Virus record (IMG/VR): IMGVR_UViG_3300042357_000031
Location: 1-41,383 of that record
Origin: a virus
Reading direction: 5' to 3' (one strand)
Length of the DNA stretch: 41,383 nt
Part shown: piece after piece, positions 1 to 41,383 of the stretch
Layout: each line of letters opens with the position of its first letter
Numbering within the stretch: the stretch's first letter is position 1
The notes under the pieces: generated by a model
What the model was told of the DNA's origin: nothing
Database searches by the model: none
The model's input: the letters and a program-made list of their open reading frames with translations, nothing else
Translations under genes and position numbers: made by a program

Positions 1-2
1 TC

Positions 3-2141
3 AAAGGCAACCTTGCCCGACTGCTAGCAACCGAGAACCTCGTTGTAGAGCACCGTAACTGCCCCACAGCATGTTTCAACGTGGAAACCCGTGTGCTGAC
101 CCTGCCGAACTGGGATCGTGCTTCTGGGACCGTCTACGATATGCTGGTGGGTCATGAGGTGGGACACGCTCTCTTCACCCCTAACGAAGACTGGACCGAG
201 AAAGCAGATTGTCCTAAAGATTTCATCAACGTGATCGAAGATGCACGTATTGAGAAGATGATGAAGCGTAAGTATCCTGGTCTGCGTAAGTCTTTTGCTG
301 GTGGGTATCAAGAACTGAATGCCCAGGATTTCTTTGGTATCGCTAATGATGATCTGAATACTTACAGTCTGATTGACCGTATCAATCTTCACTTCAAGGT
401 TGGTGCTAGTGCTTTCATTCCTTTTGCTGCTGATGAGCAAGTGTTTGTCACTCGCACAGATGAAGCAGAAAGCTTTGATGAGGTGCTCCAAATTGCTGTA
501 GATGTGTATGAATTCAGCAAGAAAGAGCAAGAACTTGAGGAAGTAAATGTTAATGTTGATATTGACCAGACCACTCAAGGTGGGGGTGGTTCCACTCAAT
601 TTGGGGGTGATGATGAACCTGAAGAAGGTGATGCTGACGAGAACCAACCTTCCAGCAATTCTGATCAGCAAGGTCAGCAGACTGGTGGTGCTACTCAACC
701 GAAAGGTGAGGATGCTGATGCTGCTGGTGATGAAGGTGACGATGAGAGTTCTAAAACTCAAGACGCATTTGATCGTGCTGCTGAACGTCTGACCAACACG
801 TTCTCTGGTGGTAATACTTATTACGTTGAGATCCCAGAGAGCGTAGTTCTTGATGACTATGTTGCTGACTGGACTGAAATTCATGACTGGATTGATCAGC
901 AGCGTGAAGCTAGTAATCATCTGCCTGATAATGCTTATGAAGGTGTCGATATCGAATATCAATCCTTCCGTAAGCAATCACAGAAAGAAGTGAATTACCT
1001 TGTTAAGGAGTTTGAGTGTCGCAAGTCTGCCGATGCTTATGCTCGTGCTGGTCAATCCAAGACTGGTGTGCTTGACACCACCAAACTTCATACCTATCTT
1101 TACAACGAAGATATCTTCAAGAAAGTTACTGTTCTTCCTGACGGTAAGAACCATGGTCTGCTGTTCCTTCTGGACTGGTCTGGTTCGATGCAGCGTGAGA
1201 TCTTTGCTACTGTCAAACAGCTTCTGAACCTTACTGCCTTCTGTAAGAAAGTTCAGATCCCGTTTGAGGTGTATGCTTTCACGAATGATTACTTCCCTGT
1301 TCGTCGTATGAAGCAAGGCAAAGATCAATACATCTCTAATGATGAATACTTCTCTGCTAATGGTTGCCATGAAGGCAAAGTGTATCTTCAGAAAGGTATG
1401 TTCCATCTGATGAACTTTGTATCTTCTCGTTCTAACGGTAAAGACTATGAGCGTATGTGCCGTAATCTTTATCGAGAAGCATATACCTATACCTATCACA
1501 CCTATTACAGTTCTACTACTGGTCTTGGATTGTCTGGCACTCCTCTGAACGAGGGTATTGTGATGCTCAACTACATCATTCCTCAGTTCAAGAAACAGAA
1601 CGATCTTCAGAAAGTGAATGTCTGTATTCTTTCTGACGGTGAAGCTTGCCAGACTTCCTATGGTCGCAAACTGTATGACGAATACCGTGATCATTCTTAT
1701 GTTCGTCCTCGCCGTCTTGACAGTAATGCTTGTTTGCGTGATCGTCAGACTGGTCGTGTCTATAAGTCTTTTGAAGGTTGGGATGGTAATACCAACATCT
1801 TCCTTCAGCAACTGCGTGACCGTAACCCTGGCGTGAATGTGTTGGGTTTCCGTATTCTTTCTGGTTCCCAACTCTCTAACTTTGTTTGTTCCTATGCTGA
1901 CGTTGCCCACTATGGTGAGGTTCAGAAGCAGTGGAAGAAAGAGAAGTCTGCCATCATCCCCCATCCCAAAGCATTCACCGCTCTCTATGCGATTAGTAAC
2001 AGTTCTCTTGACGAGAGCTCTGCGTTCGATGTAGAGTCTGGTGCAAAGAAGGGTGATATCACCAAGGCATTCAAAAAGATGCTGAGTTCTAAAACCACCA
2101 ACAAAAAACTTCTCAATTCTTTCGTGGAGTATGTCGCATGA
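3..2141 (+). CDS. CobT-like VWA-domain protein with HExxH metallopeptidase-like motif (5' partial)
   Basis: The frame is open from base 3 to the left edge of the window, so the GTG at 81 is probably not the true start and the gene begins outside. Counting from 81, an HEVGH motif lies at residues 25-29, followed by an IEDARIE stretch that could supply a third metal ligand. An Asp/Glu/Gly/Gln-rich low-complexity linker spans about 160-230. A VWA domain begins with the MIDAS motif DWSGSM near residue 365. Acidic linker plus C-terminal VWA is the layout of CobT, the partner of CobS in aerobic cobaltochelatase. The AAA+ partner lies two genes downstream, so a CobS/CobT-like (MoxR/VWA) complex is likely. 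Whether it works on cobalt, protein remodelling or proteolysis cannot be told from sequence. Confidence 0.85.
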   Translation, partial: KGNLARLLATENLVVEHRNCPTACFNVETRVLTLPNWDRASGTVYDMLVGHEVGHALFTPNEDWTEKADCPKDFINVIEDARIEKMMKRKYPGLRKSFAGGYQELNAQDFFGIANDDLNTYSLIDRINLHFKVGASAFIPFAADEQVFVTRTDEAESFDEVLQIAVDVYEFSKKEQELEEVNVNVDIDQTTQGGGGSTQFGGDDEPEEGDADENQPSSNSDQQGQQTGGATQPKGEDADAAGDEGDDESSKTQDAFDRAAERLTNTFSGGNTYYVEIPESVVLDDYVADWTEIHDWIDQQREASNHLPDNAYEGVDIEYQSFRKQSQKEVNYLVKEFECRKSADAYARAGQSKTGVLDTTKLHTYLYNEDIFKKVTVLPDGKNHGLLFLLDWSGSMQREIFATVKQLLNLTAFCKKVQIPFEVYAFTNDYFPVRRMKQGKDQYISNDEYFSANGCHEGKVYLQKGMFHLMNFVSSRSNGKDYERMCRNLYREAYTYTYHTYYSSTTGLGLSGTPLNEGIVMLNYIIPQFKKQNDLQKVNVCILSDGEACQTSYGRKLYDEYRDHSYVRPRRLDSNACLRDRQTGRVYKSFEGWDGNTNIFLQQLRDRNPGVNVLGFRILSGSQLSNFVCSYADVAHYGEVQKQWKKEKSAIIPHPKAFTALYAISNSSLDESSAFDVESGAKKGDITKAFKKMLSSKTTNKKLLNSFVEYVA

Positions 2142-2647
2142 ACATCTTTGTCACTTCCCCGTTTCCTGCAGAGAGTGCTATTTGTTTGCCAGATAAACAT
2201 ATCGTAAAGATGCCACTTGAGTGTTGCCAGATGCTATCCATCGTGGCATCCAAGTGGTATCACAATTATGGTCCTATTCATAAAGCAGATGGTATCGCAT
2301 ATCGTACAGAAAAGGGTGCGTTTCGCAACCATCCCTGTACAAAGTGGGCATCTGAAACTATTGACAACGCCTACTGGTTGATCAAGTGGGGTATGAATTT
2401 GTGTGATGAATACTCTGTTCGTTATGGCAAGTTTCATTCTTGCTATAACACTTTGCTTGAAGCATATTATCTTTTCCCCAAAGGTAAGATCACGGAGGTG
2501 ACACCATTTGCTCGTGCGATGCCTGATGAATACAAATATGATACGAGCATCTCTACATTCGATGCTTACAAAATGTATATCGCTAGTAAACCTTGGGTCG
2601 CATCCAACTACCTGCGTGTGCCAGCTCGCAAACCGTCCTGGGTCTGA
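2138..2647 (+). CDS. conserved phage protein, unknown function
   Basis: 169 aa, starting at an ATG that overlaps the previous stop (ATGA). The N-terminus MNIFVTSPFPAESA is followed by a DKHIVKMPLECCQML block, a CTKWASETIDNAYWL block after an NHPC motif, and CDEYSVRYGKFH. This arrangement (DKxxVKM, NHPC.W, YRYGK.H) recalls a family of small conserved phage proteins often left unnamed. The conserved His, Asp, Lys and Cys residues suggest an enzyme, but I cannot assign a reaction. It sits between the VWA gene and cobS and is probably co-transcribed with them. No signal peptide or membrane segment is visible. Confidence 0.75.
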   Translation: MNIFVTSPFPAESAICLPDKHIVKMPLECCQMLSIVASKWYHNYGPIHKADGIAYRTEKGAFRNHPCTKWASETIDNAYWLIKWGMNLCDEYSVRYGKFHSCYNTLLEAYYLFPKGKITEVTPFARAMPDEYKYDTSISTFDAYKMYIASKPWVASNYLRVPARKPSWV

Positions 2648-2669
2648 CGCCAGACCACCCCTCCTGCCC

Positions 2670-2675
2670 TATAAT
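2670..2675 (+). promoter_or_regulatory. -10-like TATAAT upstream of cobS
   Basis: A perfect TATAAT lies 15 bases before the ATG at 2691, in the 43-base gap after the previous gene. No convincing -35 box is found at 16-18 bases spacing, so this is only a candidate early or middle promoter for cobS. Confidence 0.3.
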
Positions 2676-2690
2676 AACTACATCAACGAA

Positions 2691-3830
2691 ATGACCAAAA
2701 TGCCTGCCAAATCTGACGTTACCACTGAGCAACTGACTTCTTACCTGTCCAACAATTTCGGCAACGATATCAACGCTGCCCAGGTTCAGGATGCTTGTGG
2801 TGTCTTTGGTATCACTTATGCTACTGCTACCAAGCGACTGCGTGACTTCTATGTGAAACGTGGCACTTGGAACCTGACTGTTCAGGAACGCCTTGAGCAA
2901 ACCTATCAATCTCCTGCTGCTGCTCCTGCTGTTGGTGTTACCGTTCGGGAAGAACAGAACCTTATTCCTGCCAAAGATGGCAACTATGTCCCGTTCGGGA
3001 ATTTCTCTGACGTAAAGAAGATCATTCAATCCCGCCTCTTCTACCCCACTTTTATCACTGGTCTGTCTGGTAACGGTAAGACTTTCTCTGTTGAGCAAGC
3101 GTGTGCTCAACTAAATAGGGAGCTCATCCGTGTGAATATCACCATTGAGACTGACGAGGATGATCTTATTGGTGGGTTCCGTCTTGTTGCTGGCGAAACT
3201 GTCTGGCATAATGGACCCGTCGTGGAGGCTCTGGAACGTGGAGCTATTCTCCTTCTAGACGAGGTTGATCTGGCATCCAATAAGATCCTCTGCCTGCAAT
3301 CTATTCTTGAGGGTAAAGGTATTTTCCTGAAGAAGATTGGCAAGTTCGTTCAACCTGCTGCTGGTTTCAACATCTTCGCCACCGCCAACACCAAAGGCAA
3401 GGGTTCTGAAGATGGACGTTTCATCGGCACCAACGTTCTGAACGAAGCATTCCTTGAGCGTTTTGCTCTCACGTTTGAGCAAGACTATCCTACCGTCACT
3501 ATCGAGACTAACATTCTCAAGAAAGTTGCTGCTTCTCTGGGCATTGATGATGTTGAGTTCTGTGAGAACCTTGCCAACTGGGCAGACATTATCCGTAAAA
3601 CTTTCAAAGATGGTGGTATCGATGAGGTGATCTCCACCCGTCGTCTGGTTCACATCATCCGTGCCTTTGCTATCTGGCAGGATCGTATCAAAGCTATCAA
3701 GGTCTGTGTCAATCGTTTTGATGATGAGACCAAGCAATCTTTCATCGAACTGTATGATAAGATTGATGCTAAGGTAGAAACCAAGGAAGAAACTAAGGAG
3801 GAAGGCATCCATGTCGAATACGAACTTTGA
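2691..3830 (+). CDS. cobS: CobS-like AAA+ ATPase (MoxR type)
   Basis: 379 aa from the ATG at 2691; ATG 2700 is an alternative. The frame is open back to 2508, but that would overlap the whole end of the previous gene. Walker A GLSGNGKT lies near residue 124 and Walker B LLLDEVDLA near 187, followed by a sensor-type FATANTKGKG and an arginine-rich ISTRRLVHIIRAF region. The N-terminal 80 residues look like a small helical domain. CobS is the ATPase subunit of aerobic cobaltochelatase and a conserved gene of T4-like cyanophages. The CobT-like VWA protein upstream is its expected partner. The protein ends in a Glu/Lys-rich tail. Confidence 0.9.
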   Translation: MTKMPAKSDVTTEQLTSYLSNNFGNDINAAQVQDACGVFGITYATATKRLRDFYVKRGTWNLTVQERLEQTYQSPAAAPAVGVTVREEQNLIPAKDGNYVPFGNFSDVKKIIQSRLFYPTFITGLSGNGKTFSVEQACAQLNRELIRVNITIETDEDDLIGGFRLVAGETVWHNGPVVEALERGAILLLDEVDLASNKILCLQSILEGKGIFLKKIGKFVQPAAGFNIFATANTKGKGSEDGRFIGTNVLNEAFLERFALTFEQDYPTVTIETNILKKVAASLGIDDVEFCENLANWADIIRKTFKDGGIDEVISTRRLVHIIRAFAIWQDRIKAIKVCVNRFDDETKQSFIELYDKIDAKVETKEETKEEGIHVEYEL

Positions 3831-3987
3831 TAAGTTCCACGGGTATGTAAATCATCTTGCCGTCCTTGATGGCGGCAAGACCGTGAAGATCCTAGGTGGC
3901 GAGGGTCTGAAGTTATTTGTCAAAGACCTTGACGGCAACGTTCAAGAATGCTACCATAGTAATATTCAAATGATCTGGAACAAGTGA
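3811..3987 (+). CDS. small hypothetical protein
   Basis: A 58-aa ORF starting MSNTNFDKFHGYVNHL, overlapping the end of cobS by 20 bases. The start is well supported by TAAGGAGG about nine bases upstream, the strongest Shine-Dalgarno in this part of the window. It ends one base before the next ATG. The sequence is soluble-looking, with a VLDGGKTVKILGGEGLKLFV core likely to form beta strands. I do not recognise it. Confidence 0.65.
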   Translation: MSNTNFDKFHGYVNHLAVLDGGKTVKILGGEGLKLFVKDLDGNVQECYHSNIQMIWNK

Positions 3988-3988
3988 A

Positions 3989-4276
3989 ATGAATTTCAAA
4001 TATAATGAAGACGCAATCATTAACGAGTTGCGTGACTACATCGTGAATACCTATAAACAACATTACTCTGCTGGTGATGACAAAATCCAAACACTGGATC
4101 TGATTGAAGCATGTGGTGATGGTGAACGTTTCTGTCGTAGCAACATCCTAAAGTATGCTTCTCGCTATGATAAGAAAGGTAGTGCTCGCATGGACATCAT
4201 GAAGGTGCTACACTATGCCGTGCTTCTTATGCACTTCAACGATAAAAACGCTACCCGTGAAGATTACAACCGATGA
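3989..4276 (+). CDS. DUF3310-like protein
   Basis: 95 aa. The block RSNILKYASRYDKKG followed by DIMKVLHYAVLL matches the short DUF3310 pattern (NAIKYI.R...KG....DL.KA..YL) found in many phages. The biochemical role of the family is not known to me; some members are annotated loosely as nucleotide-kinase-like. The gene directly precedes the sliding clamp, with its stop overlapping the clamp ATG, so it belongs to the replication operon. Confidence 0.7.
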   Translation: MNFKYNEDAIINELRDYIVNTYKQHYSAGDDKIQTLDLIEACGDGERFCRSNILKYASRYDKKGSARMDIMKVLHYAVLLMHFNDKNATREDYNR

Positions 4277-4938
4277 GTAAAGTAACCCTGTCTAAAAAAA
4301 CCTTTGATGTCCTCAAAAACTTCTCCACTATCAATTCCTCCATCGTATTCCGAAAGGGAAGCACAGTACGCACGATTAGCAATGCAGAAAACATTCTCGC
4401 AGCGTTCTCTAGTGAAGAAGTATTTCCTATGGACTTCGCAATTTATGATCTCAGTCAGTTTCTTTCTGGGATCTCTTTGTTTGACCGTCCTGAGCTTGAG
4501 TTCTCATCTAGCGATTTTGTCAGCATCCGTGGCAGTGGTAAGTCTGCTCGCTACTATTTCTCTGATCCTGAAATTACGCTCAAATCTGCGCCTGAAAAGA
4601 ATGTAAAGTTCCCTGGTGCTGATATCCAGTTCAACATCACTGGTGAAGATCTGCTTTCACTTCAGAAAGCATCTGCTGTTTATAGTCTTCCTGATCTGAC
4701 GTTCCAGAGCGAAGACAACGAAATCAAACTCATCCTTCGTGACAAAGAGAATGATACCAGCAATACTTACGAGCAATCCATTTCTGGTGATTGTACTGGC
4801 GATTATTCACTGGATGTTAAGATTGAAAACATCCGTCTGTTCCCTGGTGATTATGTTGTCAAAGTATCTAAACATCTCATTTCCGAATGGACCAATCAAA
4901 ATCTCGACCTGACCTATTATATTGCACTGGAGCCCTGA
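4273..4938 (+). CDS. 45: DNA polymerase sliding clamp (T4 gp45 homologue)
   Basis: 221 aa, about the 228 aa of T4 gp45. The N-terminus (LSKKTFDVLKNFSTINSSIV) follows the T4 clamp pattern, and AIYDLSQFLSGISLF and FPGDYVVKVSKHLISEW match the two clamp subdomains. It forms the trimeric ring that tethers polymerase gp43 and, in T4, also serves as activator of late transcription. It is translationally coupled to the upstream gene by ATGA overlap. The clamp loader subunits 44 and 62 are downstream, but not adjacent as they are in T4. Confidence 0.96.
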   Translation: MSKVTLSKKTFDVLKNFSTINSSIVFRKGSTVRTISNAENILAAFSSEEVFPMDFAIYDLSQFLSGISLFDRPELEFSSSDFVSIRGSGKSARYYFSDPEITLKSAPEKNVKFPGADIQFNITGEDLLSLQKASAVYSLPDLTFQSEDNEIKLILRDKENDTSNTYEQSISGDCTGDYSLDVKIENIRLFPGDYVVKVSKHLISEWTNQNLDLTYYIALEP

Positions 4939-4941
4939 CTA

Positions 4942-5277
4942 TTGAAACACATTCTTTTTACCCTGAAGGGGTGTGCTGCTGAAGATCTTGATGATGAAGG
5001 TTTCATCCGAGACACTTTGTATCAAGCAGCAAAGTGGTGTAAATCAACTCTGATTGCTTTACATTCACATAAGTTTTCTCCTCAAGGTGTCACTGCTGTT
5101 GCTCTGCTTGCTGAAAGTCATATCAGCATTCATACTTGGCCAGAGAATGGCACAGCAGTTTGTGATATCTTTACTTGTGGAGATCACACCGTTCCAGAGG
5201 ATGGTGTAGAATACATGCGAGCAGAATTGAATGCTGCTGAGATTGTGACGAAAACTATTTTGAGAGATTTGGAATGA
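4942..5277 (+). CDS. speD: S-adenosylmethionine decarboxylase proenzyme
   Basis: 111 aa. The only possible start is TTG at 4942, because an in-frame TGA (the clamp stop) ends at 4938. The motif AESHISIHTWPE at residues 57-68 is the self-cleavage site of prokaryotic SpeD; Ser59 would become the pyruvoyl group. The DIFTCG block at 75-80 carries the active-site Cys79. The enzyme makes decarboxylated SAM for spermidine synthesis. It is a known cyanophage auxiliary gene; here it lies inside the replication operon between clamp and clamp loader, and its stop overlaps the ATG of gene 44. The rare TTG start may keep expression low. Confidence 0.93.
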   Translation: MKHILFTLKGCAAEDLDDEGFIRDTLYQAAKWCKSTLIALHSHKFSPQGVTAVALLAESHISIHTWPENGTAVCDIFTCGDHTVPEDGVEYMRAELNAAEIVTKTILRDLE

Positions 5278-6218
5278 GTAAAGAGTTCTTGTGGGTTGAG
5301 AAGTACCGTCCTTCCATCGTGGAGGATTGCATCCTTCCAGAAAATATCAAGGAAGTATTCAAAGGATTTATTGCACAAGAAGAGATCCCTAACCTTCTAC
5401 TTACTGGCACTGCTGGTGTCGGAAAGACCACAATTGCCAAAGCGTTATGTAATGAGATCGGGGCTTCCTATATCATCATTAACGGTTCGGACGAGGGGCG
5501 CTTCCTCGATACGGTCCGCAACCGTGTCAGGCAGTTCGCCACGACGATCTCTCTGACCTCTGGGGCGTCCCACAAGGTCGTCATCATCGACGAGGCGGAC
5601 AACACCACCAACGACGTGCAACTGTCCCTCAGGACCGCCGTGGAGGAGTTCCATGGCAACTGCCGCTTCATCTTCACTTGTAACTTCATCAACAAGATTA
5701 TTGAACCTCTCCATTCCCGTTGCACGGTTGTGGATTTCAGGATCAAACCAGACCAGGCAGTTCAACTTCAAGGTGAGTTCTTTACTCGCCTGAAAACTAT
5801 TCTGACCCACGAACAGGTTGAGTATGAAGATAAAGTCCTCGCCAAGCTTGTCAAGCGATACTATCCAGACTGGCGCCGTCTTATCAACGAATGTCAGCGT
5901 TATGCTGCGACTGGCGCTATCAGTTCCGCTATTCTTGTTGATGTCGCTGATGTCAATTTGGATGCTCTACTCACTTCCCTGAAGAAGAAAGAGTTTACTA
6001 CTGTGAAGAACTGGGTGGTCCAGCATCTCGATAATGACCCCAGCATGATGATGCGTAAGGTTTATGATAGTCTGTATGATGTTCTTACGCCTTCTTCTAT
6101 TCCTGAGGCAGTATTAATCATTGCAAAATATATGCGAGATATTACAATTGTGCCTGATCAAGAGGTAAATATGTTGGCGTGTCTTACAGAACTCATGATG
6201 AGTTGTGAATTCAGATGA
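5274..6218 (+). CDS. 44: clamp loader large subunit (T4 gp44 homologue)
   Basis: 314 aa, close to T4 gp44 (319 aa). Walker A GTAGVGKT at residues 45-52, Walker B VVIIDEAD at 102-109, sensor-1 FIFTCNFINK and the SRC motif (PLHSRC) of RFC/gp44 ATPases are all present. With gp62 it forms the complex that opens and loads the gp45 ring. Bases about 5461-5640 are strongly GC-rich with different codon use, although the protein is conserved there. The ATGA overlaps both ends with neighbours. Confidence 0.96.
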   Translation: MSKEFLWVEKYRPSIVEDCILPENIKEVFKGFIAQEEIPNLLLTGTAGVGKTTIAKALCNEIGASYIIINGSDEGRFLDTVRNRVRQFATTISLTSGASHKVVIIDEADNTTNDVQLSLRTAVEEFHGNCRFIFTCNFINKIIEPLHSRCTVVDFRIKPDQAVQLQGEFFTRLKTILTHEQVEYEDKVLAKLVKRYYPDWRRLINECQRYAATGAISSAILVDVADVNLDALLTSLKKKEFTTVKNWVVQHLDNDPSMMMRKVYDSLYDVLTPSSIPEAVLIIAKYMRDITIVPDQEVNMLACLTELMMSCEFR

Positions 6219-7105
6219 AAACATGGATGTTAGCAAATCGTAAAACGAGAGAAGTTTACGAAAGAGATAGATTTTTAGAAGAAGCAGAACATCTTGGAAT
6301 TGATTTCAAGATTGTCTATGCTGATGAAATTGACCTTATTGTTTCTCGTGATGACAGAAAATCAATCCGTTACCAAAATGAGATTGTTAGCCTCCCAGAT
6401 GTTCTACTCGCTAGGACAGGCTCTGCTACTGGTAACTACAATCTGTCCGTCTTGCGTCAATTCGAAAGACTGAATGTTCCTACTTTGCCAAACTCTGATG
6501 CGATCATCGCAGCAAAAGATAAGATGTATGCCAATCAGATTTTGGCACAGGCAGGACTTCCTATTCCCAAAACGATGCTTACTCGTTTTCCGAGTAATCC
6601 TGATTTAGTTGAAAAACAAGTAGGGTTTCCTTGTGTAGTCAAAGTGATTACTGGATCACATGGAGCAGGTGTTTATCTTTGTGAGAATAAAAAACAATTC
6701 AATGACTTGTCAGAATTGATTTCCGCCCTAGACTTCAAGAACAGTATGATCGTCCAAGAGTATGTACAATTTTCAGAGGGACGTGATCTTCGTGTTGTTG
6801 TTATTGGTGGTAGGGTCGTTGGTGCTATGCTTCGCCAAGCTACCGATGGATCATTCAAAGCAAACATATCCCGTGGAGGTAAAGGATTAGTTTATGACGT
6901 TGATGAAAAAATGGAACTGCTTGCTATACAAACGGCAAAGGTTCTTGATCTTGACATTGCTGGTGTTGATTTGCTTTTCCATGAAGACGGATACCGTATC
7001 TGTGAAGCAAACTCCTCACCAGGATTTTACGGTTTTGAGAATGCTTTGGGTGTAAATATCCCAGGAAAAATATTTGAATATGCTAAAATGAGGTGTCGTG
7101 AATGA
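6215..7105 (+). CDS. RimK-like ATP-grasp ligase
   Basis: 296 aa, the usual length of RimK-type enzymes. The N-terminal preATP-grasp region contains LARTGSATGNYNLSVLRQFE. The AAKDKMYANQILAQAGLPIPKT helix, the FPCVVKVITGSHGAGVYL nucleotide-binding strand/loop, RDLRVVVIGGRVVGAMLR and the metal-binding IAGVDLLF.....RICEANSSPGF close the ATP-grasp fold. RimK adds glutamates to the C-terminus of ribosomal protein S6; related enzymes add amino acids to small peptides or cofactors. The phage target is unknown. It is inserted between the clamp loader genes 44 and 62, overlapping gene 44 by ATGA. Confidence 0.88.
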   Translation: MKTWMLANRKTREVYERDRFLEEAEHLGIDFKIVYADEIDLIVSRDDRKSIRYQNEIVSLPDVLLARTGSATGNYNLSVLRQFERLNVPTLPNSDAIIAAKDKMYANQILAQAGLPIPKTMLTRFPSNPDLVEKQVGFPCVVKVITGSHGAGVYLCENKKQFNDLSELISALDFKNSMIVQEYVQFSEGRDLRVVVIGGRVVGAMLRQATDGSFKANISRGGKGLVYDVDEKMELLAIQTAKVLDLDIAGVDLLFHEDGYRICEANSSPGFYGFENALGVNIPGKIFEYAKMRCRE

Positions 7106-7356
7106 TCTTTCCAAAAATCAATAAGTGGGACCTATACGATGCCCCAGTAAAGACAACCCCTGATAATGTAAGAGAGGCAAACGAAGCTCTCTTTCGTGCT
7201 AAAATGACCTTACCTGCTGCTGCCAAACACTGTGGTATGACGCAGAAGGAAATGAAACTAACGTTCTTTGAGTATCTTAAATATCATGCCCCAGACTTTG
7301 AAATCTCTGAAAACTCCGTTGCGTTACCCAGGGGGGAAGAGCAGAGCTCTACCTAA
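7102..7356 (+). CDS. small hypothetical protein (HTH-like)
   Basis: 84 aa starting by ATGA overlap with the RimK-like gene. The block NEALFRAKMTLPAAAKHCGMTQKEMKLTFFEYL looks like a helix-turn-helix of the type that precedes or recruits DNA-acting enzymes, which is an inference from pattern only. Its last 70 bases overlap the start of the Dam methylase in another frame. Probably a small phage DNA-binding protein, but I cannot name it. Confidence 0.65.
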   Translation: MIFPKINKWDLYDAPVKTTPDNVREANEALFRAKMTLPAAAKHCGMTQKEMKLTFFEYLKYHAPDFEISENSVALPRGEEQSST

Positions 7357-8125
7357 ACTTTTTCAATACATGCCAGATCTGAAGAACTTTCATGAGTTTC
7401 GGGAACCTTTTATTGGTGGTGGATCTGTAGCACTTGAAGTGACTAAGCGTTATCCTGGCATTCAAATCTGGGTGAATGATCTTTATAATCCTTTGTACAC
7501 TTTCTGGTCTATCCTTCGTGATGAACCAGAAGAATTACATCGTTGCATCAAAGGTTATAAAGAAGATTATGGCACACCAGAACTTGCCAGGCAACTCTTC
7601 AACGAAATGAAGATCCAACTAAATCACAAAGAGGCAGAAGACTTCTACCGTGCAGTTGCTTTCTATATTATCAATAAGTGTTCTTTCTCTGGTCTGACTG
7701 AAAGCTCATCCTTCTCTGCACAAGCAAGTGAAAGTAATTTCTCTATGAATGGTATTGAGAAGATCCCTGAGTATGGTAAGTTGATCAAAGACTGGTATAT
7801 TACTAACTGGTCATACGAAGATATGTTGACTGATCAGAAAAATGTATTTGTTTATCTTGATCCTCCTTACGATATTAAGGACAACCTCTATGGGCGTAAG
7901 GGATCAATGCACAAAGGATTTGATCACGATAAGTTTGCTGCTGATTGTGACCGTCATATTTGCCCTCAACTAGTCTCCTACAACAATTCCAACCTAGTCA
8001 AGGAGCGGTTCCAGGGGTGGACAGTTGGAGAATTTGCACACACCTACACCATGCGGTCGGTCGGGTCGTATACAATAGATCAAGCAGAACGAAAGGAACT
8101 CGTCCTTTACAACTATGAAAATTAA
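7286..8125 (+). CDS. dam: DNA adenine methylase (Dam type)
   Basis: 279 aa from the ATG at 7286; a TTG at 7268 is the alternative. The SAM-binding motif REPFIGGGSV follows an N-terminal LRYPGGKSR, and the catalytic motif is DPPYD (within FVYLDPPYD), as in D12-class N6-adenine methyltransferases such as T4 Dam. It probably methylates adenine in GATC-like sites and may protect phage DNA or mark it for repair. It overlaps the upstream small gene by about 70 bases in another frame and sits inside the clamp loader operon. Confidence 0.93.
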   Translation: MPQTLKSLKTPLRYPGGKSRALPKLFQYMPDLKNFHEFREPFIGGGSVALEVTKRYPGIQIWVNDLYNPLYTFWSILRDEPEELHRCIKGYKEDYGTPELARQLFNEMKIQLNHKEAEDFYRAVAFYIINKCSFSGLTESSSFSAQASESNFSMNGIEKIPEYGKLIKDWYITNWSYEDMLTDQKNVFVYLDPPYDIKDNLYGRKGSMHKGFDHDKFAADCDRHICPQLVSYNNSNLVKERFQGWTVGEFAHTYTMRSVGSYTIDQAERKELVLYNYEN

Positions 8126-8258
8126 AGTTCAACTCTACGTTGCTGGTCGTCTCTTTGATGAGATCGTTGAGGCAGCAAACTATCAGGATGCTCGCCAGAC
8201 CGCTCTTGCCCGCAACCCTACTGCTAAAGTTGTGAATGTTACTGCCGTGTTCAAATGA
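8115..8258 (+). CDS. small hypothetical protein
   Basis: A 47-aa ORF starting MKIKVQLYVAGRLFDEIV, with the ATG inside the last codons of dam. It contains an EAANYQDARQTALARNPTAKVVNVTAVF stretch (shown as two parts: a helix, then a strand), giving a beta-alpha-beta look often seen in tiny cyanophage ORFs. Its stop overlaps the ATG of the next gene (ATGA), which supports translation. No known function. Confidence 0.6.
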   Translation: MKIKVQLYVAGRLFDEIVEAANYQDARQTALARNPTAKVVNVTAVFK

Positions 8259-8467
8259 TTTGGCGACTGTGGTGTAAAGCACTAGGAGAGAAAGCTTCTG
8301 GGTGTGATAAAGAATCTGACAGGGTTGCGATTATTCGCACCCTTATTTTTATCTCTTATTTTGTTACTAACATTTTTATTATTGCTGGAGTTGTGAGACA
8401 CTGGAATGACATACCAACTGAAAGATTACCTGTACAGCATCAACCAATCCAAGAAAAATATTCTTGA
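8255..8467 (+). CDS. small membrane protein, unknown
   Basis: 70 aa. A single hydrophobic segment, IIRTLIFISYFVTNIFIIAG, lies at about residues 26-45, flanked by charged residues, so it is likely a one-pass inner-membrane protein. The start is coupled to the preceding small ORF by ATGA and the end overlaps the start of gene 62 by 62 bases. It could be a host-membrane effector, but there is no sequence proof. Confidence 0.6.
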   Translation: MIWRLWCKALGEKASGCDKESDRVAIIRTLIFISYFVTNIFIIAGVVRHWNDIPTERLPVQHQPIQEKYS

Positions 8468-8792
8468 AGATGATATTGATGCTGAGAAAGCATATGCTCC
8501 CTATATTATCAATCGCTGCCTAAGTTCTTTTACTGATACAATTTTATTTGTAAATGAGATGAACAAGAATTGTCATCTCCCTAAAAAGCTTCAATATGAT
8601 TTTCTACTAAATAGTGTCAAACCGAGGAAAAGATTTTCTCCTTGGGCGAAAAAAGATTCTATTGATTATCTTGATGTAGTCAAGGAGTATTATGGTTATA
8701 ATGACGATAAAGCACTCCAAGCACTCAGGGTTCTCACCAAGGATCAGCTAGATCATATTACAAAGGTACTGAATAAAGGTGGAAGAAAATGA
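8406..8792 (+). CDS. 62: clamp loader small subunit (T4 gp62 homologue)
   Basis: 128 aa, shorter than T4 gp62 (187 aa) but of the size seen in cyanophages. The N-terminus LKDYLYSINQSKKNIL and the INRCLSSFTDTILFVNEMN block are typical of gp62. One gp62 binds four gp44 subunits to form the clamp loader. It is separated from gene 44 by five genes and directly followed by regA (ATGA overlap), keeping the T4 order 62-regA. Confidence 0.92.
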   Translation: MTYQLKDYLYSINQSKKNILEDDIDAEKAYAPYIINRCLSSFTDTILFVNEMNKNCHLPKKLQYDFLLNSVKPRKRFSPWAKKDSIDYLDVVKEYYGYNDDKALQALRVLTKDQLDHITKVLNKGGRK

Positions 8793-9211
8793 GTGGCGAA
8801 ATTGAAATCCAGTGGAAACAATCTGATATGGTGGAAATCATCCTGAACGAACCAGATGATTTCCTAAAAGTGAGGGAAACCCTGACACGAATTGGTGTAG
8901 CTTCTCGTAAAGAAAAGAAGATCTATCAGTCTTGTCACATTCTGCATAAGCAGGGTAAGTATTATATTGTTCACTTCAAAGAGTTGTTTGCTCTTGATGG
9001 GAAGAATACTAATCTTTCACTAAACGATGTTCAGCGTCGCAATCGTATTATCCAACTTCTGAGTGATTGGGGATTGATTACAATTGTAACGCCAGACAAG
9101 ATTGCTGATCTTGCTCCACTCAATCAAATCAAAGTGCTTGCCTTCAAAGAAAAGGATGAATGGACTTTAGAAAGCAAATATAATATTGGTCGTAAAAAGG
9201 TAAGTGAATAA
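8789..9211 (+). CDS. regA: RegA translational repressor
   Basis: 140 aa; T4 RegA is 122 aa. LNEPDDFLKVRETLTRIG, YQSCHILHKQGKYYIVHFKE and the C-terminal LESKYNIG align block for block with T4 RegA. It has about 14 extra N-terminal residues; an in-frame ATG at 8828 (the M of MVEIILNEP) is an alternative start that would match T4 better. RegA binds early mRNAs near their start codons, including those of clamp loader genes, and represses translation. Confidence 0.95.
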   Translation: MSGEIEIQWKQSDMVEIILNEPDDFLKVRETLTRIGVASRKEKKIYQSCHILHKQGKYYIVHFKELFALDGKNTNLSLNDVQRRNRIIQLLSDWGLITIVTPDKIADLAPLNQIKVLAFKEKDEWTLESKYNIGRKKVSE

Positions 9212-9890
9212 TACTCTCGACCAAGCTAATTGTAAATTAAAAAACACACATACAAATTTACATCGTTGGAAAAGTTGGGAACCAAATACTCCCTTTGCTC
9301 CCGTATTTGATTGCCCTATATGGGTAGAAGATCTTAATAATTTTTTTGTTAAAGAATTAATAAGAAAAATTGAAGAATATAATCCAGGTTCTTACAAAGA
9401 TACTTGGAGAACGTATAATATTTTTACATGGGATAATCCAGCGGTTAAATTTTTACAAGCATCTATAACTAGAGTTTATAGTAACTACATGGATACTTTG
9501 GATCTTCCCAAAGAAAGAATTGATGATGTATGGATTCGTGGTTGGGCAGTCGTTTTAAACCCCATGGAAAGTGTACCATTACATTGTCATTCTTATCATG
9601 AAAATACTTTTCTTAGTGGCAATCTAATGTTATCTGATAATAAAACAACCACAGATTATCATATTCCACATTTAAGTAGTTATTATGGACCATGGAAATG
9701 TGAAAATAAACCAGCTAGAATAACGATGTTTCCATCATGGGTTTTGCATAAAGTAGATCCCACAGAATATTATAGAGTTTCTGTTGGATTTGATTTGTTT
9801 TCATATCACACTCTTGAGTATATTTGTAACAATAGAATTCCTGGAAATGAACTACAGGAATGTATATTGAGATCTATTAAATTAGTATAA
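9204..9890 (+). CDS. 2OG-Fe(II) oxygenase-like protein
   Basis: 228 aa from a GTG that overlaps the regA stop. The C-terminal half has VPLHCHSYHENTFLSGNL, then RITMFPSWVLHKVDP and YRVSVGFDLF. This pattern (H..........SG...L, FPS...H, R.S..F) is that of the 2OG-Fe(II)_Oxy_5 group, where the two His and the Arg bind iron and 2-oxoglutarate. The substrate is unknown. The gene reads as more AT-rich than its neighbours and ends the operon at a strong terminator, so it is probably an added cargo gene. An acidic iron ligand is not obvious to me. Confidence 0.75.
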   Translation: MNNTLDQANCKLKNTHTNLHRWKSWEPNTPFAPVFDCPIWVEDLNNFFVKELIRKIEEYNPGSYKDTWRTYNIFTWDNPAVKFLQASITRVYSNYMDTLDLPKERIDDVWIRGWAVVLNPMESVPLHCHSYHENTFLSGNLMLSDNKTTTDYHIPHLSSYYGPWKCENKPARITMFPSWVLHKVDPTEYYRVSVGFDLFSYHTLEYICNNRIPGNELQECILRSIKLV

Positions 9891-9902
9891 ACCGTAGTAT
9901 TC

Positions 9903-9930
9903 ATGGGGGTTTTCATAACCCCCATTTTTT
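9903..9930 (+). terminator. intrinsic terminator after the replication operon
   Basis: Perfect 9-bp stem ATGGGGGTT / AACCCCCAT with a 5-base loop (TTCAT), followed by six T. It lies 12 bases after the oxygenase stop and closes the operon that starts before the sliding clamp. Confidence 0.88.
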
Positions 9931-9996
9931 ATGTGAAGTGTATAAGTATTAGTGTGATGCCTAACGGGTCACATGTAAACGTTGCTTTTTAGGACA

Positions 9997-10401
9997 ATGG
10001 TAACATTCAATTGGGAAACATATACTCCTTACTCTATTGGTTTCGATGAAACATTCAGAAGACTGGAAGCTATTGCAGGCACTGGATCTAGTTATCCTCC
10101 GTACAATGTGGTTGACGGAGACGATGGCAGAACCATACTTGAAGTCGCTTTGGCTGGATTTACAAGCGAAGATATTGAAGTCGCAACTCAACGACATGTT
10201 CTAACAGTATCTGCCAACAAATCAAAAGAAGAAAAAGAACGTAAGTATCAACACAAAGGTATCTCTCAAAAATCATTTAGTCGCAACTGGCAGATGGCAG
10301 AAGATGTTGAAGTAGAGAGTGTAGAATTTAAGGATGGTTTATTGACAGTTGTGTTGAAAAAAGAACTACCAGAAAAAGACAAGCGTAAAAAGTGGTTCTA
10401 A
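9997..10401 (+). CDS. hsp20: Hsp20/alpha-crystallin small heat shock protein
   Basis: 134 aa from the ATG at 9997; the frame is open to a TTG at 9982. An alpha-crystallin domain runs from about residue 40 to 125: YNVVDGDDGRTILEVALAGF, SEDIEVATQRHVLTVSA, then SFSRNWQMAEDVEVESVEFKD and GLLTVVLKKELPE, with a Lys-rich tail. Small heat shock proteins of this type are conserved in T4-like cyanophages and are thought to help phage protein folding. The gene has its own unit between two terminators. A TATAAGTA at 9941 resembles a T4 late -10 but is 49 bases before the start. Confidence 0.93.
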   Translation: MVTFNWETYTPYSIGFDETFRRLEAIAGTGSSYPPYNVVDGDDGRTILEVALAGFTSEDIEVATQRHVLTVSANKSKEEKERKYQHKGISQKSFSRNWQMAEDVEVESVEFKDGLLTVVLKKELPEKDKRKKWF

Positions 10402-10407
10402 ATATTC

Positions 10408-10431
10408 GGGCACTTGACGGTGCCCTTTTTT
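10408..10431 (+). terminator. intrinsic terminator after hsp20 with TTGACG loop
   Basis: Stem GGGCAC / GTGCCC with loop TTGACG (10414-10419), followed by six T. The loop doubles as a possible -35 box for the next gene. Confidence 0.88.
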
Positions 10432-10442
10432 AATGCTAAACT
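10414..10442 (+). promoter_or_regulatory. possible sigma-70 promoter (TTGACG-17-TAAACT)
   Basis: TTGACG at 10414-10419 is the terminator loop; exactly 17 bases later TAAACT (10437-10442) matches four of six -10 positions. Start would be near 10449, before the ATG at 10465. This is weaker than the similar elements at 31446 and 33909. Confidence 0.5.
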
Positions 10443-10464
10443 AATAATACACCTACACTAAACT

Positions 10465-10800
10465 ATGGCAGTATCAATTATTACATTAAAGACAGGTGAA
10501 CGAATTATCACGGAACTTAAAGAAGTCTTCGATGGCGAAGACGATAATAAAAAAGGAATTTGTCTTTTGATGGACGAACCTTATGTTTTAAGTCTGGATG
10601 GCGCAATCCCACAGTATCTGACAGAAGCACGTGGTATGGAATATCAGGTTCGCTTTAGTAAGTGGAACCCATATTCTCCAGATACCATGTTTAAAATTCC
10701 GTATGATTGTGTTATGACAATCAGTAGTCCTGAACCAGGATTGCAAAAAGCTTATGAAACTAAATTAGAACAAAAACAGGAGATAGAAGCAAATGTCTGA
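10465..10800 (+). CDS. conserved cyanophage protein, first of three related genes
   Basis: 111 aa. Reads as a small beta-rich protein: SIITLKTGERIITELKEVF, then LMDEPYVLSL, YQVRFSKWNPYSPD and PYDCVMTISSPEPGLQKAY. The next gene has the same layout (LVTGDNVLCLFGDV, IYPYVLTL, YTRFCPYSPVEE, HIISVVFPDNGVLDNY), so they are tandem paralogues. The start TGERII.EL plus a late I.SSPEP.L..AY recalls Sm/Hfq-like beta barrels, which is only an inference. It overlaps the next gene by eight bases and sits upstream of the polymerase gene. Confidence 0.8.
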   Translation: MAVSIITLKTGERIITELKEVFDGEDDNKKGICLLMDEPYVLSLDGAIPQYLTEARGMEYQVRFSKWNPYSPDTMFKIPYDCVMTISSPEPGLQKAYETKLEQKQEIEANV

Positions 10801-11170
10801 GTTGAAGCAAAACCACTTTGTCAGGATCGTTAAGTTAGTTACTGGCGATAATGTGCTGTGCTTATTTGGTGATGTTAAAGGAGATAACGAAGATATCGTT
10901 GGATATCGTTTGATCTATCCATATGTTCTTACCCTTGGAGAACGTAATGAGGATGGAGATATTGCCATTAACTACACTAGGTTCTGTCCATACAGTCCTG
11001 TAGAAGAACATAGAATTAGTGGTTCTCATATTATCAGTGTTGTATTTCCTGATAATGGAGTACTTGATAACTATGTCAATCGCCTAGTTGAACTTGGCGT
11101 TGATACAAATAATATTTTCTTTGAGGAGCCTAATGGAAATAGCAGCGAACCTACTGAAGCTGGCGAATGA
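10793..11170 (+). CDS. conserved cyanophage protein, second of three related genes
   Basis: 125 aa, ATG at 10793. It shares with the preceding gene an order of short blocks: a TG(D/E) turn after the first strand, PYVL in the middle, a F.PYSP motif and a late strand ending I.SVVFPDNGVLDNYVNRL. The C-terminus adds an Asn/Glu-rich tail. Function is unknown; the position directly before polymerase suggests a link with replication or its regulation. It overlaps the third related gene by 38 bases. Confidence 0.8.
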   Translation: MSELKQNHFVRIVKLVTGDNVLCLFGDVKGDNEDIVGYRLIYPYVLTLGERNEDGDIAINYTRFCPYSPVEEHRISGSHIISVVFPDNGVLDNYVNRLVELGVDTNNIFFEEPNGNSSEPTEAGE

Positions 11171-11405
11171 TTGGATCATCGCCCAGGTGGAGGAGATCGA
11201 GGGTGCCACTTCGATAGGTGACCCCGATTGCGTCCTGCGTGATCCCTACATGGTAGAATATGATGGAGATATCACCCCATGGCCTCCCCATTCAAATGAT
11301 CGTGAGGTGATCGTTAGGTCTTCTGACATCACCACACTTGTCAATCCAAGCACCAAACTTCTTGCTGCTTATCTACTTAAAGTTGATCCGCCAAAATCTG
11401 AATGA
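11133..11405 (+). CDS. conserved cyanophage protein, third of three related genes
   Basis: 90 aa from the ATG at 11133, which has a GAGGAG Shine-Dalgarno four bases upstream; the frame opens at 11088. After NDWIIAQVEEIEG come CVLRDPYMVEYDGDITPWPP and VIVRSSDITTLVNPSTKLLAAYL, which keeps the PY.(V) middle block and the late (I/V).SSDI...P...L..AY block of its two upstream neighbours. Its first half is GC-rich (about 57% by hand count in 11161-11220), unlike the neighbours. It ends by ATGA overlap with polymerase. Confidence 0.75.
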   Translation: MEIAANLLKLANDWIIAQVEEIEGATSIGDPDCVLRDPYMVEYDGDITPWPPHSNDREVIVRSSDITTLVNPSTKLLAAYLLKVDPPKSE

Positions 11406-13891
11406 AGTTTTATACTAATGTTGAACAAGCTGGCAACCGTTTGCTAGTCCGTGGTTATGAAAATGGCAATCGCTACAGCGTGAAGGTTCCCTTCAACCCC
11501 ACGCTGTACTTGCCTACAAAGAACTATTCTGAATGGCGTACCCTTGAGGGTGATTGCGTGGAACCACATAAGTTTGGTTCTATTACTGAGGCACGAGATT
11601 TTGTAAAGCAATACAAAGAAGTAGACGACTTTGAGATCTATGGCAATACTCGCTTCCTTTATCAATATATTGCTGAAGAACACCCAGAAGAAGAAGTTAA
11701 GTTCGACAGTAATAAGATCCGTGTATTTACAATCGACATTGAAACTGCTGCCGAAAACGGTTTCCCTAACGTTGAAACTGCCGATCAGGAGATCCTTGCC
11801 ATCTCTATCAAAGACAGCTTCACTGGTCGAATTACTGTGTTCGGGGCACGACCATTCAATAACAAAGACCCCATGGTGGACTACATGCATTTCCGCCATG
11901 AAGAGAGCATGTTGGGAGCATTCCTTGAATTCTGGCAAGCAAACTTTCCAGATGTGATTACTGGTTGGAACGTTCAACTGTTCGACATGCCATACATTCA
12001 CAATCGTATTGATCGTGTAATGGGTGAGAAGTTCACTAAACTTCTGTCACCATGGAAACTTGTATCGAAGCGTGAAATCTTTATCAAGGGTCGTAAGCAG
12101 TTTGCCGTAGATACTCTTGGCATCTCTACTCTAGACTACCTTGAGTTGTATAAGAAGTTCACTTACACCAACCAAGAGAGTTACCGTCTGGATCATATCT
12201 GTAACGTAGAACTTGGCGCCAAGAAACTCGATCACAGCGAGTTTGATACTTTCAAGGAGTTCTATGAGAACGACTGGCAAAAGTTTATTGAATACAACAT
12301 TCATGACGTTCGCCTGGTGGATCAACTAGACGACAAGATGAAGTTGATTGAACTTGCCTTCACTATGGCATACGACGCCAAGGTGAATTATGAAGATGTG
12401 TTTAGTCAAGTTCGGATGTGGGATAACTATATCTATGTGGAGCTGTTGAAACGTAAGGTCGCTATTCCTCCCAAGAAAGAAGCAACCAAGACGGAGAAGT
12501 ATGCAGGAGCGTATGTCAAGGAACCGATACCTGGGTTTTATAATTGGGTGGTCAGTTTTGATCTCAATAGCCTGTATCCCCATCTTATTATGCAGTACAA
12601 TATCTCGCCAGAGACACTCACCGAACGTCGCCATCCCAGCGCAAATGTTGAGGGGTTCCTAAACAAAGAGATTGAACTGGATACTGAGTATTGTGTTGCT
12701 GCTAATGGCGCACAGTATCGCAAAGACATTCATGGTTTCCTGCCTCAAATGATGCAGAAGATGTATGATGGTCGTGTGATCTATAAAAAGAAGATGCTTG
12801 TTGCTAAGCAGCAGTATGAGAAGACACCAACTGTCGAACTCATGAAAGAGATTGCCCGCTGTAATAACATTCAGATGGCAAAGAAGATTTCTCTGAACTC
12901 TGCCTATGGTGCTATTGGTAACGAGCACTTCCGTTATTACAAGTTGGCAAATGCTGAAGCGATCACCTTATCTGGTCAACTCTCTATCCGTTGGATTGAG
13001 AACAAAATGAACCAGTATCTAAATAAGGTATTGAAGACTGGTAATGTTGATTATGTTATTGCTTCTGATACTGACAGCATCTATCTCAATATGGGTCCTT
13101 TGGTTGAAAAGATATACGAGGGACGAGAGAAAATTAGTGAGAAAGTTGTTGGGTTCCTTGACAAGATCTGTCAAATGGAACTTGAACCTTATATTGAAAG
13201 TTCTTACCAAGAACTGGCAGACTATGTAAATGCCTATGACCAGAAGATGCAGATGAAGCGAGAGAACATCGCCAATCGTGGCATCTGGACTGCAAAGAAG
13301 CGATACATTCTCAATGTATGGGACAGCGAAGGAGTTAGATACAAAGAACCCAAGATGAAAATTATGGGTCTTGAAACTGCTAGGTCTTCAACTCCAGCAT
13401 ATTTCCGAGACAAATTGTATGAAGCCTTCAAAATCATTATCGGCAAAACAAATGATGAACTCATCGGTTTCATCAATGATGTCCGCAATGAAACCAGAAA
13501 GCGACCCTACAACGAAGTTGCTTTCCCACGAGGCGTCAACAATCTGGCAAAGTATAGGCACCCCCATGAGATCTACCAGAAGGCAACCCCCATTCACGTA
13601 AGGGGAGCTCTACTTTACAATCACTACATCAGGAAATACAAGATTGAAAACAAGCATCCTCTCATTCAAGAGGGTGAAAAAATCAAGTTCATGTATTTGA
13701 AAACTCCCAATCCAATTCATGAAAACTGCATTAGTTTCTTTGGCGATCTGCCGCATGAATTTGGACTTGAGAAGTACGTTGACTATCAGACACAATTTGA
13801 AAAGTCGTTCCTCGAACCTCTCAAAAATGTGCTACAATGTATTGGATGGACACACGAGAAAAAAATTTCTATCGGGAGTTTCTTTGAATGA
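11402..13891 (+). CDS. 43: family B DNA polymerase (T4 gp43 homologue)
   Basis: 829 aa; T4 gp43 is 898 aa. Exonuclease motif I FTIDIETA lies near residue 110 and motif II ITGWNVQLFDMPYI near 190. Polymerase motif A FDLNSLYPHLI is near 385, motif B KKISLNSAYGAIGN near 493, and motif C SDTDSIY near 555. All metal-binding Asp residues are present, so both polymerase and proofreading should be active. The frame is intact, with no intein or intron. It is coupled to the upstream gene and to a 56-aa ORF downstream by ATGA overlaps. Confidence 0.98.
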   Translation: MKFYTNVEQAGNRLLVRGYENGNRYSVKVPFNPTLYLPTKNYSEWRTLEGDCVEPHKFGSITEARDFVKQYKEVDDFEIYGNTRFLYQYIAEEHPEEEVKFDSNKIRVFTIDIETAAENGFPNVETADQEILAISIKDSFTGRITVFGARPFNNKDPMVDYMHFRHEESMLGAFLEFWQANFPDVITGWNVQLFDMPYIHNRIDRVMGEKFTKLLSPWKLVSKREIFIKGRKQFAVDTLGISTLDYLELYKKFTYTNQESYRLDHICNVELGAKKLDHSEFDTFKEFYENDWQKFIEYNIHDVRLVDQLDDKMKLIELAFTMAYDAKVNYEDVFSQVRMWDNYIYVELLKRKVAIPPKKEATKTEKYAGAYVKEPIPGFYNWVVSFDLNSLYPHLIMQYNISPETLTERRHPSANVEGFLNKEIELDTEYCVAANGAQYRKDIHGFLPQMMQKMYDGRVIYKKKMLVAKQQYEKTPTVELMKEIARCNNIQMAKKISLNSAYGAIGNEHFRYYKLANAEAITLSGQLSIRWIENKMNQYLNKVLKTGNVDYVIASDTDSIYLNMGPLVEKIYEGREKISEKVVGFLDKICQMELEPYIESSYQELADYVNAYDQKMQMKRENIANRGIWTAKKRYILNVWDSEGVRYKEPKMKIMGLETARSSTPAYFRDKLYEAFKIIIGKTNDELIGFINDVRNETRKRPYNEVAFPRGVNNLAKYRHPHEIYQKATPIHVRGALLYNHYIRKYKIENKHPLIQEGEKIKFMYLKTPNPIHENCISFFGDLPHEFGLEKYVDYQTQFEKSFLEPLKNVLQCIGWTHEKKISIGSFFE

Positions 13892-14058
13892 ATGTCTGGG
13901 TTGTGAGTTGGACCAATCATGTTGTAGGGCAGATTGGTCCAGATAACATCAAATGTTTTGACGAGTATGAGACCGCCAGAGCATTTGCTAAACTGATGAG
14001 TAACAATTACTCGTATGTAAACATGTATGAAGATGAGGTAAAACAATGGGATTCCTAG
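13888..14058 (+). CDS. small hypothetical protein between 43 and uvsX
   Basis: A 56-aa ORF starting [17 protein letters not shown]; its ATG overlaps the polymerase stop and its end overlaps the uvsX start by 13 bases. It reads as a strand, a short loop, then [17 protein letters not shown] and a last strand, the compact beta-alpha-beta form common in cyanophage micro-proteins. Its placement between two core genes argues for real translation, if only as a coupling leader for uvsX. Confidence 0.65.
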
Positions 14059-15059
14059 ATACTATAGTCAAAGATAGCGGCAATGAGTTTGCTGGTTTTG
14101 TTAGCGACGGGGTTGCTGCTGGCGACATTACATCTTACGTTGATACTGGCTCTTATATTTTTAATGCCCTTGTTAGTGGTTCACTGTTTGGAGGTCTTCC
14201 TTCCAACAAGGTTACTGCCTTGGCAGGAGAATCAAGCACGGGAAAGACTTTCTTTGCTCTTTCTGTCGTTCGTAATTTCCTTGCTGCTAATCTTACTGGC
14301 GGCGTCATTTATTTTGAAAGTGAATCTGCAATTTCTCGTGACATGATTGAAAGTCGTGGAATTGATAGCAAGCGTATGATCATCATGCCTGTAGGAACAA
14401 TTGAAGAATTCAGAACACAAGCTTGTCGTATTCTCGACAAGTATATGAAAGAACCAAAAGATGAGCGTGTGCCCATGCTGTTTGTTCTGGACAGTCTTGG
14501 TATGCTCTCCACCAGCAAAGAGATGGAAGATGTTGCCAACGATAAGCAAGTTCGTGACATGACTAAATCGCAACTTATCAAAGGTGCCTTTCGAGTGCTT
14601 ACTCTGAAACTGGGTCAGGCAAATGTTCCTATGATCGTAACTAACCACACTTATGATGTGATTGGATCTTATGTTCCAACCAAAGAAATGGGTGGTGGAA
14701 CTGGACTGAAGTATGCTGCCTCCACGATCATCTATCTTGGTAAAAAGAAAGAGAAGGATGGAACTGAAGTTGTTGGTAATATCATCAAGTGTGAAGCTAA
14801 GAAGTCTCGTCTAACAAAGGAAGGTAGCAAAGTTGAAACCAGACTCTATTTTGATGAACGTGGATTGGATCGCTATTACGGACTATTGGAACTGGGTGAA
14901 GAGCACGGAGTATTCACTCGTAAAGGCAATCGTATCGTTGTTGGTGAATCCTCTGTTTATCCTTCTGTTATTCTTGCCGATCCCGAAAAGTATTTCACAG
15001 AAGAAATAATGGCACAGTTGGAAGAAGCGGCGTTGAAAGAATTCTCTTATGGCAACTGA
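14046..15059 (+). CDS. uvsX: RecA-like recombinase UvsX
   Basis: 337 aa. Walker A GESSTGKT at residues 61-68, a Walker-B strand [11 protein letters not shown], a loop region with [16 protein letters not shown], and the [19 protein letters not shown] block near the DNA-binding loops are typical of T4 UvsX. It promotes strand exchange for recombination-dependent replication. It overlaps the downstream helicase gene by 11 bases. Confidence 0.96.
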
Positions 15060-16437
15060 ACGTATCGAAGAAACTATCTTGCGTAATCTTCTCTTCACGG
15101 AGGAGTATTACCGCAAGGTAGTGCCATTCTTAAAAGCAGATTATTTTAACGAATATCATGAACGCATCATCTTTGAAGAGATTGCTGAGTTCTCCAGTAA
15201 GTACGACAAAGTACCTACTCAAGAAGTTTTATCAATCAACCTTCAAAACCGAAACGATCTCACAGATGACATCTTCCAGTCATCTATGTCAACCCTCCGC
15301 AGTCTCTCAGACGAATGGGTTGATTTCAATTGGCTCCTTGATGCCACAGAAAAATGGTGTCAAGACAGAGCAATCTATCTCGCCCTCATGCTATCCATCA
15401 AGGTCGCAGATGGTGGCGATAAAAAACTATCGAAGGATGCGATCCCAGGTATCTTACAGGAGGCCCTGGCAGTATCTTTTGACGAACACATAGGACACGA
15501 CTACATTGAACAAGCAGAAGCACGATATGAGTTTTACCACCGCACTGAAGAAAAGATCCCGTTTGATCTCGAAAAGTTTAACTTCATTACCAAAGGTGGT
15601 CTCCCTAATAAGACTCTCAACATCGCTCTTGCTGGTACGGGTGTCGGGAAAAGTCTATTCATGTGCCACATGGCTAGTGCCGCCCTCACACAGGGGCGCA
15701 ACGTACTCTACATTACATGTGAAATGGCAGAGGAAAAGATTGCTGAACGAATTGACGCAAACTTATTGAATGTAAATGTCAAAGATATTGCTGAATTGCC
15801 TGAAGTTATCTTTACTTCTAAGGTACAAGAGATCGCTAGAAAGACCAGAGGTAAACTTATTATCAAAGAATACCCAACAGCATCTGCTCACGTTGGACAC
15901 TTCAAGGCATTACTCTCAGACCTTTCCTTGAAAAAAAGTTTCAAACCTGATATAATCTTTGTAGACTATCTAAACATTTGTGCGAGTGCGAGGTATAAAG
16001 GTGCAGTTGTCAATTCTTACACGTATGTTAAAGCGATTGCTGAAGAGCTTCGTGGTCTTGCTGTGGAACATAATGTACCGATTGTCTCTGCTACTCAAAC
16101 TACTCGTAGTGGTTATGGCAATAGTGACCCTGACCTTACCGATACTTCTGAGTCTTTTGGTCTTCCTGCCACTGCTGACTTTATGTTTGCCCTTATTAGC
16201 ACTGAGGAACTTGAGCAACAGGGTCGCCTTATGGTCAAACAACTTAAAAACCGATACAACGACCCAACTGCCTCTCGAAAATTCATGGTGGGAATTGACA
16301 GAGCGAAGATGAAGCTGTATGATGTAGCAGATGATGCTTCCTCTATCAGTATCGATAGTGAAGATCCTGGCGAAGAGTTCGCCCAATTTACCAAAACCCA
16401 AAACCGTCTATCTAAATTTGCTGAGTGGAATGTATGA
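15049..16437 (+). CDS. 41: replicative DNA helicase (T4 gp41 homologue)
   Basis: 462 aa, about the 475 aa of T4 gp41. Walker A GTGVGKS (in [12 protein letters not shown]) follows an N-terminal helical domain. DnaB-type motifs [16 protein letters not shown], the Walker-B strand [12 protein letters not shown] and [14 protein letters not shown] are present, then [19 protein letters not shown]. It is the hexameric 5'-3' helicase that pairs with primase gp61, encoded further downstream at 24431. Confidence 0.96.
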
Positions 16438-16838
16438 ACATTGATTTTGCCCGTTATGAGAAGTTTGTTGATGCTGTTACTTCAGACGCTTCTACAGACT
16501 TTGTTGCTCTTTCTGATCGGCTTGTTGAGCTTGATCGTAAGGGTGCCAATATTGAACGACTGCTTACTGCTGGTGTTGGCATTAACGCTGAAGGTGGTGA
16601 GTTTCTTGAGATTGTCAAGAAAATGATTTTCCAAGGAAAACCTTTCAGTGAAGATAACCGAGAGCATATGATTATTGAACTTGGCGATCTGATGTGGTAT
16701 GTTGCCCAAGCATGTATGGCACTTGAAGTTTCGTTTGAAGAAGTGCTTGAACGGAATGTTAAAAAACTTGAAAAACGGTATCCTGGTGGACAGTTTGACA
16801 TCTATTATTCCGAGAACCGAGCGGAGGACGACCTCTGA
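16434..16838 (+). CDS. mazG: MazG-like nucleotide pyrophosphohydrolase
   Basis: 134 aa from the ATG at 16434, coupled to the helicase stop by ATGA. The all-alpha NTP-PPase motif is visible: GEFLE (EXXE) followed by IELGDLMWY (EXXD), then LEVSFEEVLERNVKKLEKRYPGGQFD. MazG enzymes hydrolyse NTPs or alarmone-like nucleotides; cyanophage versions have been proposed to tune host nucleotide metabolism. It ends the replication operon just before a GC-rich hairpin. Confidence 0.88.
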   Translation: MNIDFARYEKFVDAVTSDASTDFVALSDRLVELDRKGANIERLLTAGVGINAEGGEFLEIVKKMIFQGKPFSEDNREHMIIELGDLMWYVAQACMALEVSFEEVLERNVKKLEKRYPGGQFDIYYSENRAEDDL

Positions 16839-16849
16839 CGTGCTATGAT

Positions 16850-16879
16850 GGGGGGACACCTAAATAGGGGTGACCCCCC
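16850..16879 (+). other. inverted repeat with TAAATA loop
   Basis: GGGGGGACACC (16850-16860) and GGTGACCCCCC (16869-16879) form an 11-bp stem with one A-A mismatch. The loop TAAATAGG holds a TAAATA late-promoter-like box. There is no T tract on the + strand, so it is not a standard terminator. A TATGAT lies just before, at 16844. Confidence 0.7.
16860..16866 (+). promoter_or_regulatory. possible late promoter (CTAAATA)
   Basis: CTAAATA lies 24 bases before the ATG at 16890 and resembles the late-promoter box of T4-like phages (TATAAATA). Its setting in a hairpin loop is unusual. Confidence 0.4.
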
Positions 16880-16889
16880 TTCTCCGTAG

Positions 16890-18665
16890 ATGGCAACGCA
16901 GAACAAGCATCTAGAGCACCTGGAGGACGAGCTGATAAATTATGGATACAACGGATATCTCGCCTCCAAAGATCTGATCCAAGGTTTTATTGACGAACTT
17001 GGTGGTCGTCCTACTGGTAACGTGAAGGTTACTACCAAATGGGATGGCGCTCCTGCTGTGGTTTGTGGCATTGACCCAGAGAGCGGTCGTTTCTTTGTCG
17101 GCACTAAGTCCGTATTCAACAAGAAAGAACCCAAAGTAAATTTTACCGATGCAGATATCGATAAAAATCATGGACATATTCCTGATCTTGCTACGAAGCT
17201 AAAGTATTGTCTAAAGTATTTTCCTGAACTGAAAGTCAAGGGAGTTATTCAGGGAGACCTTCTTTTCAGCAAAGAGGATATTCAATCCAAGACTATCGAT
17301 GGTGATCATTTCTATACGGCAACGCCTAATACTCTGACGTATGCTTGGCCCGTTGATAGTGATCTTGGCAAAGCAGTAAAAGCAGCACAAGTTGGAGTTG
17401 TGTTTCACACTTACTATAGCGGTGGTAATACTCTGCTTGAGATGGGTGCTGGATTTGGTGTTGATCAATTCAATCTTAAATCCACCCGCAATGTATTCCT
17501 TGCATCTGCTACGGTAGATAACATCAGCGCCAAGTCTGGTTTGACTTCTGCAGAAGAGCGTGTATTGAAGTCTGTAATTTCTGTTGTTAATAGGAATGCT
17601 CCTGTTGCCAAGCAGTTTCTTGAAACTATCGCTCATGAAGCGACCAAGCAATTCACTCTTGGTTATACGATGAAGCGTTACACCAACTCCTTTGTGAAAG
17701 AAGGTAAGACGATCAACAACACCGCCAAATTCATGAGTGGATTTCAGGCAGCGTTTGAGAAGTCTTTGGTTGAAAAGGTTGAGAGCTTGAAAACTGAGAA
17801 GTCTAAAGCACAGTATCGTGACATCCTTGCTAATGGCATTTCTTATCTAGAGGATAGCAAGCGAGCATTCAAAGCATTCATTGTGATGTATAACTCCTTC
17901 ACGAATGCCAAGAACCTGATCAACTTGAAACTTGCTGCTCTCAGCGACACCCGTGTGTTCCTGCGTAATGGTGATAATTTTGTGGTTACCAAACCAGAAG
18001 GTTATGTTGCTATCGTAGATGGCAAGGCAGTCAAGATTGTTGATCGTCTTGAGTTCTCTCGTGCTAACTTTACGTTGGATAAAACTTGGTCTCCTCCAGT
18101 TGGTGAAGGTGCTAAGGTTGCTGTATTCACGTTCGGTCGATTTAATCCTCCTACCACTGGACATGAGCTGCTGATAAATAAGGTCAAAGAGTATGCTGGT
18201 AGTAATGACTACTATGTGTTTCCCAGTCACACTGTAGATAACAAAGGTAAAAATCCTTTGGATCCAGAGGACAAGGTTGGGTTCATGAAAGAGATGTTTC
18301 CAGATCACAAGTCTTCTATTGTCTATGATACTAATATCAAAGATGCTATCAAAGCGTTGAAGTGGTTGGAAGAAAAGGGATATACGGATGCCATCTTCGT
18401 AGTTGGTTCTGATCGTGTTCCTGCCTTCCAGTTCATCAAAAAATATAATGGAACGGATTACAAAATGAATACGATTGAAATAAAGAGTGCTGGTACTAGA
18501 GATCCAGATGCTGAAGGTGTTGCTGGTATGTCTGCTAGCAAAATGAGAAAGGCGATTGCTGAGATGGATTTGAAAACGTTCGTCTCTGGTCTTCCCACTC
18601 ATCTAAAAAGAAACAAAGATTTCAAAACCCGTTTGTTCAAAGCAGTAAAAGGTAACCTTCCATGA
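16890..18665 (+). CDS. ligase-like / nucleotidyltransferase fusion protein
   Basis: 591 aa, two apparent domains. The N-terminal part (DUF6267-like by memory) has KWDGAPAVV at residues 50-58, a KxDG motif like the AMP-accepting lysine of DNA/RNA ligases, followed by GVIQGDLLFS, also ligase-like. The C-terminal part from about residue 410 has FGRFNPPTTGHELL, the (H/T)xGH signature of the nicotinamide/pantetheine adenylyltransferase fold, then VVGSDRVPAF and MSASKMRKAI. One protein could thus pair nucleotidyl transfer with ligase-type chemistry, possibly linked to NAD. The first 80 bases are GC-rich. The start has no clear Shine-Dalgarno. Confidence 0.85.
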   Translation: MATQNKHLEHLEDELINYGYNGYLASKDLIQGFIDELGGRPTGNVKVTTKWDGAPAVVCGIDPESGRFFVGTKSVFNKKEPKVNFTDADIDKNHGHIPDLATKLKYCLKYFPELKVKGVIQGDLLFSKEDIQSKTIDGDHFYTATPNTLTYAWPVDSDLGKAVKAAQVGVVFHTYYSGGNTLLEMGAGFGVDQFNLKSTRNVFLASATVDNISAKSGLTSAEERVLKSVISVVNRNAPVAKQFLETIAHEATKQFTLGYTMKRYTNSFVKEGKTINNTAKFMSGFQAAFEKSLVEKVESLKTEKSKAQYRDILANGISYLEDSKRAFKAFIVMYNSFTNAKNLINLKLAALSDTRVFLRNGDNFVVTKPEGYVAIVDGKAVKIVDRLEFSRANFTLDKTWSPPVGEGAKVAVFTFGRFNPPTTGHELLINKVKEYAGSNDYYVFPSHTVDNKGKNPLDPEDKVGFMKEMFPDHKSSIVYDTNIKDAIKALKWLEEKGYTDAIFVVGSDRVPAFQFIKKYNGTDYKMNTIEIKSAGTRDPDAEGVAGMSASKMRKAIAEMDLKTFVSGLPTHLKRNKDFKTRLFKAVKGNLP

Positions 18666-20470
18666 GTAGCGTAATAAGTGAAATATATAACGGTGGCAAA
18701 GTAAAATATCTAGATCCATTTGTATCTGTTTTGCGAGATGGAAAAGAGGTATTTTTCCCTGGTGAAAAAGTTCCTACCCGTAGAGTTTATACAGCTGGAG
18801 CAAAAGTAAAAAAGATTTTAGAAGTTTACGATGTGTTTGTGGAGTGGGGTTTAGATGTTAGTGATAAATCTATCCTCGAAGATATTTTTGCTGATGAAGA
18901 CTTTGATGCCAAAAGATCAAAACCTAATTGGAGAGAGATAGAGTTTCAGAATATTGCCGATGGAAAAATAGAAATCTATCGACTTGGTAAGATTGAAAAA
19001 GCTACCGTCTCCACTTATGCAAAAAAATCCGATTCTAGATTCTCAGGAAAAACATCTGATTGGACAGAGACATTAACATGTTATGCTTTAGCATTTAGAC
19101 AGGATAAGGGGTCTGCCATCACAGAAGCTGAGTTTAAACAGTTTTTGATGGATGGGAGAAATGGAGACATTAAAGTAAAGAATATTATAAGCAGAGATGT
19201 TGTCACTACACTCAATACAGAATTAGTATTTGAATTTGGAATAAATGAAGGTGAATGGATAAAGTCAGGAACCAACGTAGCAAATGCTTTATATGCTTCT
19301 CCATATCTAAAAAATGGAACTCAGTATGATTTTTTCTTTGCTGGTGCTAAAGAAATAGAATGGTTCAAAAGTAAATGGACAAATAAGTTTAACTTGGTAT
19401 TGGCAAAGCATCTAAGATCAGCAAATAATATTGCTGCTGATGTTCCCAGATATGGAACTGCTAATGCTGATAAATGGAATCCTGCTGATATCTTTGCCAT
19501 CTCCAAAAATTTAAAACGATTTCAAGAAGGACCTCAAGCTTCTAGGGGATTCTTCAAAGGAACTCTGGCTGAGTATAACAAGTTCAGAAAGAAAAATATA
19601 TCTCCATCTGATGGAAAAGTCAAAGAAGATATGGCAGAGTTGGTAAGATATAACTCATGGATTCATGAGAATATTCTTAATGGAACTTTGATTCCTATAT
19701 CTTTGAAGAAAGCTTTGAAAACCACTAAAGTTGATCTAATCTCAAATCCATCTATTGATGACTATAGTATTGAAGTTAAAGATATGAGAGTTAGTTGGGA
19801 AAAAACAGCACAGAAGATCTACATTTACTTTACAGTAGAATACACTATTTCTGTTGCTGGAACTAAAAACAAAACTAAAAAATCATATAGTTACTTTTTT
19901 GATTGTAGAAATTTTGGTCCTTCAACTGGTGTTCAGTTCGAACTTGGAATTGATGGATCTTCTGCTAAACAAGGAAAAGTTGCCGCAGGCCCAGCAGCGA
20001 TGATTATAGATATGACTAGTTCAACCATCTATAATAAGATAAAGGAAGTCAGAAAAAAGTTTTTAGAAAATAATAATTTTCCAGAAAAACTAGCAAAAGA
20101 GTTTACGAATAAGATTATCAATAAATCTAGGCAAAAGTTCTTTACTGATAATGAGGACATTAATGCTATAGTCAAACATTCTGGGTGGATTGATTTATTT
20201 TCTTCGTATATTGAGACTTTATCTGGTGAAACTGGATTTGGTATTGAATCTAATCCTCAGAAAGCTCTAACTTATTTTAAATCTAAGATTGGTCCTGTGG
20301 AGTTAGGGTGGATTATGACCAGTAACCAGATACAAGCAACTATAAAAAATAATGTACTGAAGTCTTTGTATCTATATGCGGGATCTCAGGGACTACAGAT
20401 CTTTGATGATTCTGGACTACTCAAGACAAGTTATTTTTACAATTCATCTTATGTGAAGGTTAGAGACTAA
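18662..20470 (+). CDS. large protein of unknown function
   Basis: 602 aa, ATGA-coupled to the fusion gene. I do not recognise the family. Visible features are an N-terminal YLDPFVSVLRDGKEVFFPGEK region, a NADKWNPADIFAI motif near residue 265 that I have seen in other marine phage proteins without a function, and a basic central region rich in Lys. The C-terminal part has two helical stretches. No transmembrane segment, signal peptide or catalytic motif is evident. It is more AT-rich than its neighbours. It could be a nuclease or a structural protein; I cannot choose. Confidence 0.8.
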   Translation: MSSVISEIYNGGKVKYLDPFVSVLRDGKEVFFPGEKVPTRRVYTAGAKVKKILEVYDVFVEWGLDVSDKSILEDIFADEDFDAKRSKPNWREIEFQNIADGKIEIYRLGKIEKATVSTYAKKSDSRFSGKTSDWTETLTCYALAFRQDKGSAITEAEFKQFLMDGRNGDIKVKNIISRDVVTTLNTELVFEFGINEGEWIKSGTNVANALYASPYLKNGTQYDFFFAGAKEIEWFKSKWTNKFNLVLAKHLRSANNIAADVPRYGTANADKWNPADIFAISKNLKRFQEGPQASRGFFKGTLAEYNKFRKKNISPSDGKVKEDMAELVRYNSWIHENILNGTLIPISLKKALKTTKVDLISNPSIDDYSIEVKDMRVSWEKTAQKIYIYFTVEYTISVAGTKNKTKKSYSYFFDCRNFGPSTGVQFELGIDGSSAKQGKVAAGPAAMIIDMTSSTIYNKIKEVRKKFLENNNFPEKLAKEFTNKIINKSRQKFFTDNEDINAIVKHSGWIDLFSSYIETLSGETGFGIESNPQKALTYFKSKIGPVELGWIMTSNQIQATIKNNVLKSLYLYAGSQGLQIFDDSGLLKTSYFYNSSYVKVRD

Positions 20471-20724
20471 TGAAAGATTTCAAGAAACTACGTGAAGAGG
20501 CACTACGCCAACAACAACGCCACGATGAGGTGTTCAAGGAGGGAGACTTTGTTATGTCTTCTCGCAACGGAGAGAGAGGAACCATTCATCGTGTTGGTGG
20601 AAACTATGCTATCATCATTACTGAAGATGGCGAGATGTTCAGAGAGTGGATCAAGAATATAAGATCTATAAATAATCTGAGAAGAACCTCTTTCTATAAC
20701 GATGAAGTATCAGAAACCAATTAA
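20470..20724 (+). CDS. small hypothetical protein
   Basis: 84 aa, start coupled by TAATG. A charged N-terminal helix rich in Arg, Gln and Glu (LREEALRQQQRHDEVF) precedes a beta-rich part EGDFVMSSRNGERGTIHRVGG and YAIIITEDGEMFREW, which looks like a KOW/SH3-type small barrel. This is pattern only. The end overlaps the next gene by 23 bases. Confidence 0.65.
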   Translation: MKDFKKLREEALRQQQRHDEVFKEGDFVMSSRNGERGTIHRVGGNYAIIITEDGEMFREWIKNIRSINNLRRTSFYNDEVSETN

Positions 20725-21475
20725 TACAGTTCAGAATAGTGACGAGTTTTCATCAGGTTTGATGGAAGCTTATGGTAAGTGGATGGGAGGCGATTGCTTC
20801 CAGAATACAGAACCTGTAGATCTTTACCTTTCTGAAGCATTTGATGGTATGGATCCTCAATCCCATGGTGCTGAGATTGAGCATACTACAACAAAGAAAA
20901 AGACTGCCAAGAAAGAAAGTCCAAAGGCGCAGTTGGCAACTAAGGAAGAGTATGAGGTTCTAGAAAGAGAAGAGTATGAACTAGATGGATCAACATATGT
21001 TATTGAAAAGATAAAAGGTGCTGACGGCAAAGCTTGCTGGAAAGGTTACAAGTATGCTGGCACAAAGAATGGTAAAGATGAATGTGTGAAGGCTGGTTTC
21101 GAACCAGAAGGTGACGAACTCCAAGAGAAGGCACCTCCTGGCGCAAAGTATGAGCGTATGGTCAAGCACATCAAGAAAGGATATTCAAAGGATGGTTTGA
21201 GTGATAAAGAAAAGTCAATCGCTTATGCTACTGCTTGGAAAGCAAAGAATAAGGGAATGAAGGAAGAGTATTGTGAAGATGATAAAGAAGAGAAGATGGG
21301 TAAGTCTTCTAAGAAGAAGCATGAGAAGATGGAGATGAAGAAGGAAGGTATGGATCCTGTCGGTAAGGAAGACGGTGATATTGATAACGATGGTGACAAG
21401 GATAAGTCAGACAAGTACCTTGCTGCTCGCCGTAAGAAGATTGGTAAGATCATGGCGATGAAAAAAAAGTCATGA
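20702..21475 (+). CDS. Lys/Glu-rich protein with Ca-binding-like loop, probable structural/assembly protein
   Basis: 257 aa. The N-terminal part is folded-looking; the region about 70-110 holds LDGSTYVIEKIKGADGKACW. The rest is dominated by Lys and Glu, with a GLSDKEKSIAYATAWKAKNKG block and a DGDIDNDGDKDKSDKYL loop near residues 228-244, the D-x-D-x-D-G pattern of dockerin/EF-hand-like calcium sites, followed by AARRKKIGKIM. Similar loops occur in cyanophage proteins annotated as virion or prohead-core-like; that role is an inference. It overlaps both neighbours. Confidence 0.75.
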   Translation: MKYQKPINTVQNSDEFSSGLMEAYGKWMGGDCFQNTEPVDLYLSEAFDGMDPQSHGAEIEHTTTKKKTAKKESPKAQLATKEEYEVLEREEYELDGSTYVIEKIKGADGKACWKGYKYAGTKNGKDECVKAGFEPEGDELQEKAPPGAKYERMVKHIKKGYSKDGLSDKEKSIAYATAWKAKNKGMKEEYCEDDKEEKMGKSSKKKHEKMEMKKEGMDPVGKEDGDIDNDGDKDKSDKYLAARRKKIGKIMAMKKKS

Positions 21476-21864
21476 AGACCTATAGACAGTTCTGCGAAGA
21501 GTGTGGTTGCGAAAAGAAAGAACGCAAAGGTAAAAAGAAAGCAACTGTTGAAGTGATGCCAACCGTAAAGGATGGTGCCAAAGGAATGGTTACCAAAGAA
21601 AGTATTGTATTTGGTGGTAACTATCCTGGACCACTCTATGCTCCCCACCCAGATATTCAACGAGAAAATTATGATAAGGGTGAGTATGATTATGAAGGAG
21701 ACATGACAAAAACTCAACTTAGAGGAGTTATTCGTAATGCTCAAGAACTTCATGACATTCTGAAACCAGATGAAAATTTACCAGAGTGGGTGCAATCTAA
21801 GATAACCCTTGCGGCAGATTATATTATGTCATCTGCCGACTACGTAAAAAGCAGGAAGGGATAA
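21472..21864 (+). CDS. conserved cyanophage protein, unknown
   Basis: 130 aa, ATGA overlap with the preceding gene. The N-terminus MKTYRQFCEECGCEKKERK has three Cys that could bind a metal. A central MVTKESIVFGGNYPGPLYAPHP is followed by a helical MTKTQLRGVIRNAQELHDIL and a C-terminal IQ/AADYIMSSADYV region. Function unknown; the location suggests a head or assembly protein. Confidence 0.7.
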   Translation: MKTYRQFCEECGCEKKERKGKKKATVEVMPTVKDGAKGMVTKESIVFGGNYPGPLYAPHPDIQRENYDKGEYDYEGDMTKTQLRGVIRNAQELHDILKPDENLPEWVQSKITLAADYIMSSADYVKSRKG

Positions 21865-21867
21865 ATA
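21861..21867 (+). promoter_or_regulatory. possible late promoter (ATAAATA)
   Basis: ATAAATA lies 26 bases before the ATG at 21893 and overlaps the stop of the preceding gene. It fits the T4-type late box minus the first T. Confidence 0.45.
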
Positions 21868-21892
21868 GATCTGTTCCATTCAGAATAGAACC

Positions 21893-22072
21893 ATGGGCGC
21901 AGTAGTAGCGGTTGTAAAACCAATTCTTCTTCAGATTGCTACACATCCAGCAGTCAAGAACCTTGTTCTTGAACTTCTTGGTAAGTATGTAAAATCAACT
22001 GACAACAGTATCGATGATGCTGTATTTGCGACTGTCAAAGAGCTTCTCTTCAAACCACAAGCTGAAGCATGA
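21893..22072 (+). CDS. small hydrophobic/amphipathic protein
   Basis: 59 aa, starting MGAVVAVVKPILLQIATH. The N-terminal 30 residues are hydrophobic and helical, the rest amphipathic (DDAVFATVKELLF). It is followed at an ATGA overlap by a second small hydrophobic ORF. The pair might act at the membrane, but no known family is recognised. Confidence 0.65.
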   Translation: MGAVVAVVKPILLQIATHPAVKNLVLELLGKYVKSTDNSIDDAVFATVKELLFKPQAEA

Positions 22073-22233
22073 TTACCTGCTTTGTAACTAACTGGGGTGT
22101 AACCATAGTCCTAGGTCTTCTGCTAACTGCTTCTGAGTGGTTAGCAAAAACAAAAAGATTTGAGGAAAATGGTTTGCTAGATATAATCACAAAGTTCTTA
22201 CAAATTGTATTACGTAAGGGAGACCATAAATAG
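22069..22233 (+). CDS. small membrane protein, possible holin-like
   Basis: 54 aa. A hydrophobic segment, WGVTIVLGLLLTASEWLA, lies at about residues 9-26, preceded by Cys and Thr and followed by a basic stretch. One-pass small membrane proteins of this kind include holins and other phage membrane proteins. It is ATGA-coupled to the preceding ORF and its stop falls in the loop of the next terminator. The lysis enzymes are 7 kb away. Confidence 0.55.
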   Translation: MITCFVTNWGVTIVLGLLLTASEWLAKTKRFEENGLLDIITKFLQIVLRKGDHK

Positions 22234-22247
22234 GGTCTCCCTTTTTT
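22218..22247 (+). terminator. intrinsic terminator with ATAAATA in its loop
   Basis: Perfect 8-bp stem GGGAGACC / GGTCTCCC, 8-base loop ATAAATAG, then six T. The loop holds both the TAG stop of the upstream ORF and a late-promoter-like box. Confidence 0.9.
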
Positions 22248-22254
22248 ATAAATA
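22247..22254 (+). promoter_or_regulatory. late promoter (TATAAATA)
   Basis: A perfect T4-type late box TATAAATA, directly after the terminator and 35 bases before the ATG at 22289. It would drive the virion protein gene and those behind it. Confidence 0.7.
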
Positions 22255-22288
22255 AATTTTAGAAATCGGAAATATTTGGAGTGTATCC

Positions 22289-22978
22289 ATGACCCTGTAT
22301 AGTCGTGCTGAAACAAACGCACAAAGCTTGATCGTTCTAAACACTACAGAAAAGAACTCTGTGGATAAGTATGACTGGGACGACACCCTGATTGTTGATG
22401 GCGATAGCACAGTTGTTGGAGCACAGGGTTATGCTACTGCTGCTCGAAAGACAGTCTTTATTGATGACGTAGAAGCAACACTAGATGAGAACAGACAGCG
22501 TGGTTTGACTGCCCCTGGTTGGTGGGAGTATATGACCTATACTGATTCTGATGGCAATACCCGTCACAAGGCACAGCACCTAGTAGCATTCAAAGATGCT
22601 CCTGTAAATGCTGCTGACCTAGACGATAAGGTTGCTGCTGATGTAGCATCTGCTGTAACAATTAGCGTTCAACCTGCAAACTCCACATCAGTAACTGGTG
22701 CTGGTTCATTCACACTTACTACAACCACAACAGGAACTCCTGGTGCTCTTACTTATGTTTGGCAGCGTCAGACAGCAAATGGAACAACTTGGAAGAACGT
22801 TACTGCTTCTCTTGACAGCGGTATCACCTATGCTGGTTTCACATCAGCAACTCTAACCTACTCTGGTCTTGCTAGTGCATCTAGAGATGGTTATAAGTAT
22901 AGAGTGAAGATCACATCAGCAGGTGGAACTGAAGAAGTCATTTCTAACGGAGCTGCCACACTTACATTTGGCACCTAA
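22289..22978 (+). CDS. virion structural protein with C-terminal Ig-like domain
   Basis: 229 aa. The N-terminal domain (about 1-120) contains WWEYMTYTDSDGNTRHKAQHLVAF, seen in cyanophage structural proteins. The C-terminal 100 residues look like an Ig-like fold: ISVQPANSTSVTGAGSFTL, YVWQRQ, TYAGFTSATLTYSG and GYKYRVKITSAGG. Ig-like domains on phage capsids bind surfaces weakly. A perfect late promoter precedes it. A virion role is inferred, not shown. Confidence 0.8.
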   Translation: MTLYSRAETNAQSLIVLNTTEKNSVDKYDWDDTLIVDGDSTVVGAQGYATAARKTVFIDDVEATLDENRQRGLTAPGWWEYMTYTDSDGNTRHKAQHLVAFKDAPVNAADLDDKVAADVASAVTISVQPANSTSVTGAGSFTLTTTTTGTPGALTYVWQRQTANGTTWKNVTASLDSGITYAGFTSATLTYSGLASASRDGYKYRVKITSAGGTEEVISNGAATLTFGT

Positions 22979-22981
22979 TTT

Positions 22982-23338
22982 ATGAACTTTAGTGAATTGA
23001 ACCATGAGAATTGGTTATTCTTTGCCATTCAAAACTACAACAACCCGTCGTCAGTAACCTATAGTGATTTTGAAGAAGACCTCAAACGCTTCAAATACAT
23101 TAAAAGATTACTAAAGAGATACGAAACGACGGGTGAATTGAAAACCCATCTCATTCTAAATCATGTGATAGTATTGTATAATGTGTTTGATGATGCAGCA
23201 ACACCGCTGCTCTTTTATAAAACCGAAGCAACGTATTGGCCTCAAATAAAGGCGTTTATGTTGTTTCTAAATAGATTACCACCTTCACTTACAAAGGATT
23301 TTGATCAGGAATGTCTGAAAAGTCTAAACCTAATATGA
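22982..23338 (+). CDS. conserved cyanophage protein, unknown
   Basis: 118 aa. Helix-rich, with ENWLFFAIQNYNNP, a middle FKYIKRLLKRYETTGELK and a LNHVIVLYNVFDDAATPLLF block followed by WPQIKAFMLFLNRLP. The pattern is common in T4-like cyanophages, where I know it only as an unnamed conserved protein. Its C-terminal 28 bases overlap the next gene. Confidence 0.75.
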   Translation: MNFSELNHENWLFFAIQNYNNPSSVTYSDFEEDLKRFKYIKRLLKRYETTGELKTHLILNHVIVLYNVFDDAATPLLFYKTEATYWPQIKAFMLFLNRLPPSLTKDFDQECLKSLNLI

Positions 23339-24027
23339 ATGAAATGATGAACGTTGCTGGATCTGGCGAAGGTCTGGCACTACCTCCTGCTTTTGTTATG
23401 GTAAATCCAAAACAAAATCGTAAATATAAGAAAGGTAATCAAGATAAAGTAGATGGTCGCAGTAAAGGCGCCCGTGCCCTTTTCAATCGTATTCAACACA
23501 GAAAAATGAAAGAACATCTAGAAACGCAAATTGATGAGGCACTTGTGTCCGATACTGAAAGGGCACAGAAGCAAATTCAACAACAAAAGAAACTCAATCG
23601 CTCTAAGGATCTTCAACAGAAGCGCAAAGAAGCGAAAGAGAAGATGATGAACAAGACGAGAGAAATGGATACTCTCATGAAAGCCCGCCTTTCTGATTTC
23701 AAGAAAAAGGCATCTGAACAGCAGAAGCGTGTTCAACAAAGAAACTCATTTGAACCCACAGGAAATATTATGACAGAAAACCAAGATGTAATCCAAGTTG
23801 CTCTCGATGTAGCAACTTCTGAACTCAACCCCAGCGGTGAAGCATCATTCGCAAGGATCCAATTTGCTGACGGTGGTGTTCAGAACCTAGACAATTTTTC
23901 AGCAAAGCGCATCGCTGCTTGTTATGCTCAACTTGATGATGAGCACAAGCAACAGTTCCAGTATCTGCTAAACAAAGATGCGTCATCTTATCAGGCAGCA
24001 CTGAACTTCGCAGTTCGCAACGTCTGA
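23311..24027 (+). CDS. coiled-coil protein with small C-terminal domain
   Basis: 238 aa. Residues about 50-145 form a highly charged coiled coil rich in Lys, Arg, Gln and Glu, with many heptad Leu/Met/Ile. The last 90 residues (from MTENQDVIQVALDVA) look like a separate folded domain with SFARIQFADGGVQNLDNFSAK. An in-frame ATG at 23770 starts exactly at that domain and could give a shorter product. Role unknown; its position among late genes suggests assembly. Confidence 0.75.
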   Translation: MSEKSKPNMNEMMNVAGSGEGLALPPAFVMVNPKQNRKYKKGNQDKVDGRSKGARALFNRIQHRKMKEHLETQIDEALVSDTERAQKQIQQQKKLNRSKDLQQKRKEAKEKMMNKTREMDTLMKARLSDFKKKASEQQKRVQQRNSFEPTGNIMTENQDVIQVALDVATSELNPSGEASFARIQFADGGVQNLDNFSAKRIAACYAQLDDEHKQQFQYLLNKDASSYQAALNFAVRNV

Positions 24028-24038
24028 TAAGGGGAGTC

Positions 24039-24434
24039 ATGTTTGGATTTGGCAGAGACCTAGAAATATTAGAAGCAAAATTTCAAATATATGAAGATCT
24101 CTCCAAAGAGATGCTTGACAAACTTGAGAGAGCAGTAGATAAAATTAGTGAGAGCAACCAGAACGTTGCTCTCATCTTAGAGCGTCATGAGAATAGACTA
24201 GAACAGAATGACAGAAATGACAGTGCGATCATGGAACTGATCAGAGATGTGAAAGATCGTATTGAGAAAGTAGAAAATAGAGTAAATGATCTAGCAACTT
24301 TCAGGTGGGTATCCGTTGGCATCGCTACAGCAGCTGTGGCAGTTATCGGATCGGCCAGTTTCTTCGGCAACCTCTTGACAGTCGGCAATGGCAGTGCTAC
24401 CATAGGTGGAGGTACGCCAGCACAGACTAAGTGA
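24039..24434 (+). CDS. coiled-coil protein with C-terminal membrane segment
   Basis: 131 aa, with a strong AAGGGGAG Shine-Dalgarno at 24029-24036. Residues 5-90 form a coiled coil (ISESNQNVALILERHENRLE, DRIEKVENRVNDL). One hydrophobic stretch, WVSVGIATAAVAVIGSASFF, lies near 91-110, followed by a Gly/Thr-rich end. The topology resembles small phage membrane tethers or spanin-like proteins, but no such motif is proved. GTG of the primase overlaps its stop. Confidence 0.7.
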   Translation: MFGFGRDLEILEAKFQIYEDLSKEMLDKLERAVDKISESNQNVALILERHENRLEQNDRNDSAIMELIRDVKDRIEKVENRVNDLATFRWVSVGIATAAVAVIGSASFFGNLLTVGNGSATIGGGTPAQTK

Positions 24435-25429
24435 GTTCTTTTATTGATGTCAAATATATTCAACTAGTGTCCTCTCGCCTAGTTCTCTTTGCTCGCAAGA
24501 AGGCAGACCTGTATAACTTCAGGTGTCCGTATTGTGGAGACAGTCAAAAGAGACGCAATAAGGCGAGGGGATATTTGTTCAAGATCAAGAATGACTTTGT
24601 GTTCAAATGTCATAACTGTGGTGCTGGCAGAACACTTGCGAACTTTATAAAAGATCAAGATACTTTCCTTCATGATCAATATGTCATGGAGAAGTTCAAG
24701 GATGGTAAGACTGGTAAAGGCACATCAGTTCCAAACCCTGTCTTCAATTTTCAGGAACCAAAGTTTTTCAGCAAATCTGAAAATTGTATTGATCTTGAAA
24801 AAATATCAGACCTAAATATTTCTCACCCAGCGAGAGAATATCTTGAGCAACGAGGCATCAAAGATCTAGATTACTTTTACTATTGCCCCAAATTCAAAGA
24901 GTGGACAAACAAACAAAAGAAAATCTTTGATACACTACGTCAAGATAGTTCCAGAATTATTATTCCTTTCCGAGATAAAGAAGGTAACCTCTTTGGATAC
25001 CAAGGCAGATCGCTAGCTCCTAAAGCAAAACTTAGATACATCACGATCATGCTGGATGAAGAGCAACCTAAGATCTTCGGACAGGATAGAGTAAATTACG
25101 ACGAGAGACTATTTGTAACTGAAGGACCCTTTGATAGTATGTTCATAAAGAACGCATTAGCAATGGCAGGTTCTGACGTTTCACTGTCTCAATTTTCAAA
25201 AGACACGGTGTTTGTATTTGATAATGAACCACGTAACAGAGAAATCGTAGGAAAATATGAAAAAGTAATCAAAGCAGGATACTCTGTGGTGATTTATCCC
25301 AGTAATATCCAAGAGAAGGACTTGAACGAAATGTCCCTGGCTGGACGAGACGTTCAAAATATAGTAGAATGCAATATCTACAGTGGATTAGAAGCAACCC
25401 TTAAACTAAACAATTGGAAGAAAGTATGA
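24431..25429 (+). CDS. 61: DNA primase (T4 gp61 homologue)
   Basis: 332 aa, as T4 gp61 (342 aa), starting at a GTG that overlaps the upstream stop. A zinc site CPYC...CHNC (Cys32, 35, 60, 63) is followed by a core with SRIIIPFRDKEGNLFGYQGR and a TOPRIM-type LFVTEGPFDSMFIKNAL with VFVFDNEPRN. It makes RNA primers with helicase gp41. The stop overlaps the nrdA ATG. Confidence 0.95.
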   Translation: MSSFIDVKYIQLVSSRLVLFARKKADLYNFRCPYCGDSQKRRNKARGYLFKIKNDFVFKCHNCGAGRTLANFIKDQDTFLHDQYVMEKFKDGKTGKGTSVPNPVFNFQEPKFFSKSENCIDLEKISDLNISHPAREYLEQRGIKDLDYFYYCPKFKEWTNKQKKIFDTLRQDSSRIIIPFRDKEGNLFGYQGRSLAPKAKLRYITIMLDEEQPKIFGQDRVNYDERLFVTEGPFDSMFIKNALAMAGSDVSLSQFSKDTVFVFDNEPRNREIVGKYEKVIKAGYSVVIYPSNIQEKDLNEMSLAGRDVQNIVECNIYSGLEATLKLNNWKKV

Positions 25430-27738
25430 CAAACGGACATGGTATCAAAGTTCGCAAGCGCAGCGGGTCTGTGGAACCCCTCAACCTCGATAAGATCCAC
25501 AAGATGGTGGAGGAGGCTTGCGAGGGTCTAGGGAGCGGCGTGAGCGCCTCTCAGGTCGAAATGAACTCGGGTCTCCAGTTCTTCGACGGCATCGAGACGA
25601 AGGACATACAGGAGATCCTGGTGCGCTCTGCGAGCGACCTTATCAGCCTGGAGAACCCCAACTATCAATTCGTCGCTGCCCGCCTGCTGCTATTCGGACT
25701 TCGCAAGCAAGTGTTTGGATCTGACTGGGTGAATGGTCATCCCCACATTCTTGATCATGCTTTCAGGTGTGCATCAAAGGGTATCTACGATAAAGAAATC
25801 CTGAGTAAATATACTAAAGAAGAGTGGGACAAGATCAATAGTTTTGTTGATCACGACCGTGATTTCTTATTCACATATGCTGGTCTTCGCCAAGTAGTGG
25901 ATAAGTACCTTGTACAAGACCGAAGTGCTGGTGAAGTTTATGAAACTCCCCAGTATATGTACATGATGATTGCCGCCACCTTGTTCCAAAATTATCAAAA
26001 GGATAGACTGGAATATGTCAAACGATACTACACCGCAATCTCAAAGCACAAGATCAACATTCCCACACCTATCATGGCAGGAGTGCGAACTCCACTTCGA
26101 CAATTTGCTAGCTGTGTTCTTGTTGATGTTGATGACACCCTCGATAGCATCTTTAGTTCTGATATGGCTATCGGCAGGTATGTTTCACAAAGGGCGGGCA
26201 TCGGTATCAACGCAGGTCGCATCCGTGGCATCAACAGCAAGATCCGAGGGGGAGAAGTTACGCACACAGGTGTTATCCCATTCCTTAAAAAGTTTGAAGC
26301 AACTGTCCGATGCTGTACTCAAAATGGCATCCGTGGTGGATCAGCAACTGTCCACTTCCCAATCTGGCACAGAGAAATCGAAGACATCTTAGTACTAAAA
26401 AATAATAAAGGAACTGAAGATAACCGTGTTCGTAAGTTAGACTACTCTATTCAAACCAGCAAACTGTTCTATGAACGTTTCATCCAAGACGCAGAAATCT
26501 CACTCTTCTCACCACACGACGTTCCTGGTCTGTATGATGCTTTTGGGACTGATCGATTTGACGATCTGTATGTGGATTACGAACGAGATACAACTGTTCC
26601 ACGAAAAACTATTGGAGCTCAAGAACTCGTTTTGGACCTCCTGAAGGAGCGAGCAGAGACTGGACGTGTTTATATCATGAACATCGACCATTGTAACTCT
26701 CACTCTTCTTTCCTTGATAAAGTAAATATGTCAAATCTCTGTCAGGAAATCACACTTCCTACAGATCCTATCCAGCATATTGATGGTGAAGGTGAGATTG
26801 CCCTGTGTATTCTTTCTGCTATCAACGTAGGCAAGATACATAAACTGGATGACCTTGAGGAACTTTGTGATCTTGCTGTTCGTGGATTGGAAGAGTTGAT
26901 TGATTATCAGCAGTATCCAGTTCAGGCAGCACGAACATCAACACTCAATCGTCGTTCTTTGGGTATCGGTTATATCGGTCTCGCACATTATCTCGCAAAG
27001 CAAGGAGAACACTATGATGATCCACGAGCCTGGCAACTCGTCCACGACCTTACTGAAGCTTTCCAGTACTATCTTCTCAAGTCTTCCAACGCAATCGCCA
27101 AGGAGAAGGGAGCCTGTGGATACTTCAATCGAACCAAGTATTCTCAAGGTATCATGCCAATCGACACTTACAAGCGTGATGTCGATGAACTCTGTGACCC
27201 CACGTTGAAATATGATTGGGAAACTCTACGTTCCGAGATACAAACACACGGTCTACGACACTCAACGTTGTCCGCACAAATGCCATCGGAAAGCAGTTCC
27301 GTTGTGTCAAACGCAACAAATGGAATTGAACCACCTAGAGATTACCTGTCCGTTAAGAAGTCAAAGAAGGGACCTCTCAAGCAAGTTGTCCCACAGTATC
27401 AATCTCTTAAGAATAATTATACGCTTCTTTGGGATATGCTTGACAATACTGGTTATATCAATATTGTTGCTGTTATGCAGAAGTTCTTTGATCAAGCGAT
27501 CTCGGGTAACTGGTCGTATAATCCAGAGAATTATGCCGATAATGAAGTTCCTGTGTCGGTGATGGCACAAGACTTCCTGAATACTTACAAGTATGGATGG
27601 AAGACTTCTTATTATCAGAATACATACGATATCAAGACTGATGAGCCAGTCACACAAGAACAAAAGAAAAGCATAGAAGATTTACTTAACGATATTTTCC
27701 AAACGGAGGAAGAAGACTGTGACAGTTGCAAGATTTAG
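25426..27738 (+). CDS. nrdA: ribonucleotide reductase alpha subunit, class I
   Basis: 770 aa from the ATG at 25426, overlapping the primase stop. An ATP-cone region is at the N-terminus (VRKRSGSVEPLNLDKIH). The core has FASCVLVDVDDTLDSI with the first redox Cys, RGGSATVHFPIW, and NLCQEITLPT near residue 437 with the Asn, Cys and Glu active-site residues. The C-terminal CDSCKI is the redox tail. It reduces NDPs with NrdB. Bases 25441-25680 are about 57% GC by hand count, well above the flanks. Confidence 0.97.
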   Translation: MTNGHGIKVRKRSGSVEPLNLDKIHKMVEEACEGLGSGVSASQVEMNSGLQFFDGIETKDIQEILVRSASDLISLENPNYQFVAARLLLFGLRKQVFGSDWVNGHPHILDHAFRCASKGIYDKEILSKYTKEEWDKINSFVDHDRDFLFTYAGLRQVVDKYLVQDRSAGEVYETPQYMYMMIAATLFQNYQKDRLEYVKRYYTAISKHKINIPTPIMAGVRTPLRQFASCVLVDVDDTLDSIFSSDMAIGRYVSQRAGIGINAGRIRGINSKIRGGEVTHTGVIPFLKKFEATVRCCTQNGIRGGSATVHFPIWHREIEDILVLKNNKGTEDNRVRKLDYSIQTSKLFYERFIQDAEISLFSPHDVPGLYDAFGTDRFDDLYVDYERDTTVPRKTIGAQELVLDLLKERAETGRVYIMNIDHCNSHSSFLDKVNMSNLCQEITLPTDPIQHIDGEGEIALCILSAINVGKIHKLDDLEELCDLAVRGLEELIDYQQYPVQAARTSTLNRRSLGIGYIGLAHYLAKQGEHYDDPRAWQLVHDLTEAFQYYLLKSSNAIAKEKGACGYFNRTKYSQGIMPIDTYKRDVDELCDPTLKYDWETLRSEIQTHGLRHSTLSAQMPSESSSVVSNATNGIEPPRDYLSVKKSKKGPLKQVVPQYQSLKNNYTLLWDMLDNTGYINIVAVMQKFFDQAISGNWSYNPENYADNEVPVSVMAQDFLNTYKYGWKTSYYQNTYDIKTDEPVTQEQKKSIEDLLNDIFQTEEEDCDSCKI

Positions 27739-27769
27739 AACTACTGGTGATCGCATGAAACTTGAGGGG

Positions 27770-28900
27770 ATGACAGTATTTAATACCAACAAGGTTGATA
27801 GTACTAAACAAAAGATGTTCTTTGGACCCCCTCTTGGGGTCCAACGTTATGATAAGTTTAAGTATCCTGTGTTTGATAAACTGACACAGCAACAACTTGG
27901 ATACTTCTGGAGACCAGAGGAAGTCTCCCTTCAAAAGGATCGTGCTGATTATCAAACTCTAAACACAGCACAAAAGCATATCTTTACTTCTAATCTCAAG
28001 TATCAAATTCTGCTTGACAGTGTACAGGGTCGTGGTCCTGGTATGGCTTTCATGCCATACTGTTCCCTCCCTGAACTTGAAGGTGCCATGAATATCTGGC
28101 AGACAATGGAGATGGTCCATAGTCGTTCATATACACATATCATCAAGAATGTGTATGCGGATCCTTCTGAAGTATTTGATACGATCCTTGAGGATGAAAA
28201 GATCCTTTCTCGTGCTCGTTCAGTTACTCGTTCTTACGATGAATTCTTGCAGGCAGCAACTGAATGGGGCGCTGGTAATCAGTGGCAACATGAGTTAGAA
28301 GGAACCCCAGCAGCACAGGAGACGCTATATGAACTCAAAAGAAAGCTATATCGAGCAGTTGCGAACGTATATATCCTCGAAGGAATTCGGTTCTACGTAT
28401 CGTTTGCCTGCTCTTTCGCTTTTGGTGAACTTAAACTCTTGGAAGGAAGTGCCAAAATCATCGGACTTATCGCAAGAGACGAAAGCCAACATATGACTAT
28501 CACTCAAAATATTATCAACAAATGGAAAGAGGGTGATGATCCAGACATGGTGCAGATTGCCCAGGAAGAAGAACAGAATGTCTATCAGATGTTCCGTGAC
28601 TGTGTTGAAGAAGAAAAACTTTGGGCAGAGTATTTATTCAAAGATGGATCTATCATCGGTCTTAATGATAAACTACTGGCAAAGTATGTTGAATGGACTG
28701 CTAATCGCCGTCTAAAGTCTATTGGTCTCAAGGCAATCTTTGATACTCCCATTACAAACAATCCTCTGCCATGGACAGAGCACTGGTTATCTTCTAAGGG
28801 AATGCAAGTTGCTCCACAGGAGACTGAAGTAGAAAGTTACCTTATTGGAAGCATCAAACAAGACGTTAAAAAGGATACGTTTGCTGGATTTAAACTTTAA
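27770..28900 (+). CDS. nrdB: ribonucleotide reductase beta subunit, class I
   Basis: 376 aa from the ATG at 27770. This start places MFFGPP after 15 residues, as in E. coli NrdB, and has GAGGGG just upstream; GTG 27719 and ATG 27755 are longer alternatives. HSRSYTHI carries the likely radical Tyr121, MEMVHSR and IARDESQHM supply iron ligands, and a C-terminal tail (FAGFKL) fits binding to NrdA. A perfect 9-bp inverted repeat at 27822-27844 lies in the first codons. It follows nrdA closely and ends before a terminator. Confidence 0.97.
   Translation: MTVFNTNKVDSTKQKMFFGPPLGVQRYDKFKYPVFDKLTQQQLGYFWRPEEVSLQKDRADYQTLNTAQKHIFTSNLKYQILLDSVQGRGPGMAFMPYCSLPELEGAMNIWQTMEMVHSRSYTHIIKNVYADPSEVFDTILEDEKILSRARSVTRSYDEFLQAATEWGAGNQWQHELEGTPAAQETLYELKRKLYRAVANVYILEGIRFYVSFACSFAFGELKLLEGSAKIIGLIARDESQHMTITQNIINKWKEGDDPDMVQIAQEEEQNVYQMFRDCVEEEKLWAEYLFKDGSIIGLNDKLLAKYVEWTANRRLKSIGLKAIFDTPITNNPLPWTEHWLSSKGMQVAPQETEVESYLIGSIKQDVKKDTFAGFKL
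27822..27844. repeat. inverted repeat in the 5' coding region of nrdB
   Basis: TTGGACCCC and GGGGTCCAA are perfect 9-bp complements around a 5-base loop (CTCTT). The stem encodes the FGPPLGVQ part of nrdB, so it is partly forced by the protein sequence, but it could fold in the mRNA near the start. Confidence 0.75.
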
Positions 28901-28907
28901 TATTGCA

Positions 28908-28914
28908 ATAAATA
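28908..28914 (+). promoter_or_regulatory. possible late promoter (ATAAATA)
   Basis: ATAAATA lies between nrdB and the next gene, 25 bases before the ATG at 28940 and touching the terminator stem. Confidence 0.45.
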
Positions 28915-28936
28915 CCTCCATGATGGAGGTTTTTTT
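28914..28936 (+). terminator. intrinsic terminator after nrdB
   Basis: ACCTCC / GGAGGT stem (extendable to 7 bp) with a short ATGAT loop, followed by seven T. It ends the primase-nrdAB unit. Confidence 0.85.
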
Positions 28937-28939
28937 ATT

Positions 28940-29278
28940 ATGAAGGTACAGTCAGCAAAAGCAAAGGGTCGTCGTCTTCAACAGTGGGTCAGAGAAAAAC
29001 TGATTGAGATGCTTGAGGTTCACCCAGAAGATATTGAAAGTAGATCTATGGGTGCTGGTGGTGAGGATCTCATCATGGCTCGTGCTGCCAGATCAAAGTT
29101 TCCTCATAGCATTGAGTGTAAAAATGTGGAGAAGCTAAATATCTGGGATGCCTATGAGCAGGCATCGGCCAACTGCGGTGACTATGAACCTCTCGTTGTT
29201 ATTAAAAAGAATGGTAAAAAACCATTGGCAGTTATAGACGCAGAGTATTTCATTAGTTTATTCGGAGACAAAAAATGA
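28940..29278 (+). CDS. PD-(D/E)XK-type endonuclease
   Basis: 112 aa. A basic N-terminal helix (KGRRLQQWVREKLIEML) precedes GAGGEDLIM (Asp43) and HSIECKNV (Glu59, Lys61), matching the D...ExK arrangement of the PD-(D/E)XK nuclease fold. Such small cyanophage nucleases may resolve recombination intermediates or degrade host DNA; sequence cannot separate these. It has its own terminator/late-box region upstream and its stop overlaps the lysis gene start (ATGA). Confidence 0.75.
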   Translation: MKVQSAKAKGRRLQQWVREKLIEMLEVHPEDIESRSMGAGGEDLIMARAARSKFPHSIECKNVEKLNIWDAYEQASANCGDYEPLVVIKKNGKKPLAVIDAEYFISLFGDKK

Positions 29279-29946
29279 CGTTAGATCTTCATAACTTTTT
29301 TAAGTATTATGATGATGGTAATTCAAACCATGTGGCGGCAGTTCAGTGGTTAGAAGATAACCTTCCTGCTAACTTTATGGATGACGCAGAGACAGAATGG
29401 ATTGGTATTTTCAGAACGAAACCACCTACTCCAGCAGTTCTTGACGTTCCATATTTCAACCAAGTAGATAACTACAGAGACGCACATAGAACCTGCAACA
29501 GTTCATCATGCGCTATGTGTCTTGCTTTCCTCAAGCCAGGCAGTATCAAAGGTGACGACGAGTATGTGAAGAAAGTATTTGCGATTGGTGATACAACTGA
29601 CCACGCAGTTCAGACTAAAGTTCTTGCTGGATATGGTGTGAAGTCAAGTTTTAGTTATAATCTTTCTTTTGCTGATGTTGATAAGAGCCTTGATAGAGGC
29701 AAACCTGTTGTGATTGGCATTCTTCACCGTGGTTCTCTAACTTCTCCTACTGGTGGGCACATGTGTGTAGTCATCGGTAAGACACCTGATGGTAAAGGAT
29801 ACTATGTAAATGATCCTTATGGTTCACTCAACGATAACTATACTGGTCCTGTAACGAATGGTAAGAAGACCATTTACACCAAAGCAGTTCTCAAGCATCG
29901 CTGGTGCCCAGGTGGCAACGATGGTTGGGGTCGTATTTTTGACTGA
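29275..29946 (+). CDS. C39-like cysteine peptidase with N-terminal shared module
   Basis: 223 aa. Residues 3-31 (LDLHNFFKYYDDGNSNHV, then AAVQWLEDNLP) are nearly repeated in the next gene. From about 55 there is a Peptidase_C39_2-like domain: VPYFNQVDNYRDAHRTC with the likely nucleophile Cys74 (in TCNSSSCAM), GGHMCVVIGK with His162, and YYVNDPYGS with Asp180. C39-like enzymes cut peptides, including cell-wall cross-bridges. Placement before a lysozyme and the shared module suggest a role in lysis or entry. Confidence 0.8.
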   Translation: MTLDLHNFFKYYDDGNSNHVAAVQWLEDNLPANFMDDAETEWIGIFRTKPPTPAVLDVPYFNQVDNYRDAHRTCNSSSCAMCLAFLKPGSIKGDDEYVKKVFAIGDTTDHAVQTKVLAGYGVKSSFSYNLSFADVDKSLDRGKPVVIGILHRGSLTSPTGGHMCVVIGKTPDGKGYYVNDPYGSLNDNYTGPVTNGKKTIYTKAVLKHRWCPGGNDGWGRIFD

Positions 29947-29964
29947 TAATAAAGGAGAACAATA

Positions 29965-30636
29965 ATGGCTAGAATAGATTTACACAACTTCTTCAAGTTC
30001 TATGACGAGAAGAACCCTAATCATGTAAAGGCAGTACAGTGGTTAGAAGATAACCTCCCAGTTAAGTATCTAGAAGATAACGTAGATTGGGCGGAGATCT
30101 ATAGAGGAAAAAAGGGTAATGCTGCATCAGCATCTACCTCTGCTGCTGCAGCTCCCGTAGTAGGTGGTGATGATGTCCCACAAATGGGCATCAAATTGGT
30201 GAAGGAATTTGAAGGATGCAGACTAAATGCATATCCAGATCCTCTCTCAGGTGGTCTGCCAATTACTATTGGTTGGGGTTCCACTAGAAATAAGAATGGT
30301 GGAGCATTTAAGATGGGTGATAGCATCACTCAGGCAGAAGCAGATGAGCTACTAATTGAAGAAGCAAAGCATCACTTCCTCCCAGCACTTCGTAAAATTC
30401 CTCACTGGAATGAGATGTCTGATGGTAAAAGAGGTGCTCTATTATCCTTCGCTTATAATTTGGGCGCTGGTTTCTATGGTGGTGATAATTTCAATACGAT
30501 TACTCGTGTTCTAAAAAATAAAGAATGGGATAAGGTGCCAGATGCGCTTTACCTCTACAGAAATCCTGGTTCAAATGTTGAGGCAGGACTAGCACGTAGA
30601 AGAAAAGCAGAAGGAGAAGCGTGGAAGAAGGGTTGA
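29965..30636 (+). CDS. GH24 lysozyme (endolysin)
   Basis: 223 aa, with AAAGGAG seven bases before the ATG. Residues 4-32 repeat the upstream gene's module (IDLHNFFKFYDEKNPNHV, then KAVQWLEDNLP). A linker rich in Ala, Ser and Pro (about 52-66) leads to a T4-lysozyme-type domain: KEFEG with catalytic Glu83, PDPLSG with Asp92 and ITIGWGS with Thr101, then a helical region ending GLARRRKAEGEAW. It cuts peptidoglycan between MurNAc and GlcNAc. No signal peptide, so it would need a holin or other export. Confidence 0.93.
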   Translation: MARIDLHNFFKFYDEKNPNHVKAVQWLEDNLPVKYLEDNVDWAEIYRGKKGNAASASTSAAAAPVVGGDDVPQMGIKLVKEFEGCRLNAYPDPLSGGLPITIGWGSTRNKNGGAFKMGDSITQAEADELLIEEAKHHFLPALRKIPHWNEMSDGKRGALLSFAYNLGAGFYGGDNFNTITRVLKNKEWDKVPDALYLYRNPGSNVEAGLARRRKAEGEAWKKG

Positions 30637-30661
30637 CACTCACATAAATACGTGATATTAT
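30633..30661 (+). promoter_or_regulatory. sigma-70 promoter (TTGACA-17-TATTAT)
   Basis: Perfect TTGACA at 30633, overlapping the lysozyme stop, and TATTAT at 30656 with 17 bases between. An ATAAATA box lies in the spacer at 30644. It would produce a leader of about 120 bases before the ATG at 30792. Confidence 0.7.
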
Positions 30662-30663
30662 GA

Positions 30664-30752
30664 AGACCCACCCCTAAAAAGGTGGGTCTCACATTATGAG
30701 AAAGTGAAGTGATATTTAGAGCCGTGGAAGATGCCCATCGAGAGATGGGTGT
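30664..30752 (+). other. structured 5' leader with two hairpins
   Basis: A perfect 9-bp stem AGACCCACC / GGTGGGTCT (30664-30672, 30681-30689) has an A-rich loop. A second stem CCCATC / GATGGG (30734-30749) is closed by a GAGA tetraloop of the GNRA type and can be lengthened by three pairs including G-T. Together they occupy most of the leader of the next gene and could be a cis-regulatory RNA. Neither has a T tract. Confidence 0.45.
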
Positions 30753-30791
30753 ACCCCTCTTCTATACGGATGTAGAGTTCAATTAAATTTA

Positions 30792-31421
30792 ATGCAACAA
30801 TTCTTTACTGTAGCCCTGCCCCTTCTGGCATCGGTTACAACCAATGTGGCAACACTGCCGATCTTTCCTCCTCTGACGGCGCCTCCAACGCCATTCTCTA
30901 TTATCAAGGAGTTTGAAACGACAGCGACCCGAGAGGTTGCTCCCGAAAAACCAAAAGAAAAAAGGCTAATTTGTAAAGGGTGTTCAGAACATGAGAACCT
31001 TGCTTTGGATTTTTTCCAAAACCAAGGAATTAAAGACAGAAACGCCCTCGCTACTATTCTGGGCAATATTAAGCAGGAATCCATGTTCGTGCCTAATATT
31101 TGTGAAGGTGGTAGCAGGACCAGTTATCATAACTGCGGACGTGGTTATGGTCTGATCCAATGGACATCTGCCGATCGTTATTATGGATTGGGTGATTTCG
31201 CTAAGAAGTTTGGTGGTTCTCCATCAACACTTCCAACGCAACTTCGTTATCTTACGAATGAAGTTCAATGGAAACGAATTGAAGACAGGATGAAAACTCC
31301 TGGTAAATCTATCAATCGTTACATGGACTATGCGTATAGTTGGATTGGTTGGGGCATTCATGGTGCCCGCACATCATATGCTCATGAATATGCTAACCGA
31401 CTGATCACGGTAGAAGTTTGA
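30792..31421 (+). CDS. Phage_lysozyme2-like muralytic protein with signal peptide-like N-terminus
   Basis: 209 aa. A hydrophobic N-terminus of about 25 residues could be a signal sequence or anchor, and a Pro/Glu/Lys linker follows. From residue 69 there is a domain like tail-associated Phage_lysozyme2: ALDFFQNQGI, NALATILGNIKQESMFVP with candidate catalytic Glu96, GRGYGLIQWTSADRY, and a C-terminal HGARTSYAHEYANRL. It is probably an envelope-facing muramidase or peptidase. Lacking other tail genes nearby, I prefer a secreted or periplasmic role to a tail lysin, but this is unsure. Confidence 0.78.
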   Translation: MQQFFTVALPLLASVTTNVATLPIFPPLTAPPTPFSIIKEFETTATREVAPEKPKEKRLICKGCSEHENLALDFFQNQGIKDRNALATILGNIKQESMFVPNICEGGSRTSYHNCGRGYGLIQWTSADRYYGLGDFAKKFGGSPSTLPTQLRYLTNEVQWKRIEDRMKTPGKSINRYMDYAYSWIGWGIHGARTSYAHEYANRLITVEV

Positions 31422-31437
31422 TACAATAAAATAGGCA

Positions 31438-31462
31438 GAGGGGGCTTGACAAATGCTCCCTC
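31438..31462 (+). terminator. GC-rich hairpin with TTGACAAAT loop, promoter-overlapping
   Basis: GAGGGGGC / GCTCCCTC stem (one G-T pair) around loop TTGACAAAT. The T run after it is poor, so termination may be weak; the loop is the -35 box of the tRNA promoter. Confidence 0.6.
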
Positions 31463-31474
31463 TCCACCTATAAT
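31446..31474 (+). promoter_or_regulatory. consensus sigma-70 promoter for the tRNA cluster
   Basis: Perfect TTGACA (31446-31451), 17 bases, perfect TATAAT (31469-31474). Transcription would begin around 31481, immediately before the tRNA-Arg at 31483. The -35 lies in a hairpin loop. Confidence 0.9.
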
Positions 31475-31482
31475 ACTCTCAT

Positions 31483-31559
31483 GTCTTGGTAGCTCAGATG
31501 GATAGAGCCACTCACTTCTAATGAGTTGGTCGGGGGTTCGAGTCCCTCCCAAGACGCCA
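31483..31559 (+). tRNA. tRNA-Arg (TCT)
   Basis: A full cloverleaf with acceptor GTCTTGG / CCAAGAC, anticodon stem ACTCA / TGAGT and loop CTTCTAA giving anticodon TCT. The gene encodes its 3' CCA (31557-31559), unlike the other tRNAs here. Confidence 0.95.
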
Positions 31560-31642
31560 GCTCCAGTGGTGGAACGGTAGACACAGCGGACTTAGAATCC
31601 GCCGCCTTAAAAAGCGTGGAAGTTCAAATCTTCTCTGGAGCA
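31560..31642 (+). tRNA. tRNA-Leu (TAG)
   Basis: Acceptor GCTCCAG / CTGGAGC; anticodon stem GCGGA / TCCGC with loop CTTAGAA, so anticodon TAG. A long variable arm (CGCCTTAAAAAGCG region) is as expected for tRNA-Leu. It abuts tRNA-Arg directly, so the two are processed from one transcript. Confidence 0.95.
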
Positions 31643-31645
31643 TTC

Positions 31646-31717
31646 GGGCGATTAACTCAGCGGTAGAGTGGCCTCCTTACAAGTGGTAAGTCACTGGTTC
31701 GAATCCAGTATCGCCCA
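31646..31717 (+). tRNA. tRNA-Val (TAC)
   Basis: Acceptor GGGCGAT / ATCGCCC; loop CTTACAA gives anticodon TAC. The anticodon stem GCCTC / GTGGT has a T-T mismatch at pair 30-40 and a G-T pair at 27-43. T arm ACTGG / CCAGT is normal. No encoded CCA. Confidence 0.93.
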
Positions 31718-31744
31718 TAAATTACATTAACTAAATGAATAAAA

Positions 31745-31996
31745 ATGTTATCGATAAGATGTCGCATGTGTGGCAAGGAGCTAGAGGCTCACCCAGTCAA
31801 AACCAGATCATGTGGTTGTCCAAATATGGCAACCATTTGTGGCGATCAGATTACAGCAATTGATTTATCTGAAGTTGTATTGCTCAATTCTAACAACAAT
31901 GTTAAGAAACAACCTTTGTTGTCAAATGCTGACCTAAAATACCAAGAGGAAAGACGCAAACGAAAAGTTCGCAAACTAGATTTCGAGGTACGCTAA
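31745..31996 (+). CDS. small Cys-rich protein, zinc-ribbon-like
   Basis: 83 aa. The N-terminal IRCRMCGKELEAHPVK followed by CGCPN and an internal ICGD gives five Cys, consistent with a small zinc ribbon. The C-terminal third is a basic helix (KYQEERRKRKVRKLDFE). Nucleic-acid or protein binding is likely, but unproved. It is ATG-coupled to the next small gene. Confidence 0.7.
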   Translation: MLSIRCRMCGKELEAHPVKTRSCGCPNMATICGDQITAIDLSEVVLLNSNNNVKKQPLLSNADLKYQEERRKRKVRKLDFEVR

Positions 31997-32196
31997 TGAT
32001 CAATCTACACCAACGCTACAATCATTATCTTCATACTGATAAAAAGCATGATAGAATAAATGAAAAAGTGATTGGATATGGTTGGACTGATGATGGAGAA
32101 AAACTTACTGGGTACTATGTCTTGACAGAAACCCACAAGTTGTTCTATAATCTAAAAGAACAATTCCAATACATGGAAGTGTGGCCGAGTGGTTGA
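31996..32196 (+). CDS. small hypothetical protein
   Basis: 66 aa starting MINLHQRYNHYLHTDKKHD, coupled to the preceding stop (TAATG type overlap). The middle GYGWTDDGEKLTGYYVLTE looks like a beta hairpin. The last 22 bases run into tRNA-Ser, so the final seven codons are the tRNA acceptor and D arm read as protein; the true functional protein may be shorter in relatives. Confidence 0.55.
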   Translation: MINLHQRYNHYLHTDKKHDRINEKVIGYGWTDDGEKLTGYYVLTETHKLFYNLKEQFQYMEVWPSG

Positions 32197-32259
32197 AGGC
32201 ACTTGTCTTGAAAACAAGCAACGTGAAAGCGTTCGTGGGTTCGAATCCTACCACTTCCG
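32175..32259 (+). tRNA. tRNA-Ser (TGA)
   Basis: Acceptor GGAAGTG / CACTTCC; anticodon stem CTTGT / ACAAG with loop CTTGAAA, so anticodon TGA. The long variable arm CGTGAAAGCG is typical of tRNA-Ser. It overlaps the 3' end of the preceding ORF by 22 bases. Confidence 0.94.
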
Positions 32260-32278
32260 TTTCTTAACCTCCTTTTAA

Positions 32279-32307
32279 TTGACAAAATCTAAAGAGAGTG
32301 TTAAGAT
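32279..32307 (+). promoter_or_regulatory. sigma-70 promoter for the porin gene (TTGACA-17-TAAGAT)
   Basis: TTGACA at 32279 and TAAGAT at 32302, 17 bases apart, just after tRNA-Ser. The start would be near 32314, with ATGs at 32325 and 32346. This is a host-like promoter. Confidence 0.75.
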
Positions 32308-32324
32308 ACTTGAGCCTTAAAGGC

Positions 32325-33854
32325 ATGTCGTTTAATAAAATTTTTATGAAACTCAATCAACTGATGCTTGCACCCGTTGCTCTTGGTATGATTGCTCCTG
32401 TTGCTGCGAATGCCGCAGATCTCAATATTGCAGCAGTCAATCAATACTCGTCTGAGCAGGTTACAAGCGTCTCTCAACTGTCTGATGTTCAACCTTCGGA
32501 TTGGGCATATCAGGCACTTACCAATCTTGTAGATCGTTACGGTTGCGTAGCTGGTTATCCTAACGGCACTTATGGTGGTGGTAAGGCAATGACCCGTTAT
32601 GAGGCAGCAGCACTTCTGAATGCTTGCCTTGATCGTGTGACTGAAGTGACTGACGAACTCCAACGTCTTTCTGTTGAGTTCCGTGAAGAACTTGCAGTAA
32701 TTCGTGGTCGTGTTGATAAACTGGAAGCAAAGGTTGGTCAACTGGAAGCAACCCAGTTCTCTACTACCACCAAACTCAAAGGTGAAGCATACTTCACTCT
32801 GAATGGTGTTGATGATGCTTACACCAAAACTGGTGCTGGAACTGCTGCTTCCAACGTTGGTCACACTGCATTCAACTACGATCTTCGTTTGAACCTTGAT
32901 ACATCTTTCACTGGTAAAGATCTGTTCCGCACTCGTCTTCGTGCTGGTAACTTCAGTTCTCAACCTTTTGGTTCTTCGTCTTCGCTGTTCAAGCTTGACA
33001 AAGCAACCAATACTTCTGATGCTGTGAAGCTTGACCGTCTGTATTATCAGTTCCCTGCACTTGCTAAGGGCATTACCCTGACCGCTGGTGCTATTGTTGA
33101 GAACCATGATATGTTCTGGAAGCCTAGTGCATATGGTCCTCAGATCCTTGACTTCTTCACTGGAACTGCTGGTGCCCCTGGCGTGTTCAACAAAGCAGAA
33201 GGTGCTGGTTTTGGTGTTCAGTATGTCCAACCTGGCAAGAAAGGTGGCGTCATCGCTGGCGTAAACTATGTTGCTCAAAGTGGTAGCGATAGCACCAAAG
33301 GTGTTTTCGATGAGAACGGAGGTATCAACCTCCAAGCTCAACTTGGTTATCGTGCTCCTCAGTATGGTGCTGCATTCAGCTATCGTTATGGCACTGAAGG
33401 AACCCGTATGCGTAACTTCAATGCTGTGAACGGTGGTTCTGCTGCTCTTGCTCTGGGTCAAACCTCTAACAACTACGCTCTGAATGCCTATTGGCAACCC
33501 AAGACTTCTGGTATCATTCCTTCTGTGAGTGGTGCTTATGGTTGGAGTGAAGTTAGCAAGAATGCTGCTGGACAAGCAACTCCTACTGGTGCTACCAATG
33601 CTCAGACTTGGTTTGCTGGTCTTCAGTGGAGCGATGTGTTTGCCAAGGGTAATGCTGCTGGCGTTGCTGTTGGACAACCTGGCAACTCTACTGCTATCTC
33701 TGCTGATGCTACGATGTGGGAAGTCTTCTATAAGTATCGTGTAAGCGATAACATTAGCGTCACTCCTGCTGTTTTCTATGTCAGCAACAACCAAGCGTTC
33801 CAAGGTAACTCTTCTAACGTGGGTGGAGTGATCCAAACCAAGTTCACTTTCTGA
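32325..33854 (+). CDS. outer-membrane porin with SLH and OprB-like domains (host-like)
   Basis: 509 aa from ATG 32325; ATG 32346 (MKLNQLML) is equally possible and starts at a typical signal peptide. A signal peptide ends around ANAA (residue 30). An SLH domain at about 51-105 holds PSDWAYQALTNLVDRYGC and MTRYEAAALLNACLDRV. A short coiled coil follows at 106-142, then a beta-barrel region with alternating hydrophobic strands ending in Phe (TKFTF), as outer-membrane proteins do. The whole layout is that of SomA/SomB-type porins of cyanobacteria. A phage copy may change uptake, or display or mask receptors. Confidence 0.93.
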   Translation: MSFNKIFMKLNQLMLAPVALGMIAPVAANAADLNIAAVNQYSSEQVTSVSQLSDVQPSDWAYQALTNLVDRYGCVAGYPNGTYGGGKAMTRYEAAALLNACLDRVTEVTDELQRLSVEFREELAVIRGRVDKLEAKVGQLEATQFSTTTKLKGEAYFTLNGVDDAYTKTGAGTAASNVGHTAFNYDLRLNLDTSFTGKDLFRTRLRAGNFSSQPFGSSSSLFKLDKATNTSDAVKLDRLYYQFPALAKGITLTAGAIVENHDMFWKPSAYGPQILDFFTGTAGAPGVFNKAEGAGFGVQYVQPGKKGGVIAGVNYVAQSGSDSTKGVFDENGGINLQAQLGYRAPQYGAAFSYRYGTEGTRMRNFNAVNGGSAALALGQTSNNYALNAYWQPKTSGIIPSVSGAYGWSEVSKNAAGQATPTGATNAQTWFAGLQWSDVFAKGNAAGVAVGQPGNSTAISADATMWEVFYKYRVSDNISVTPAVFYVSNNQAFQGNSSNVGGVIQTKFTF

Positions 33855-33902
33855 TAATTAAACCTTATCATTATTCTTGATACAATCAAGATATAGCATA
33901 TA

Positions 33903-33926
33903 GAGGGGTTGACATACCCCTCTTTT
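33903..33926 (+). terminator. terminator hairpin with TTGACATA loop
   Basis: Perfect 6-bp stem GAGGGG / CCCCTC with loop TTGACATA, followed by TTTT then CTCT. It would end the porin transcript while its loop is the -35 of the next promoter. Confidence 0.75.
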
Positions 33927-33937
33927 CTCTATATAAT
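33909..33937 (+). promoter_or_regulatory. consensus sigma-70 promoter (TTGACA-17-TATAAT)
   Basis: Perfect TTGACA at 33909, 17 bases, perfect TATAAT at 33932. It drives the two membrane proteins at 33960 and 34133 with a leader of about 16 bases. Confidence 0.92.
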
Positions 33938-33959
33938 ATAAGTCTTCCTAATTGGAACC

Positions 33960-34127
33960 ATGACAGAACAAACAATTTCAAAAAAATCAAAGACTTCAAA
34001 ACGTCTTCTGGTTGCCGCTGCTGCTAGTCTTGCTATTGGTGGCGGACTTGTAAATGCTGCTTTGACTAATGAAGGCGAAGGTCTTCTTGGTGAAGGTGTG
34101 AAGATGATGCTCCCACAAGCGAGGTAA
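33960..34127 (+). CDS. small membrane protein
   Basis: 55 aa. A basic start (SKKSKTSKR) precedes a hydrophobic segment, LLVAAAASLAIGGGLVNAAL, at about 17-36, then an acidic Gly-rich tail. It is the first gene behind a perfect sigma-70 promoter, so it should be made early and strongly. It may sit in the inner membrane, or the segment may be a signal peptide. No family recognised. Confidence 0.65.
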   Translation: MTEQTISKKSKTSKRLLVAAAASLAIGGGLVNAALTNEGEGLLGEGVKMMLPQAR

Positions 34128-34132
34128 ATTAA

Positions 34133-34417
34133 ATGTCTAAATCTAATATTGCTATTCTTTTTGGTGCTGCTATTGCTATTGCTCTTGGCGCTCCTATTGT
34201 AATTCGTGCTCTCACTACTGGTCCTCAAGCAACATCTACTGCTGAGGCTGTTACTGCTGGTGAAGCAGTTGCTGTTGATGGAGAACTTGCTCCATATCTC
34301 ACTTGCTTTAAGGTAGAAGAGATCGTTAAAAAACTTGGTGAAGGTAAGGTGGAATTCAAAGGTATTCCTGCTCCCCGCCACGTATGCTACAAAGGTGATG
34401 CTACTCTGAAACTTTGA
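34133..34417 (+). CDS. membrane-anchored or secreted small protein
   Basis: 94 aa, five bases after the preceding gene, which also has an N-terminal hydrophobic segment. Residues 5-25 (NIAILFGAAIAIALGAPIVI) form a membrane anchor or uncleaved signal. The periplasmic part has two Cys (LTCFKVEEIV and RHVCYKGD) that could form a disulfide around a conserved GIPAPRH. I do not recognise it. Pair with 33960 could be a small envelope-modifying system. Confidence 0.72.
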   Translation: MSKSNIAILFGAAIAIALGAPIVIRALTTGPQATSTAEAVTAGEAVAVDGELAPYLTCFKVEEIVKKLGEGKVEFKGIPAPRHVCYKGDATLKL

Positions 34418-34421
34418 TATT

Positions 34422-35081
34422 ATGTACTTGACGATTGAGGATCTTCTTAGTCAAACTGATCTTGACAAAGCAATCAGAATTATTGAAGAAGAAGATCCTA
34501 AGTGGTGGGAAGATGGCACTACTACAGCTGGTGTTGCTGCTTCCCAAGTAAAAGTGAATAAACAACTCAATCAATTCTGTTCTTCATATGAAAAATTGGT
34601 TGGACTTGTTGGACATGTTCTTGGTAAGAATTTATTATTCAATTCATTTTCTGTTCCTAAAAAAATTCATTCTTTTATTTTCAGTAAAACAACTGAAGGT
34701 GGAAAGTATGGTGATCATGTTGATAATGCTTTTATTAATGGGCGACGAACTGATCTTTCATTCACTATATTCTTAAATGATCCAAGTGAATATGAAGGTG
34801 GGTATCTAGTATCAGAAGAATTTGATGGTATTAAGTTAAAATCTGGTGATGCCATTCTATATCCTTCCTCTACATTACATGAAGTTACTGAAGTTACTTC
34901 TGGAACTCGACTTGTTTGTTGTGGTTGGGTTGAAAGTAGAGTTAAAGATCCCTATCAAAGGGAGTTGCTTTTTGACTTGAATTCTGCTAAAATGTCTCTG
35001 TTGGCAAATCAGGGAAAGACTGAAGAGTTTGATTTGATTTGTAAGTCTCATAACAACCTGCTTCGTATGTGGAGCATTTAA
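34422..35081 (+). CDS. PKHD-type 2OG-Fe(II) hydroxylase (PiuC/YbiX-like)
   Basis: 219 aa. The double-stranded beta-helix fold shows the iron motif HVD (GDHVDNA), the distal His in LHEV (STLHEVTEV) and the 2-oxoglutarate Arg in GTRLVCCGW. The start DLLSQTDLDKAIRIIEEED and the end RELLFDLNSAKMSLL are usual for this family. Members hydroxylate proteins or small molecules and are often linked to iron status. These genes recur in cyanophages; substrate unknown. tRNA-Pro begins two bases after the stop. Confidence 0.9.
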   Translation: MYLTIEDLLSQTDLDKAIRIIEEEDPKWWEDGTTTAGVAASQVKVNKQLNQFCSSYEKLVGLVGHVLGKNLLFNSFSVPKKIHSFIFSKTTEGGKYGDHVDNAFINGRRTDLSFTIFLNDPSEYEGGYLVSEEFDGIKLKSGDAILYPSSTLHEVTEVTSGTRLVCCGWVESRVKDPYQRELLFDLNSAKMSLLANQGKTEEFDLICKSHNNLLRMWSI

Positions 35082-35082
35082 T

Positions 35083-35156
35083 CGGAATGTAGCTCAGTTT
35101 GGTAGAGCACTCGCTTTGGGAGCGAGATGTCGCAGGTTCGAATCCTGTCATTCCGA
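35083..35156 (+). tRNA. tRNA-Pro (TGG)
   Basis: Acceptor CGGAATG / CATTCCG; anticodon stem CTCGC / GCGAG with loop TTTGGGA, so anticodon TGG. T arm GCAGG / CCTGT is normal. No encoded CCA. Confidence 0.95.
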
Positions 35157-35184
35157 TCTTTAATATATAATTTTTACGTGTCAT

Positions 35185-35430
35185 ATGTCATTCACCATCT
35201 ATTCAAAACAAGGTTGCCCATTCTGCCAAAAATGTATTGCAGTAATGGAACATGAAGGGTTTACTCACGTTGTTTATGAACTAGATAAAGACTTTACCAG
35301 AGAAGAATTTTACTCTGAGTTTGGTGAAGGATCTACATTCCCACAAATTATGTTAGATGACATACGACTTGGTGGATGCCGAGAAACTATAAATTACTTA
35401 CAAGAAAACGATGTCTGCTGTAATGTCTGA
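35185..35430 (+). CDS. glutaredoxin
   Basis: 81 aa. CPFC at residues 11-14 after a FTIYSKQG strand, then TFPQIMLDD with the cis-Pro, and a GGCRETINYL helix, all as in class I glutaredoxins. It probably supplies electrons to NrdAB encoded in the same window. A TATAAT at 35166 lies 14 bases before the ATG without a clear -35. Its stop overlaps the next gene's start region. Confidence 0.94.
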   Translation: MSFTIYSKQGCPFCQKCIAVMEHEGFTHVVYELDKDFTREEFYSEFGEGSTFPQIMLDDIRLGGCRETINYLQENDVCCNV

Positions 35431-35671
35431 AGAAACAATCGAAATCACAGAATTAGAACTGGAAAAAAACTTTGATGAGATCATGGAACGTGTGGAGAAT
35501 GGAGAAACATTCATCATTCGTAGAGATGATGGATCTGCTGTGGCTATGGTCCCAGCATCTCTCGTTCAGGAAGCAGGAGTTGATCTAAAGACACTTTCCA
35601 ACGTGGCACAACCCCTTGACAACGATGACGAATTGTGGGATAATTACTTTGATCACGACGATGCTTCATGA
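35411..35671 (+). CDS. Phd/YefM-family antitoxin-like protein
   Basis: 86 aa from ATG 35411; ATG 35423 is an in-frame alternative. IEITELELEKNFDEIMERVENGE followed by FIIRRDDGSAVAMVPASLV is the standard Phd/YefM DNA-binding half. The C-terminal half is acidic (DNDDELWDNYFDHDD), as in toxin-neutralising tails. No Doc, YoeB or RelE toxin is adjacent, so it is an orphan and may counter a host toxin. Confidence 0.8.
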   Translation: MSAVMSEETIEITELELEKNFDEIMERVENGETFIIRRDDGSAVAMVPASLVQEAGVDLKTLSNVAQPLDNDDELWDNYFDHDDAS

Positions 35672-35907
35672 CCAAACCCACTGTAATCCTTGAACGTTCC
35701 CCCTATCGCTATGTCCAGTGTGGTCTCCTAGAGATTAATGGTAAACCTGATTACCGTATTCAAAAGTTCAACGAATGGACCAAGCGTTATATTGACATGT
35801 ATTACCTTGACAACCAGATGCAACTTGATGTATGCTTAGAAGATCCTGAGTATACAAAGTGGTTAGATCCAGACCCTGAAGTGGGTGCCTATCGTAAGTA
35901 TGATTGA
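35668..35907 (+). CDS. conserved small cyanophage protein, unknown
   Basis: 79 aa, start coupled to the antitoxin stop by ATGA. Tyr/Asp-rich with YRYVQCGLLEINGKPDYRI, then MYYLDNQMQLDVCLEDPEY and a C-terminal DPDPEVGAYRKYD. It shows no toxin signature, so I do not call it the antitoxin's partner. The family looks like unnamed small proteins of T4-like cyanophages. Confidence 0.65.
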   Translation: MTKPTVILERSPYRYVQCGLLEINGKPDYRIQKFNEWTKRYIDMYYLDNQMQLDVCLEDPEYTKWLDPDPEVGAYRKYD

Positions 35908-36136
35908 TTTATAAGTCCTGGAATGACTTAAAACTTATCCTGGTGGAGTCAAATTTGACCCTATTATGCCCGTGATGGAGACACGTTAACAACCCTGGTC
36001 GGGAACCCCCTCGATGAGTTTCCAGTTTCTCTCAAAAACTGGTGGTGCGGATGGGGTTACTCCCGCCTGGTTTCTTGTTTCCAGTCAAAGAACAAGTGGC
36101 GAGCCTGCTCAACGGGGATTGACCATCCCCATCCCT
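35908..36136 (+). other. 229-base non-coding-looking region with several hairpins
   Basis: Between the last accessory gene and tRNA-Gly. It contains perfect stems AAGTC / GACTT (around 35923), a 12-base palindrome GTCAAATTTGAC (35948-35959), CGTG / CACG, CCAGTTT / AAACTGG near 36021-36041, CTTGTT / AACAAG and GGGGAT / ATCCCC (36114-36130). It is more GC-rich than the nearby genes. A 47-codon ORF (36014-36157) crosses it and runs into the tRNA. It may be a structured RNA; I know no family that matches. Confidence 0.4.
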
Positions 36137-36157
36137 GCGGACATAGTTCAGTGGTAG
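36014..36157 (+). CDS. doubtful small ORF overlapping tRNA-Gly
   Basis: 47 aa starting MSFQFLSKTGGADG, with no Shine-Dalgarno, crossing the hairpin region and ending inside the tRNA-Gly. Listed only because the region has no other gene; the hairpins argue against coding. Confidence 0.2.
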   Translation: MSFQFLSKTGGADGVTPAWFLVSSQRTSGEPAQRGLTIPIPADIVQW

Positions 36158-36208
36158 AACGCTATCCTTCCAAGTTAGATGTCGTCGGTTCGAATCCGAT
36201 TGTCCGCT
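36137..36208 (+). tRNA. tRNA-Gly (TCC)
   Basis: Acceptor GCGGACA / TGTCCGC; loop CTTCCAA gives anticodon TCC. Anticodon stem CTATC / GTTAG has a T-T mismatch at pair 30-40, like the tRNA-Val above. T arm GTCGG / CCGAT has one G-T pair. No encoded CCA. Confidence 0.93.
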
Positions 36209-36242
36209 TATAAAAAATACTTTTTGATCAGTTTTGGGTGGC

Positions 36243-36249
36243 ATAAATA
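36243..36249 (+). promoter_or_regulatory. possible late promoter (ATAAATA)
   Basis: ATAAATA preceded by C, 35 bases before the fibre gene ATG at 36284, the same spacing as the TATAAATA ahead of the 22289 virion gene. Confidence 0.6.
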
Positions 36250-36283
36250 AACCTGAGAACTAGTATCTATTTGGTAAGTATAA

Positions 36284-39200
36284 ATGGCTGACCGCTTCCC
36301 ATTAATTGTTAATTCTGTTTCACTGAAGATAGAAGAATTGATATCTGGTGATAACTTAAACTTAACTGGCAACAATATTATTGCTGCTAACTCTGGAGGT
36401 ACTGCGGGACAGTATTTGAAGACTAATGGAACAACAGTTATCTGGGATAATCCTGGTGATGTATATTTAACTGCTCCTCAAACCATAACAAATAAGACGA
36501 TTGAATCGTCTATCATTTCTGGAACCACGAATACATTCACGTTCATTCCAAATAGTGCTCTAGTCAACTCCTCAATTACTGTTAACGGAACTGCTATTTC
36601 TTTAGGTGGAACTGTAACAACTCCAGATAATAATACAACCTATACAATTTCTGCCCAAGATGGTGGTAACGCAGCAACCAAAGTTATTCGTTTGACTTCT
36701 GGTGGTAATGCTGGTGCTGGTGTTGATGATGACGTAAGTTTAGTAGCAGGAACAAACGTTACATTATCAAGAACTGGCGATGCCATTACAATTAATTCTA
36801 GTTACGTTGATACAAATACCGTCACTCGTTTAGCAGCAAGTGGCGGTACTTTAGTTTCTGGCGATGTAACGATTGCTGCTTCTGGTGCAGCTTCAGTAGC
36901 TCAAGTCGGTCAAACCATCACAGTTTCTGCTACTGATACAAACACAGTTACTAGACTAAGAGGAACTGCTGCAGGTACATATACATCTGGAGATCTTCAA
37001 CTTCTTGCTAGTGGCGCTACATCAGTTACTCAATCAGGTTCTGATATTACTATTTCATCGACAGATACTATAACAAGAGTAAGAGGAACTGCTGGCACAT
37101 ATACATCTGGTGATATTACAATTGCTGCTACTGGATCTTCAACGGTATCACAAGTTGGTAGCACAATTACAATCAACTCAACCTATGTAGATACTATCAC
37201 TAGGGTGAGAGGAACAACTGGTGGAACTTATACATCTGGCGATCTAACAATTGCTGCTGGTGGTGCAACATCAGTAGTTCAATCTGGTTCAACAATCACC
37301 ATTAGTTCTGTAGATACTAATACCACATATACTGCTGGTACTGCCCTCACTCTAACTGGAACAGTATTCTCACTCAAGAATAATGCCAACCTAACTGGCA
37401 ATAGATTGCTCAAATGGGATAGTGGTAACTCACAGGTAACAAATAGCATTATTTCTGATGACGGATCCACAATTACTATTGCTGGAGACCTTACAGTTAC
37501 TGGCTCTACAACTACAGTTTCAAGTCAGACTGTTGTAATTGAAGATGCACAAATTGAACTTAGAAAAGGATTAAATCTAACAGGAGTTGATGCTGGACTT
37601 CAAGTTAATAGAACCACAAACGGTTTAGGTGTTGTCTCAACCTACAGCGTAATGCAGTGGTTTGAATCTGGTGGATACTGGAGAGTTTATGATGGTTCAG
37701 TTGCCAACAGACTGGTAACAGAAGGTGAAACTCAAACTCTCACAAACAAAACTCTAAGCAATCCAATACTCACTACCCCAACTCTTGGTGCTGCTACAGC
37801 TACAACGATCAATGGATTAACAATCTCTCAGACTGTTACAGGAACTCTGACGATTGCTAACAACAAAACATTAACATGTAACAATACTCTAACCTTCAGT
37901 GGAACTGATGCTTCTACAGTTGGTTTTGGTACTGGTGGAACTGTGGTTTACACAACCAATAACCTATCAGTATTTGGTTCAACAACTTCTGCACAACTTC
38001 GTGGTGTTCTGAGTGATGAAACTGGAACTGGTGTTGCTGTGTTTGCTACATCACCTAGTTTTACTACTAGTGTATTGAGTGCTAGCACTACCTTTGCTGT
38101 CTTCAACACAACAGCAACAACAATTAATGCTTTTGGTGCTGCTACTGCTGTCAACATCGGTGCAACAACTGGAACAACAACGATACGAAATAGTTTAACT
38201 GTAAATGGAACAACAAACTTAGGTGACGTTGTTGGTGATGTAGTTAATCTAAATGGAACTGTGGACTTTGTTAATGCTGACTTCACTATTCGTGGTGGTG
38301 GAGCAAACCCAATCGCAATTGGTAGAGGTGGTAACGCTATTGCCACTAACACTAGAATGGGTTACAACTGTCTGAATTCTAATACCTCTGGTAGTCAGAA
38401 CGTTGCTATTGGTTATGAAGCTTCGAAGACAATTAACTCTGGTGCAGGAACAGTTGCTATTGGATATCAGGCACTCACAAATGCAAGTACAGGTCAGAAT
38501 AACGTTGCTATTGGTAGATCTGCACTTACTGGTATTTTAACAGGTCAAAGAAACGTTGGCGTTGGATCCAATACTTTAGAAGGAAATACAACTGGAACTG
38601 ATAACGTTGCTATTGGTTACTATGCTGGTGCTGGTGCTACTGGAAATGGTAACGTATTGATCGGACCAGCACCAGATGGTAATAATACAAACGTAACTCA
38701 CACACCACCAACACCATCAGGAGATAACCAGTTAGTTATTGGTTCTGGTACTGCTACTTGGGTTCGTGGTGATGCTAACTTTGATGTTACGCTTCCACAA
38801 AATGCAAACGTTGGTGGTAATCTCACAGTTAGTGGTAACTTAATCATTAATGGAACCACAACTTCAATCAACACAAACGTATTGAGTGTTGACGATAAAC
38901 TAATTGATATTGCTGATGTTTCTGCAAGAACATTTACAGCAACTATCGTAAGTAATAATGCAAACATTACTGCTATCTCGCCTGTTACGGGACTAATTCC
39001 TGGAATGGTTGTTAGCATCTCTACTGCTGGATTGAGTGTTCCTGTTGGCACGACAATCGTTTCGATCACCAACAACACCGCTGTATTATCAAACCCAGTT
39101 ACTGGATCATCTGGCACTGCGACATTTAACGCACAGGGAGCAACAGATACCACAGCTGACGGTGGTGGTATTCGTATCAAGGGAACCACAGACAAGTCTA

Positions 39201-40054
39201 TCACTTATGTAAATGCTACAACAGCATTCACATCTACAGAACATTTTGACCTTGCTACTGGTAAAGCATATAGAATTGGTAACGTTCAGATTGCGAATGG
39301 ATTAACAACCACAATCGGTCCTACTACTGGTGCTTGGAGTATTGGTGCTGGTGTCACAAGTTCTAGTTTAACTTCTGTTGGTTCTCTAACAAGTCTAACT
39401 GTAAGTGGAACATCCACTTTTAATTCTGTTGGTAATGCTTCTTCTGGTTCAGTAAACTTAACATCTACAGATCCATTCATCAGATATACTGTAAGTGGAG
39501 GAACAGCAAATCAAAGTAAATGGGATCTTCGTGCTTACAATAATAGTGGTGGTTATTTTACATTCAGAACAGTTAATGATGCTAATACTGTATTTACTGA
39601 ACGATTAACTATTTCTGCTTCTACTGGTGACGTAACTATGTTTGGCGGTCTTACTGTTACCACCACAACGAACCTCAAACAGATCACAGAAACTTCTGTA
39701 AATAATTTCAATACAACTCTTGCTCCTTCATCTGGAACACTTACTGTAGATACATCGGCAGCAACTGTAGTTCTTGGAGATTTAAATGCTTCTGTAACTA
39801 CTTGGGCATTCACTAATGTTCCAACAGACAACAGTAAGGCAACAACAGTAACTCTAATTATTGACGGAGATACAGCACAAACCTATGGTGATGCTTGTAG
39901 TGTAAATGGTTCCGCTGTTTCAGGTGGAGTTAAGTGGTCTGGTGGTACTGCTCCAACAGCAACAAATAATTTCGATGTAATCACATTCACCATCGTAAGA
40001 GATGGTGCTGGAACCATCAACGTATTTGGTTCAGGCAATACAAACTTTAGCTGA
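36284..40054 (+). CDS. large tail-fibre-like protein
   Basis: 1256 aa, rich in Thr, Ser, Gly, Asn and Val, as fibrous phage proteins are. Residues about 175-350 hold four imperfect copies of a 40-43 residue unit (TRVRGT..GTYTSGDLTIAA...SV.QSGSTITIS). Around 700-795 there are YadA-head-like turns (NVAIGYEA, TVAIGYQAL, NNVAIGRSAL, NVGVGSNTL). A later TLTVSGNLIINGTTT region and a Gly-rich tip follow. It probably forms a trimeric fibre that meets the host surface. No clear chaperone or peptidase domain is seen at the C-terminus. Confidence 0.9.
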   Translation: MADRFPLIVNSVSLKIEELISGDNLNLTGNNIIAANSGGTAGQYLKTNGTTVIWDNPGDVYLTAPQTITNKTIESSIISGTTNTFTFIPNSALVNSSITVNGTAISLGGTVTTPDNNTTYTISAQDGGNAATKVIRLTSGGNAGAGVDDDVSLVAGTNVTLSRTGDAITINSSYVDTNTVTRLAASGGTLVSGDVTIAASGAASVAQVGQTITVSATDTNTVTRLRGTAAGTYTSGDLQLLASGATSVTQSGSDITISSTDTITRVRGTAGTYTSGDITIAATGSSTVSQVGSTITINSTYVDTITRVRGTTGGTYTSGDLTIAAGGATSVVQSGSTITISSVDTNTTYTAGTALTLTGTVFSLKNNANLTGNRLLKWDSGNSQVTNSIISDDGSTITIAGDLTVTGSTTTVSSQTVVIEDAQIELRKGLNLTGVDAGLQVNRTTNGLGVVSTYSVMQWFESGGYWRVYDGSVANRLVTEGETQTLTNKTLSNPILTTPTLGAATATTINGLTISQTVTGTLTIANNKTLTCNNTLTFSGTDASTVGFGTGGTVVYTTNNLSVFGSTTSAQLRGVLSDETGTGVAVFATSPSFTTSVLSASTTFAVFNTTATTINAFGAATAVNIGATTGTTTIRNSLTVNGTTNLGDVVGDVVNLNGTVDFVNADFTIRGGGANPIAIGRGGNAIATNTRMGYNCLNSNTSGSQNVAIGYEASKTINSGAGTVAIGYQALTNASTGQNNVAIGRSALTGILTGQRNVGVGSNTLEGNTTGTDNVAIGYYAGAGATGNGNVLIGPAPDGNNTNVTHTPPTPSGDNQLVIGSGTATWVRGDANFDVTLPQNANVGGNLTVSGNLIINGTTTSINTNVLSVDDKLIDIADVSARTFTATIVSNNANITAISPVTGLIPGMVVSISTAGLSVPVGTTIVSITNNTAVLSNPVTGSSGTATFNAQGATDTTADGGGIRIKGTTDKSITYVNATTAFTSTEHFDLATGKAYRIGNVQIANGLTTTIGPTTGAWSIGAGVTSSSLTSVGSLTSLTVSGTSTFNSVGNASSGSVNLTSTDPFIRYTVSGGTANQSKWDLRAYNNSGGYFTFRTVNDANTVFTERLTISASTGDVTMFGGLTVTTTTNLKQITETSVNNFNTTLAPSSGTLTVDTSAATVVLGDLNASVTTWAFTNVPTDNSKATTVTLIIDGDTAQTYGDACSVNGSAVSGGVKWSGGTAPTATNNFDVITFTIVRDGAGTINVFGSGNTNFS
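36808..37330 (+). repeat. four tandem 120-130 base repeats in the fibre gene
   Basis: Units start near VDT(N)T(V/I)TR and contain GTYTSGDLT(I/L)AA and SVxQSGSTITIS. DNA copies differ at many third positions, so the repeat is under protein-level selection rather than recent slippage. Confidence 0.75.
38389..38670 (+). repeat. YadA-head-like short repeats in the fibre gene
   Basis: Five or more units of the form (N)NVAIGxxAL spaced by about 14-18 residues, as in trimeric adhesin heads. Confidence 0.7.
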
Positions 40055-40062
40055 GGTCTAAC

Positions 40063-40989
40063 ATGAGCCCATTAGCATTTGGTTTAGGAAGTAGTAGAGC
40101 ATTTGGCATAGGAAAAGCAACAATACTCCCAGCAGTTCCGTTGAATTGGGAAATGTTATTAGTTGGTGGTGGCGGAGGTTCTTATGCTCCATGGTATGGT
40201 ACAGCATCTGATGATGATTTCATTTGGCCAACTTATTCTGGAGGCGGCGGCGGTGGTGGCGTAAGAACCACCAGCGGAACTACAGCAAACGGAAGTTCTT
40301 TATATCTTACTATTGGTGCTGGTGGTGCTGCTGCTGACAACTCTACTGGTAAAGGAAGTTCTACATATTATGCTTTATCTGCTGGCGGGGCTGCTGTTTT
40401 TACATCATTAGGCGGTGGTTCTGGGGGAAGTTCTGGCGCAGATAAAAATGGTAGTTCTGGCGGTGGTGGTAGTTCTTCTAGGTCATTTGGGTTTCCAACA
40501 GTAAGACTTACTGCGGGAACAGGAACTGCTGGTCAAGGTAATAATGGAGGTGGCGCAAATATCTTGGATTATGGTGGCGGCGGCGGCGGTGGATATGGAG
40601 GTGCTGGCACTACTACTAGCGTGGGACCTTTTGGTGGTACTGGAGGCAATGGTGGTGCCGCATATAATTTAACATCATTTTCTACTACTTCTGATAGTTA
40701 TGTTGGATGGGGAGGCGGTGGAGCAGGTGAAGGTACTACTGGAGTTAATGGAGATCCAACAAATAATCCATTCACAACAAATGCCCCAGCAAATAGTGGC
40801 GGTGGTGCTCATGGAGTAACTACTAATTTTTCAGCTTCTTCATCTAGTGGTGGTTCTGGGGTAGTTGTAATTCGATATCCTGGCACTGTTGCTAAAGCAA
40901 CTGGAGGAACCATTACATATGTTACAGTGGGCGGAACTGCTTACGTTATACATACCTTTATAGGTTCTAATACATTTACTGTTTTATAA
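40063..40989 (+). CDS. glycine-rich tail tip/adhesin-like protein
   Basis: 308 aa. After WEMLLVGGGGG come many poly-Gly runs (GGGGGGGV, GGGSGGSSG, GGGGGGGYGGAG) separated by Ser/Thr loops, ending SSGGSGVVVIRYPG and a VTVGGTAYVIHTF strand. This is the Gly-rich fibre-tip pattern, which in some T4-like adhesins packs as polyglycine-II helices; a similar fold here is an inference. Variable loops between the runs (for example APWYGTASDDDF) could set host specificity. It follows the fibre by eight bases. Confidence 0.85.
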   Translation: MSPLAFGLGSSRAFGIGKATILPAVPLNWEMLLVGGGGGSYAPWYGTASDDDFIWPTYSGGGGGGGVRTTSGTTANGSSLYLTIGAGGAAADNSTGKGSSTYYALSAGGAAVFTSLGGGSGGSSGADKNGSSGGGGSSSRSFGFPTVRLTAGTGTAGQGNNGGGANILDYGGGGGGGYGGAGTTTSVGPFGGTGGNGGAAYNLTSFSTTSDSYVGWGGGGAGEGTTGVNGDPTNNPFTTNAPANSGGGAHGVTTNFSASSSSGGSGVVVIRYPGTVAKATGGTITYVTVGGTAYVIHTFIGSNTFTVL

Positions 40990-40991
40990 TC

Positions 40992-41246
40992 ATGGCACAC
41001 TTTGCTAAATTAGACGAGAACAACAAAGTAATCGAAGTTATTGTGGTATCTAACGATGATATCGTTGACGAAAATGGAGAAGAAAACGAAGAAGTTGGTA
41101 TTCAATTCTGTAGAAACATTCAAGGAGAAAATACTAACTGGAAGCAAACCTCATATAATGGAAACACTAGAGGAAGGTATGCTGGTATTGGAATGTATTA
41201 TGATGAAACAATTGATGAGTTTGTTATTCTTGCTGGAGATGAATGA
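40992..41246 (+). CDS. short fibre-associated conserved protein
   Basis: 84 aa starting MAHFAKLDENNKVIEVIVVS, then DIVDENGEENEEVGIQFC, WKQTSYNGNTRGRYAGIGMYYD. This is a recurrent small protein found beside tail fibres of T4-like cyanophages, where longer forms end in a Pro/Trp-rich tail. Here it stops soon after YDETIDEFVILAGDE, so the usual tail is missing. Role unknown, probably fibre tip or assembly. It overlaps the next gene by four bases. Confidence 0.8.
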   Translation: MAHFAKLDENNKVIEVIVVSNDDIVDENGEENEEVGIQFCRNIQGENTNWKQTSYNGNTRGRYAGIGMYYDETIDEFVILAGDE

Positions 41247-41383
41247 ATATAAAATTACTTGATAATCCATTCCCTCATGTATTAATTGAAAACTTTTATA
41301 GTGAAAAAGAGTTAGCATTAATACAAGAAGAAATTAAATTCTTATCATACTCAAACAAATTATACAAACCAGGAGTTCATCAC
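41243..41383 (+). CDS. 2OG-Fe(II) oxygenase-like protein (3' partial)
   Basis: An ATG coupled to the previous stop opens a frame through the window end (47 codons). The start MNIKLLDNPFPHVLIENFYSE followed by KELALIQEEIKFL is like the N-terminus of small 2OG oxygenases found beside cyanophage fibre genes. The iron-binding part lies outside the window, so the call is tentative. Confidence 0.6.
   Translation, partial: MNIKLLDNPFPHVLIENFYSEKELALIQEEIKFLSYSNKLYKPGVHH

Follow-up and report, generated by a model that had tools for sequence, protein, structure and literature searches.

The promoters of the N4 virion RNA polymerase are small DNA hairpins with a 3-nt loop, which contain no −35 or −10 hexamers and are used by a phage polymerase. 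Another combination of promoter and hairpin, the promoter-early stem-loop (PeSL), was reportedly defined by Arbiol et al. in 2010 and Comeau et al. in 2014. PeSLs, which occur in T4-type phages, combine a stem-loop with an early promoter and are discussed for S-PM2 in PMC4503421. In RB49 and phi1, we found eight examples with the hairpin located between the −35 and −10 boxes (TTGACA-GGGGATCGGTGATCCCC-TATACT).

The window analyzed here is a 41,383-nt (41-kb) IMG/VR virus contig of the T4-like cyanophage type, and the named phages closest to it, S-SRM01 and DSL-LC02/03, are freshwater Synechococcus phages. The signal that would start one gene block in this virus appears to be located inside the loop of the hairpin that would end the preceding block. 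Like the PeSLs as PMC4503421 characterizes them, the window elements are intergenic, come from a T4-like phage, and combine a stem-loop with an early-type promoter. Unlike in RB49 and phi1, the −35 box of the window elements is in the hairpin loop rather than ahead of the stem. The elements also resemble an intrinsic (Rho-independent) terminator combined with a sigma-70 promoter, having a GC-rich stem, a U-tract in many copies, and a start for the next unit. However, an ordinary terminator precedes its neighboring promoter, whereas bases are shared here, with the terminator loop serving as the −35 box and the 3' arm and U-tract as the promoter spacer. As with the N4 promoters, a hairpin coincides with a phage promoter, but the loops are 9 and 6 nt in length, the −35/17/−10 arrangement is canonical and of host type, and the evidence from the stems points to RNA.

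A literature search returned no description of a −35 box in a terminator loop, which is weak evidence, as most subscription papers were outside its coverage. The first-pass annotation of this DNA knew of no earlier account of elements of this class, which was too strong a statement given the PeSLs of T4-type phages treated in PMC4503421. Because these are known and cyanophages have other stem layouts as well, we regard the window elements as a new layout of the composite promoter/stem-loop kind, at least relative to PeSLs as that source presents them, and not as an unprecedented class.

Hairpin elements of the window

The three elements, the tRNA unit, and the lysozyme, porin, and small-ORF genes are on the + strand. 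The element preceding the tRNA cluster consists of a hairpin, AGAGGGGGC-TTGACAAAT-GCTCCCTCT (31437–31463), whose arms (31437–31445 and 31455–31463) enclose the loop TTGACAAAT (31446–31454). The −35 box TTGACA (31446–31451) is within this loop and is followed, with a spacer of 17 nt, by the −10 box TATAAT (31469–31474), constituting a 12/12 match to the sigma-70 consensus. The sequence and coordinates thus agree with the initial description of TTGACA as a hairpin loop with TATAAT at a spacing of 17; the hairpin itself is present as described, but its stem is actually 9 bp in length and starts at 31437. A co-directional tail lysozyme gene (Phage_lysozyme2, phrog_512; 30792–31421) lies upstream, and tRNA-Arg starts at 31483, 9 nt past the −10 box. 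This tRNA, along with tRNA-Leu and tRNA-Val, forms the unit that the promoter should drive (31483–31717). The RNA of this region folds with −21.2 kcal/mol (z −4.0), and the stem is GC-rich, as are those of the other window elements and of intrinsic terminators. Directly 3' of the stem there is no U-tract, the sequence being CCACC instead. For this reason the 31437 hairpin fails a terminator scan that the hairpins at 33902 and 10408 pass, and the tRNA version is at most a putative terminator.

The second element follows an OprB/SLH porin gene (32298–33854), the true start of which may be downstream of the first start codon. Its hairpin, AGAGGGGT-tgacat-ACCCCTCT (33902–33923), has arms at 33902–33909 and 33916–33923, contains the −35 box TTGACA (33909–33914), and is followed by a T-rich tract beginning TTTCTC. 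The −10 box TATAAT (33932–33937) is again 17 nt away, and the RNA fold has a z of −3.9. The same design had been noted at 33903, and the analysis bears this out, as a perfect 12/12 promoter is combined with a hairpin that is positive in the terminator scan, U-tract included. Downstream is a small ORF of 55 amino acids (33960–34127), for which a family search gave no match. The porin itself is of a cyanobacterial type with SLH and OprB domains, and S-SRM01 encodes one too.

The third element, GGGCAC-TTGACG-GTGCCC-TTTTTT and its downstream −10 box (10408–10442), is located after an hsp20 gene (9982–10401) and had been described as weaker, an assessment that fits its promoter. The terminator (10408–10425; GGGCACTTGACGGTGCCC followed by TTTTTT) is strong and has a U-tract, and the RNA fold has a z of −3.2. 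The promoter matches at only 9/12 positions (TTGACG at 10414–10419, a spacer of 17, and TAAACT at 10437–10442, with a TG upstream).

No known RNA family was found over the element in an Rfam search, which elsewhere in the window identified only tRNAs and the wcaG RNA. The latter (36014–36110; RF01761, 100.9 bits) is a riboswitch candidate known from cyanophages and is upstream of tRNA-Gly.

Orthologous sites and sequence evidence pointing to an RNA hairpin

A hairpin directly after the tail-lysozyme gene is kept in 114 of 117 non-redundant relatives. Fifteen of these sites carry a promoter with its −35 box in the hairpin, and 14 of the 15 precede a tRNA gene, as compared to 15 of the 102 sites without such a promoter (Fisher 2e-9). 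The hairpin is therefore the constant feature at this site, with the promoter occurring mostly when a tRNA unit follows. Likewise, a hairpin is kept after the porin gene in 57 of 58 cases, with a promoter inside it in 21; at least five T's occur in the next 8 nt for 16 of these 21 hairpins. U-tracts are absent from the tRNA-linked orthologues of the 31437 element.

Among 11 copies of the tRNA type, the stem covaries strongly, with 8 of 9 pairs changed on both sides and 94.9% pairing, and none of 500 shuffles equaled this pairing and covariation. The TTGAC of the −35 box is invariant in these 11 copies, while the stem arms vary. Across 161 hairpins, a set that includes pattern-scan loci selected for having a hairpin, internal G·U/U·G pairs outnumber A·C/C·A pairs by 43 to 14. 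Such a bias would be expected if the hairpin is of importance in RNA of the same sense as the promoter. As the promoter's own transcript would start past the hairpin, such RNA can come only from upstream transcripts. In agreement with this, 35 of the 39 hairpin cases have a co-directional gene ending no more than 130 nt upstream, versus 103 of 177 hairpin-less promoters. T residues after the stem average 3.9 of 8, versus 2.9 of 8 at the same positions of hairpin-less promoters, in a set that again includes hairpin-selected pattern-scan loci.

Where the early promoter is absent, the post-lysozyme hairpin often adjoins a late-promoter-like AATAAATA, with GTGCTGCAGAC as a recurrent loop (L021, L028, L037, and other relatives). 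The hairpin after AATAAATA is situated just past the lysozyme stop codon, so that a late transcript would have the hairpin at its very start, closely followed by the next ATG.

Excess over chance

Two promoters with the −35 box in a hairpin and a −10 box matching at 5/6 or more positions are present in the window, while 400 Markov simulations of it averaged 0.015 and never exceeded 1. In freshwater cyanophage contigs, a strong hairpin is centered on the −35 box in 37 of 241 non-redundant promoters, as compared to 2.0±1.4 in a control that kept the −35 and −10 hexamers fixed, shuffled the flanks and spacer, and counted at a high hairpin threshold. As these contigs were fetched around two genes, the resulting share of 15% does not represent a genome-wide rate. 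Hairpin loop centers for the 241 promoters peak within ~2 nt of the TTGACA midpoint, with a low background at other offsets. In the same contigs, TTGACA is in or adjoining the loop of 12 of 208 non-redundant U-tract hairpins, where 0.36 is expected, and its reverse complement is in or adjoining the loop of none of them.

We also scanned 2.9 million viral contigs for the pattern GGGG-TTGACA-N0-5-CCCC-N0-14-TATWAT, which was found in at least 120 stretches, as compared to 8 for a scrambled hexamer. The first-pass annotation had proposed comparing the motif with shuffled sequence, and in both the shuffle and the scrambled-hexamer comparison the motif is commoner than chance. The pattern leaves the spacing free, and the spacing is nonetheless 17 in 64 of 95 non-redundant copies among the matches listed. 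For 120 stretches among the matches listed, the best protein matches are to cyanophages in 82 cases, to other T4-like phages in 10, and to neither in 27, with 1 being weak. One viral contig in the neither category (L307) has four GGGG-TTGACA-CCCC-TATAAT elements within ~10 kb, as does a Bacteroidales contig (L443), and the two have a phrog_5889 gene in common. Since both carry four copies, along with phrog_5889, the design occurs outside T4-like phages. The pattern was present in at least 117 stretches of bacterial genomes, a scan that had no control and from which we make no claim for bacteria. Bacterial stems extend beyond the four required G:C pairs by a mean of 1.3 (versus 1.95), and 60 of 111 have no extension.

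Proposed mechanism and alternative explanations

We consider it probable, judging from the sequences, that these are composite gene-boundary elements, each a sigma-70-type promoter overprinted on a terminator-like RNA hairpin. In such an element, the −35 box would form either the loop or the uppermost part of the stem. The 17-nt spacer before the −10 box would be taken up by the 3' arm, together with the U-tract if present. The hairpin would form in the nascent RNA of polymerases coming from the co-directional gene upstream. At copies with a U-tract (33902 and 10408), the hairpin should terminate transcription; at the 31437 copy, which has no U-tract, it may only weaken read-through, or may protect, process, or mark the 3' end of the upstream mRNA. 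A host-type sigma-70 polymerase would then restart just downstream, at the tRNA 5' end for 31437 and before the small gene for 33902. Both functions would reside on the same DNA, with no physical coupling needing to be assumed. Promoter activity, termination, and timing are predictions from these signals, and we read the overprinting as saving space. The initial proposal that transcription is stopped and restarted within 40 bases is consistent with several properties of the elements, namely the upstream gene ends, the U-tracts of many copies, the sense-strand G·U bias, and the 17-nt spacing. Its stop half is weakest at 31437, the copy without a U-tract.

The hairpin might instead be a structure for protection or processing of the 3' end of the upstream gene's mRNA, on which a promoter was overlaid once a tRNA or some other early unit had come to lie downstream. 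The retention of the post-lysozyme hairpin with or without a promoter is in keeping with this explanation, as is the lack of a U-tract in the tRNA-linked copies, and the sense-strand G·U tolerance fits any RNA role. However, good U-tracts follow many copies, including the one at 33902 and most of the post-porin ones, and we think this explanation unlikely, if still deserving of weight. The arms are symmetric about the −35 box, as would be expected of a DNA operator at which a repressor or activator dimer on the two arms controls the −35 box. We rejected such an operator as very improbable, since the arm sequences are not conserved and change with compensation, and G·U is preferred over A·C; U-tracts also follow many copies.

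A PeSL-type mobile cassette, kept mainly as a site of homologous recombination at which gene modules are swapped, is improbable as well. PeSLs have been discussed as mediators of gene shuffling in T4-like phages (PMC4503421), and the cargo behind the lysozyme and porin genes differs among relatives. Yet near-identical elements with a non-matching flank make up 90 of 245 pairs of hairpin promoters and a similar 198 of 613 pairs of plain promoters, such that one-sided flank matches show no excess indicative of special mobility, and the geometry is unlike that of RB49 and phi1. Least credible of all is a chance overlap of terminator and promoter crowded together in short intergenic DNA. In phages, little DNA separates the genes, and promoters often come after gene ends, but the hairpins are concentrated within ~2 nt of the −35 box instead of being spread broadly upstream, and the arrangement is conserved across orthologues. 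Together with the shuffle, scrambled-hexamer, and simulation controls, the positional peak led us to reject chance.

Returning to the overprinted promoter and hairpin, a broader claim can be put forward only tentatively, and we hold it to be doubtful. It holds that a −35 box in a terminator loop is a widespread class that has arisen repeatedly (in T4-like cyanophages, unrelated phage contigs, and perhaps prophages), and that the two events sharing its 40 bp, termination and re-initiation, are coupled in function, such as by a handover of polymerase at late/early gene boundaries. The elements indicate that a terminator and a promoter are able to share nearly all of their bases, with the −35 box as the loop. 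The compact signature (stem-TTGACA-stem, 17 nt, TATAAT) can be searched for as a mark of transcription-unit boundaries in abundant cyanophages, most of whose genes are unannotated. If active, the element would be a natural 40-bp insulator-plus-promoter for cyanobacterial genetics and would make a mutual influence of termination and re-initiation testable.

Cultured phages and other layouts

The element occurs in cultured phages. In S-SRM01 it is located at 186421, after the porin gene, and in P-SSM2 at 142801, after regA, where the annotated regA stop codon TGA is inside TTGACA. S-PM2 carries the element, and ACG-2014f has a TTGGCA-17-TATAAT element at about 27257, flanked by a tail-fibre-like gene and a small gene. 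S-H38 has TTGACA in a hairpin loop, but its −10 box is poor. A BLAST match in S-SM2 (121072) was rejected, being a plain terminator with the loop TTAACC. Folding around the −35 box reached −13 kcal/mol or lower for 15 of the 131 promoters in six genomes of cultured cyanophages, as compared to 1.6 in shuffles, and a simple contiguous-stem measure gives 0–2 cases per cultured marine genome.

Cyanophages also show layouts in which TTGACA is part of the stem. In the hsp20-to-polymerase region of S-SRM01 and S-SM2, which is the location of the weak 10408 copy in the window, a compound terminator hairpin contains TTGAC in its 3' half, and the −10 box is just past the U-tract. A simple reading would be that a −10 box placed right after a terminator forces the −35 box into the hairpin, and that selection found several ways of accommodating it.

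The palindrome TTGACATAATNNTCATTATGTC, followed by TATACT, fills the promoter spacer in S-SRM01 (184631) and in five contigs (L133:8208, L157:1275, L160:8350, L282:472, and L583). As its sequence is kept, and not just its pairing, an operator or a spacer hairpin of the PeSL type seems the better comparison. At 22216–22243 of the window, a strong terminator hairpin, AAGGGAGACC-ATAAATAG-GGTCTCCCTT-TTTT, has the T4-type late-promoter core ATAAATA in its loop. Hairpins centered on ATAAATA are mildly over-represented in the relatives (the 5-nt bin at the motif has 12, versus ~5 in most bins), and those ~20 nt upstream of it are strongly over-represented (38). Upstream of the lysozyme gene, TTGACACTCACATAAATACGTGATATTAT (30633–30661) is a promoter of the early type whose spacer contains a late-promoter core (CATAAATA).
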